Positions 1 to 43,310 of a stretch of DNA of 43,310 bases are shown piece by piece; within the stretch, counting starts at the first letter, position 1, and each line of letters starts with the position of its first letter. The DNA is from Candidatus Bathyarchaeota archaeon (GTDB lineage: Archaea; Thermoproteota; Bathyarchaeia; Bathyarchaeales; DTEX01). The notes beneath the pieces are model-generated. The model did no database searches and had not been told where the DNA came from. It saw only the letters and a program-made list of their open reading frames with translations. The stretch spans positions 1-43,310 of the forward strand of contig PIYB01000003.1 in NCBI GenBank assembly GCA_003601835.1, written 5' to 3'. A program made the position numbers and the translations under genes.

Positions 1-39
1 CGCTCAAGGCCTGCGCTTTATCCGCTCAGCCACCCCGGC
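1..39 (-). tRNA. tRNA-Ser(TGA), 5' part only, cut by window edge
   Basis: On the minus strand the sequence starts with acceptor strand GCCGGGG, then TG, a D-arm (GGCT ... AAGC with GCGG in the loop) and the 5' anticodon stem CAGGC. The loop begins CTTGAG, giving anticodon TGA (Ser). The window edge removes the long variable arm, T-arm and 3' acceptor, so whether there is an intron after position 37 cannot be judged. A possible TATA-like TTTATT lies about 35 bases upstream on the same strand. The serine call rests on the anticodon and the typical archaeal tRNA-Ser 5' half. Confidence 0.75.
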
Positions 40-200
40 GTCTGGTTTGTTTTGGTTTCGTTTGACGTAGAATAAACGTTCTTCTGTTTATTTGAATCTT
101 TTTCCTTTTCTCCTGAGCTTCTTGGTTTGGTAAAACAGAAAAGAGGGTTTTTCTTTTTGGTTGAGCATAAGTCTAACAACGTGTTCGGCGGGTGGTTTGT

Positions 201-485
201 TTGAGGCTTTTGCTTGATGAGATGTATGCGGGGCTTAAGGAGTACTTTGAGACTTTAGGCTGGGAGGTTCTGACCGTTCAGGAGGCGGGTTTGCAGGGAG
301 CGAAGGATAAAGAGGTTGTGGCATACGCGAAGAAGCATAGTTTGCTGCTTGTCACGCAAGATCAGAAACCAGCGGATCTGGCTGAGCTTTCAGGCGTAAA
401 ATATATGTTGATATCTAACGCATTGATTGCGAAGATAGCTGATGAGAAGATTAGACAGAAATATCCTGACACGAAGCCAGAGTGA
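201..485 (+). CDS. PIN-like (DUF5615/Mut7-C type) RNase-like protein
   Basis: Small protein of about 94 residues that opens MRLLLDEMYAGLKEYF. A hydrophobic strand followed by D-E at the N-terminus, then KDKEVVAYAK and LLLVTQDQ, is the spacing of acidic residues in DUF5615/Mut7-C PIN-like domains. These are the toxin-like or RNA-processing branch of the PIN nuclease fold. A GTG at 192 is in frame, but the TTG at 201 is preferred because the conserved domain starts right there and GGTGG precedes it. No antitoxin-like gene is adjacent. RNase activity is inferred from fold similarity only. Confidence 0.6.
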   Translation: MRLLLDEMYAGLKEYFETLGWEVLTVQEAGLQGAKDKEVVAYAKKHSLLLVTQDQKPADLAELSGVKYMLISNALIAKIADEKIRQKYPDTKPE

Positions 486-536
486 TATAAAACAGCAAGC
501 CGTCACGCTCTAGGCTTCCGTGCCTGCAGCCTTGTT

Positions 537-1451
537 TCACAGTTGTCTTCCTGTCAGTCTTTCCACAAGAAAATCTTCAAATGCTGAAAGATCCTTCCAT
601 TCCGTTGCGCAACGAACGGTTCTAGCCTCATCGTCAATTACGGTGTAGCCATCATCTGTCACCTTGACGCCGAGCTCCTCCATAACAAGCAGGTCCTCTG
701 AGAAAGCTAGGTAAACCGCAACAGTGTCGAATAGAATCGAGCTCTCCGTCTCCCACGTTTTCCGCCAGCTTTCGCTGCTGCTCTTCAACCAGATTCTATA
801 GTTCTCCATCAAAGCTTGGACAAGAGGATCTCGGCATTCCCATACGGCTTTGTATTTTTCTTTCCGCAGCTTAACGAAGCTACAGGTGTCCAACGGCGTA
901 ATAGTTATGTCCCAAGCGGCAGCAAAAACTTTCTGCAGAGCCTTTGGATCCGAACGAACATTGTATTCGGCTATGACATCACCCATATGTCTTCTCCGTA
1001 TACAGCCGTGCATACCAACAAATCTGGCTTTCTCCGCGATTTTTGGTTCACGAAGAAGAGCTGCAGCGATGTTAGTCACTGGACCGGTGCAAATGAGGGT
1101 TATAGGGTCAGGTGAGTTCATTATTGTTTCAATCAAGGCTTCTACACCGTCTGAGTAAACGGTTCCAGCGTAAGAGTCTAATTCGTAGTTCTTCACCCAT
1201 TCGTACTGACGGCCTCTTCGGTTGCTTTGGTGAACCCCTATCCCGACTGAAACATCTGTTCTTCCCGCGATCTCCAACATTTTGGCGGCGATCTTTGCGC
1301 GGTAGGTTGTATTGCCCGTGTCTGAAACCACGAGTTTAACGTCGAGTTCAGGAGACTTGAGCAACATCGTCAACGCCCAAGTGTCATCTATGTCGCTGCC
1401 GATGTCGGTGTCGAAAACAACCGGAATCTTTCCTTCTGCACATGTTTTCAT
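537..1451 (-). CDS. Inosine-uridine preferring nucleoside hydrolase family protein
   Basis: 304 residues, the usual length for the IunH/nucleoside hydrolase family, which cleaves the N-glycosidic bond of ribonucleosides to a base and ribose. The N-terminal metal-binding motif DTDIGSDIDD is intact (residues about 14-23). The mid-protein strand LICTGPVTNIAAALL is typical, and the late metal aspartate appears in ILFDTVAVYL. The start codon overlaps the stop of the upstream dehydrogenase in an ATGA, so the two are probably translationally coupled. It likely belongs to cytoplasmic nucleoside or nucleoside-like sugar salvage. Substrate specificity cannot be read from the sequence. Confidence 0.88.
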   Translation of the reverse strand: MKTCAEGKIPVVFDTDIGSDIDDTWALTMLLKSPELDVKLVVSDTGNTTYRAKIAAKMLEIAGRTDVSVGIGVHQSNRRGRQYEWVKNYELDSYAGTVYSDGVEALIETIMNSPDPITLICTGPVTNIAAALLREPKIAEKARFVGMHGCIRRRHMGDVIAEYNVRSDPKALQKVFAAAWDITITPLDTCSFVKLRKEKYKAVWECRDPLVQALMENYRIWLKSSSESWRKTWETESSILFDTVAVYLAFSEDLLVMEELGVKVTDDGYTVIDDEARTVRCATEWKDLSAFEDFLVERLTGRQL

Positions 1452-2527
1452 GTTTCAAATACCTCTAACCTGTGTGATAAGCCTCTATACGGTTTCCCTA
1501 AAAGATTATGGTATGGAACCTTCTCTATCCTGCCGGTTTTCGAGGATTTCTCCGCTTCCTCCATGACGGCTATGACTCTTGCTGCTTCTTCGGGTTTAAC
1601 CTTTAACTCGGCTCCACGAAGAAGATGTGCGGCTATGTTCCGATAATACACGGGCCAAATGGTTTTCTTGAACCGTACCTTTTTTTCTACCGGTTTTCCG
1701 TCACTGAATGTTACGACCTTGAAATATTTCCTGCCGGGTTCAGAAACGATTCCTCCCCGGGTTCCCAGAATCCGCCAACGAGGTTTACGTATGCTCGCAA
1801 TGTTGGACAATTGGACATCTGCAACGGCGCCAGATAGAAAACGGATAACAGCCTCCACTTGGTCTTCATTCGTTACCTCTTTCCACACAAGTTTATGGAA
1901 GAAACCTGCCACACCTACAATTCTTTCCGGAATTATGTTCAGAACCTAGTCCATTAAATGAGAACCCCAATCGTAGAAGGCTCCACCCGAGATTTCCTTG
2001 CTTGAACGCCACCAAGACCCGGGCGAACTATAGCCTCCCATGAACGCTTCTAAATGGAAAACATCTCCGATCGTTTTCTTGTCTACTGTTTCCTTCAACG
2101 CTCTGAAGTCGCCGTCATACCGCCTGTTGTGAAAGACTGAAAGCATCAAATTCTTCTTTTTCGCCTCGTTAATCATACCTGTGGCTTCTGCGGTCGTAAT
2201 GCACATTGGTTTTTCGACAATGACATGTTTTCCAGCTTTTAAGCATTGAATAGCTAACGGGGCATGAGCGTTGTGAGGGATCACTATTGTTACAAGGTCA
2301 ACATCTTGTTTCTCCAGCATCTCACCAAGATCGTTGTATGTGCTGATCCATGGAAAATCCTTCTTCGCAACCTTGGTTCTTTCCGGATTCAAATCGCAGA
2401 CAGCAACAAGGTCCAGCCCCTTGGTGTCCCTGATACATTCGCATTGAAATTTGCCCACGTCAAAGGAGGAGCCGTAACCCACAACGGCACACTTGAACAA
2501 ATTTTTCTTTTTAGATCTTCGGGGCAT
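1448..2527 (-). pseudogene. Gfo/Idh/MocA-family oxidoreductase interrupted by an in-frame TAG
   Basis: Read through the TAG, this is one 359-codon NAD(P)-dependent dehydrogenase of the Gfo/Idh/MocA family. The Rossmann start has VVGYGSSF, the canonical EKP motif is in VIVEKPMCI, and the C-terminal domain contains WWRSSKEISGGAFYDWGSHLMD. The TAG (1946-1948) follows GSHLMD immediately, and the same frame continues VLNIIPERIVGV with no gap. Family members usually have Q at this place (HLIDQ), so a single CAG-to-TAG change explains it. Both halves retain family-like sequence and the gene runs by ATGA overlap into the nucleoside hydrolase gene. TAG is an ordinary stop elsewhere in the window (L37e, SepF, TupA). 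Possible causes are a recent nonsense mutation, a sequencing error, readthrough, or pyrrolysine insertion. Confidence 0.85.
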
Positions 2528-2785
2528 GACAAACCCGCACCTGAACAGGTCATCACTTGAATCCAGAGATCTTCACCCCGCTTTTAAGCCGTCTCTGGTG
2601 TTTCGCATATTTTATGATGTTGAGAAAGTTTGTTGGGTTAAATCAAAGCCTTCAGAACTGGAACACGATGTCCACCTGACGATTTGACAAGCCAAGCGGC
2701 GCCACAAGCCAATTGAACAGGTTTTTAAGTTACGATCGTAAAACTTGTTTGTTGCGTTTACATATCCGGAGAAGATGAGCAAGTC

Positions 2786-3607
2786 TTGAAGTGCCAACAC
2801 TGCGGTGAGAACGTTGACCTTCCATTTAAATGCCCATTCTGTGGCGGATACTTTTGCGCAGACCACAGGCTGCCAGAGAACCATAACTGCTCAGAACTCG
2901 CAAGAGTAAGAGCCCGCAAACCTCCAGTAACCAAGAATAATCGTCAGCTAGAGGCTGAAAGAGAGGCAGCGCCGGTTTACCCTGTCAAGTTTAGAAAGGG
3001 CCTTCAGACAAGCTCCACCGAGATCCTTCACTTAGCAGCAGCCACATTCATAGTTATGGCGGTGGGACTGTCCATGTACGGAAGCGGCGTGAGCTGGATA
3101 TTCATGTTTTTCAGAAACCCATTCAAGTCACTTGTCTCAGGACTTGTGTTTGCCGGGGTCTTTATCTGTCACGAACTGGCGCACAAATGGACTGCTAATC
3201 ATTACGGATTGTGGGCTGAATTCCGTTTAAGCTTGATGGGCGTCGCTTTCACGCTTATCTCAATAGCCTCAAACCTGTTGAAAATAGTTTCGCCTGGAGC
3301 AGTGATGATATCAGGCGTGGCGAACAAGAAGATATTAGGCGTCATAGCCCTAGCAGGACCCGCCATAAGCCTAACAATCTCATGTTTGCTCTTTTCGTCA
3401 TATCTATTCCTGCCAAAAAGCCCGTACAGCTTAATTGCTCTTCACGGAGGATTTATCAGTGCTTGGATAGCGATTCTTAACCTAGTTCCATTCAGCGTGT
3501 TGGATGGAGCAAAAATCATGTGGTGGAACAAAACGGTTTGGGCTGTTGTCTTCATCGTATCCATTGCACTGAACATCTGGGCTATTTTATATTTCCCGCT
3601 AGGTTAG
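2786..3607 (+). CDS. Site-2 protease family (M50) metalloprotease with N-terminal AN1 zinc finger
   Basis: 273 residues. The N-terminus is a complete AN1-type zinc finger: C3, C6, C16, C19, C24, H27, H33 and C35 have the exact C-x2-C-x9-C-x2-C-x4-C-x2-H-x5-H-x-C spacing. A multi-spanning S2P domain follows, with HELAH at 129-133 in a membrane segment and the third metal ligand D240 in NLVPFSVLDGAKI. S2P enzymes cut substrates within the membrane. The zinc finger probably recruits a substrate or partner on the cytoplasmic side. Start TTG at 2786: the ATG at 2774 runs into a stop at once, and the zinc finger begins at residue 3. A TTTTTAAG TATA-like box lies at about 2720. Confidence 0.85.
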   Translation: MKCQHCGENVDLPFKCPFCGGYFCADHRLPENHNCSELARVRARKPPVTKNNRQLEAEREAAPVYPVKFRKGLQTSSTEILHLAAATFIVMAVGLSMYGSGVSWIFMFFRNPFKSLVSGLVFAGVFICHELAHKWTANHYGLWAEFRLSLMGVAFTLISIASNLLKIVSPGAVMISGVANKKILGVIALAGPAISLTISCLLFSSYLFLPKSPYSLIALHGGFISAWIAILNLVPFSVLDGAKIMWWNKTVWAVVFIVSIALNIWAILYFPLG

Positions 3608-3717
3608 CGCAAAAATCTTCTTTTAAGACAACGAGAAACAGAATCTTAAACCGTAAAAGATGGATGGAACATTCGAAGATTCTGCTTGTTACTTTCGTGT
3701 CAAACAACCGAAAAAGG

Positions 3718-4026
3718 TCAGATCAGCTCAATGCTGATGAAAACTTCTTCTGGAACCCGCATCCTCATAATGCGGCGCATAACCCTTTCTTCCGCATCGA
3801 TGTCCATTAGACGTTTATGAATGCGCAGTTCCCACCTGTCCCATGTTTTTGTTCCTCCCCCGCAAGGAGTCTTCATAACAGGGACACGAAGCCGCTTCGT
3901 CGGCAGCGGGATAGGACCGTTCGCTTTAACCCCGCTTCTCTGGGCTATGGTTTTCAGCTCGTTGCATACGTTTTCGAGCTTCTTGTAGTCGGTGCTCGTC
4001 AATTTTATCCTAGCTTTTCTCACCAT
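3718..4026 (-). CDS. rps10: 30S ribosomal protein S10 (uS10)
   Basis: 102 residues, the standard archaeal length. It starts [20 protein letters not shown] and contains [20 protein letters not shown] and the [13 protein letters not shown] loop that contacts 16S rRNA. It lies downstream of LSm and L37e on the same strand, so the three may be one translation/RNA operon. In many archaea S10 follows the EF-1A gene; that gene is not adjacent here. Confidence 0.95.
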
Positions 4027-4103
4027 GCCCAGATCACGTCAATTTCGCTAACTTTTCCAACCGCATTATTTAAAGGCTTTTGTTCAATCATTCTCGGCTG
4101 GGG

Positions 4104-4292
4104 CTAGAGTATTCTTTTCCGGGTGACTTTCTTCGTTCGCCATGAATATCTGTTTATTCTAGGCGATTCGCCGTAGCCACATGCAGCGCATTTTTTCTTT
4201 CTTACATGGTATGATCTTCTGCCGCAGCGTCTGCAGCGGATGTGAACTGTTTTTCCCATTCGCTTTCCAAAAGAAGGAGTTCCTTTACCCAT
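4104..4292 (-). CDS. rpl37e: 50S ribosomal protein L37e
   Basis: 62 residues. It has the L37e zinc ribbon C-x2-C-x14-C-x2-C (CRRCGRR ... CAACGYG) and the basic tail RYSWRTKKV. It begins [20 protein letters not shown], the almost invariant family start. It sits 8 bases downstream of the LSm gene, the classical archaeal LSm-L37e pairing, so co-transcription is expected. Confidence 0.96.
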
Positions 4293-4300
4293 CGGTTATT

Positions 4301-4531
4301 TCACCTTGGTGGAGGAGAGATCATTACAACGTTATCTCCCCGAAGTATTATTAGCCCCAGTTTTTCTACATTGTTGGTGTCCGTGACGTCCTCAGCCTTC
4401 TCTAAGACGAGGTTCAGATGCTGATCGAATCCCCGTAGCTGTCCCCGTATGCTTTTGCCACCTCTCAGTCTTATTAGCACTGTTTTGCCGAGGCTTTCTT
4501 CAAGGATTTGAACCGCCATTGTTTTCGACAT
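4301..4531 (-). CDS. LSm (Sm-like archaeal protein, SmAP)
   Basis: 76 residues, one Sm fold. Sm1 is in VLIRLRGGKSIRGQLRGFDQHLNLVL and Sm2 in LGLIILRGDNVVMI. Archaeal LSm proteins form heptameric rings that bind U-rich RNA and are involved in tRNA and small-RNA metabolism. It is first of the LSm-L37e-S10 group. The gene shares a divergent intergenic region with the PUA gene, and an A/T-rich TATA-like element near 4573-4586 could serve both directions. Confidence 0.95.
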   Translation of the reverse strand: MSKTMAVQILEESLGKTVLIRLRGGKSIRGQLRGFDQHLNLVLEKAEDVTDTNNVEKLGLIILRGDNVVMISPPPR

Positions 4532-4572
4532 TCCTTGCTGGTCTGCTGATGCTTTCTTCTTGTATGAAGGAC

Positions 4573-4586
4573 CGCAAATTTATATG
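4573..4586. promoter_or_regulatory. Divergent TATA-like element between LSm and PUA genes
   Basis: AAATTTATATG on the plus strand reads TATAAATTT on the minus strand. On the plus strand it lies about 30 bases before the ATG at 4609, fitting a near-leaderless transcript. On the minus strand it is about 45-50 bases before the LSm start. The double use is an inference from position. Confidence 0.5.
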
Positions 4587-4608
4587 TGTTACGTTCCGAT
4601 TTACTCAT

Positions 4609-5106
4609 ATGCACAGAATTGTACGCCGATATTTCCCTCGGAGAAAAGAAAAAAAGCTACTTTTAGAAAATATTTCTAGAAGTCTTGGAATAAACGTTGA
4701 AGACATGTTTAAGTCTAGACCCCGAGTAGAAATAGTGGAAACAGCCAAGCATAGAATATTTGTGTTTGACGACTGTCCCTTAATCGCGGAATCTGAAGGG
4801 CAGCTGTTTCCTACGTTGCTGTTCGAGGAATACCTTTCCGACCTACCGAAGATTGTGGTAGATATGGGAGCTGTGCCTCATGTATGCAACGGGGCTAATG
4901 TAATGGCTCCAGGGATAGTCAAGATTCAGGGAACATTCGCAGCGGGAAGCTTAGTTTTGGTGCTGGATGAAAGAAACCAGAAGGCTTTAGCAGTAGCCCA
5001 GGCGCTTGTTGACTCTGAAATGGCTAAAACGTCTAAAAAAGGTAAACTTTTCAGGAATCTGCATTACGTGTCCGATGATGTCTGGAACGCAGCTAAAGAG
5101 CTGTGA
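4609..5106 (+). CDS. PUA-domain RNA-binding protein (MCT-1/Tma20-like)
   Basis: 165 residues when started at ATG 4609. The frame is open to 4519, but those residues are unlike the family and the TATA-like element at 4573-4586 would then lie inside the gene. The N-terminal half (LLLENISRSLGI, VEIVETAKHRIFVFDD) resembles the pre-PUA module. The C-terminal half (PKIVVDMGAVPHVCNGANVMAPGI ... GSLVLVLDE) is a PUA domain. Archaeal homologues of MCT-1/eIF2D are thought to act on ribosomes or tRNA. The stop overlaps the GTG start of the sepF frame (GTGA), suggesting coupled translation. Confidence 0.82.
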   Translation: MHRIVRRYFPRRKEKKLLLENISRSLGINVEDMFKSRPRVEIVETAKHRIFVFDDCPLIAESEGQLFPTLLFEEYLSDLPKIVVDMGAVPHVCNGANVMAPGIVKIQGTFAAGSLVLVLDERNQKALAVAQALVDSEMAKTSKKGKLFRNLHYVSDDVWNAAKEL

Positions 5107-5627
5107 GAAGAAAAAGAGTTAAGGGCTTTACTAAGATATTTAAGATTGTAATGCGTCAGTGTTCTATGTTGAGGGGTGCACCTTTGGCAGATTTAGGCAA
5201 GATTATTGAAAGAATAATCGGCAAAGTTAAGAAAGAAGAAGAATTGGCTGAGGAAGCTCCAGTCGATATCCCTGCTACCTCTGCTTCTTCAGCTCCGTTC
5301 CCTGTTTCTGCTTCCATCCCCGATAAAAAAATTCCAGAAACCGTCTACATCAAAGCCTCCACATTACATTCCCTTGACGAACTGAACGGAATCAAGGATG
5401 AAGTTGAGTCAGGAAACATCATAATAGTCAAGGTTGGTCCTCTAGCCCGTAAAAGCGTGGACGATGTCAAACGTGCCGTCAGTGAACTCAGCGAATTCGC
5501 AGAGAATATCGGCGGCGACATAGCTCGCTTGGGTGAAGAACGTGTTGTCGTAACGCCTTTCTTCGTCAAGATATGGAGAGAAAAAATGCCCAAAGAAGAA
5601 GACGAATCTTCTAGCGAAGCCGAATAG
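5103..5627 (+). CDS. sepF: SepF-like cell division protein
   Basis: 174 residues from GTG 5103, or about 153 from ATG 5166, which better matches the usual archaeal SepF N-terminus. A charged and then Pro/Ser/Ala-rich linker (about residues 40-75) leads to the conserved SepF domain. That domain begins VYIKASTLHSLDELNGI and contains IIIVKVGPL, DDVKRAVSEL and GGDIARLGEERVVVTP. In archaea SepF anchors FtsZ filaments to the membrane, and the N-terminal stretch LADLGKIIERIIGKVKK is a plausible amphipathic helix. The 3' end overlaps the convergent aCPSF1 gene by 17 bases. Confidence 0.85.
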   Translation: MRRKRVKGFTKIFKIVMRQCSMLRGAPLADLGKIIERIIGKVKKEEELAEEAPVDIPATSASSAPFPVSASIPDKKIPETVYIKASTLHSLDELNGIKDEVESGNIIIVKVGPLARKSVDDVKRAVSELSEFAENIGGDIARLGEERVVVTPFFVKIWREKMPKEEDESSSEAE

Positions 5628-7530
5628 TCTCAAGAATATCCGGGGCCACAGCGTCAATTTTGTATCTCGCCCGCAGGTAGTCAGCGAGACCGATGCATTT
5701 GGATCTTTCGCCATGACATACGATGATATGTTCGGGTTTCGATGCGAGTTTACGGATGTATCCTATTATTTGCCGTCTGTCTGAATGCCCCGAGAACCCT
5801 TCCACCGTGTGAACCTCTAGATTGCATTTTATGACTTTTATCTTTCCTTCAGAGTTCAATATTGAGACTTCTGGCACACCTTTCTGCACCCGTCTTCCAA
5901 GAGTCCCCTCAATCTGGTAACTGACGAAAATGATTGAGTTCCGTTTATCATGCGCCAACCGCTGGAAATATTCTATTATCGGTCCTCCTTCAAGCATCCC
6001 TGCCGTTGCCACAATGATACTTGGCTCCCCCTCAATTATGTCGTCCCTAGCGCTCGGATGCTCCACAACCGTGAAATAGTCAGATTCAAACGGGTTCACT
6101 CCTTGATTAAGAATAGTGTTCCGAACCTCTCTTGCCAGGTACTCAGGATAAGCCGTGTGGATAGCGGTTGCCTCCGAAATCATTCCTTCTATGAAGACCG
6201 GTGCCTCTTTCAGCAGTCCCCTCCTCATGTAGTCATCAAGAATCAACATAATCTCCTGCGCTCTGCCAACCGCAGGCACCGGGATCATGGCTTTTCCACC
6301 TCGACTAAGCGTCTCATTTATGACCGTGACAAGCTTTTGTTCAGCCTCTGCTCTTGAAGGCATGATGTCTCCTGGAGCACTGTATGTTCCTTCCGTTATT
6401 ATTGTTTCAACCCTCGGAAAGTCTTTGGCTGCTGCTTCAAGCAACATCGTTTTCCCATACTTGAAGTCGCCTGTATAAACTATGTTGTGGTAGCCTTCAC
6501 CTATGTGCAGGTGGATAATTGAGGACCCAAGGATGTGTCCTGCGTTATGTAAAGTCAAACGAATATCTGGCGCTATGTCTGTTACCACCCCGAAACGTAA
6601 CGGAATAGTATGCAGCACGCTTTCCCGTACATTCTTCTGGTCGTAAGGAAGAGTCAAGCCTTGCTTAGCTAGAACATCAAGGTAATCAAGCTGAAGAAGA
6701 GTCATCAAACTTAAATTGGGCACAGAACAGTATGTTGGACCGTTATAACCATATTTGTAAAGGAATGGAAGAAATCCGCAATGATCTAGATGTGCATGAC
6801 TTATGACAACGGCATCCAGATCCGCAGGGTCAAACTGAGCAACATCAAACCTTGGGAAAGCTTCGAAAGGCCTAGTCGAACCGGGGTTGATGCCGCAGTC
6901 AAGGAGAACGTGGCTTTCTCTTGTCTCAACAAGAATAGCGGACCGTCCAACCTCTCGTGCTCCTCCCAGCATTGTAACTCTGACATCTCCGACCTCATAG
7001 ATCAGGGGACGATAGATTCTTTCACCAATATTGCGGAGAACTCTTTCCCGATCCTTGCTTCCCGAATACAATGAATGCCTAACATGAGCTATTATCTTAG
7101 ACTGTTTCGGGGGGCTTCTCAAGACGCGTGGTATCCAACGTGTTTTCACAACAATCTCTTGAAGGGTTACACCGTTCTTACCTATAGCGAGCCCCGGTTT
7201 CTTCGCTTCTATTATGACTTCACCCAACGTTGGATCAAACAGAACATTTGTAACCTCTGCTTCTGACGGAATTATGTTCGTTATAACCTTACGCGCTTCG
7301 GATTCAGGTATTCTAACCGAAGGATCTGAACGTATCACTATTCGTTTCTTGATTAGGTTAACGATGTCCGTGATAACACGGCTGTGCGTAACCCTGATCT
7401 CCGGTTTCTTCGTGTATATTGCTAATGAAGGCCCCTCGAACTCGATCCGAGTGATCTCTGCTTCCTTCGGTATGTGGCTTAGTATCGTTTGCCTAATCTC
7501 AACTTTGTTTTCTGGCAAGGTCACACCCAT
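5611..7530 (-). CDS. aCPSF1, KH-domain beta-CASP ribonuclease (transcription termination factor)
   Basis: 639 residues, the full aCPSF1 length. The first ~145 residues are the KH region, including GKNG at 117-120. The metallo-beta-lactamase core follows, with HAHLDH at 245-250, GHILGSSI, YTGDFKYG and TEGTYS. The beta-CASP insert has VPAVGRAQE, and the C-terminal motifs are ATAGMLEGGP, FSGHSDRRQI and CHGERSK. The enzyme is an archaeal homologue of CPSF73. It acts as endonuclease and 5'-3' exonuclease and terminates transcription at U-rich sites. All zinc ligands appear intact. It lies just downstream of the proteasome beta gene on the same strand (27 bases apart). Confidence 0.96.
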   Translation of the reverse strand: MGVTLPENKVEIRQTILSHIPKEAEITRIEFEGPSLAIYTKKPEIRVTHSRVITDIVNLIKKRIVIRSDPSVRIPESEARKVITNIIPSEAEVTNVLFDPTLGEVIIEAKKPGLAIGKNGVTLQEIVVKTRWIPRVLRSPPKQSKIIAHVRHSLYSGSKDRERVLRNIGERIYRPLIYEVGDVRVTMLGGAREVGRSAILVETRESHVLLDCGINPGSTRPFEAFPRFDVAQFDPADLDAVVISHAHLDHCGFLPFLYKYGYNGPTYCSVPNLSLMTLLQLDYLDVLAKQGLTLPYDQKNVRESVLHTIPLRFGVVTDIAPDIRLTLHNAGHILGSSIIHLHIGEGYHNIVYTGDFKYGKTMLLEAAAKDFPRVETIITEGTYSAPGDIMPSRAEAEQKLVTVINETLSRGGKAMIPVPAVGRAQEIMLILDDYMRRGLLKEAPVFIEGMISEATAIHTAYPEYLAREVRNTILNQGVNPFESDYFTVVEHPSARDDIIEGEPSIIVATAGMLEGGPIIEYFQRLAHDKRNSIIFVSYQIEGTLGRRVQKGVPEVSILNSEGKIKVIKCNLEVHTVEGFSGHSDRRQIIGYIRKLASKPEHIIVCHGERSKCIGLADYLRARYKIDAVAPDILETIRLR

Positions 7531-7557
7531 CTACGTGCTCCTTTTGTGAACGTTAGC

Positions 7558-8217
7558 TTAGAAAGCTGCAAGGATCTTTTCTTTCTCTTCAGCGCTTAGC
7601 TCGCGGTATCCTTTCTCATCGATGACTGAAACGTCGAAGCTGTCTCCGCTCGCCGCATCTCTTTTCATGGCAGAGGTTATTGACTGCACAACTATCTGTA
7701 ACACTTCTTGCAGAGGGAGACCTTCCCGATACTTCTGCTCGAGAACGCCATAGGCTATGGGTGAGCCGGAGCCAGTTGCGACGTTTTTTTCTTCGGTTAT
7801 GCTTCCGAACGGGTCTATGGTAAATATGTGCGGTCCGGAAGAGTCAACCCCGCCAATAATTATCTGGGCTACGTAAGGAAAAAAACGATTTGAGAAGAAA
7901 AGGTTTGCAACTAGCCGAGCTGCTGCGCTTACTGGCATCGGAAATTTTCTCTCAAGACTATACATTTTTGCGTTCGTCTTAAGTATCTCCACCGTCCGTT
8001 GTGCATCTGCAACCACTCCTGAAATCGTCATAGCTAGGTGGTTGTCTATTTTGTAGACCTTCTTTCCCCTTTTATGAACGATAAGGGAACCCATAGTCAC
8101 TCGGGTGTCTGAAGCAAGAACCACACCGTCTTTGCTTATTGCTCCCACGGTGGTTGTTCCTCTAAATGCCATTTCGTTTATTTTCTTGTACATCTTTTTT
8201 GGTTCTCCGAGAATCAC
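7558..8217 (-). CDS. psmB: 20S proteasome beta subunit
   Basis: 219 residues. A 20-residue propeptide ends ...MAFRG and is followed by T21, the mature N-terminal catalytic threonine (TTTVG). Counting from it, D17 (ASDTR) and K33 (RGKKV) fall at the catalytic positions, and GSGSPIAYGVL and DAASGDSFDV are canonical. It forms the two inner heptameric rings of the archaeal 20S proteasome. Two internal Met codons could be alternative starts without changing the mature protein. The alpha subunit is not in this window. Confidence 0.96.
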   Translation of the reverse strand: MILGEPKKMYKKINEMAFRGTTTVGAISKDGVVLASDTRVTMGSLIVHKRGKKVYKIDNHLAMTISGVVADAQRTVEILKTNAKMYSLERKFPMPVSAAARLVANLFFSNRFFPYVAQIIIGGVDSSGPHIFTIDPFGSITEEKNVATGSGSPIAYGVLEQKYREGLPLQEVLQIVVQSITSAMKRDAASGDSFDVSVIDEKGYRELSAEEKEKILAAF

Positions 8218-8296
8218 GCTCTTGCAGGTGCAAGGTTCTGCTCGTCTTTAACAAGAGAGTGCAAGATACCAGGGAAAACTAATAATTCGGAGGTTA

Positions 8297-8306
8297 GATT
8301 TAAATC
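8297..8306 (-). promoter_or_regulatory. TATA box of the proteasome beta gene
   Basis: Perfect palindrome GATTTAAATC about 80 bases upstream of the psmB start, in a purine/AT-rich context. It is the best TATA candidate on that strand and predicts a 5' leader of roughly 50-55 nt. A separate GCTTAAAAG at about 8365 is better placed for the egsA gene on the plus strand. Confidence 0.45.
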
Positions 8307-8418
8307 GTTCGGATTTCTGACCTAGACTGGAGAACCAAAACGGTTTTCACGGAGAAACGAAGAAGGCTTAAAAGAAGTCGGAGAATATCTCTAAGCTACA
8401 CCTAAGAGAGGACAACCT

Positions 8419-9483
8419 TTGAGCTTGAATCTTCACCGGATGCAGCTCCCCCGAGAGATAATAGTGGGAAACGGAAGCTTAAACTTGGTGGGTGACGTCT
8501 GCGAGAACTTGGGGTTCTCGAAAAGCGCTTTGATAATCACAGGCCCAAAAACCAAGCAGATTGCCGGGCAGAAGGTTGCCGATTTACTGTTAGATGAAGG
8601 CTTAGAAGTTAACCTGCACGTGATTTCTTCCAACGCTTCGATGCTTAGCGACGTAAAACATTGCGAAAAAATTATCGGTAAACTGAAGCCGCAGGTGGTT
8701 TTCGGGGTTGGAGGGGGAACAAAGATCGACATTGCTAAGCTGAGCTCCGCTCGTCGAGGTGTACCTTTCATCAGCATTCCTACTTCCGCTTCACATGACG
8801 GTATGGCAAGCCCGTTCGCATCCATAAAAGGGTTGAACAGACCCTACTCGGTTAAAGCTCAGTCACCGATGGCCGTAATAGCCGACACAGACATCATAAT
8901 CAAAGTTCCTTACCGTTTCATCGCAAGCGGATGCGGAGACGTAATATCAAAGTTCACCTCCACACGTGACTGGAAGCTTGCCCACGAAAAACGAAAAGAA
9001 TACTACGCTCAGTATACAGCCAGCTTAGCTCTCATGAGCGCTCAACACATCGTTGAAAACGTGCATTTAATCAAACCCGGCTCCGAAGCCGGCTTAAGAG
9101 TTCTCCTAGAAGCCCTTGTAAGCTGTGGCGTAGCGATGTGCATAGGAGGAACGAGCAAGCCATGCAGCGGTTCTGAACATCTTTTCAGCCATGCGTTGGA
9201 TCTAATCGCGCCAAAGCCTGCTCTTCATGGGGAACAATGCGGTTTGGGAACTATTATGATGGCGTCCCTTCACGGGATGAATTGGCAGATCATACGGGAG
9301 ACCTTGCGGAGAGTTAAAGCTCCAGTTACAGCTGAAGAAGCAGGAATAGCCAAGGAACATGTTGTTAAGGCTTTGGTGAAGGCGCCGGATATCAGGCCTG
9401 AAAGGTACACAATCCTCAGTGAGAAACGGCTTAACCGTAAAACTGCGTATGAATTAGCTCGGTTAACCGGCGTGGTGGACTGA
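8419..9483 (+). CDS. egsA: sn-Glycerol-1-phosphate dehydrogenase
   Basis: 354 residues. It reduces DHAP to sn-glycerol-1-phosphate, the stereospecific backbone of archaeal lipids. The NAD(P) site is GVGGGTKIDIAK (about residues 96-107). Zn ligands are visible in SASHDGMASPFASIKG, SEHLFSHALD and ALHGEQCG. The start is TTG 8419, followed by SLNLHRMQLPREIIVG, and GAGAGG precedes it at a suitable distance. It is followed 6 bases later by a phosphodiesterase gene, so the two may be co-transcribed. Confidence 0.96.
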   Translation: MSLNLHRMQLPREIIVGNGSLNLVGDVCENLGFSKSALIITGPKTKQIAGQKVADLLLDEGLEVNLHVISSNASMLSDVKHCEKIIGKLKPQVVFGVGGGTKIDIAKLSSARRGVPFISIPTSASHDGMASPFASIKGLNRPYSVKAQSPMAVIADTDIIIKVPYRFIASGCGDVISKFTSTRDWKLAHEKRKEYYAQYTASLALMSAQHIVENVHLIKPGSEAGLRVLLEALVSCGVAMCIGGTSKPCSGSEHLFSHALDLIAPKPALHGEQCGLGTIMMASLHGMNWQIIRETLRRVKAPVTAEEAGIAKEHVVKALVKAPDIRPERYTILSEKRLNRKTAYELARLTGVVD

Positions 9484-9489
9484 AACAAA

Positions 9490-10368
9490 ATGAACACGTC
9501 AACCGGCATATTAAGAGAAGACAAAGAATCTACGTTTCCATCTTATTCTGTCGTGTTGTTTGTTGTGGACGGTCTCAGACCTGACGGTATAGAGGAATCT
9601 TCGACACCTCAAATTGACGGTTTGATGAAAAACGGGGCGCACACGTTTAAGGCTCGAACAGTTATGCCTTCAATCACCTTGCCCTGCATAGCATCGATGT
9701 TTCTGGGAACGGAGCCTGAACACCATGGAATAACCACAAACACGTGGGTTCCTATGGCTCGACGCATCCCAAGCGTAATCGACATCATACATTCAGCAGG
9801 AAAAACTTGTGCTTCATTTTACAATTGGGAACCACTCCGCGACCTGTCAATACCCGGGTCGCTGGATGCAGCTGTCTTCCGAAGAAACTGCGATGCTCCT
9901 CAAGGCGACCGTGAGATAGCAGACGCGGCTGCACAATACCTGTCAAACAATAATGTGTCCTTTGTTTTTGTCTATCTTGGCTACACGGATGCTGCTGGAC
10001 ATGCCCACGGATGGATGAGCGAAACTTATCTGGAAGCCGTGGAGAACGCAGATGCCGCAATTGAAAAGGTGATTGACACTTTGAAGAACAAGGGACGTCT
10101 AGAAGACACGTTCCTTATTGTTACGAGCGACCATGGAGGACACGAAAGTACGCATGGCACCGATCTGCCTGAAGATCTGATCGTCCCTTGGATCATCAGC
10201 GGACCGGGAATACCATCCGGTCTCACGTTAGAAGATGATGTTCACATTATAGATACTGCTCCTACTGTCGCCGCTTTGTTGGAAGTTGAGATTTCGAAAC
10301 AGTGGACAGGACGGGTCATAAGCGGATTAGTCCAGCCTGCTCGGAACATACCGACAGTTAACCGATAA
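9490..10368 (+). CDS. Type I phosphodiesterase/nucleotide pyrophosphatase family (alkaline phosphatase superfamily)
   Basis: 292 residues. Metal and nucleophile motifs of the superfamily are present: VVDGLRPDG (first Asp), the nucleophilic Thr in VMPSITLPC, YTDAAGHAHG (Asp and His), TSDHGGHE, and the late His in STHGTDLPED. There is no signal peptide, so it is cytoplasmic. It lies immediately after the glycerol-1-phosphate dehydrogenase gene, and a role in hydrolysing a phosphodiester or phosphonate-type metabolite is plausible. The substrate cannot be assigned. Confidence 0.85.
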   Translation: MNTSTGILREDKESTFPSYSVVLFVVDGLRPDGIEESSTPQIDGLMKNGAHTFKARTVMPSITLPCIASMFLGTEPEHHGITTNTWVPMARRIPSVIDIIHSAGKTCASFYNWEPLRDLSIPGSLDAAVFRRNCDAPQGDREIADAAAQYLSNNNVSFVFVYLGYTDAAGHAHGWMSETYLEAVENADAAIEKVIDTLKNKGRLEDTFLIVTSDHGGHESTHGTDLPEDLIVPWIISGPGIPSGLTLEDDVHIIDTAPTVAALLEVEISKQWTGRVISGLVQPARNIPTVNR

Positions 10369-10461
10369 TGTCGGCAGTTAACACAAAAGCGAATGAACCT
10401 ATTCTTTATTCTTGGCAGAATATCTTCTTAACAGAAGAGAAAGAGCGACGGTGAGTAACAT

Positions 10462-11915
10462 ATGAGCGGGGAAGTTGAACGTTGGGGAATCTTCGAGGCT
10501 ACACTGGAAGGACCTGAGAAAGGGAACCCCTTCGTTGACGTGAAGTTGGGCGCCGAGTTTAGGAACAAAAACAGGGTTGTCGCGGTTGATGGTTTCTATG
10601 ATGGAAACGGCGTATACAAGGTTCGTTTATGCCAGACACACCGGGGTTATGGACTTTCGTCACCCGGAGCAACTCTCATAAATTGGACGGAGTAACCGGT
10701 CAATTCATATGTACTGAACCGTCACCGGGGAACCATGGACCTGTAAGGGTGAGAAACACGTATCATTTTGCATATGAAGATGGCACGCCTTACTTTCCTG
10801 TGGGAACAACGTGTTACGCTTGGATTCATCAGGGAGAAGAACTTGAAAAACAGACTTTGGAAACCTTGAAAAAGACGCCGTTCAACAAACTCCGCTTTTG
10901 CGTTTTTCCGAAACATTACCTTTTCAACGAGAATGAGCCGGTTTATCATCCGTTTGAGGGAAGCCTTTCCGAAGGATGGGATTTCAGCCGGTTCAACACA
11001 AGGTTCTTCCAACATCTTGAACAGAGAGTAGGCGATCTGCTTGAGATGGGAATAGAAGCAGACATCATATTGTTTCATCCTTATGACCGGTGGGGATACG
11101 CTACTATGGATGCAGCGGTTGATGAAAGGTATCTACGGTATGTTGTGGCTCGGCTTGCTGCTTACCGAAATGTTTGGTGGTCTCTAGCGAACGAGTACGA
11201 CTTTATGTCGGCTAAAACGATGGACGATTGGGACCGGTTCTTCCGCATCGTGCAAGAAAGCGACCCCTACAACCATTTACGGTCCATCCATAACGGCAAA
11301 AGGTTCTACGACCACAGCAAACCGTGGGTTACACATGTGAGCATACAGCATCAGCGCATGGACTTTTCGGATATAGCTAAATGGCGGAAACAGTTCAAGA
11401 AACCAATAGTTATCGACGAATGCGGATACGAGGGTAACGCCCCTTACGGCTGGGGAAACCTGCCGCCGCAGGAACTGGTTCGGCGCCATTGGGAAGGGTT
11501 GTCGAGGGGGGCATACGTTGGGCATGGAGAAACCTATCTGCATCCTAAAGATGTGCTCTGGTGGTCGAAAGGAGGGGTCTTGTATAGAAAAAGCCCTGAG
11601 AGAATAGCGTTCATGCGACGAATACTAGAAGAGGGATCTGCTGAAGGATTAGAACCGATTGATTTTGGATACGACGTAGCCTGCGCGGGGAGAAAAGATG
11701 AGTATTACTTGGTCTACTTCGGGGTTCATCAACCTGCACTTCGGTCTTTAAACCTCCCAGAAGGACACAAATATAATATCGATGTAATCCATACTTGGGG
11801 TATGATGATTAACACTCTTGAAGGAACATTCCAAGGAAAAGTTGAAATCAAGCTTCCAGGCAAACCTTACATAGCGCTGCGAATCCGAAGCGCGAAGGAA
11901 AAGCCTCCTGACTGA
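10462..11915 (+). pseudogene. DUF5060/DUF4038-type glycoside hydrolase-like protein with a one-base frameshift
   Basis: The 5' frame (10462 to about 10627) encodes a DUF5060 beta-sandwich start: VERWGIFEATLEGPEKGNPF and [16 protein letters not shown]. The 3' frame resumes at 10629 with [15 protein letters not shown]. The expected family run is VRFMPDTPG. Adding one T to the run at 10627-10629 joins the two frames exactly, giving one protein of about 484 residues. The 3' part is a TIM barrel ([36 protein letters not shown] with the probable catalytic Glu). It would hydrolyse a polysaccharide or glycoside; no signal peptide is visible. A real frameshift and a homopolymer sequencing error are both possible. 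Confidence 0.85.
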
Positions 11916-12021
11916 TTGCTAACCGAAAAAAATCTTGCCGGCAACTCATCCTTGTGCATGCAAATGCCGAATCGTTTAATCAAGACGCCTTGAAAGATCA
12001 TCATTTCAGAGGAAGAATTCC

Positions 12022-12471
12022 TTGAAAAAACGGATCGTTACACTTGTAGGGAAAGGACAAGCCAAACCGGGAACCGTTTTCATTCATAGAGGACCCGGTC
12101 TAAAATGCAATGATTGCAAATATGCTCAGGTCTGTGTTAAAAACGTGGAATCCGGCCGGGTCTACAAGGTCGTCAAAACACGCAACAAGACTCTGCCTTG
12201 CAGCCAGTATGAGATGGAGATGAAGGTTGTTGAAGTGGTTGACGCTGAGATCCAGTCTTCACTACCTGCTAAACAAGCCATTCCCGGCGCTATTGTGACC
12301 TTTCAAACACCAGAATGTGAAGAGGAAGAATGTGAAAACTACGAAATCTGTTTTCCCGTCGGCTTGAAACCGGGAGATCGATGTGAAGTGCTGGAGGTCA
12401 CTGGGAATCTTCAGTGTCCTGAGAAGTTTCCTCGGAAGAAGGTTGTTCTTCGACTGGCTCCGGCCTGCTGA
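12022..12471 (+). CDS. UPF0179 family protein
   Basis: 149 residues, start TTG 12022 with GAGGAAG upstream. It matches the archaeal UPF0179 family: an N-terminal ITLVG-type strand, then two cysteine clusters (CNDCKYAQVC, and the ECEEEECENYEIC region with later RCEVLE and LQCPEKF). The cysteines suggest a metal or Fe-S site. Function is unknown. The last 74 bases overlap the 3' end of the convergent FKBP gene. Confidence 0.85.
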   Translation: MKKRIVTLVGKGQAKPGTVFIHRGPGLKCNDCKYAQVCVKNVESGRVYKVVKTRNKTLPCSQYEMEMKVVEVVDAEIQSSLPAKQAIPGAIVTFQTPECEEEECENYEICFPVGLKPGDRCEVLEVTGNLQCPEKFPRKKVVLRLAPAC

Positions 12472-13144
12472 ATTTCTCCACGAATGTTACGGTCTTGATT
12501 TTTGGGAAGAACTTCTGAACATCAAGGAAGATGCCTCTTTTCGCTATTTGCAGACCTTCTATGTAGAAGGCTTCCTCAGGTATTTCCACGTTGAGAGCAT
12601 CCTTTGTTATTTTGACGAAAAACTTCTCCACTTCAACCTGCGGTATCCTTCGATGTATCAGAGCCGTAATCTTCTCTTTAACGGTTTTCAGCTTCTTCTG
12701 CACGGTGACCTCGTAAACCAAGGTTTTTCCAGCCAAAGGCGGGTTAAAGTCCAAAAGAACCCTGCCCGATCCTACGGTTCTAACCGTGGCTAGCCGCCCG
12801 TCAACCTCAACCCTCATTCCTATCTGGGGGGTTATTCCTTTAGAAGTTAGTTTTCTTAACGGGTATAACCTGATTTTCTCAGGATCACGATTACCGAAAG
12901 CCTTTTCAGGAGGGATCTCGATTTTCTCGGTCTTTTTTAGCTGAAGGTTTGGCAATGCTTCATCGAGAGCTTTCAGAACCCATCCTTCTCCCACGGCGAC
13001 CAGAATAGGTTCGTAGAGACTGCCTTCTTTGTAGATGCCCGCTTCTTTTGCTACTTCTTCAATTGTGGTGTCAAAGGTTTCTCCAGTTTCGGATACTTTT
13101 GCCACATAATCAACCAGTATTAGGTCACCTTTCTTGAACGGCAT
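12398..13144 (-). CDS. FKBP-type peptidyl-prolyl cis-trans isomerase, long archaeal type
   Basis: 248 residues. The FKBP fold begins GDLILVDYVAKVSETGETFDTT and includes the inserted-in-flap chaperone region (IEIPPEKAFGNRDPEKIRLYP) and DFNPPLAGKTLVYEVTV. A C-terminal extension domain (about residues 150-225) and an acidic Ser/Glu tail follow. It catalyses prolyl isomerisation and acts as a folding chaperone in the cytoplasm. GAGGT precedes the ATG, and TTTAAAC at about 13190 is a possible TATA box. The acidic tail is encoded antisense to the UPF0179 C-terminus. Confidence 0.93.
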   Translation of the reverse strand: MPFKKGDLILVDYVAKVSETGETFDTTIEEVAKEAGIYKEGSLYEPILVAVGEGWVLKALDEALPNLQLKKTEKIEIPPEKAFGNRDPEKIRLYPLRKLTSKGITPQIGMRVEVDGRLATVRTVGSGRVLLDFNPPLAGKTLVYEVTVQKKLKTVKEKITALIHRRIPQVEVEKFFVKITKDALNVEIPEEAFYIEGLQIAKRGIFLDVQKFFPKIKTVTFVEKFSRPEPVEEQPSSEETSQDTEDSQ

Positions 13145-13448
13145 GAATTCATACCTCGCAAGAGCTAAATTTGTTCATCATCATAAACCGTTTAAACAGA
13201 CGGATACGCGTTAACATTGGTTTCACTTACGACACTTATCCAGTTGCGTTGTCTAGTGAAAAACAAGTTCAACGTATATATGGATTACGGAACCGACCAT
13301 GTTTTCAAGTGCACTCAAACATGTGCATATTCAATTAAAAACGGGGACAACAATCGCCCCCGTGAATGTAGCTTCAGGACAAGAATGTTGATAAGGAAGA
13401 GATTTTTCAAGATTGCTAGTTAGCAGAGCGAAGTCAAGGTGATGCCGT
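13145..13448. other. Intergenic region with a GC-rich hairpin
   Basis: About 300 bases between divergent FKBP and Lon-like genes. A hairpin with arms ACGGGG (13341-13346) and CCCCGT (13358-13363) and an 11-nt loop lies in an otherwise AT-rich stretch. A 68-codon open frame (13217-13423) covers it but has no recognisable sequence or ribosome binding site. The hairpin could belong to the 5' leader of the protease mRNA or to a small RNA. Confidence 0.35.
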
Positions 13449-14348
13449 GTGGAGGAGAGTTCACGTGGAAACCCTTTTGTGAAGCTGTTGGCTTTGAGCT
13501 TAGTTATCAATGTCCTGTTCGGGTTTCTAGCATGCTACGCCTTGTGGCAGTGGTCAAATCTAACCGTTCAGTTTAGGGATCTTTCAGCTTCTTATGTGAA
13601 CCTGAAGCAGCAGATGAACTTGACAAGAACCCAGCTCGAGTACTATAAGCGACAGGCAGAATATTATTCAGGTCTTATGGCGTCCGGTAACGCTTCAGTC
13701 GGCGTCATAGGTCACACAACGGTTCCCATAGTAGCAGTGCAGTCCATTCAGAAGGGTTTTCATGTTGAGTACAAAGGGGTCGTTATGTTAGCTGATGTTG
13801 AACTAAGAGCGGGAAGCGGAAGAGTTCTAGTCAACACAGTCCCTAAAATAGGAATAGACATTCAAACAAGCGTCAGAACAGGCGTGAAAGTCGCCGAGGA
13901 AATAACGGGCGTGTCTCTTGGAAAAACAGATGTCATACTCACCATAAAGGCAAGCCAGAACGTGGAGATTGTGGACGGCCCTAGCGCAGGCGCAGCCATA
14001 ACGGTCGCCTTAATAGCGACAATAAGACACCAAAGTCTCAGCAAAGACATCTACATGACCGGCACCATAAACAGCGACGGTTCAATAGGAACCGTAGGAG
14101 GCATTCTAGAAAAGGCTCTAGCAGCAGCTCAAAACGGTTCAAAATATTTCTTTGTGCCCAAAGGACAGGCCAATATCGTTGTTTATGTGCCCAAGGAAAG
14201 CCATCCTTTACCGGGATGGACTGTCATTACATACGAACAAAAACTTGTGAACCTTCAAACCTATCTCAAAGAACGAGGATATTCAGTTAACGTTGTCGAG
14301 GTGGGAACAATCGAAGAAGCTTACTCATTATTCTCCAACCGAGATTAG
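13449..14348 (+). CDS. Membrane-anchored Lon-like serine protease (S16)
   Basis: 299 residues, start GTG 13449. One N-terminal membrane segment (about residues 11-30, ALSLVINVLFGFLACYALWQ) is followed by a coiled-coil stretch. The S16 Lon catalytic domain follows: DGPSAGAAITVALIA contains the catalytic Ser, and the Lys lies further on in the region of ILEKALAAAQNG. There is no AAA+ domain, so this is not the complete archaeal LonB. It belongs to stand-alone Lon-like proteases with an outer-facing or cytoplasmic catalytic domain; topology is not determined. It has its own upstream region and no obvious operon partner. Confidence 0.85.
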   Translation: MEESSRGNPFVKLLALSLVINVLFGFLACYALWQWSNLTVQFRDLSASYVNLKQQMNLTRTQLEYYKRQAEYYSGLMASGNASVGVIGHTTVPIVAVQSIQKGFHVEYKGVVMLADVELRAGSGRVLVNTVPKIGIDIQTSVRTGVKVAEEITGVSLGKTDVILTIKASQNVEIVDGPSAGAAITVALIATIRHQSLSKDIYMTGTINSDGSIGTVGGILEKALAAAQNGSKYFFVPKGQANIVVYVPKESHPLPGWTVITYEQKLVNLQTYLKERGYSVNVVEVGTIEEAYSLFSNRD

Positions 14349-14423
14349 AAACATCCAATCAAAATGTACACACCGCTCGGCGACCCTTTTCATCATCATG
14401 CAGCATCCACAGACAGCTTGCAA

Positions 14424-15083
14424 TTACAGCAAACTGAATTCTACTTTGATGTCGTCGCCGAACGTAGCTTTGGCATAGTTCCAGTGTCTCGCGGAACCGG
14501 GGTTGACTAGTATTGTGCCGTTGATGCGGTCTTCTCCTTTCGCCTCGTGAATGTGCCCGCAAAAAACGACAGAAGGCTTCCGTTCCTCAATGAACCTGCG
14601 AACGCTTCTGCTGCCAACATGATGTCCGAGAAAAACCTTGTCCAGTTTCGTGTTGAAAGGAGGGGCATGCGAGACCAGAACAGACCAGCGGTCAAATGAC
14701 AAGTTGTCTGCAGCCTTGTTTAACGTGTTCATAATCTTTTCTTCAGTCATCTCGAACGGGGTGCTGAAAGGTGTCGGCGGACTTCCTCCGACGCCTAGGA
14801 ACCTCAAATCGCCGTATGCAACGTTTTTCCCGTGGATGCATCGGGCGCCTTCCACATCTACGCCGGTTAGGGAAGGCGGGTCGCAGTTGCCTGGGACGAA
14901 GAGAACGGGTATTCTAAGCCCTGTAAGCAAAGACAGGAGGTTTTTTGCTTCTTGTAGGCTGCCGAAATGCGTTATGTCACCGCAGATAACCATAACATCC
15001 ACGTGTTCTTCCTCAGCTTTCAAAGCGAAGGCTTCGAAAGCCTCCTTGTTTCCATGAAAATCGGTGCCCACGAGAACCTTCAT
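14424..15083 (-). CDS. Calcineurin-like metallophosphoesterase
   Basis: 219 residues. The five metallophosphoesterase motifs are in order: GTDFHGN, VICGDITHFG, VPGNCD, LVSHAPP and FCGHIHE. It is the compact single-domain form that usually hydrolyses phosphodiesters or phosphomonoesters, and lacks the capping domain of Mre11. It lies 27 bases downstream of herA on the same strand, last in a nurA-herA-phosphoesterase row. That position invites a DNA-repair role, but the sequence is closer to general phosphoesterases than to Mre11. Confidence 0.85.
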   Translation of the reverse strand: MKVLVGTDFHGNKEAFEAFALKAEEEHVDVMVICGDITHFGSLQEAKNLLSLLTGLRIPVLFVPGNCDPPSLTGVDVEGARCIHGKNVAYGDLRFLGVGGSPPTPFSTPFEMTEEKIMNTLNKAADNLSFDRWSVLVSHAPPFNTKLDKVFLGHHVGSRSVRRFIEERKPSVVFCGHIHEAKGEDRINGTILVNPGSARHWNYAKATFGDDIKVEFSLL

Positions 15084-15110
15084 GGGTGTGCATCCCCTAG
15101 AATCTGAGCG

Positions 15111-16673
15111 TTATGATTCCATAAGGTGAAGCGGCAACCCTGAGGACCTTTTATTTTTTGGTCCCGCGTTTTGCTCCATCTTTTCCCACGCGCTTTTCGC
15201 GAATGCAACGGCTTTCTGTGGGTATTCTTCAACTTCGATCTCAGCTATGATGGGGAAGGGTGTTGGAACAGCAAGTCCCCACAACATCGCTTCGTGGTCA
15301 GCCAATCCGGGAAGGTAGTCTTTGAGCCTTTCGGAGCCGTATTCAGTGTACTGTAGGATAGCGTCTTGGTCGTTTCCGCTTTTCAGCCTGAAGCAGGCTA
15401 CGGAGTTACATTGGGATATTGTGCTTTTCAGAACATAGGCTGGCCTCTGGGTCATGAGGATTAAGCCAACGTTGTATCCTCCGGCTTGGCTTGCTGTTTC
15501 AATCATTGAGGCTTTCACTTGGGATTGAGCGCTTGACTCCCGCATCTCCACGCCTCTTTCCGGAGCGAAGTATTGGGCTTCTTCGATGGCGATGATGCAT
15601 GCAAAGTCGCCGTAATCCTTCCTCTCCATGGCATAGTTTCTCACATGGTCCAGAACGTACTTTGCTGTTCTCTGCTGGGCTTCGATGTCGGCGTCAACTG
15701 AGAAATCGAGAATTAACGCAAAGTTGTTCTTTATCTCGTTTATCACATCCAGCGGCTTGGATTCTTTGTCGATGAACGCTCCCTTGTTTTCCAAGAACCA
15801 ATTGATGCTTGCAAGAGCCTTCTTTTTACTGGTTTCAGTTTTGTAGACAACGCCTTGTTCAAGTATTTCCCCAACTTTTTCAAGGATGTTATCCCGGTTG
15901 ACTGGGGTGTCTTCGGACTGCAATGAACGTACGGCTTCGATGACAAGATTTCTTTCCTTCCCTTTCAGGTCAAGCTTGTCAGCGATGGTCTTTGGGTCGG
16001 ATATGCCTGGTGTAAACTTGGTGTAAGGAAGCATGTTGGCGCCGTATCTTCTAAGCCCGTTGTATTCTCCTCTTATGTCGAAGATGACAAAATGAGGTCT
16101 CGGCTTCAGACGTGACGCTTTCGCCACAAGGTTTATGATGAAGCTTGATTTTCCGGACCTCGTCATGCCCGCCACGAACATGTGTCCTTTCGCAACGGCG
16201 TTCAAGTCAATATACACCGGTATGTTTGTCCCACGCGCCTTCCCTATCTCAAGCATAAGCGCGTCGCTTTCCATTTTTTCCGGAATGAAAAAACGACGTA
16301 AAGCGTCTTCATTCGGTTCATAGACGTAATCCCACGGTGACGGAGCCATCTCCATCATCCGCCACCTCCCTTTCTCATCATAATAGCCGAGGATCTCAGC
16401 GTATGCAATCGTGTATTCCAGACGTTTTCCGTAGTCTGCTCTTCTTCCCTTTTTCCCGGCTAATGGACCGGTTCGTCCCGTAATCATCTCAGGATTGTAT
16501 GGTTGTGTTCGGAAGGTTCGAACAAGAACCTGGGTACCGGGTTTAACCGGGTGGTCGATAAAATAGAAGTGGTTAACCTTAACCCTAGCGTCTTCCATCA
16601 CAACGAATCTCAGGAAATCGTGGGTGCAGCCGGACAAAGCGTAACCCACAGGAGTAGCGTCCAGTTCGGACAT
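15111..16673 (-). CDS. herA: HerA-type DNA translocase ATPase
   Basis: 520 residues. An N-terminal HAS-barrel-like region is followed by a FtsK/HerA ATPase core. Walker A is GMTRSGKSS at 169-177 and Walker B CIIAIEEAQ at 359-367. The sensor region ILMTQRPAYVLKSTISQCNS and the arginine-containing GNDQDAI follow. HerA hexamers drive DNA end resection with the nuclease NurA, and nurA is directly upstream (13 bases). The protein would act on double-strand break ends, normally with Mre11-Rad50, which is not encoded nearby here. Confidence 0.92.
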   Translation of the reverse strand: MSELDATPVGYALSGCTHDFLRFVVMEDARVKVNHFYFIDHPVKPGTQVLVRTFRTQPYNPEMITGRTGPLAGKKGRRADYGKRLEYTIAYAEILGYYDEKGRWRMMEMAPSPWDYVYEPNEDALRRFFIPEKMESDALMLEIGKARGTNIPVYIDLNAVAKGHMFVAGMTRSGKSSFIINLVAKASRLKPRPHFVIFDIRGEYNGLRRYGANMLPYTKFTPGISDPKTIADKLDLKGKERNLVIEAVRSLQSEDTPVNRDNILEKVGEILEQGVVYKTETSKKKALASINWFLENKGAFIDKESKPLDVINEIKNNFALILDFSVDADIEAQQRTAKYVLDHVRNYAMERKDYGDFACIIAIEEAQYFAPERGVEMRESSAQSQVKASMIETASQAGGYNVGLILMTQRPAYVLKSTISQCNSVACFRLKSGNDQDAILQYTEYGSERLKDYLPGLADHEAMLWGLAVPTPFPIIAEIEVEEYPQKAVAFAKSAWEKMEQNAGPKNKRSSGLPLHLMES

Positions 16674-16686
16674 TTATTACACCTCT

Positions 16687-17877
16687 CTATTCTCCGGATG
16701 AAATGCTAGATAAGTATTCCCCGTCATTGATCGCCCAAGGTTCTCCGTGTTGCAGAGCTAGAAGCCTTAGGTCTTGCATGTCCATCTCGCCTTTTCTGAC
16801 AAGGTCTAACGCCTTAGAGTATATCATTAAGGTCCGGATGTTAGAGACGCTTGTTGTCACCTTAGTTAGACGGTCAGCCTCGTTAAGCGCAAAGGGCATT
16901 CCATTCGCCTCTTCAGAGGTTGTAAACAAAACCGTTCCAATCTCCTCTAAACGGTCAAGACAGTATTCAGGAAGCTCAAGCCGGAAAGGAGTGGTTAACC
17001 CGGTTCTAATGTAAGAAGAATAAAAGTTTGTGATTTTAGGAATTTCATGGCTTGGCACACCAAATTCTTCGGCTTTTTTCCGGTAGTTGTTAATGACATA
17101 ACCCCTCGTAGGTTTATGTTCTGGTTCAGTGCATTCTCCAAGATTGAGAACCAAGTCCATAAGAGCCGTGTCCCTCATCTTAGGATCACCGAACTTTCTG
17201 CAGAGATGGTTGACCCTCGTTCTCTTGGCGAATCCGACAATCGGGATATCCCTCATGTAACAGGTGTTAAGCAGGCTCACAGCGGCTCTTAAGGTATCTC
17301 TTGAATCTTTGCGGTAGTCACCTGTTGAACCCTGGATGGGCAGTAGCCAAAAGTGCATAGCTAAAGTGCCGTCGAACACAACGAGCTTTGGTTCCCACCG
17401 CTCTACTGCTTCCTCAGTGATCTCATACTGTATCTTAGCAGCCAAGAGGGACTCTCTTTCTTTTGTTCTAAATTCATCGGTCCAGACGGCGGGTTCTCCA
17501 GCTTTGAAAACAGGTTCACCGATAATTTTCCATCCTTCAGCTGCAACCGCCGCGGAAGCATAAAGCGGCAGGTATGCTGATCTCAGGTCCACGCCGTTGT
17601 TGCCTGCGTCAGAAGCTACAACACGGATTCCTGCTGCTTTCTCGTCGTACCTAAGCTTTATGATCTTTATCTGTCCACGGATTTTTCGCATCATCTTCTT
17701 TCGACGTTGGTTGTACACCTTCAACTGTTGGACGATCATGTCCGTTCCATCATCGATAAGCCTCTGATACAGGTCGGAGTGAAGCGTTTCAGGCTCAGGG
17801 CCGGCAAACAGGGAGAAGAATCGTTCCCGAAATTCCGGCGGCATTTCCTCTAATGTTCTTCTTCTTGTTTTACTCAA
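16687..17877 (-). CDS. nurA: NurA 5'-3' nuclease
   Basis: 396 residues, start TTG 17877. The NurA domain has the catalytic Asp in VVASDAGNNGVDL (about residue 90), KLVVFDGTLAMHF as second acidic motif, and VGFAKRTRVNHL near the middle. NurA is the nuclease partner of HerA in end resection, and the gene order nurA-herA supports the assignment. A TATA-like ATTTAAAC at 17914-17921 lies about 38 bases before the start, so the operon probably starts here with a short leader. Confidence 0.9.
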   Translation of the reverse strand: MSKTRRRTLEEMPPEFRERFFSLFAGPEPETLHSDLYQRLIDDGTDMIVQQLKVYNQRRKKMMRKIRGQIKIIKLRYDEKAAGIRVVASDAGNNGVDLRSAYLPLYASAAVAAEGWKIIGEPVFKAGEPAVWTDEFRTKERESLLAAKIQYEITEEAVERWEPKLVVFDGTLAMHFWLLPIQGSTGDYRKDSRDTLRAAVSLLNTCYMRDIPIVGFAKRTRVNHLCRKFGDPKMRDTALMDLVLNLGECTEPEHKPTRGYVINNYRKKAEEFGVPSHEIPKITNFYSSYIRTGLTTPFRLELPEYCLDRLEEIGTVLFTTSEEANGMPFALNEADRLTKVTTSVSNIRTLMIYSKALDLVRKGEMDMQDLRLLALQHGEPWAINDGEYLSSISSGE

Positions 17878-17955
17878 ACAACAGGTCCCTCATAATAGCA
17901 AAGGGACAGAACCATTTAAACTTACATAATTCAGAAAAACCGGGAAGACTGGAAT

Positions 17956-18804
17956 TTAAGGACCGCTGTACCCTTTTTCCTTAAGGTACCTGCTGTATTC
18001 TGTTCCTTTGGCATCCCTTGGTTTTGCCTGAATCTCAATGGGGATCAAAGCCTCAGCGTCCGCTCCGTAAGGTCCCTTCGCAATCACTTTGCCGTCAGGA
18101 CCCACTGCCAGAGAGCAACCTATGACCTTTCTTCCCCTCCAAGGACCCGCAGTGATCCATCCAACGTTGCTGACGCCGACAACTGTGATTCCGTACAATC
18201 TGCAAAGCTCTGTGTAAGATTTTCTCCAGAATTCGCCGTAGGGTTGCTTTGTATTGTCATGTTCAGCCTTAACCGCCCAGGAAGATGGAGAAAAGATGAA
18301 ATGGGCGCCCATCCTCGCCTGCACATGTCCGATTGCGAGAGAATTCATAAAGTTGTCGGCGCAGATGTTCACGCCTATTGTGCCGAGTTTTGTCTCGACG
18401 ACTGAAAGAATGTTCCCTATGCTGTACAGGTCTTGCGCGATTTTCAGAACGTTGATCTTTCGGTGTTTGAGCAGGATGCTGCCTTTTTCGTCTATAAGAA
18501 TTGCTGAGTTGTAGATTTTCTGGTGGCTACGCTCAGTTATTCCGGCGACAACCATGATCCCGTTTTCAGCTGCTGCTTGGCAAAGCCTGTCCGCTGTTTC
18601 TCCAGGTATTTCTTTAGCTAGTTCCTTGGCGCTTGGATGGGTCCAGCCGGTGTCCAGACATTCCGGCAGAATTATGATTTGGCAACCGTTCTCAGCGGCT
18701 TTTTCTATCATTGTTTCTGCTCGTTTGAGGTTTTCTTCTACTTTTCCTCCTTCAACCAGCATTTGACCCATTGCAAGCTTGAACTTCGGAAACAACGTGA
18801 TCAT
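17956..18804 (-). CDS. Carbon-nitrogen hydrolase (nitrilase superfamily)
   Basis: 282 residues. The catalytic triad is visible: E48 in ILPECLDTGW, K116 in KHRKINVL and C148 in GVNICADN. The superfamily hydrolyses amides, carbamoyl groups or nitriles, and the sequence is closest in style to N-carbamoyl amino acid/beta-ureidopropionase-like members. It is last in a three-gene row with a sugar epimerase-like TIM barrel and a Gfo/Idh dehydrogenase, so the pathway may degrade an N-containing sugar derivative. This pathway role is an inference. Confidence 0.86.
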   Translation of the reverse strand: MITLFPKFKLAMGQMLVEGGKVEENLKRAETMIEKAAENGCQIIILPECLDTGWTHPSAKELAKEIPGETADRLCQAAAENGIMVVAGITERSHQKIYNSAILIDEKGSILLKHRKINVLKIAQDLYSIGNILSVVETKLGTIGVNICADNFMNSLAIGHVQARMGAHFIFSPSSWAVKAEHDNTKQPYGEFWRKSYTELCRLYGITVVGVSNVGWITAGPWRGRKVIGCSLAVGPDGKVIAKGPYGADAEALIPIEIQAKPRDAKGTEYSRYLKEKGYSGP

Positions 18805-18829
18805 CTTACTCGAAGGCTTATGTGCACTG

Positions 18830-19639
18830 TTACGTCATCTCAAGAATGAGGTCTAATGCTGTTTTGTTGTCCATTGCTGCCTTAATTGGGTGACCTGGAT
18901 ACGGAGAGACCTCTACGTTCAGGAATCCGTCGTAACCTATCTCTCGTAAGGCTTTCATGACCTCTCGCCAGGGAACATCTCCTTCAAGCAACGGTTTGAA
19001 CTGTAAAGCTGACCGCTTGAAGTCTTTAACGTGGATGCAAGCAACGAGGTCTGAAAGATGACGGATCCATTGCTGTGGAAAGCCGAGAAGATGGATGTTT
19101 CCGACGTCGAAGTACGCCTTTACGTTAGGATGGTTAATCTCCTCAATGTATCTTCGGAACTCAAGCGGGCTGTACAGGAATCTGTTCCAAACGTTCTCGA
19201 TTCCGATGACCACGCCGTGCTCTTTGGCTGCTGGGGCGGCTTCTAAGATAGATTCTGCGGAAAGCCGCCACGTTTCTTCGTACGGAATTTCTGGAACAGC
19301 GACGGCTGGAACCACAAGCAAGACTGATGCTCCTATGTCAGCCGCAAACGAGCATGCTTTCTTGATTATCTCCGTTCCTTTTTTTCGGATGTTTTCATCA
19401 GGGTCTGCAAGATTAAATTTCCAGAACAATCCTGAACATAAGCTCGGCAGCTCCAAGCCGAGGGATTCCGCCTTTTCAGCTATGGCTTGCCGTTCCTTTT
19501 TCGGCAGTTCCAAGATTTTTTCGTTAAGGTTCAGTTCAACCCCGTCATATCCTATTTTGGCGGATGTTTCCAGAACTTCGTCAAAAGTGAAGTCTGACGG
19601 GTAGATCCATGCATTTGCACCTTTTTTCAAGCGGTTCAT
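18830..19639 (-). CDS. Sugar phosphate isomerase/epimerase (xylose isomerase-like TIM barrel)
   Basis: 269 residues. It has the AP endonuclease 2/xylose isomerase-like barrel: IGYDGVELNLNE, GIENVWNRF with the metal Glu, KAYFDVGNIH (metal Asp and His), IHVKDFKRS and GFLNVEVSPY (C-terminal Glu). Such enzymes isomerise or epimerise sugars, inositols or related keto acids. It starts 4 bases after the stop of the dehydrogenase gene, so the two are surely co-transcribed. The specific substrate is unknown. Confidence 0.88.
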   Translation of the reverse strand: MNRLKKGANAWIYPSDFTFDEVLETSAKIGYDGVELNLNEKILELPKKERQAIAEKAESLGLELPSLCSGLFWKFNLADPDENIRKKGTEIIKKACSFAADIGASVLLVVPAVAVPEIPYEETWRLSAESILEAAPAAKEHGVVIGIENVWNRFLYSPLEFRRYIEEINHPNVKAYFDVGNIHLLGFPQQWIRHLSDLVACIHVKDFKRSALQFKPLLEGDVPWREVMKALREIGYDGFLNVEVSPYPGHPIKAAMDNKTALDLILEMT

Positions 19640-19643
19640 CCTC

Positions 19644-20636
19644 CTACGTTAATGGTAGCTTTACAGGTTTACGGGTTTCCATGGATTTTCTAACGGCAAG
19701 GGTGAATTCAAGACTTTTGGCGCCTTCTTGGATGGGAACCCGGGTTTTCTCATCTTCCAATACTGCCTTAATCAAATCTTTCGTTTCAAGAAGGTATACG
19801 TCTCTCTCTTCTGTCGTTGTTGTTTGTTTTCCCGGAGTCTTTGTTGAGTAAAGAGTCAACGTGTGAACGTTCTCAGACTGAAACGTATAGTTTTCTGTTG
19901 CCATCAACCATCGGAACCACCATTGCGAGGCAGCTCCCCACGTGGTTACAGCTATCGAACCGATGGCGCCTGACTTGAACCGAAACGTTGAGCTGCTTAC
20001 ATCCTCCACGGTTAAACCGGGCACATCGGTCCAGAATTTTCTGTTCATCTGCCCATATACTTCTTCAACGTCACCGCATAAGTAACGAAGCGCATCATAA
20101 AGATGCGTAGACTGTTCAACAACCTGCCCGCCGCTTTTGCTTTTGTCTCTCCACCACGTTCCGCCGAGAAAATGACACCAGTACCAGCCTATGGCTAAAC
20201 CCGGCTCGCCGGCTTCACCGCTTTCGATAAGCCGCTTAGCTTCATCAACGGCATAACTGAATCTTTGGCAGTAACCAACCTGGCTTTTGACACCGTTCTT
20301 TTCAACCGCTGCAATCATCTCTCTGGCTAGGCTCATGGTCAAGGCTATGGGTTTCTCGATGAAGATGTGGATTCCCTTCTCCGCGGCTACCATAACCTCA
20401 TCGGTGTGTGCGAAGGGTGGAAGACAGATGTAGACAACGTCCAGTTTTTCCTTGTCCAACATCTCATGCCAGTCTGAATAAGCTTTTCCACCATATGTCT
20501 CAGAAAAATTCTTAGCTTTCTCTACATCTATGTCGGCATACGCCGTCATTTTGGCCTCTTCCAGAGTGCTGAGCCTTTTAGCGTGCATCCTAGCTATTCC
20601 GCCGCATCCGATCATGCCGATGCTTAATTTCTTCAT
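19644..20636 (-). CDS. Gfo/Idh/MocA-family oxidoreductase
   Basis: 330 residues from ATG 20636. The frame is open to 20723, but the Rossmann strand LSIGMIGCGGIARMHA begins right after this ATG. IFIEKPIAL carries the family EKP motif, and SGGQVVEQSTHLYDALRYL is the substrate-domain His motif. It is an NAD(P)-dependent sugar or inositol dehydrogenase. It is first of the dehydrogenase-epimerase-nitrilase row. Unlike the relative at 1448-2527, this copy is intact and keeps Q and H at the corresponding places. Confidence 0.92.
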   Translation of the reverse strand: MKKLSIGMIGCGGIARMHAKRLSTLEEAKMTAYADIDVEKAKNFSETYGGKAYSDWHEMLDKEKLDVVYICLPPFAHTDEVMVAAEKGIHIFIEKPIALTMSLAREMIAAVEKNGVKSQVGYCQRFSYAVDEAKRLIESGEAGEPGLAIGWYWCHFLGGTWWRDKSKSGGQVVEQSTHLYDALRYLCGDVEEVYGQMNRKFWTDVPGLTVEDVSSSTFRFKSGAIGSIAVTTWGAASQWWFRWLMATENYTFQSENVHTLTLYSTKTPGKQTTTTEERDVYLLETKDLIKAVLEDEKTRVPIQEGAKSLEFTLAVRKSMETRKPVKLPLT

Positions 20637-20817
20637 AAATAACACTTGCAGTCCTACGACTTTAGGTTGAAGAAAGGGTTCAATACTGGAGATATTAAGA
20701 CTTTCGCAAAATTCTCGAGGCAAAAAGGTTCACGGCGATGGATGGTTGCCATGAGCTTCTAAGATTCAAACTTCGGCTTGATTTTTTTGTGTTGGTGTGA
20801 GAGCTCGTCTTTTGCCG

Positions 20818-20835
20818 TAACGCTTATATGTGTTA
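20818..20835. promoter_or_regulatory. Imperfect palindrome over the TATA box of the tungstate transporter operon
   Basis: TAACGC (20818-20823), TTATAT, then GTGTTA (20830-20835): arms complementary at five of six positions around a TATA-like core. It sits about 50-65 bases before the tupA ATG. The operon ends with a ModE-type regulator, so this is the natural candidate operator for metal-dependent repression. Binding is inferred. Confidence 0.5.
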
Positions 20836-20883
20836 AGATTCGTAAAAAGCCGATATGCCCAACTAAGCATAAAGGGTTGGCAG

Positions 20884-21873
20884 ATGAAAAACAGAACAAT
20901 AACCGAATTAATCATTCTCTTCTTAATCGTTAGCCTGCTAATTTCCGGCACAGCCTACTATTTAGGGGTTGGTCCTTTCACAAGAAGGAGAACAAAGCTT
21001 GTGGTTTCAACTACGACCAGTCTCTACGATACAGGTCTTCTCGACGCACTTGAGAACAGATTTGAAGCTGAATATCCAATAGACGTTTACTTCATCTCAG
21101 CAGGAACCGGCATAGCGATAACCTATGCCCAGAGAGGTGACGCAGACATGATACTTGTGCATGATCCACCGAAGGAGAGAGCTTTTCTAGAAGGCGGGTT
21201 CGGAGTTTGTAGAAAGATCATAGCATATAATTTCTTCGTCATAGTGGGTCCGAAAAAGGACCCTGCGGGAATACACGGACTCTCCTCATCGGAGGCGTTA
21301 ACCAAAATTGTAGAAGCCGGGAGAGCGGGGAAAGCATGCTGGGTTTCTAGAGGCGATGATTCGGGAACTAATGCGAAAGAGAAGCGGCTTTGGAGAGCTG
21401 CAGGTTTCGACTGGAAAAGCCTTCGAAACAAGAGATGGTATATTGAAACGGGGACGGGCATGGGCAAAACGCTGCAAATTGCAAACGAGAAAGAAGCTTA
21501 CACACTATCCGACATGGGCACATATCTTAAGTATTATGCTGGAAGGTTGATCAACTTAGTGATTCTCGTTAGCCAAGGAAAAGACCTTCTCAACGTGTAC
21601 AGCGCCATAGCCGTCAACAAAACCTACAATTCGGAGGCGAACTTCGACGCTGCGATCACGTTCATCAAGTTTCTTGTCTCCGAAGAAGGCCAGCAGATAA
21701 TCGAACAGTTTGGGCGGGACAAGTATCCTCAAAAGCTCTTTTATCCTGCAGTTGAGGTTCTGAACGGAAACACCAACCAAACCGTTAAAGAATGGATAAG
21801 AGAATACGCGTATTTTGACGGCGGCGAATGTCCAGAGAAATATCAGGACGGCCATAAAGAAATGTACGGCTAG
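20884..21873 (+). CDS. tupA: Tungstate ABC transporter substrate-binding protein
   Basis: 329 residues from ATG 20884. The N-terminus has a signal/anchor segment (ELIILFLIVSLLISGTAYYL). The mature part starts LVVSTTTSLYDTGLLD, and GTGIAI, GDADMILVHDP, NFFVIVGPKKDPAGI and VSRGDDSGTNAKE are the TupA oxyanion-binding motifs. It captures tungstate outside the cell for delivery to tungsten enzymes. TupB, TupC and a regulator follow in tight order. The frame is open to a GTG at 20830, but that overlaps the promoter. Confidence 0.93.
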   Translation: MKNRTITELIILFLIVSLLISGTAYYLGVGPFTRRRTKLVVSTTTSLYDTGLLDALENRFEAEYPIDVYFISAGTGIAITYAQRGDADMILVHDPPKERAFLEGGFGVCRKIIAYNFFVIVGPKKDPAGIHGLSSSEALTKIVEAGRAGKACWVSRGDDSGTNAKEKRLWRAAGFDWKSLRNKRWYIETGTGMGKTLQIANEKEAYTLSDMGTYLKYYAGRLINLVILVSQGKDLLNVYSAIAVNKTYNSEANFDAAITFIKFLVSEEGQQIIEQFGRDKYPQKLFYPAVEVLNGNTNQTVKEWIREYAYFDGGECPEKYQDGHKEMYG

Positions 21874-21898
21874 GATATTATGCGGATGGGAATAAAAG

Positions 21899-22555
21899 AT
21901 GAGCGTGGAAACGGAGATCTTTGAAATTGCAGTCAGAGCCGTGGTTGTTTCGGGGTCAGCTACTCTTCTTGCGTCCCTATGGGGATTGCCCGTTGGAATC
22001 CTGTTGGGTCTTAAAAATTTTAGAGCTCGGTCGGTTGTGAGAGGATTCTTTAATGCTATGATGGGAATGCCAACCGTGAGCCTAGGTTTGATCTTGTACA
22101 TGCTTTTTTCAAGAGCCGGCCCCTTCGGTTTCATGCATCTTCTGTACACTCCTTGGGCCATAATCATCGGTCAAGCGGTTCTCATAACCCCGATAGTCAT
22201 AAGCTTCGTTTCGAACACGGTTGAAACCGTCGACCCTGAAGTAAGAGATTTAGCCAGAACTTTAGGAGCCACAGAGACTCAGGCTGCCATGGTAGTTCTG
22301 AAGGAATCTGTGAGCGGAGTCTTCCTAGCCATAATCGCTAGCTTCAACCGAGCTATTTCGGAGCTTGGGGTCGCACTTATGCTGGGCGGAAACATTCGAG
22401 GGGTCACCAGAGTTTTGACTACCTCTATCGCTCTTGAGACCACGAGAGGAGAACTGGTTCTAGGAATGGTTTTGACCGCAATACTGTTGACAATAGTTTT
22501 CACGTTGAACTTGGTGGTGAACTTCGCTCAGAAAAGGAGAATAGCGTTGAGATGA
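21899..22555 (+). CDS. tupB: Tungstate ABC transporter permease
   Basis: 218 residues with five or so membrane segments. The EAA-type loop that docks to the ATPase is visible at ARTLGATETQAAMVVLKES. The sequence MGMPTVSLGLILYMLFSRAGPFG matches TupB permeases. It begins 25 bases after tupA, and its stop overlaps the tupC start (ATGA), so translation is coupled. Confidence 0.93.
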   Translation: MSVETEIFEIAVRAVVVSGSATLLASLWGLPVGILLGLKNFRARSVVRGFFNAMMGMPTVSLGLILYMLFSRAGPFGFMHLLYTPWAIIIGQAVLITPIVISFVSNTVETVDPEVRDLARTLGATETQAAMVVLKESVSGVFLAIIASFNRAISELGVALMLGGNIRGVTRVLTTSIALETTRGELVLGMVLTAILLTIVFTLNLVVNFAQKRRIALR

Positions 22556-23604
22556 TAAAGTTCAAGAATGTAACCAAAATGTTCGGGGACATTTGTGCTC
22601 TTGAAAACATCAATCTAGAGGTTCAAAAGAGCGAGGTCTTTACGGTTATAGGTCCAAACGGTTCTGGGAAAACCACGATGTTGAGGATAATGGCGGGCAT
22701 CGAAAGCCCGACAAGCGGCGAAGTATACTTTAACGGAGAAAGAATGGACAAGCAGAACTTGATTCAAATGAGAAGGAACTGTACCTTGGTTTTTCAGCGA
22801 ACCGTCTTGTTCAACACCACCGTATGGAAAAACGTGGCTTTCGGGCTGAGACTAAGAGGATACGCTGAGAAGGAGATCAATCGAAGGGTCAATGAAGTCT
22901 TGGGCGTTGTAAAGTTAACGGGATATGAAAACCGGTGGGCAAAGAAGCTTTCAGGAGGAGAACAACAAAGGGTTGCCTTGGCTAGGGCGCTGGCATTGGA
23001 TACGGATGTTCTGCTTCTGGACGAACCTACGGCGAACCTTGACCCGAGAAACATGTCCATCATCGAGGAAACCGTGTCATGGGTTAACAAGGAACGGGGG
23101 ACAACGATAATCATAGCAACTCACAACATGTTTCAGGCGGAAACCCTAGCGCATAGAGCTGCATTGCTTATACGCGGGAAACTTGTGCAGGTCGGTTCAC
23201 CCCAAGAGATTTTTGCAACGCCAATGGAGGAGCTGGCAAGCTTTGCGAGGCTGGAAAACGTGTTCTCAGGGGTTTCTGCGGTTCAGAAGACAGGAACCTC
23301 CATGATAGATTTGGGGAACGGTGTGATAATGGAAGCTGCTGTTAGACGGGAAGGAAAGGTCACGGTTTTTGTGAGACCGGAAGACATAATTCTGTCAAGA
23401 GACCAGATAGTTTCAAGCGCGCGGAACGTGTTTAAAGGTGAGGTTACAGCCGTCTCTGATCTTGGGGACACGGTGAAGCTCAAGGTTAATGTCGGGAAAG
23501 ATTTCATCGTACAGGTAACCCAGCGTTCCTTTAGGGAGATGGGGCTTAACATTGGGTCCGAGGTGTTTATTGCGTTTAAAGCCACGGCGGTGCGCATAGT
23601 TTGA
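22552..23604 (+). CDS. tupC: Tungstate ABC transporter ATP-binding protein
   Basis: 350 residues. Walker A is GPNGSGKT at 34-41, the signature LSGGEQQR is followed by ARALALDTDVLLLDEPTANLD, and the switch His is in IIATHN. The C-terminal ~110 residues form a TOBE-like domain (VFVRPEDIILSRD, FKGEVTAVSDLGDTVKL), which in Mo/W transporters can bind the oxyanion. The stop overlaps the TTG start of the regulator gene. Confidence 0.94.
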   Translation: MIKFKNVTKMFGDICALENINLEVQKSEVFTVIGPNGSGKTTMLRIMAGIESPTSGEVYFNGERMDKQNLIQMRRNCTLVFQRTVLFNTTVWKNVAFGLRLRGYAEKEINRRVNEVLGVVKLTGYENRWAKKLSGGEQQRVALARALALDTDVLLLDEPTANLDPRNMSIIEETVSWVNKERGTTIIIATHNMFQAETLAHRAALLIRGKLVQVGSPQEIFATPMEELASFARLENVFSGVSAVQKTGTSMIDLGNGVIMEAAVRREGKVTVFVRPEDIILSRDQIVSSARNVFKGEVTAVSDLGDTVKLKVNVGKDFIVQVTQRSFREMGLNIGSEVFIAFKATAVRIV

Positions 23605-24212
23605 GCCGAAAGGAAGGAAACGGAGACGACGAAAGAGAGGCAACTGAAAAACAGAAAACTCTAGGTAAGCTTAAGCCTACGTACAAGCTTTGGCTTGAAA
23701 CAAAAGAGGGCTACGTTTTCGGAGAAGGTTCTCTTGAGCTCCTACGGAAGATTGAGGAAGTGGGAACCTTAAGCGGGGCTGCTGAGGCTTTAGGCATGTC
23801 TTATCGGCATGCGTGGGGTGTTATCAAGAAGATTGAAAACCGTATCGGTGAACCTCTGCTTAGGACGCGGAAGGGTGGAAGAGAAGGTGGAGGCGGCGCT
23901 GAGCTAACTGAGACGGGACAGAGGCTCATAAAGGAGTTTCTAAAGCACAAAAAGGTTTTCGACGGGGCGCGCACAGATGAATTAGGTTGGGAGGGTTTAT
24001 CCTTGAAGATCAGTGCGAGGAACAGGATAGAGGGAAAGGTTGTTTCGATTGAGAAGGATAAGGTTTCAGCGGTTGTCAAGATAAGGATTGACACACCGTG
24101 CGAGGTTACAGCTTTCATAACTCGGGAAGCTGCTGACGACTTGGGCATTAAAAAGGGTGACAAGGCGGTGGCGGTAATCAAAGCCACCGAGGTTATGATC
24201 TCAAAACAATAG
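23601..24212 (+). CDS. ModE-type molybdate/tungstate-responsive regulator
   Basis: 203 residues, start TTG 23601 overlapping the tupC stop. The winged HTH has the LysR/ModE pattern: LLRKIEEVGTLSGAAEALGMSYRHAW, then GGRE and LTETG. The C-terminal TOBE/Mop domain (LKISARNRIEGKVVSIEKD ... GDKAVAVIKATEVMI) should bind the oxyanion. It is the natural autoregulator of the tup operon, and the palindrome at 20818-20835 is its candidate site. A T-tract after the gene is a likely terminator. Confidence 0.92.
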   Translation: MSRKEGNGDDEREATEKQKTLGKLKPTYKLWLETKEGYVFGEGSLELLRKIEEVGTLSGAAEALGMSYRHAWGVIKKIENRIGEPLLRTRKGGREGGGGAELTETGQRLIKEFLKHKKVFDGARTDELGWEGLSLKISARNRIEGKVVSIEKDKVSAVVKIRIDTPCEVTAFITREAADDLGIKKGDKAVAVIKATEVMISKQ

Positions 24213-24228
24213 CGAAGTTTCAACCGAG

Positions 24229-24238
24229 TTTTTTCTTT
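24229..24238 (+). terminator. T-tract after the tup operon
   Basis: TTTTTTCTTT begins 17 bases after the regulator stop. U-rich tracts of this kind terminate archaeal transcription, helped by aCPSF1. No stem is needed and none is obvious. Confidence 0.4.
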
Positions 24239-24251
24239 GATGTTTCTTGAA

Positions 24252-24262
24252 GATTTAAATTT
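24252..24262 (+). promoter_or_regulatory. TATA box of purA
   Basis: GATTTAAATTT about 45-54 bases before the purA ATG. GGTGA about 10 bases before the ATG is a fitting ribosome binding site. Confidence 0.45.
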
Positions 24263-24293
24263 GTTTTGAACGATCTGGTTCATCGTTGAATAA

Positions 24294-25592
<1,299 letters not shown>

Positions 25593-25684
25593 GCGCAGGG
25601 ATGATTCAAGGCTGCGAAACCTGTATTGAGCGGCGTTTAGGGCTGTAATCCTGAAAGCACGCTTAAGGGAGCCAACATTGTCGT

Positions 25685-25701
25685 TACCGAAACTTTCGGT
25701 A
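25685..25701. other. Short perfect hairpin in the purA downstream region
   Basis: TACCGAA and TTCGGTA form a 7-bp stem with a 3-nt ACT loop, in the 130-base gap between purA and the next small open frame. There is no T-tract after it, so it is not a classical terminator. It may be part of a small RNA or a 5' leader. The rest of the gap shows no recognisable gene. Confidence 0.35.
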
Positions 25702-25723
25702 TCAGCGGTCATAAGTAGGTCTG

Positions 25724-25963
25724 ATGCCGATTCGCAGGGAAAGTTTCGCATCTTCCTTAACTGAGAAGGTGGGGTCGTGGTTTTTCGCGAGTTATGACAG
25801 TCTCGACGCTCTAGGCGTCGATTACGTGCCTGAACGATGGTACACTTTGGTGGTACGAGGTTTCACTTCTTCGCGTGATTTTGTGTTGAAAAAAGGTGTC
25901 TCAATCTATTTGAAGGGTGAAGTTGTGAAACGAGAGTTTTCTTTTATCGACAAAAATCTCTAA
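25724..25963 (+). CDS. Small hypothetical protein
   Basis: 79 residues, ATG 25724, with AGGT just upstream. The sequence (VGSWFFASYDSLDALGVDYVPERWYTLVVRGF, then alternating KGVSIYLKGEVVKREFSFID) suggests a compact beta-rich protein. No family is recognised, and no neighbour gives a clue. The open frame is short enough to be chance. The remaining 290 bases to the next gene contain a TATA-like TTTAATTTAAAAAG near 26190 and a GGAG ribosome binding site for that gene. Confidence 0.35.
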   Translation: MPIRRESFASSLTEKVGSWFFASYDSLDALGVDYVPERWYTLVVRGFTSSRDFVLKKGVSIYLKGEVVKREFSFIDKNL

Positions 25964-26253
25964 ACTGTTTCTTCGCTCGGCTATAAGATGCGCAGAAGCC
26001 GAGGTGATGAAAACAAATATGAAAAACGAAGGAAGAGATGATTGAGAACTGAGATCAGTTCCTCTAAAGGGTTCCTCTCTCTTGTAGCTAGAATGTAAGC
26101 AGAGGAAAATCATATGTTATGTGGTTGATGAGAGGTTGTCTGAGGGAAGGATGAGAGATCCATGCTTGGACGTGGAGATAGTTAACGTTTAATTTAAAAA
26201 GCTTAATATGTGCGAAACAGCGATTGAAATAAATAAATTCAGGAGCGAACGCG

Positions 26254-27819
26254 ATGATGAGAAGAACAAGCTTCGGGTTGAAGCGGTTTGTTTTTGTATC
26301 TGTCATGTTTCTGTTGACGGCGGGGTTTTTTGCGGTTCAGAAAGCAGACGAATGCTCCGCGCAGCTATTGGAAGAGTTTGAGATTAGATGCCAAAATTAT
26401 TGGCAGGTGACCTATCCTGATTCCGTTGTGACCTTCAGTTTGACTGTTGAGAATCCGAGTTTTTATGATGACAGCTTTCTTGTTGGAATTCGGGGTTCGC
26501 TTCCTGAAGGGTGGAAAGCAGACTTTTATCTTCAGAACAGGAGAGTGAGAGGGTTTGATGTTGCGGCTCGAAGGTCGGTCAATCTAGAGTTGAAGATGGA
26601 AGTTCCAAGTGATGCTTCTCCCGGTGATTACCAGTTTACTGTTTACGCTCAGGGTAAAGAATCGGCTAGCTCGCGTGTTTTGATTGTTACTGTTGAGAGT
26701 CTTCCTAAGGTTTCCTATGACCTTGAGTTGTACTGCCCGCTTGCTTGGCAGGTTGCTTATCCAGGGGAAAATTTAACCTTCACTTTTCATGTTAAGAACC
26801 CTGCCCCGTACACTGACAGTTTTCTTGTTTCTGTTGATAATCCTGCGTTGCCTAAGAATTGGACCGGTAGATTCTACGTTGGAAACAGGGAGGTTAAGTC
26901 CTTCAGCGCGACGCCAGGGGAGACTGTTACCTTTGTCCTGTACGTCGGTATCTCTGAGACCGCTGAGCCCGATGACTATTTGTTCCGCGTTCAGGTTGCA
27001 GGAAACTATTCAACGGGTACGCGTGGGCTTACTGTGACTGTTAAGAGGCTTCCACGGGTGATCAGTTTGTCTTGTCCGTTTCGGTCGCGGACGATACTGA
27101 CTGGTCAAGAAACGTATTATGTGGTGAAGGTGTCCAATGGAGGAGCGAAAACCGAGAACGTGTTCTTGGAGCCGGTGAAAAGTTCTGAGACATCGACGTG
27201 GGATATCAGCCTATCTAAAAGCCAGTTCACGCTTAAACCTGGAGGGTCCGCTTGGTTGACGTTGAATGTGAAGCCTCCGGGGATTGTTGAGGAAAAAGAG
27301 TACACTGTTGGAGTAAAGGCGGTCAGCGAGGACGGTGAACTTGAGGCGACAACTAATGTTTCTTTGAAGATTGTGGCTAACTACCTTTTGGAGATAAGCG
27401 GCATTCAACCGATTAACCCGCAGGTTTACCAGGGAGAAAGCATCTATGTGGTGGTGACTGTTCGGAACATGGGGGAGTCGCCTGTTACCGGAGTTAAGTT
27501 GAAGGTAAACTCAACTGCAATCCCGAACATACTGGTGACGCCTTTGGATGTGTTGGCTCTTGACCCTAAGAGCAGCGCTGACTTTAATGTTCGCATCGCT
27601 CCTGACACCAATCTGGCTCCCGGAGACTACGTTATAACGATTCAGGCGGAAAGCAGTGAAACTAAAAGCAGTGAAAGAGCGATCGCTGTATCCGTTGCGT
27701 CGCCGATTCCATGGTTCTGGATCAGCATAGGCGTCACGGTTATAGCTACAGCTGTGGCTGTTATCGCGATCGAACGGGTGGTTTCCAAAGTAGGACTGAG
27801 GATCAGAATTAGGAAGTAA
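26254..27819 (+). CDS. Surface protein with four NEW3-like repeats and a C-terminal membrane anchor
   Basis: 521 residues. A signal segment (FVFVSVMFLLTAGFFAV, about residues 11-28) precedes four Ig-like beta-sandwich modules of the NPCBM-associated NEW3/COG1470 kind. Modules 1 and 2 are close copies: each has a W-x-V-x-YP start, DSFLV, then W, FY and R-V-SF/GF. Modules 3 and 4 carry VSNGG / VRNMGES and PPGIVEEKEYTV / PGDYVITIQAESS. A membrane helix (about 491-510) and a short basic tail (RIRIRK) end the chain, so most of the protein lies outside. Likely a cell-surface adhesion or scaffold protein. Confidence 0.82.
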   Translation: MMRRTSFGLKRFVFVSVMFLLTAGFFAVQKADECSAQLLEEFEIRCQNYWQVTYPDSVVTFSLTVENPSFYDDSFLVGIRGSLPEGWKADFYLQNRRVRGFDVAARRSVNLELKMEVPSDASPGDYQFTVYAQGKESASSRVLIVTVESLPKVSYDLELYCPLAWQVAYPGENLTFTFHVKNPAPYTDSFLVSVDNPALPKNWTGRFYVGNREVKSFSATPGETVTFVLYVGISETAEPDDYLFRVQVAGNYSTGTRGLTVTVKRLPRVISLSCPFRSRTILTGQETYYVVKVSNGGAKTENVFLEPVKSSETSTWDISLSKSQFTLKPGGSAWLTLNVKPPGIVEEKEYTVGVKAVSEDGELEATTNVSLKIVANYLLEISGIQPINPQVYQGESIYVVVTVRNMGESPVTGVKLKVNSTAIPNILVTPLDVLALDPKSSADFNVRIAPDTNLAPGDYVITIQAESSETKSSERAIAVSVASPIPWFWISIGVTVIATAVAVIAIERVVSKVGLRIRIRK

Positions 27820-28307
27820 ACCCAACTACGGCAACCTTTTTTCATTGTACAAAAACGCTTGTCTGTTTTTCTGCAAGCTTTAATGTCCATTGTTTATGTG
27901 CAGTGCGCAGGGCAAAAAATTTTTTTCTTTATAAATGTTCTTTGGATTTCTTTCGATTCTTTCGTTTTCGTTTATAAAGAAAAATTTGGGCTGCTAATAA
28001 TTGGTTTTTTAGATTTCAAAGTTGTTTGTGGCTTTTACTAAGACTTCAAGAACCTCAGTTTTCTTCACGAGTTCTGTTATACCTGTCGATTTCTTTTGAC
28101 TATTCGTGGAATTTCTTGAGGATGAGTTTGAGACCATGTTTGGTTCACTCGAAGTAGCCGTTGAATTTTCATATACGTTCCAAACTGCTCATCCTTACAT
28201 ATATGTTGGAGTGTTTAATCTCTAAAACATCTATTTTTCTTATCGGAGAACCGGAAAAATCTTCGATCTAAAAGAAGGATTACCTTTAACTTTCTTTCCC
28301 ATTCGAC
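27820..28307. other. AT-rich intergenic spacer
   Basis: About 490 bases of clearly lower GC than the neighbours, with T-tracts (near 27836-27841 and 27917-27924) fitting termination of the surface-protein gene. Only a low-complexity, chance-like frame occurs at 27859-28041. I see no RNA gene, repeat or mobile element in it. Confidence 0.5.
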
Positions 28308-28685
28308 ATGCATAATTTGTGGTATAGAACCCGTTTTATTCTGCTTCACTCTACATTTGTATCCGCAAACAGCGTTATGCTCTGTCTTACGGGTTCAATC
28401 CAAGGTTCTGTTAAGAGCAACAAACAGGATTTGCTGAGAGTTTACACCTCTCTCACGGCATTGATATCTTTGATGTCAATTGCGATTTCTGTTGTGTTGT
28501 CTGGTGACATCATAGAATCTGCCTACAAGAGACCGATCCTAATCTGCGGCTACGGCTTTCTGGCAATATCCTCCTACAGTCTAGGACGCATAGACGCCAT
28601 ATTGGAAAACCATCTTGAAGTAAAAGCCGCCTGTTATATATTATCAGGAATATTCGGGTTATTCCTTGGAATGGTAATCTCCTAA
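28308..28685 (+). CDS. Small hypothetical membrane protein
   Basis: 125 residues from ATG 28308; later starts such as M24 are possible. Three membrane segments can be seen at about residues 45-66 (YTSLTALISLMSIAISVVL), 77-95 and 105-124. No motif or family is recognised. It stands alone between an AT-rich spacer and a tRNA. Hydrophobicity in one frame over this length makes it plausibly real. Confidence 0.5.
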   Translation: MHNLWYRTRFILLHSTFVSANSVMLCLTGSIQGSVKSNKQDLLRVYTSLTALISLMSIAISVVLSGDIIESAYKRPILICGYGFLAISSYSLGRIDAILENHLEVKAACYILSGIFGLFLGMVIS

Positions 28686-28929
28686 GTCCGCTCACACCTT
28701 ATTTCATGTTTTCTTTTTCTGTTCAGCTGCTGATGATCTTCAAACTGTTCACCGCTAACAAATATGTAAAGGAACTGGAGCATGCTCTGAGAGGCTAGAA
28801 ACCAGATCATGCACTCTTTCAAAGTCCCATTAAACACACGGACGAAGCGATAGATTTCCTCTTTACACCTCGATACCGCGCCTACATCCATATGAGAAAT
28901 AAGCGAAGGAACTGAACCGGAAGTTTGAT

Positions 28930-29019
28930 GCGGCCGCCGGGATTTGAACCCGGGTCGTCGGCTTTCCTCTCTTTCAAGAACGGGAGGCCGGCGTCCTAAC
29001 CATGCTAGACTACGGCCGC
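28930..29019 (-). tRNA. tRNA-Gly(CCC) with a short intron
   Basis: Minus strand. The acceptor GCGGCCG pairs with CGGCCGC, the D-arm is GTCT ... GGAC, and the T-arm is CCGGG TTCAAAT CCCGG. The anticodon arm is CCGGC, then CTCCCG, about 17 extra bases, A and GCCGA. The anticodon is CCC at 28982-28984. After intron removal the tRNA is 73 nt. The anticodon stem has one C-A mismatch at 27-43. No CCA is encoded. A TTTAAA box 26-31 bases upstream fits its promoter. Confidence 0.9.
28964..28980 (-). other. Intron of tRNA-Gly at canonical position 37/38
   Basis: 17 nt between G37 and A38. CTCC of the loop faces GAGG of the intron in a 4-position helix with one mismatch. Three-base bulges CG-T and AA-A flank the cuts, and a small TCT/AGA intron stem has a TGAA loop. 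The exact boundary could shift by one base (36/37). Confidence 0.65.
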
Positions 29020-29044
29020 TTGAACTCAATATTCCGAATGTTGC

Positions 29045-29074
29045 TTTAAATCTCTTATGGGCTCTGATGTCACA
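29045..29074 (-). promoter_or_regulatory. Promoter region of tRNA-Gly, shared with tRNA-Pro
   Basis: Contains the TATA box TTTAAA and, upstream of it, CCCATAAGA and TGTGACAT (minus-strand reading). The same blocks in the same order lie upstream of tRNA-Pro at 41261-41290, with inner spacing of 5 versus 6 bases. Confidence 0.5.
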
Positions 29075-29085
29075 GGTGAAATGGG

Positions 29086-29411
29086 ATGCTGGAACCGCTC
29101 GTTTTTCTAGATGCGGAACCATGTTTTCCCGTTGTCTTCGTATGCCCCAAGGATGAAACTCACAAAACAATTATTGGAAACATAATGGAGATGAAGGCTC
29201 GAGGAGCATCCATAATCTCGGTTGTTGAGGAAGACGACGAAGAGATCAAGAACCTGTCCGACGAATATTTCGAGGTAGCGGGCAGTCTACCTGAATCTTT
29301 GTCGCCGATAGCCTTCATTGTTCCTCTGCAGCTTCTAGCTTTATGGCAATCAAGAAAGGTTGTAACCCGGACAAACCCCGCAACCTAGCAAAATCTGTTA
29401 CCGTAAAATGA
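29086..29411 (+). pseudogene. C-terminal remnant of glucosamine-fructose-6-phosphate aminotransferase (glmS)
   Basis: Encodes FPVVFVCPKDETHKTIIG, NIMEMKARGASIISV, DEEIKNLSDEYFEV and LSPIAFIVPLQLLA, the end of the second SIS (isomerase) domain of GlmS. After LLAL the frame shifts. MAIKKGCNPDKPRNLAKSVT, the usual GlmS C-terminus, continues in another frame to the TGA at 29409-29411. Only about 105 of roughly 600 residues remain. The upstream junction, near where KHGP is expected, is also out of frame. The remnant begins about 65 bases from the tRNA-Gly 5' end. It is surely non-functional; a complete glmS is expected elsewhere. Confidence 0.85.
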
Positions 29412-29625
29412 AAACAATGTTTTCACACAGCACAGGCATGTTGACTAGGCACGCAGCAAACATTTACGGTAGTTCAGAAAACCTTTCTTGTGCACACATC
29501 TAATTGCTGCTTCGTTTAGTTTCCAGCAGCAGCGTTAATGGTTAACCGGGTTCTGATCGGAAACCATATTATACGCATAATAAGTATTACTCACTGGAAA
29601 CAATGGTGGAACCGATAAAAGGGGG

Positions 29626-30336
29626 TTGCCGTTGAGAAGTTCGTGGGAAAGACTTATCGAGGGCCTTGTGAGAAGCCGCATACTCAAATCTGACCATGTC
29701 ATTAGGGCAATGAAAATGGTTCCGAGGCACATCTTCCTTTCGCAAGGCGACCGGTCCTATGCATCTATTGACGCGCCGCTTCCAATAGGCGGGGGGCAGA
29801 CCGTTTCAGCGCCACTCGGTTGATCCATGCGGTTAACCGGGCGAAACATGGTTTCAATAATGAATGAAGCCCTCAAGCTGGAGAAAGGACTTAAGGTCTT
29901 GGAGATTGGGTCTGGATGCGGCTGGCATGCTTCAACGATCGCTGAGATTGTTGCGCCGAGCGATGCGCATAAGGAAGAATGGGGCCATGTTTACACGGTT
30001 GAGATACTGCCGGAGCTCGCTGAGTTCGCTCGGAGGAACATAAAACGCGCTGGGTATGATGAAAGGGTAACCGTTATCTGTGGGGATGGGTCTAAAGGTT
30101 ATCCTCCGCAGGCGCCGTATGACCGAATCTCAGTGACGGCGGCTGCGCCTTATGTTCCTCCGCCGCTTAAGGAACAGTTGAAGCCGGGGGGAATAATGGT
30201 CATTCCTGTTGGAACGGTTGGGTTTTATCAGACGCTTTTGCGGCTTACGAAGGTCGATGACAAGTGTCTGGAGGAGGATTTAGGCGGGGTTGCTTTTGTT
30301 CCACTCGTCGGAAAACATGGTCATAAAATCTATTAA
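29626..30336 (+). CDS. pcm: Protein-L-isoaspartate O-methyltransferase, interrupted by a candidate BHB mRNA intron
   Basis: Repairs isoaspartyl residues using S-adenosylmethionine. Exon 1 has the family start (RSRILKSDHVIRAMKMVPRH, IDAPLPIGGGQTVSAP). Exon 2 continues MVSIMNEALKLEKG, the SAM motif VLEIGSGCGWHAS, YTVEILPELAEFA and LKPGGIMVIPVG. Between them lie 30 bases (29816-29845) with an in-frame TGA at 29821. Removing them gives SAPHMVSIM, exactly the conserved family sequence, and a normal 226-residue protein. Without splicing the product would stop after 65 residues. The start is TTG 29626 or TTG 29632, and GGGGG upstream favours the second. A coiled-coil membrane protein and rpiA follow on the same strand. 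Confidence 0.9.
29816..29845 (+). other. Candidate protein-coding intron with bulge-helix-bulge motif
   Basis: Exon/intron central helix CGCC (29810-29813) with GGCG (29840-29843), 4 bp. Bulge ACT (29814-29816) on the 5' side and bulge AAA (29844-29846) on the 3' side. Intron helix CGGTT (29817-29821) with AACCG (29835-29839), 5 bp, and a 13-nt loop. Cutting after the second base of each bulge (AC^T, AA^A) removes 30 nt and joins CCA-C to AC-ATG, reading P-H-M. The outer exon helix is weak (only one clear pair next to the bulge), so the motif is of the relaxed kind. Confidence 0.82.
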
Positions 30337-30482
30337 CGGTTGATAAACCTGTTCAGGCTTGCTTTTAACAAGCGGAACGGCATAAATAGAGTTATTAAAG
30401 TGAACCGCCAAACTAATGATTAACACCAAACACCGATAAAAAAGAATTAGTAGCACAATGAAGGTTATTTCATTCACGTTGA

Positions 30483-31271
30483 ATGGTTGAGGGAACAGTT
30501 GTGAATTCTGAGGTGTTGCTCGGACTGGCCATCGCTCTGGGTGTCATCGTCACAGCTTTAATCATACTTTTGCTTATGGAACGTGAAAAAAGAAAACCGT
30601 TGACAAATGAGCCGTTGGAGCCAAGCCGCAGTCGAACGTTAAGCGATCTCCCTTTTAATGTAAGGAGAACCGTCACGGAGGACATGTTCAAAGAGGCGCG
30701 GGACAAGCTGCGGCTGCTTGGCTTAGAAAGAGAGATTCTCAGCTACGCCATCAGAAGGCTTTACGAAGCAAGCGCAGAGGGAAAGATAACTGAGGCGGAA
30801 AGAGATAGGCTTGCCTTAAAGTACAAAATGGACTTGGCAAGGATCAAGGAGGAGATTGCCAGAGGCGAGTCAATCGTTGCGTTAAATGAGCTTGAGAAAA
30901 TGCAGGAGGAGTTCATCCAGCTGTTCCAAGAACGGTTCGAGGAACTGAACAGAAGAATCGAAGAACTCAGAGCAATCTCAGGTTTCACAGCACCCAAATC
31001 AGAAGAATCCATAAAACCCGAAGAACCCAAGAAAACAGCAGAGGCTTCTACTGAGGAGGCTTTGGAGGAAAAAGAAACAGAAGAGGAGAAAACTGAAACC
31101 AAGAAGCAACCAGCTGCAAAAAAGGCTTCCCCTAAGCCGAGAAGAAAGACGGTTAAGGTTAAACCACCTCCTGAACCTGAAAGAGGCGACGCAGAAGAGA
31201 AGGTAGCCCGAATCGTGGCTGAGGTCGAGAAGGTTCTAGAAAAACTCGGCCAGATGGAAGTTGAAGAGTAG
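30483..31271 (+). CDS. Membrane-anchored coiled-coil protein of unknown function
   Basis: 262 residues. An N-terminal membrane helix (about residues 11-32, VLLGLAIALGVIVTALIILLL) is followed by a long charged helical region (about 60-165), heptad-like in EEFIQLFQERFEELNRRIEEL. A low-complexity Glu/Lys/Pro linker (about 175-235) then leads to a short C-terminal helix EEKVARIVAEVEKVLEKLGQ. No enzyme motif is present. Its stop is directly followed by the rpiA ATG, so the two are co-transcribed. A structural or scaffolding role at the membrane is possible. Confidence 0.7.
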   Translation: MVEGTVVNSEVLLGLAIALGVIVTALIILLLMEREKRKPLTNEPLEPSRSRTLSDLPFNVRRTVTEDMFKEARDKLRLLGLEREILSYAIRRLYEASAEGKITEAERDRLALKYKMDLARIKEEIARGESIVALNELEKMQEEFIQLFQERFEELNRRIEELRAISGFTAPKSEESIKPEEPKKTAEASTEEALEEKETEEEKTETKKQPAAKKASPKPRRKTVKVKPPPEPERGDAEEKVARIVAEVEKVLEKLGQMEVEE

Positions 31272-31967
31272 ATGAGCTGGAGAGAAGAGGCGAAGAAAAG
31301 AGCCGCAGTTGAGGCTGTGAAACACGTTAAAAACGGAGACGTTATAGGCTTAGGCACAGGTTCGACGGCGGCATACGCCATCAAAGAGATCTGCAGGAGA
31401 ATAGCTGAAGAACAACTGCGGGTTCTCGGTGTCCCAACCTCTCATCGCGCAGCTCTCTTGGCTAGCGATTGTGGAATCCCGCTGACAACGCTTGACCAGC
31501 ATCCCGTTCTAGACTTGGACATAGATGGAGCAGACCAGATTGACCCAGAGCTTAACCTGATAAAAGGCAAGGGTGGAGCTCTAACCAAAGAAAAGGTTGT
31601 TGCAGCCGTTTCGAAACAGTTCATAGTGGTGGCTGATGAAACGAAGCTCACCGATGCTTTAGGAAAAAAACAGCTGTTACCAGTGGAGGTTCTGCCTTTC
31701 GCCGTGTCTTTAGCTAAGTCAAAAATCAGAGCCGCCGGGGGGCAACCGGTTCTCAGAAAAAAGGAGGACAACTCTGGACCTTACGTTACGGACAACGGCA
31801 ACTTCATCTTGGATGTAGACTTCGGGGTTATTGAGGACCCTTATCAACTGCAACAACAGCTGAAGGTGATTCCCGGCGTCGTAGAAACAGGGCTTTTCCT
31901 AGGCATGGCGAACATCGCTTACATAGGCACCAAGACAAACCTTAACGTAATGAAAAGAACCAGATAG
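31272..31967 (+). CDS. rpiA: Ribose-5-phosphate isomerase A
   Basis: 231 residues. Conserved motifs are VIGLGTGSTAAYAI, PTSHRAALLA, DLDIDGADQID (catalytic Asp), IKGKGGALTKEKVVA (catalytic Glu and Lys) and VADETKLTD. It interconverts ribose-5-phosphate and ribulose-5-phosphate, linking nucleoside catabolism (nucleoside hydrolase, phosphorylase in this window) to central metabolism. It starts on the base after the stop of the upstream coiled-coil gene. Confidence 0.96.
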   Translation: MSWREEAKKRAAVEAVKHVKNGDVIGLGTGSTAAYAIKEICRRIAEEQLRVLGVPTSHRAALLASDCGIPLTTLDQHPVLDLDIDGADQIDPELNLIKGKGGALTKEKVVAAVSKQFIVVADETKLTDALGKKQLLPVEVLPFAVSLAKSKIRAAGGQPVLRKKEDNSGPYVTDNGNFILDVDFGVIEDPYQLQQQLKVIPGVVETGLFLGMANIAYIGTKTNLNVMKRTR

Positions 31968-32114
31968 GACACTGACAACCGCAACATTTTGCGTTTAAGC
32001 CAAAGATGTCTATTATTCATCAGCTTGTCCCAGCTTTTAGTTGAACTAACGTTGATACGATGACAAATAGCTTTAAATTAAGCCTTTTCAATCAAGATAA
32101 CCTAGAAGCCTAGG

Positions 32115-32220
32115 GCTGGGGTAGCCTAGCCTGGCTTGGGCGCCAGACTCATAATCTGGAGAACTCTCCACACGTAAAAAAAGGGTCCAGAAGTCGCGGG
32201 TTCGAATCCCGCCCCCAGCA
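32115..32220 (+). tRNA. tRNA-Met(CAT) with a non-canonical intron in the variable loop
   Basis: Acceptor GCTGGGG pairs with CCCCAGC (discriminator A). The D-arm is GCCT ... GGGC, the anticodon arm CCAGA CTCATAA TCTGG, and the T-arm GCGGG TTCGAAT CCCGC. A 31-nt intron lies after the anticodon arm, and removal leaves a 75-nt tRNA with variable loop AGGTC. The elongator Met call is preferred; tRNA-Ile2 with modified CAT cannot be excluded. The anticodon stem lacks the three G-C pairs of initiators. TTTAAATT at about 32073 is a possible TATA box. Confidence 0.9.
32162..32192 (+). other. Intron in the variable loop of tRNA-Met
   Basis: A bulge-helix-bulge is visible: CTGG (32156-32159) with CCAG (32187-32190), bulges AGA (32160-32162) and AAG (32191-32193), and intron helix ACTC (32163-32166) with GGGT (32183-32186). 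Cutting AG^A and AA^G yields the variable loop AGGTC typical of archaeal tRNA-Met. Confidence 0.82.
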
Positions 32221-32657
32221 CTTTTACATAGATCCCCGGCAAAGATGTTCGATTTTTTCTAAGACGGCTCTTCTCTGAAGGTTTCTGGGTTTTCCTTCGG
32301 TTAACTTTAGCTCTTCAATGTCACTATTCTGACAACCTCAACATTTCCGCCTGCAATCTTCAGCGTCTCAAGGGTTCTCTGTTTGATATCGAGGTCTTTA
32401 ACGGTGACAACTTTGGAAGCAGATATATCTAAACCACTGTTCTCTTAATCAGCTTGTGACCTTGAGCTATGTCCTCTTACGTTCACAGATGATAATAACT
32501 ATTGTCCTAACCCCTCTCATGCTTGTGCAATGCTCAGTTTTTCTGTTCAAAATCCGTTGCTTGAATGTTGACAAACCTTTTCGTTTAATTATTCACACAT
32601 CATACTGCTGCATGCTGGGCGCCAAACAAACTGGAACCGAAAGCACACGTGGATTTT
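32221..32657. other. Intergenic region with a 46-codon gene-like fragment on the minus strand
   Basis: About 440 bases. On the minus strand 32307-32444 reads NSGLDISASKVVTVKDLDI, then KQRTLETLKIAGGNVEVVRI and a stop. The composition is protein-like and a GG-x-VEVV ending is often seen in RNA-binding or ribosomal proteins, but there is no start codon and no family is identified. It may be the decayed end of a gene. I see nothing else in the region. Confidence 0.35.
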
Positions 32658-35315
32658 CTACCGGGTGTAGTAGACCGCATTCTCAGTGAAATCCGGGTTT
32701 TCAATCCACCCGTCAAAGGCTTCAACCTTGATTTTTTCATCGGTTACCATCTGAACGATCAACGTGGCTTTTTGCGCGTAGTCAGCTCCCATCTCAGGCG
32801 CTCCGTAAAGCCAGTACACAACCTTCCCAGCGTCAACCGTGACATCCGCAGGGTCAGGGGTGTTCCCTTGCACCGCGTAAACAGCCGCCTTTATGTTGAG
32901 GGTTCCGCCGACTCCAATTCTGATGCTGTTTGGTTCATACATGTAATAAACGAATGATAGATGTTTGTCCCATTCGGATAAGGGATCAGACTCATCGATT
33001 CCTTCCAAGAACCAGTTGCCTACAAGTTTGCCAGGTTGATCAAAATCAAACTCGCCTTCAACCGGCGGCACTGTTCTCTGCACGCGTTCCGCAAGTTTCG
33101 CTCTTAAATCCTCGCTGCAGTAGGTTAGGAAGTGAGCTGCGTGAGCCATCCGAAAATATTTTTCAGGATGAACGAAATGCGTTATGTTTCTGTCGTAGAC
33201 TCCCCAGTCCATTCCCATCTGGGTTTTCGGTCTTCCCCCTGCTAAGCCTAAGACATCACCTGCCTTGACAGGTATCTCCACCCTGTTCATTCCAACCTCT
33301 AGGGTTCCCGCCTTCTCGAGAATCGCCTCATCGAGCTTAGAGACGTGGTCAAGATAGCTTATGAAGGTGCTTGTGTGAGCGATGACGATCTTGTAATCAT
33401 CGTACTCGCCGGAGAAGCCGCTTTCCTGAGGCCACTGGTTACGTCTCCAATGGATCTCCACGATTATTCCGTCCGCCGGAGCCCTGACAACGTAGGAAGG
33501 CGGGTATGCATCAGGGTTTGCGAACATGAAGCCCCCGTGATCCGATGGAAAAGTGTGTCCACCTTCCGGATTAATGTTACCAAGCGGCTCAATTGAGCTG
33601 AAATCGTCGAAGTCTAGGGGACAAATCTTGAATGTTACGGGTCCTTCTCCTAGCTCGGGGTAATCGTAAAATTCGGAGAAAACTTCTTCCCCGGATGTTT
33701 CACCTTGAACGCTGAAGGGATCAAATCCTTGAAGCGTTAGCCAAGACCCGGAGGCAATTCCAAGCACAACTTGGTTTTCAGGCATATCTTGATCCTTCAT
33801 GACGAAGATTATGACTGCGTTCTCGCCGCTTTTGTAAAGATGGTAGCCCATGCTTGTGCCTCTTTCAGGGTCTGAGGAAGTCTCGTTTTTCATCAGAGAC
33901 CAACCGGTCATCTGGTTGTCGTACCATTCCAAGATTTTTTCCATAGATGCGGCAACCGTGTACGCTTTGCGGGAGGCTTCACTAGGGATGCCCATATCCG
34001 ACCAATCTTGTTCTGGAAACCATGTGGACACGGCTCCGGGATACAACGGTACAGTTCCTTCCTGGAGTTCACCTTCAGACGTTCCGTGTTCAACATGTCC
34101 AGAAGAGAAGAATTCTGCTACAACCTTCTCAGCTGGCTTGTTAATTATGTCCGCGAAGATCTCTTCTTCACGGAGGTTCCAGTTCATTATCATTACGCCG
34201 TATGGTCCTTTTGTAACGGAGGAGTTGACGGATTTGATTATGCTGAAGAGCGTCTTGAAACAGTCGGCTTGCTTCTGAAGTTTCTCTTGGGTTACCGGTT
34301 TATCGTCGTAAAACCATACCTCGCTTACGTACCAAGTGTTGTTGTTCTTTTCGCATAGGGTTCTCATGATTTCTATCTTCTTCATCATGTCGTTTCTGAA
34401 CCGTTCCTCGTCAAACCATGAAATTTTGTCTCCCACAAGCATACCCACCATGTCTACGTCGGACAGGTCATAAGATAAGATGCTGTCCTTGAGAGCTTCG
34501 AACACGTCCCCGAGCTGCGTGACAAGTTTTCCGTTGAAGACCTTCCGGGCGGCACTGAAATATTTTGGGTAGTATTCGTTGAGGATCTCCACAATTGTTT
34601 CTTCAGGCAATCTCAGTCCTGAATCAACCCTTAGAACATGATCAAGTTCCCCGCAAGGATTGAAATACTCAAACTTGTACTTTTCAGCTAACACTGCGAC
34701 GTCCGCAACCACGTTTTCCCAAGCGTCCAACGCTTTGCGCAGCTCCTCAACGCTCTGGAACCCGTTTTCAGGGAAGAAACCAAGGGCAAGATTAACCGCG
34801 AGCCCCGCCTTTTTAGCAAGCAAACCGTCAGTCATCACAGATCTGAGGAAAACATCAGTGCTCTCACCTTCCGGACCGGGAGGCTGGAACCGACCGTTTC
34901 GGTAAACAAAGGACAGCCTAGCTTCGTAGACGTTTGCCCCTATTCTGTTTTTCATCGCTAGGTTTTCTTGCAGCTGAGATTCATTTATGGAATCGGTGGG
35001 TCCGCTGTAGAACAATCCTGCTGAAACTGCGCCTTTCAGGAAATCAAGTTCAAGCCTGGTAAGGTTCATGGCGGTGTTGTTCAGCACGTCCCAAGAAGGC
35101 AAACCTTTGCTCCAATCGTAATTGTCAAGGGTTACCAAAACGGACTCGGTTTTATGTTCTTCTTCTTGTGGAGCCGCCGTTTCCTGGGCCTCCTCACCGG
35201 GCATATTTAATCCAGGTTCTTTATGCAGAAACGGCGGATTAGTTATTCCAACAAGCAAGCCGGCAGCCAAAATGGCTAGAACCACTGTTACCACTACGAT
35301 AACCTTACTGTTCAT
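32658..35315 (-). CDS. Large secreted protein: glycosidase-like N-terminal part plus M23-like C-terminal part
   Basis: 885 residues from the Met at 35315. The frame is open to 35357, but MNSKVIVVVTVVLAILAAGL is the natural signal/anchor. A Glu/Pro linker follows. The first half resembles a TIM-barrel glycoside hydrolase (GAVSAGLFYSGP, YFNPCGELDHVL, TWYVSEVWFYDD, GVMIMNWN). The middle has a beta domain (GYHLYKSGENAVIIFVMKD). The last third has peptidase M23/LytM-like features: GHTFPSDHGG, VVRAPADGIIVEI, IVIAHTSTFISYLDHV and VKAGDVLGLAGG. The usual HxH is not clear, so this domain may bind rather than cut. It probably acts at the cell surface on polysaccharide. Confidence 0.65.
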   Translation of the reverse strand: MNSKVIVVVTVVLAILAAGLLVGITNPPFLHKEPGLNMPGEEAQETAAPQEEEHKTESVLVTLDNYDWSKGLPSWDVLNNTAMNLTRLELDFLKGAVSAGLFYSGPTDSINESQLQENLAMKNRIGANVYEARLSFVYRNGRFQPPGPEGESTDVFLRSVMTDGLLAKKAGLAVNLALGFFPENGFQSVEELRKALDAWENVVADVAVLAEKYKFEYFNPCGELDHVLRVDSGLRLPEETIVEILNEYYPKYFSAARKVFNGKLVTQLGDVFEALKDSILSYDLSDVDMVGMLVGDKISWFDEERFRNDMMKKIEIMRTLCEKNNNTWYVSEVWFYDDKPVTQEKLQKQADCFKTLFSIIKSVNSSVTKGPYGVMIMNWNLREEEIFADIINKPAEKVVAEFFSSGHVEHGTSEGELQEGTVPLYPGAVSTWFPEQDWSDMGIPSEASRKAYTVAASMEKILEWYDNQMTGWSLMKNETSSDPERGTSMGYHLYKSGENAVIIFVMKDQDMPENQVVLGIASGSWLTLQGFDPFSVQGETSGEEVFSEFYDYPELGEGPVTFKICPLDFDDFSSIEPLGNINPEGGHTFPSDHGGFMFANPDAYPPSYVVRAPADGIIVEIHWRRNQWPQESGFSGEYDDYKIVIAHTSTFISYLDHVSKLDEAILEKAGTLEVGMNRVEIPVKAGDVLGLAGGRPKTQMGMDWGVYDRNITHFVHPEKYFRMAHAAHFLTYCSEDLRAKLAERVQRTVPPVEGEFDFDQPGKLVGNWFLEGIDESDPLSEWDKHLSFVYYMYEPNSIRIGVGGTLNIKAAVYAVQGNTPDPADVTVDAGKVVYWLYGAPEMGADYAQKATLIVQMVTDEKIKVEAFDGWIENPDFTENAVYYTR

Positions 35316-35479
35316 GACGGTCACCGAACATGGTTTTTCACGTTTAATTGTTAACACTGAAAATCTTTTTCATACTGATTTAACGTTTATGAACTTATGA
35401 TTCAAGAAAACAGGATTTGCCAACCCATAGAACGGGTTACCTGAAACCCTCGGTTTCTTGATCGCCACACCAGATTCCT

Positions 35480-35851
35480 CTAGGTACCGTTTTGGCAGGT
35501 TTTCAAGTATTCTTTCAAAGATTTTTTGACGGCGTTGGAGAACGTCAAAGCATCTATGACGGAGTATTCAATGCCAAGTTTACCGCAGAGAATCCGCAGT
35601 ATCCTCTCTTCGAAGATGTCCGCCATCCAAACTCCTAGAAGATCCTCAAGTTTTTCAACGAAGAGCTCCGGCTTCTCCGCTATGGAGTCTCGTTTAACTT
35701 GAGATTTTAACTCTAAGAACCGGAGGACAACCTCTCCGAAGTCCAAACCTTCAAGAATGGACTCTACAAGCAGCTCATTGAATTTCTTCTTAGCTTCGTT
35801 TAAGGAGGCGTCCCCTAACTTTTTCTTTTGGTTGGTCTGCTTTTCGCTCAT
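35480..35851 (-). CDS. Small helical protein next to KaiC-like ATPase
   Basis: 123 residues, mostly helical and charged (LNEAKKKFNELLVESILEGLDFGEVVLRFLEL, then EERILRILCGKLGI). No family is recognised. It starts 12 bases after the stop of the KaiC-like gene on the same strand, so it is likely its partner, or a regulator of the same process. Confidence 0.6.
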   Translation of the reverse strand: MSEKQTNQKKKLGDASLNEAKKKFNELLVESILEGLDFGEVVLRFLELKSQVKRDSIAEKPELFVEKLEDLLGVWMADIFEERILRILCGKLGIEYSVIDALTFSNAVKKSLKEYLKTCQNGT

Positions 35852-35863
35852 CCCATTCAGCTC

Positions 35864-37309
35864 TTAAATTACGGGTGTAAGTTCCGGAAGGGGATAGCCT
35901 TTAGACACATCCATCTCAACGAAATGAAGCATAGTTCTCGGTTTCAATCCGTAAAGAAGCGAGGCTCCGTGTTCTCGAACTATTTTCAAGTGGACATCAG
36001 CTATTGCGTTTAACGGTCCAGATATCCCAAAGTAGGTGGGTTTAAGCAGAAATATGCCCAAGGCTCCGTGTTCTCTGATTGTTGTGACGCTCAAGTTAAG
36101 TATCTTCATCGTATCGGTCCGCCCATAATAAGCCAACAGCGTATCAACGCCAAGAATGTGCAGAATGGGTCGACCGGTTTGCTGCCGAATCTCAGCTGCA
36201 ATCTTAAGATATCTCTCGTAATCTTCTTCGATGCTTTTTCCTTCAAACTCGACCACGTGAGGGTCTTTTGGAGTCGTTACTGACCGAAAGGCGCAAACCC
36301 TCAGCAAACGTTCGATGGTGTCTGATGGTAATCCTGATTCTGCTGCTCTCTTTTTTATAAGGCGATAATCGACTCCTGAAGAAGGAGTAACAATGACGCA
36401 TGCGCCTTTTGCCAAAAAGTTCCATACCGTAGGAGACAAGATTAAGTGATACTGCAGGATTGACACGTTTCTGCCCATCTCAAGCAACACAGTTGAGCCC
36501 TTTGGATATCCTCCGTCCAGAAGACTGTCCAGCTCTGAAGACCCAGTAGAAAACTTTGTGGCAGAGTCTGGCAGCGGTCGGAACCGCTCCTTTTTCTTCG
36601 GCAGTCTCACTTCGAAGCTTGGAAAGGCTTTAAGCCCGTTTTTGAGTGTGAACGGTATCTTGTCCTCCAGTATCTCGGCGCCGCGCATCTTCTTGACCAT
36701 TATGTCCCTGAACAGTCTTCCGTCTAGCTCGTCTGCTCTGAACAATAGCACACCGTCCGCAACGAATTCTTCCATACCCAATCCTATTCTTTCCGTGCCG
36801 AATGGAACTTCAACAATCATCAAGGTTGTGCATCCGGTTTGCCGGGTAATCCGGCTTAGAACTGTGTGAATCACTATTCTCGCGTCAAACGGTTTCTTGA
36901 AGGCTTGAGCCACAGCTGAGAAAGAGTCTATCACAAGCCGTTTAGCATCAAGCCTATGCGTCTCTTCAACAATCGTCTTTAAAACGGAAGAGATTGACTC
37001 CTCTCTTACGGCAACCATGTCGAGATACCGGAATCTTCCTTCACGTTCAAGCCGTTCAAAGTCAAAACCGAAGGCTTTCATGTTCTTATGGAAAACCTCA
37101 CTGTTCTCCGCGAAGCTAACGTAAACCCCGTTCTCCCCACAGTCAACGGCGCCGCGGTAAAGGAACTGAGCTGAGAACACTGTTTTTCCAGTTCCAGCGT
37201 TGCCAGCTACCAGAATCAACCCACCTCTTGGAAAGCCGCCACCAATCGCCCTGTCCAGCCCTTCGGTTCCAGTCATAACTGTCTCCTGATGCATATCCTC
37301 CCTTCCCAC
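35864..37309 (-). CDS. Two-domain KaiC/RadA-like ATPase with degenerate second P-loop
   Basis: 481 residues, two RecA-fold halves. In the first half Walker A is GNAGTGKT (36-43), Walker B RLVIDSF (124-130) and the KaiC start TGTEGLDRAIGGGFPRGG is intact. In the second half the start FSTGSSELDSLLDGGYPKGS is kept. The P-loop position (276-283) reads LEMGRNVS without GKT, so only the first domain should hydrolyse ATP. Archaeal KaiC-like proteins act in signalling, motility and membrane regulation rather than a circadian clock. It forms a pair with the small helical protein downstream. Confidence 0.87.
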   Translation of the reverse strand: MGREDMHQETVMTGTEGLDRAIGGGFPRGGLILVAGNAGTGKTVFSAQFLYRGAVDCGENGVYVSFAENSEVFHKNMKAFGFDFERLEREGRFRYLDMVAVREESISSVLKTIVEETHRLDAKRLVIDSFSAVAQAFKKPFDARIVIHTVLSRITRQTGCTTLMIVEVPFGTERIGLGMEEFVADGVLLFRADELDGRLFRDIMVKKMRGAEILEDKIPFTLKNGLKAFPSFEVRLPKKKERFRPLPDSATKFSTGSSELDSLLDGGYPKGSTVLLEMGRNVSILQYHLILSPTVWNFLAKGACVIVTPSSGVDYRLIKKRAAESGLPSDTIERLLRVCAFRSVTTPKDPHVVEFEGKSIEEDYERYLKIAAEIRQQTGRPILHILGVDTLLAYYGRTDTMKILNLSVTTIREHGALGIFLLKPTYFGISGPLNAIADVHLKIVREHGASLLYGLKPRTMLHFVEMDVSKGYPLPELTPVI

Positions 37310-37556
37310 AGATACAAATCACGAAGCTGTTTCTCTAAAAGAAGAAACAACGATAAAAACGTATTGCTAGCCTAAAAATGAGAAACTCGTAGATATTCGC
37401 GCTGCAGAAACATTCAATCTCAAACCTACCATGACAGAGGACTATTAGAAAGACTCTTCAGAACCTCGGAAACAAGAACATGTTGGAACTAACAGTCCGA
37501 ATGGTTACCAATCTGCTTGCATAGAAAGGGCGAGGAACCACCAAGGGATGTGAAAC

Positions 37557-38102
37557 ATGAACTTCGTAAACCACTACTGCGTCTTTCCTGAAACCCCGGA
37601 TTTGGAAGCCTAACTGAAGATAATTAGAACCCTCAACAGGCTTATTGAGATGATGAAGAAATACAGAATCAAAAAACCGTCTCGTTTGCTCCTTTGAAGG
37701 AATGAGCTTAGCATCCGCTCAAGCATCAACCTCTTCTACTCGATGACATCGCTTATGCTTTTCCAAGGCTAAAAATAGTAATAGAACACGTTGGAGGACG
37801 CCGTTTTTACAATCAAGCAACGACATTGCCGGTGGACAAGAGAAACGTATACGCCAAAATTTCCAGCTGCCTTGATGAAAACAACAAAAAATGGTTTCTC
37901 GAACCAAGAAAAATCGAGGAGACCACCTCTCTTGTTGACTGGACGGATAATCTATGGAACCGATTTCCCATACAACGACAGGAAATGTATCCGCAGCGAC
38001 ATCGAGACCATCAAAAACTCGAATTTGACTCAAACTGCAAAGGAAAACGTTCTTGGAGCAAGCTTGGAGAACCTATTAAAAAATATCCGCAAACAAGGCT
38101 AG
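37557..38102 (+). pseudogene. Decayed amidohydrolase (TIM-barrel metal-dependent hydrolase)
   Basis: The N-terminal piece from ATG 37557 reads MNFVNHYCVFPETPDLEA and a TAA at 37611. The same frame goes on LKIIRTLNRLIEMMKKYRIK, as in amidohydrolase_2 proteins. From about 37746 another frame gives AYAFPRLKIVIEHVGGRRF, NVYAKISS and SLVDWTDNLW. A third frame gives IIYGTDFPYN and then ENVLGASLENLL, the typical C-terminus. At least one stop and two frame changes occur, and the total is shorter than the usual ~270 codons. Non-functional. The 250 bases before it show nothing recognisable. Confidence 0.8.
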
Positions 38103-38151
38103 ACCACATGGAAATGAAGCTCCAGAGCAATCTATGCGACAGAAAGTTTTG

Positions 38152-39432
38152 TTACAGGCTGGATTCCGTGTCCAGTCTTCTCGGCGTCACCAGTTTCAAA
38201 ATCGGTCTTTCCATCAAGATTGCGTCGTGTCTCTGAGCTAGTTCAATCGCCTTGTCAAGTCTTGCCTCAGAGCTAGAGTAGATTGTGTAGAGTTTTTGAC
38301 CTTTTTCCACCTTGTCCCCACGTCTGACCCAAAGTTCTATTCCAGCCTGTTTGTCTTTGGGAGCTCCCGCAACCCGTGCAATCGAAGTTAAGGCTTGATT
38401 ATCAAACCCATAGACCACGCCGCTTACGGGTGCACAAACATCAAATTTGCTGTCGCCGGGAGACAGGTCCACATCTAGGCTTCCGCCTTGGGCTTCAACG
38501 ATCTCGTTCAATTTCTTCAAAGCTTTGCCTGACGTTATTATCTTGGTAGCCAGTTCTTTTCCGGCGCCAGGCTCACATTTCCCCGTGAGTTCAAGCATTA
38601 TGCCGGCTAAAGAGGTTGATTTGTTTGCTTTCTCACCCCATTCCTCGTTTTTCAACGTTCGAAGCAAACTTGCAGCTTCAAGGGAGACACCTAACCGGCT
38701 TCCTACAGGTTTGTCGCCGGGAGTTATGGCGCATTCCACCTTCAGATTTATGCTTTGACCCACCGCTGTGAAAACTGTTGCAAGCCTTTCAGCCTCGGAT
38801 ATGTGCGCTGCTTTGGCTTTCTTGCCGGTTGGAATATCCATCAAAAGATAGTCCACGTCGAGGGCTGCTGTCTTCGCAATTATTGAAGCTACCATCAACT
38901 GTTTCGGGTCGATTCTCAAAGATGACACCGCGTCAAGCATTTTATCAATAGCAGGCGCCAAACCAACAGATTTTCCGGAAACTATGCAGCCGTTTGTCTT
39001 TTCGACAACCCGTTTCGTTTCTTCAGGACTAAGCTCAACCGGACAGAAGATTTCAGCCACATCAAGGGTTCCACACGGCGACGTGATCGCGTGGGTTGCA
39101 GTTTTCGGAATCGTCAAACCCGCAGCCGCAATTATGGGAACTATTATGAGCGACACCTCGTTTCCCGGGATTCCGCCGATTGAATGTTTTGTAATCACAG
39201 GATGCTTTTCAAACCTCAATATGTTCCCAGATTCTCTCAGAGCCTTAGTAAAGGCGATCATCTCTTCCTCTGTTAAACCGTTGGTTGCAAGGGAGACGAA
39301 AAACGCCGTAAGCTCAGTCTCACTGAATTTGTCATCGGAAATCTCGTTCACTATGAGTGAAATCTCATCCTCGGAAAGGGTTCCTTTAGCTATTTTCTTA
39401 TGGATAAGCCGCAAACATTCTTCAGACACCAT
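38152..39432 (-). CDS. Thymidine/AMP phosphorylase family protein lacking the archaeal N-terminal domain
   Basis: 426 residues. Motifs of the family: TKHSIGGIPGNEVSLIIVP (phosphate site), PKTATHAITSPCGTLD, KTAALDVDYLLMDIP and the C-terminal domain with WVRRGDKVEKGQKLY. Archaeal AMP phosphorylases of about 500 residues carry an extra N-terminal domain of some 80 residues, which is missing here. The chain begins directly with the helical domain. The reaction is phosphorolysis of a nucleoside or nucleotide to base and ribose phosphate. Which substrate is used is unclear. With rpiA and the nucleoside hydrolase it fits pentose salvage. Confidence 0.85.
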   Translation of the reverse strand: MVSEECLRLIHKKIAKGTLSEDEISLIVNEISDDKFSETELTAFFVSLATNGLTEEEMIAFTKALRESGNILRFEKHPVITKHSIGGIPGNEVSLIIVPIIAAAGLTIPKTATHAITSPCGTLDVAEIFCPVELSPEETKRVVEKTNGCIVSGKSVGLAPAIDKMLDAVSSLRIDPKQLMVASIIAKTAALDVDYLLMDIPTGKKAKAAHISEAERLATVFTAVGQSINLKVECAITPGDKPVGSRLGVSLEAASLLRTLKNEEWGEKANKSTSLAGIMLELTGKCEPGAGKELATKIITSGKALKKLNEIVEAQGGSLDVDLSPGDSKFDVCAPVSGVVYGFDNQALTSIARVAGAPKDKQAGIELWVRRGDKVEKGQKLYTIYSSSEARLDKAIELAQRHDAILMERPILKLVTPRRLDTESSL

Positions 39433-39657
39433 TTTCTTAAACCTCTCGTTACATCATTATCATCATCTTATTCGGTGCACAAGAGAAAACGTAACCAGTT
39501 CTCTAAGAATCTATGTGAACACAACATAATAAGAATTATTCGAACGATAAACACCAATCATGCAAGGCACCAGCCGCAGAATAAAAGGGAAGAACCGCAA
39601 ACATAAAGAAAACATTCGGTAGCCAAGGAAAGATGCATGTTCACGAGCGGAAATGAA
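39433..39657. other. Intergenic region without recognised gene
   Basis: Divergent space between the phosphorylase (minus) and the mannonate dehydratase-family gene (plus). AT-rich; short frames here are chance. The right end leads into a palindromic operator. Confidence 0.5.
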
Positions 39658-39689
39658 CGTTAACTGTTAATTATATTAATGCGTTAACG
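39658..39689. promoter_or_regulatory. Palindromic operator over the TATA box of the mannonate dehydratase gene
   Basis: CGTTAAC (39658-39664) and GTTAACG (39683-39689) are perfect inverted arms. Inside them TTAAT (39667-39671) and ATTAA (39675-39679) form a second inverted pair around TATA-like TTATATTAAT. It lies about 50-80 bases before the ATG, so a protein bound here would block TBP. The candidate repressor is unknown. Confidence 0.6.
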
Positions 39690-39737
39690 AATGCTAAGAA
39701 AGCAAAGGAACGGTAACAAACAGGAAGGGGGATCTTC

Positions 39738-40700
39738 ATGAGGCTTGCCCTTGGCTCAATATATGAGCTTACGGATGATAAACTCGTATTTGCAAAACAG
39801 CTCGGCGTAGAAGACATCATCGTCCACGTTCCCGTAGACCCATCACTAGCACGTGGACCAGGCTACTATGAACTTCTTCCTCTTATCAGGCTTAGGACAA
39901 AAATCGAATCTTACGGGTTAAGACTCGTCGCCATCGAAAACATACCTTCAAAATGGTACATGAAGATAATGCTAGGCCAAGAGGGACGAGACGAGCAAAT
40001 AGAGAACTTCTGCAAAACTCTGGAGAACATGGGGAAAGCCCGCATTCCAATCTTAGGCTACAACTTCAGCCCAACCGGGGTGTGGCGAACCTGCACTGAT
40101 ATGCCTTGGAGAGGAGCCCGAGTAACAAGCTTCGATTACGAGCTCGTAAAAGATGCTCCAGCTGAACTGGGAAAACTGAACGACAAACAAATGTGGGATA
40201 ACTTCACCTATTTCCTGAAAAAGGTTGTACCCGTCGCTGAGGAAGCCGGTGTTAAGCTAGCGCTTCACCCGGATGATCCTCCGGTGCCGTCTCTTGCTGG
40301 GATAGCGAGAATTTTCCGGAACGTGGAAGCCTTCAAACGTCTCATCGATCTTGTTCCAAGCGACTTTAACGGCATCGAGTTTTGCCAAGGCACCTTCTCA
40401 GAGATGGGAATAGACGTAATCGAGGCCATACGCTATTTTGGCTCGAGACGAAAGATCTTCTATGTACACTTCAGGGATGTTCGTGGAAACCCGTACAAGT
40501 TTCATGAGACTTTTGTGGACGACGGACAGACAGATATGCTGAAGGCGATGCTGGCATACAAGGAGGTGGGTTACGACGGCGTCTTCATCGACGACCATGT
40601 TCCCCGCTCTCCAGACGACACACCGTGGGGTCACAGAGGACGCGCCTACGCCTGCGGCTACATCAAAGCCCTCATCGAAACCGTGAAAGCCTTAGAGTAA
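39738..40700 (+). CDS. Mannonate dehydratase family protein (UxuA-like TIM barrel)
   Basis: 320 residues, ATG 39738 preceded by GGAAGGGGG. Typical UxuA motifs: GYNFSPTGVWRT, KLALHPDDPP, GIEFCQGTFSEMG, YVHFRDVRG and FVDDGQTDM. The metal ligands (His, Cys, His, Asp) are all visible. Mannonate dehydratase converts mannonate to 2-keto-3-deoxygluconate in hexuronate degradation. It is slightly shorter than bacterial UxuA (about 390), as in other archaeal members, so specificity for a related sugar acid is possible. The operator upstream suggests substrate-induced expression. Confidence 0.88.
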   Translation: MRLALGSIYELTDDKLVFAKQLGVEDIIVHVPVDPSLARGPGYYELLPLIRLRTKIESYGLRLVAIENIPSKWYMKIMLGQEGRDEQIENFCKTLENMGKARIPILGYNFSPTGVWRTCTDMPWRGARVTSFDYELVKDAPAELGKLNDKQMWDNFTYFLKKVVPVAEEAGVKLALHPDDPPVPSLAGIARIFRNVEAFKRLIDLVPSDFNGIEFCQGTFSEMGIDVIEAIRYFGSRRKIFYVHFRDVRGNPYKFHETFVDDGQTDMLKAMLAYKEVGYDGVFIDDHVPRSPDDTPWGHRGRAYACGYIKALIETVKALE

Positions 40701-40724
40701 AAAACAACCCATTAAGATTTGATC

Positions 40725-40734
40725 TTTGTTTTTT
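40725..40734 (+). terminator. T-tract after the mannonate dehydratase gene
   Basis: TTTGTTTTTT begins 25 bases after the stop. It is a U-rich tract without clear stem, as used for archaeal termination. Confidence 0.4.
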
Positions 40735-40824
40735 AAATTGAACACATGCAGATCTATAAAAAATGTTCAGGACGTAATTCAACAATCTTTGCTACGAGTC
40801 GTTCGTTAAAAAAGAAAAATCATG

Positions 40825-40892
40825 AGAACCCCAAACTGGAAGTATAACAGCCTTGTCCACTCCTGCCTCAGCTAATCATAAATTGGGGTTCT
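40825..40892. repeat. 10-bp perfect inverted repeat with 48-nt interior
   Basis: AGAACCCCAA (40825-40834) and TTGGGGTTCT (40883-40892). It could fold as a long stem-loop in RNA of either strand or be a remnant of a small element. The right arm lies just beside the end of the amidohydrolase fragment on the minus strand. Confidence 0.5.
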
Positions 40893-41022
40893 AACATGCT
40901 TTGTTTAACGGTATTATGGCATTCCCTAACAAATCGGCAGATGCGTATTTCATCCATTCTTCATCGTTTAACCTTGGGAAAATGTGCGTATAGGCGTCAA
41001 TGATTATCTTAATTGCCTCTCT
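40891..41022 (-). pseudogene. N-terminal fragment of a second amidohydrolase
   Basis: The minus strand reads AIKIIIDAYTHIFPRLNDEE, then WMKYASADLLGNAII and a stop after about 43 codons. This is the amidohydrolase_2 N-terminus, in which the metal motif is normally D-x-H-x-H; here the first His is Tyr. There is no start codon in the frame and the rest of the gene is missing. It is a different gene from the plus-strand remnant at 37557, because both contain an N-terminus. Confidence 0.7.
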
Positions 41023-41131
41023 TTACCCTATTTCCTCATTTTTTCTGTACTACACACAGCAAACAGAAAAAAGGCATTGAGACCCAAGGAGAAAACCATC
41101 CTTTCTCTTGGTTCTGCACAAAACAGGGCGG

Positions 41132-41209
41132 TGGTGGGGTCGCCCGGATTTGAACCGGGGTCACGAGAGCCCAAGTCTCATAGCCTGGACCAAGCTAGCC
41201 GACGACCCC
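41132..41209 (-). tRNA. tRNA-Pro(TGG)
   Basis: Minus strand. Acceptor GGGGTCG pairs with CGACCCC, discriminator A, and CCA is encoded at 41132-41134. The D-stem GGCT/GGCT uses G-U wobbles, the anticodon arm is TGAGA CTTGGGC TCTCG with anticodon TGG, and the T-arm is CCCGG TTCAAAT CCGGG. No intron. Upstream blocks resemble those of tRNA-Gly (41261-41290). Confidence 0.93.
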
Positions 41210-41260
41210 TCTCCTTCTTCAAAGTTCCAGAGCCACTTCAAGACACTTGTGAAGCCAATA

Positions 41261-41290
41261 TTAAAAATCTTATGGGACGACAATGTCACA
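41261..41290 (-). promoter_or_regulatory. Promoter region of tRNA-Pro, shared with tRNA-Gly
   Basis: On the minus strand TGTGACAT, six bases, CCCATAAGA, then a TTTTTAA TATA-like box. This mirrors the tRNA-Gly upstream region. Here the box is about 52 bases from the mature 5' end, implying a 5' leader removed by RNase P. Confidence 0.5.
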
Positions 41291-41497
41291 TAAAACGGCT
41301 AGGAACCCTGTGGCTGGGAAAGGCGGAAAACCGGATACGGATGAAAGAAAGTTTTTTATTCAGCAAAAACCTCGCATTTCCATCCACAGTCGTTAAGACC
41401 ATGAAAAACTGGCGGCTTTAAAAGGATGGCTGAACCGCAAGCTAATTCATAAGCTTGATATGAGATAAATGACAAATTAATGTAAAGTGAATTCCTG

Positions 41498-43310
41498 TTG
41501 AAGAAAAAACTAGCCTCCAGCCTGCTGGACTGTTCGCTTCTCGTTGTCCTATCCGTGGCTATAGTGTGCTTCCTTTACACCGGTGACGTCCCAGGTGGCT
41601 CCGACTGGGCAACCCACCTGTCAAAAATAAGATTCATCATAGACAACCTGCCCTCGTTCCCACGGTGGTGTCCGGAAGCCGGGTTCGGAACACCTTTCCT
41701 GCATTTTTATCCGCCTTTCAGCTACTATTTCGTAGCCATCCTCACATGGATTCTCGGGTTAAACATCTTCGAAGGATGCAAGGTTTACTTTGCCATCGTA
41801 CTTTCTATAGGCGCAATCTCGACATATGCGCTTGCCAATGAGCTGAGATTAAAGAGAATCGGATGCCTCGCCTCAGGGCTTTTGCTTCTTGGATCATACA
41901 ACATTTATTCGTGGTGGTGGATAGGGCAGCTACCGAACATCACAGCGGTCATGTTCACGCCCCTAGCTTTACTAGGCTTCTTAGCCGCCGTTAGAAAAGA
42001 AACAATGTTCAGCATCCTGTTCGCAGGCCTGCTGTACACGCCGGTGGTTCTCTCTCATCTCTTGAACACCTTCATCCTCGGAGTTCTACTCCTCTGCACA
42101 GGAACCGCCATGATCATCTTGAGGCCTGAGCTTCTTTACGTGTCACGAGGACCGAAGATGCCTCCGAAATACACCATGCGCCTGCCGAAGGTTCTCTTCC
42201 TCAGCGTGCTTGAAGCCTTCGCTTTGTCTGCTTGGTGGTATTTGCCGTTTCTCTTCAATCTTTCTGGATATCTAGCTAAGATGGCAGGGTACGGCGTGAT
42301 AGGAACCGGTGAAACCGCTAAGGCAATAGCGCTTAAATTTGACTCCTTGTTAAAGCCTTCGCTTTACTATGCAGGAATAGGTCAGCTAATTCTTGTTGTG
42401 GTATCTTTCGGGTTTCTGATGAAGGAAAGAAAAAAGTTTCACAGCGTCAAGGTTCTACCTTTCCTATGGTTTGCAGTAAGCGTATTCGGCGGAATCTCCC
42501 CATATTTAGGAATCCCCATAGGGCTTCCATTCAGGTTCGGACCGTACATGACCTTGGCAGCCGCTTTGCTCGGAGGCACAATCCTCACAGCATGGGAAGA
42601 TTTTTACCGAAAAATAACGGGAAACCGGTTGACACCGCTTTTGCTTACCGCCTTACTGCTCACATGCATTCTCTATCAACCAGTTATGCAGGCTAAGAAC
42701 GATTTTCACATGATAAACGTTAAGCCCCCAGAACCAGCTGTGCTGCTGCCGAAAATCATGGAGAAAGGGGAACGTCTCGGAACAGGATCAGTAAACTGGA
42801 TAAACGTCTTCGCTGATATCCCACAGTCTTATGGAGCTGTTGCTTGGACTAATGAGTTTGCATACAAGTTTTGGTATTACATGTACTATAACCATTCCTC
42901 TACGCGGATACCTTACTTCGCCCGCAACTTCAACGTTAAATATTTCTGGGAACCTCCATCGTTGGTAAGCCCGTACCTTGCCGAAGTACATGACAGAATC
43001 TATGAAGTTGTAGACTTCAACTCTTCTCTGGTAGAGACCACCGACGGAAAAATTCTCGTCCTGTTCATAGGTGAAGAAACAGAATACACCGAGTACTTCT
43101 TTCTGTCGATATCGGCAACAAACGCCTCAGACATTCTCCTAGTATACGGCGGAAGACTTCTCGAAGACTTGAATCCTGAGACCTTGAGCCATTTCAACAT
43201 CATTTACCTATCAGGGTTAAACTACAGGGACCTGACGAAATTCACGTCTATACTGAAACAATATGTGAAGTCTGGCGGCGGTCTAATCTTAGACACAGGA
43301 GAACCAAACG
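41498..43310 (+). CDS. Large membrane protein (PTPS-related/GT-C-like), 3' end beyond window
   Basis: Frame open from TTG 41498 to the window end, at least 604 residues. It starts KKKLASSLLDCSLLVVLSVA with a membrane helix, then the extracytoplasmic motif GGSDWATHLSKIRF. About ten more hydrophobic helices follow (for example FLHFYPPFSYYFVAILTWIL and GLLYTPVVLSHLLNTFILG) up to about residue 410. A soluble C-terminal part (LLVYGGRLLEDLNPE, YVKSGGGLILDTGEPN) runs off the end. The layout matches archaeal 6-pyruvoyl-tetrahydropterin synthase-related membrane proteins, which look like GT-C glycosyltransferases. A role in surface glycan assembly is an inference. Confidence 0.75.
   Translation, partial: MKKKLASSLLDCSLLVVLSVAIVCFLYTGDVPGGSDWATHLSKIRFIIDNLPSFPRWCPEAGFGTPFLHFYPPFSYYFVAILTWILGLNIFEGCKVYFAIVLSIGAISTYALANELRLKRIGCLASGLLLLGSYNIYSWWWIGQLPNITAVMFTPLALLGFLAAVRKETMFSILFAGLLYTPVVLSHLLNTFILGVLLLCTGTAMIILRPELLYVSRGPKMPPKYTMRLPKVLFLSVLEAFALSAWWYLPFLFNLSGYLAKMAGYGVIGTGETAKAIALKFDSLLKPSLYYAGIGQLILVVVSFGFLMKERKKFHSVKVLPFLWFAVSVFGGISPYLGIPIGLPFRFGPYMTLAAALLGGTILTAWEDFYRKITGNRLTPLLLTALLLTCILYQPVMQAKNDFHMINVKPPEPAVLLPKIMEKGERLGTGSVNWINVFADIPQSYGAVAWTNEFAYKFWYYMYYNHSSTRIPYFARNFNVKYFWEPPSLVSPYLAEVHDRIYEVVDFNSSLVETTDGKILVLFIGEETEYTEYFFLSISATNASDILLVYGGRLLEDLNPETLSHFNIIYLSGLNYRDLTKFTSILKQYVKSGGGLILDTGEPN

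Follow-up and report, generated by a model that had tools for sequence, protein, structure and literature searches.

The isoaspartate methyltransferase gene (pcm) of a Bathyarchaeia MAG is interrupted by 30 nt that, with high confidence, we interpret as a bulge-helix-bulge (BHB) intron of the relaxed HBh′ type, spliced out of the pcm pre-mRNA; cleavage and ligation are inferred, as no transcript data are available. The gene lies in a 43,310-nt stretch of DNA (the window), which is contig C24 of the genome (G000; 67 contigs, 1.25 Mb, 85% complete). A BHB intron had been proposed from the letters of the window alone, and this interpretation is now supported by compensated pairing in relatives, by a single split gene copy and by an available endonuclease, although RNA splicing itself has not been demonstrated.

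Read unspliced, the pcm frame opens at either of two TTG codons and is halted by the TGA of the insert (Table 1), while a second ORF of 169 residues runs from ATG 29827 to 30336. Leaving out the 30 nt fuses both ORFs into a PCMT of 224 residues, which matches PF01135 with an E-value of 4.2e-60 and aligns across the junction with archaeal PCMT structures (top chain 1jg1, GQTVSAPHMVAIM). Searching G000 revealed no second intact pcm, within the limits of an assembly that is 85% complete, the other matches being remote methyltransferases (E ~1e-7). The near-complete genomes G025, G028 and G050 each contain one pcm-like match, the split copy, and the refutation that an intact second gene could have provided has thus not materialized. 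The median dN/dS over 231 pairs of intron-bearing pcm genes is 0.095, with constraint observed on exon 1 as well as exon 2; by this measure, the pcm exons are under purifying selection. These data bear on the possibility of a split gene or pseudogene, in which exon 1 would be a non-functional remnant and exon 2 would be translated alone from an internal start. ATG 29827 is suitably placed for such a start, but exon 1 supplies the conserved N-terminal region of PCMT and is selected like exon 2, and a covarying BHB together with 98 frame-breaking inserts at one codon (see below) would be left unexplained. We consider this explanation very improbable.

Table 1. Positions of the pcm exons and of the predicted BHB elements in the window.
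Feature	Positions	Strand	Description	Basis
pcm exon 1	29632..29815	+	start TTG 29632 or TTG 29626; ends ...SAP plus base 1 of the His codon	translation
pcm exon 2	29846..30336	+	from base 2 of the His codon through stop TAA	
Predicted BHB intron	29816..29845	+	30 nt; in-frame TGA 29821-29823	sequence; 98 distinct homologous introns, all at one codon
Central helix, 5′ strand CGCC	29810..29813	+	in exon 1; Ala codon bases 2-3 and Pro codon bases 1-2	
Central helix, 3′ strand GGCG	29840..29843	+	inside the intron	4-bp helix
5′ bulge ACT	29814..29816	+	predicted cut after C29815	3-nt bulge; middle C in 98/98
3′ bulge AAA	29844..29846	+	predicted cut after A29845	3-nt bulge; third base A in 98/98
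Intron helix, 5′ arm CGGTTGATC	29817..29825	+		covariation of arms among introns
Intron helix, 3′ arm GGTTAACCG	29831..29839	+		two-sided compensatory changes on the tree

The anatomy is observed directly in the sequence. The stop-containing 30-nt interruption, the 4-bp central helix and the two bulges all lie where the sequence-only reading had placed them, and joining the exons after the second base of each bulge yields SAPHMVSIM, as it had claimed. Its 5-bp intron helix (CGGTT/AACCG) is a real pairing, but was given too short: nine pairs, including two G:U, enclose a 5-nt loop (29826-29830). The minimum found by single-sequence folding (MFE) includes identical central and intron helices. 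The outer exon helix is as weak as had been suspected, with one invariant G-C pair followed by two pairs that are not conserved, and the strict hBHBh′ criterion of an exon-side outer helix is not met. Because of this weak helix, we assign the intron to the relaxed HBh′ type, an accepted BHB subtype (PMC6379350). Group I or II introns and inteins were rejected, since the inserts are frame-breaking and only 21-48 nt long and Rfam returned nothing but tRNAs over the window. One of the tRNAs in the window (32115-32220, plus strand; 106 nt; anticodon loop CTCATAA, Met, CAT) was found by Rfam and missed by ARAGORN, and has an apparent intron of ~30 nt; a tRNA-Gly(CCC) of 91 nt on the minus strand (28929-29019) has one of ~16 nt after the anticodon.

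One hundred relatives were searched with the joined Pcm protein, and their loci were then read one by one. The gene is split at the same residue in most genomes of the same family and in many of the same order, and is uninterrupted in others. In all, ~100 genomes, from Bathyarchaeia and from three further families in the phylum, are interrupted at one His codon (C|AC of SAPHM), giving 98 distinct intron-bearing sequences. All 98 would break the frame if retained, because many of the lengths are not multiples of three and the remainder hold an in-frame stop. Excision of the BHB-defined segment, with the cut between bulge bases 2 and 3, produces the codon CAC in every case (98/98). The first bulge is (A/T)C(A/T/G) and the second (A/T)NA. 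Of the central helices, 89 read CGCC/GGCG and 7 CACC/GGTG, so that 96/98 are entirely Watson-Crick; one of the other two has a G:U pair and the other, L004, an A:C mismatch. The shortest introns, at 21-22 nt with an intron helix of 4-5 pairs, belong to family f10 (L166-L168, L315, L317) and are close to a minimal BHB intron. Alignment to relatives, which had been suggested as a check, thus finds the interruption at the same codon and the BHB pairing conserved and compensated. The same comparison disposes of an assembly error or a recent short insertion element: the window does belong to a fragmented MAG, but diverged homologous inserts occur at the identical codon in ~100 assemblies, single-contig genomes among them, and this explanation is already refuted by the aligned loci.

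Two kinds of covariation are observed. In the central helix of the 7 CACC/GGTG sequences, the Ala codon has changed synonymously from GCG to GCA and the intron has changed to match, which, judged from the aligned sequences, is exon-intron compensation. On the within-class tree, compensated change at this pair was counted three separate times, and family f34 contributes four more sequences. In line with this, the Ala codon shows constraint at its synonymous site, being mostly GCG where the intron is present (88/91 intron-bearing versus 17/39 intron-less Bathyarchaeia pcm genes, p=1.6e-11, not corrected for relatedness). For the intron helix, the splice sites dictate the register, and no fitting was involved. 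Its first four pairs are 98.5% paired, a figure that falls to 73.8% (sd 1.3) once the 3′ arms are exchanged at random between introns. Mapped onto the gene tree, six pairs of this helix account for 53 two-sided and 51 one-sided canonical-to-canonical changes; when the partner is displaced by 1-3 bases, a control that preserves relatedness, only 1-9 two-sided changes are left.

These constraints also help to weigh translational bypassing, in which the ribosome would hop the hairpin without any splicing, as in phage T4 gene 60 or the yeast mitochondrial byps. An insert that forms a hairpin and contains a stop in a conserved gene is what bypassing would present, and transcript data do not exclude it, none being available. 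Bypassing requires that take-off and landing codons match. In these genes, Pro (CCA/CCT) is the last codon left intact, the codon preceding the ATG is AAC, GAC, TAC or CAC, and the window has no intact His codon on either side. The two codons differ, and a hop starting at Pro cannot supply the conserved His that C|AC splicing makes in 98/98. The constrained 4-bp exon-intron helix with its 3-nt bulges is the signature of an endonuclease rather than of a hop, and we regard bypassing as highly unlikely.

Agreement of fold and repaired motif by chance, which the sequence-only reading had thought unlikely, was also addressed in G050, the complete 1.5-Mb genome of a relative, by scanning blindly for strong BHBs that fuse two abutting split ORFs. 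The top rank went to the pcm intron, and all other hits of this strict scan were near control level; site, bulges, central helix and codon are conserved while the sequence covaries, and the doubt about chance is borne out. A loose scan of the same genome gave 255 ORF-joining matches versus 228 with control geometry, and is therefore uninformative. Other top candidates were rejected: truD (400913) is intact in one frame, and the rest are unrelated neighbouring frames or gene pairs, such as a NifS-like/NifU-like pair.

A search with PF01974 identified two endonuclease subunits (alpha and beta) in most relatives. The alpha subunits retain the catalytic Tyr, His and Lys and are similar to the crenarchaeal catalytic chains 3p1z_B and 2cv8, while the beta subunits, including L001 of G000, are without the catalytic His. 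When the alpha subunits of relatives L173-L177 are aligned to A. pernix 3p1z, both K44 and R46 of the loop correspond to K; these Crenarchaea-specific residues of Aeropyrum are said to matter for relaxed substrates (PMC12397907). By homology, the relatives encode a crenarchaeal-type (alpha-beta)2 endonuclease with both subunits. The features that define a relaxed-specificity enzyme of this type are present in L173-L177; in G000, the enzyme was not found complete. Efficient removal of relaxed BHB introns has been ascribed to (alpha-beta)2 and epsilon2 enzymes only (PMC6379350), so the (alpha-beta)2 type fits the weak outer helix of the pcm intron. The expectation that a relaxed endonuclease would be needed, and that its subunits should be identifiable, is thus satisfied for most relatives and only in part for G000, in which beta was found and the catalytic alpha was not (85% complete); the incomplete assembly probably accounts for the missing alpha. 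The ligase RtcB is encoded in G000 (E=1e-176). The gene for L001 (C20) adjoins a hisS-like gene, an arrangement also seen in relatives L174 and L177.

We propose that the (alpha-beta)2 RNA-splicing endonuclease, whose normal role is tRNA maturation, would cut each 3-nt bulge between its second and third bases, and that RtcB would join the pcm exons. The His codon of SAPHM would be rebuilt, a full-length isoaspartate methyltransferase could be translated, and the released 30-nt intron would probably be a linear or circular RNA. Cleavage, ligation and intron fate are inferred in this scheme; the enzymes are observed at the level of the group. The same fold could instead serve as a regulated cleavage site for mRNA decay, given that a BHB within a 5′ UTR is a substrate of the Haloferax endonuclease (PMC7714728). 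A destructive cut, however, would not need the His codon to be rebuilt, and every lineage has an exact frame-restoring junction and a constrained exon 2; we see scarcely any room for this alternative. Several points still count against a BHB intron, namely the lack of conservation of the outer helix beyond one G-C pair, the absence of alpha from an 85% complete MAG, the L004 mismatch and the lack of RNA evidence.

The intron is present at this locus in 93 genomes of the class Bathyarchaeia and absent in 38. Wherever both exons are readable in the window's family, the intron is there. Families f6 and f8 mostly have it and f7 mostly lacks it; in other orders of the class, it is found in f10 (21-22 nt), f15 (30 nt) and f17 (48 nt). 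Outside the class, and within the same phylum, it was observed in families f33, f34 and f43 (L308-L314; G291, G263, G298, G305, G284, G262), and four of the sequences L308-L314 bear the CACC/GGTG central helix. It was absent from the pcm genes examined from Pyrodictiaceae, Acidilobaceae, Ignisphaera, Thaumarchaeota, Thorarchaeota, Methanosarcinaceae and bacteria. The main Bathyarchaeia clade of the pcm tree (118 rows, SH-aLRT 97) is largely intron-bearing. Gain and loss are evident on this tree, where intron presence needs 12 changes compared to 51 with shuffled labels (13 in a wider tree), at least 5 of the 12 being forced by well-supported branches. The simplest reading of these trees is an old gain followed by repeated precise losses. 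The intron probably dates back to the ancestor of Bathyarchaeia pcm, or beyond, and has been lost several times since; horizontal transfer of pcm on some deep branches is not excluded, the deep nodes being weak. Taken on comparative grounds, with splicing itself inferred in the absence of transcript data, the pcm intron is a real, ancient and repeatedly lost BHB pre-mRNA intron; its age, wide distribution and losses go beyond what the sequence-only reading could know.

A pre-mRNA intron in cbf5 of Crenarchaeota was reportedly described by Watanabe in 2002 and by Yoshinari in 2006. Yokobori 2009 also deals with this intron (PMC2738675). The pcm and cbf5 introns are both short BHBs in coding genes, often relaxed, with a predicted cut between bulge bases 2 and 3. 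Both follow base 1 of the codon for a conserved functional residue, are associated with a hetero-oligomeric endonuclease and show lineage-specific losses. The pcm intron is not a cbf5-type intron at the same locus: it lies in another gene, at the His codon of SAPHM, with a weaker outer exon helix and splicing that remains undemonstrated. Its hosts differ as well, being Bathyarchaeia and other families and not the Desulfurococcales-type pcm examined. Two relatives have an insert in cbf5 (L303, G021:C75; L304, G001:C8; minus strand of the loci) that splits G|AT of the GGTLD aspartate, the known crenarchaeal cbf5 intron codon (PMC2738675). The L304 insert is 30 nt long, with a CCTT/AAGG central helix and a GGGA/TCCC outer helix. 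Some genomes therefore hold both the classical cbf5 intron and the new pcm intron; in relative L302 (G025), the cbf5 intron is absent.

With archaeal pre-tRNA BHB introns (hBHBh′, HBh′/hBH), the pcm intron shares the 4-bp central helix, the two 3-nt bulges, the intron hairpin and the short length, but it resides in an mRNA, has no tRNA body and mostly lacks the outer helix. The BHB in the 5′ UTR of Haloferax volcanii HVO_1309 is likewise an mRNA substrate of the splicing endonuclease, but it lies in an untranslated region of a haloarchaeal mRNA and no codon is rebuilt (PMC7714728). According to that paper, from 2020, a BHB intron had been reported in just one other archaeal mRNA, that of cbf5. 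No pcm intron had been known to the sequence-only reading, and the open-access literature searched contains no report of one and nothing linking isoaspartate or Bathyarchaeota pcm with bulge-helix-bulge; a report in a subscription journal is not excluded. As far as we found in that literature, pcm is the second archaeal protein-coding gene, after cbf5, with a conserved intron in its coding sequence.

It is possible, though we think it unlikely, that the intron is kept for a function, such as control of the methyltransferase by the supply of endonuclease or RtcB, or a small circular RNA, and that coding BHB introns are ancient and under-annotated in Thermoproteota. That the cbf5 and pcm introns both follow base 1 of the codon for a conserved residue is relevant to the question of why introns of this kind are maintained. 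In a large part of an abundant archaeal class, annotation can easily mistake pcm for a broken gene. With a second case, ~100 genomes and dozens of compensatory changes, archaeal pre-mRNA splicing would not be the peculiarity of one gene, and the pcm introns offer a rich natural data set on intron gain, loss and endonuclease specificity.
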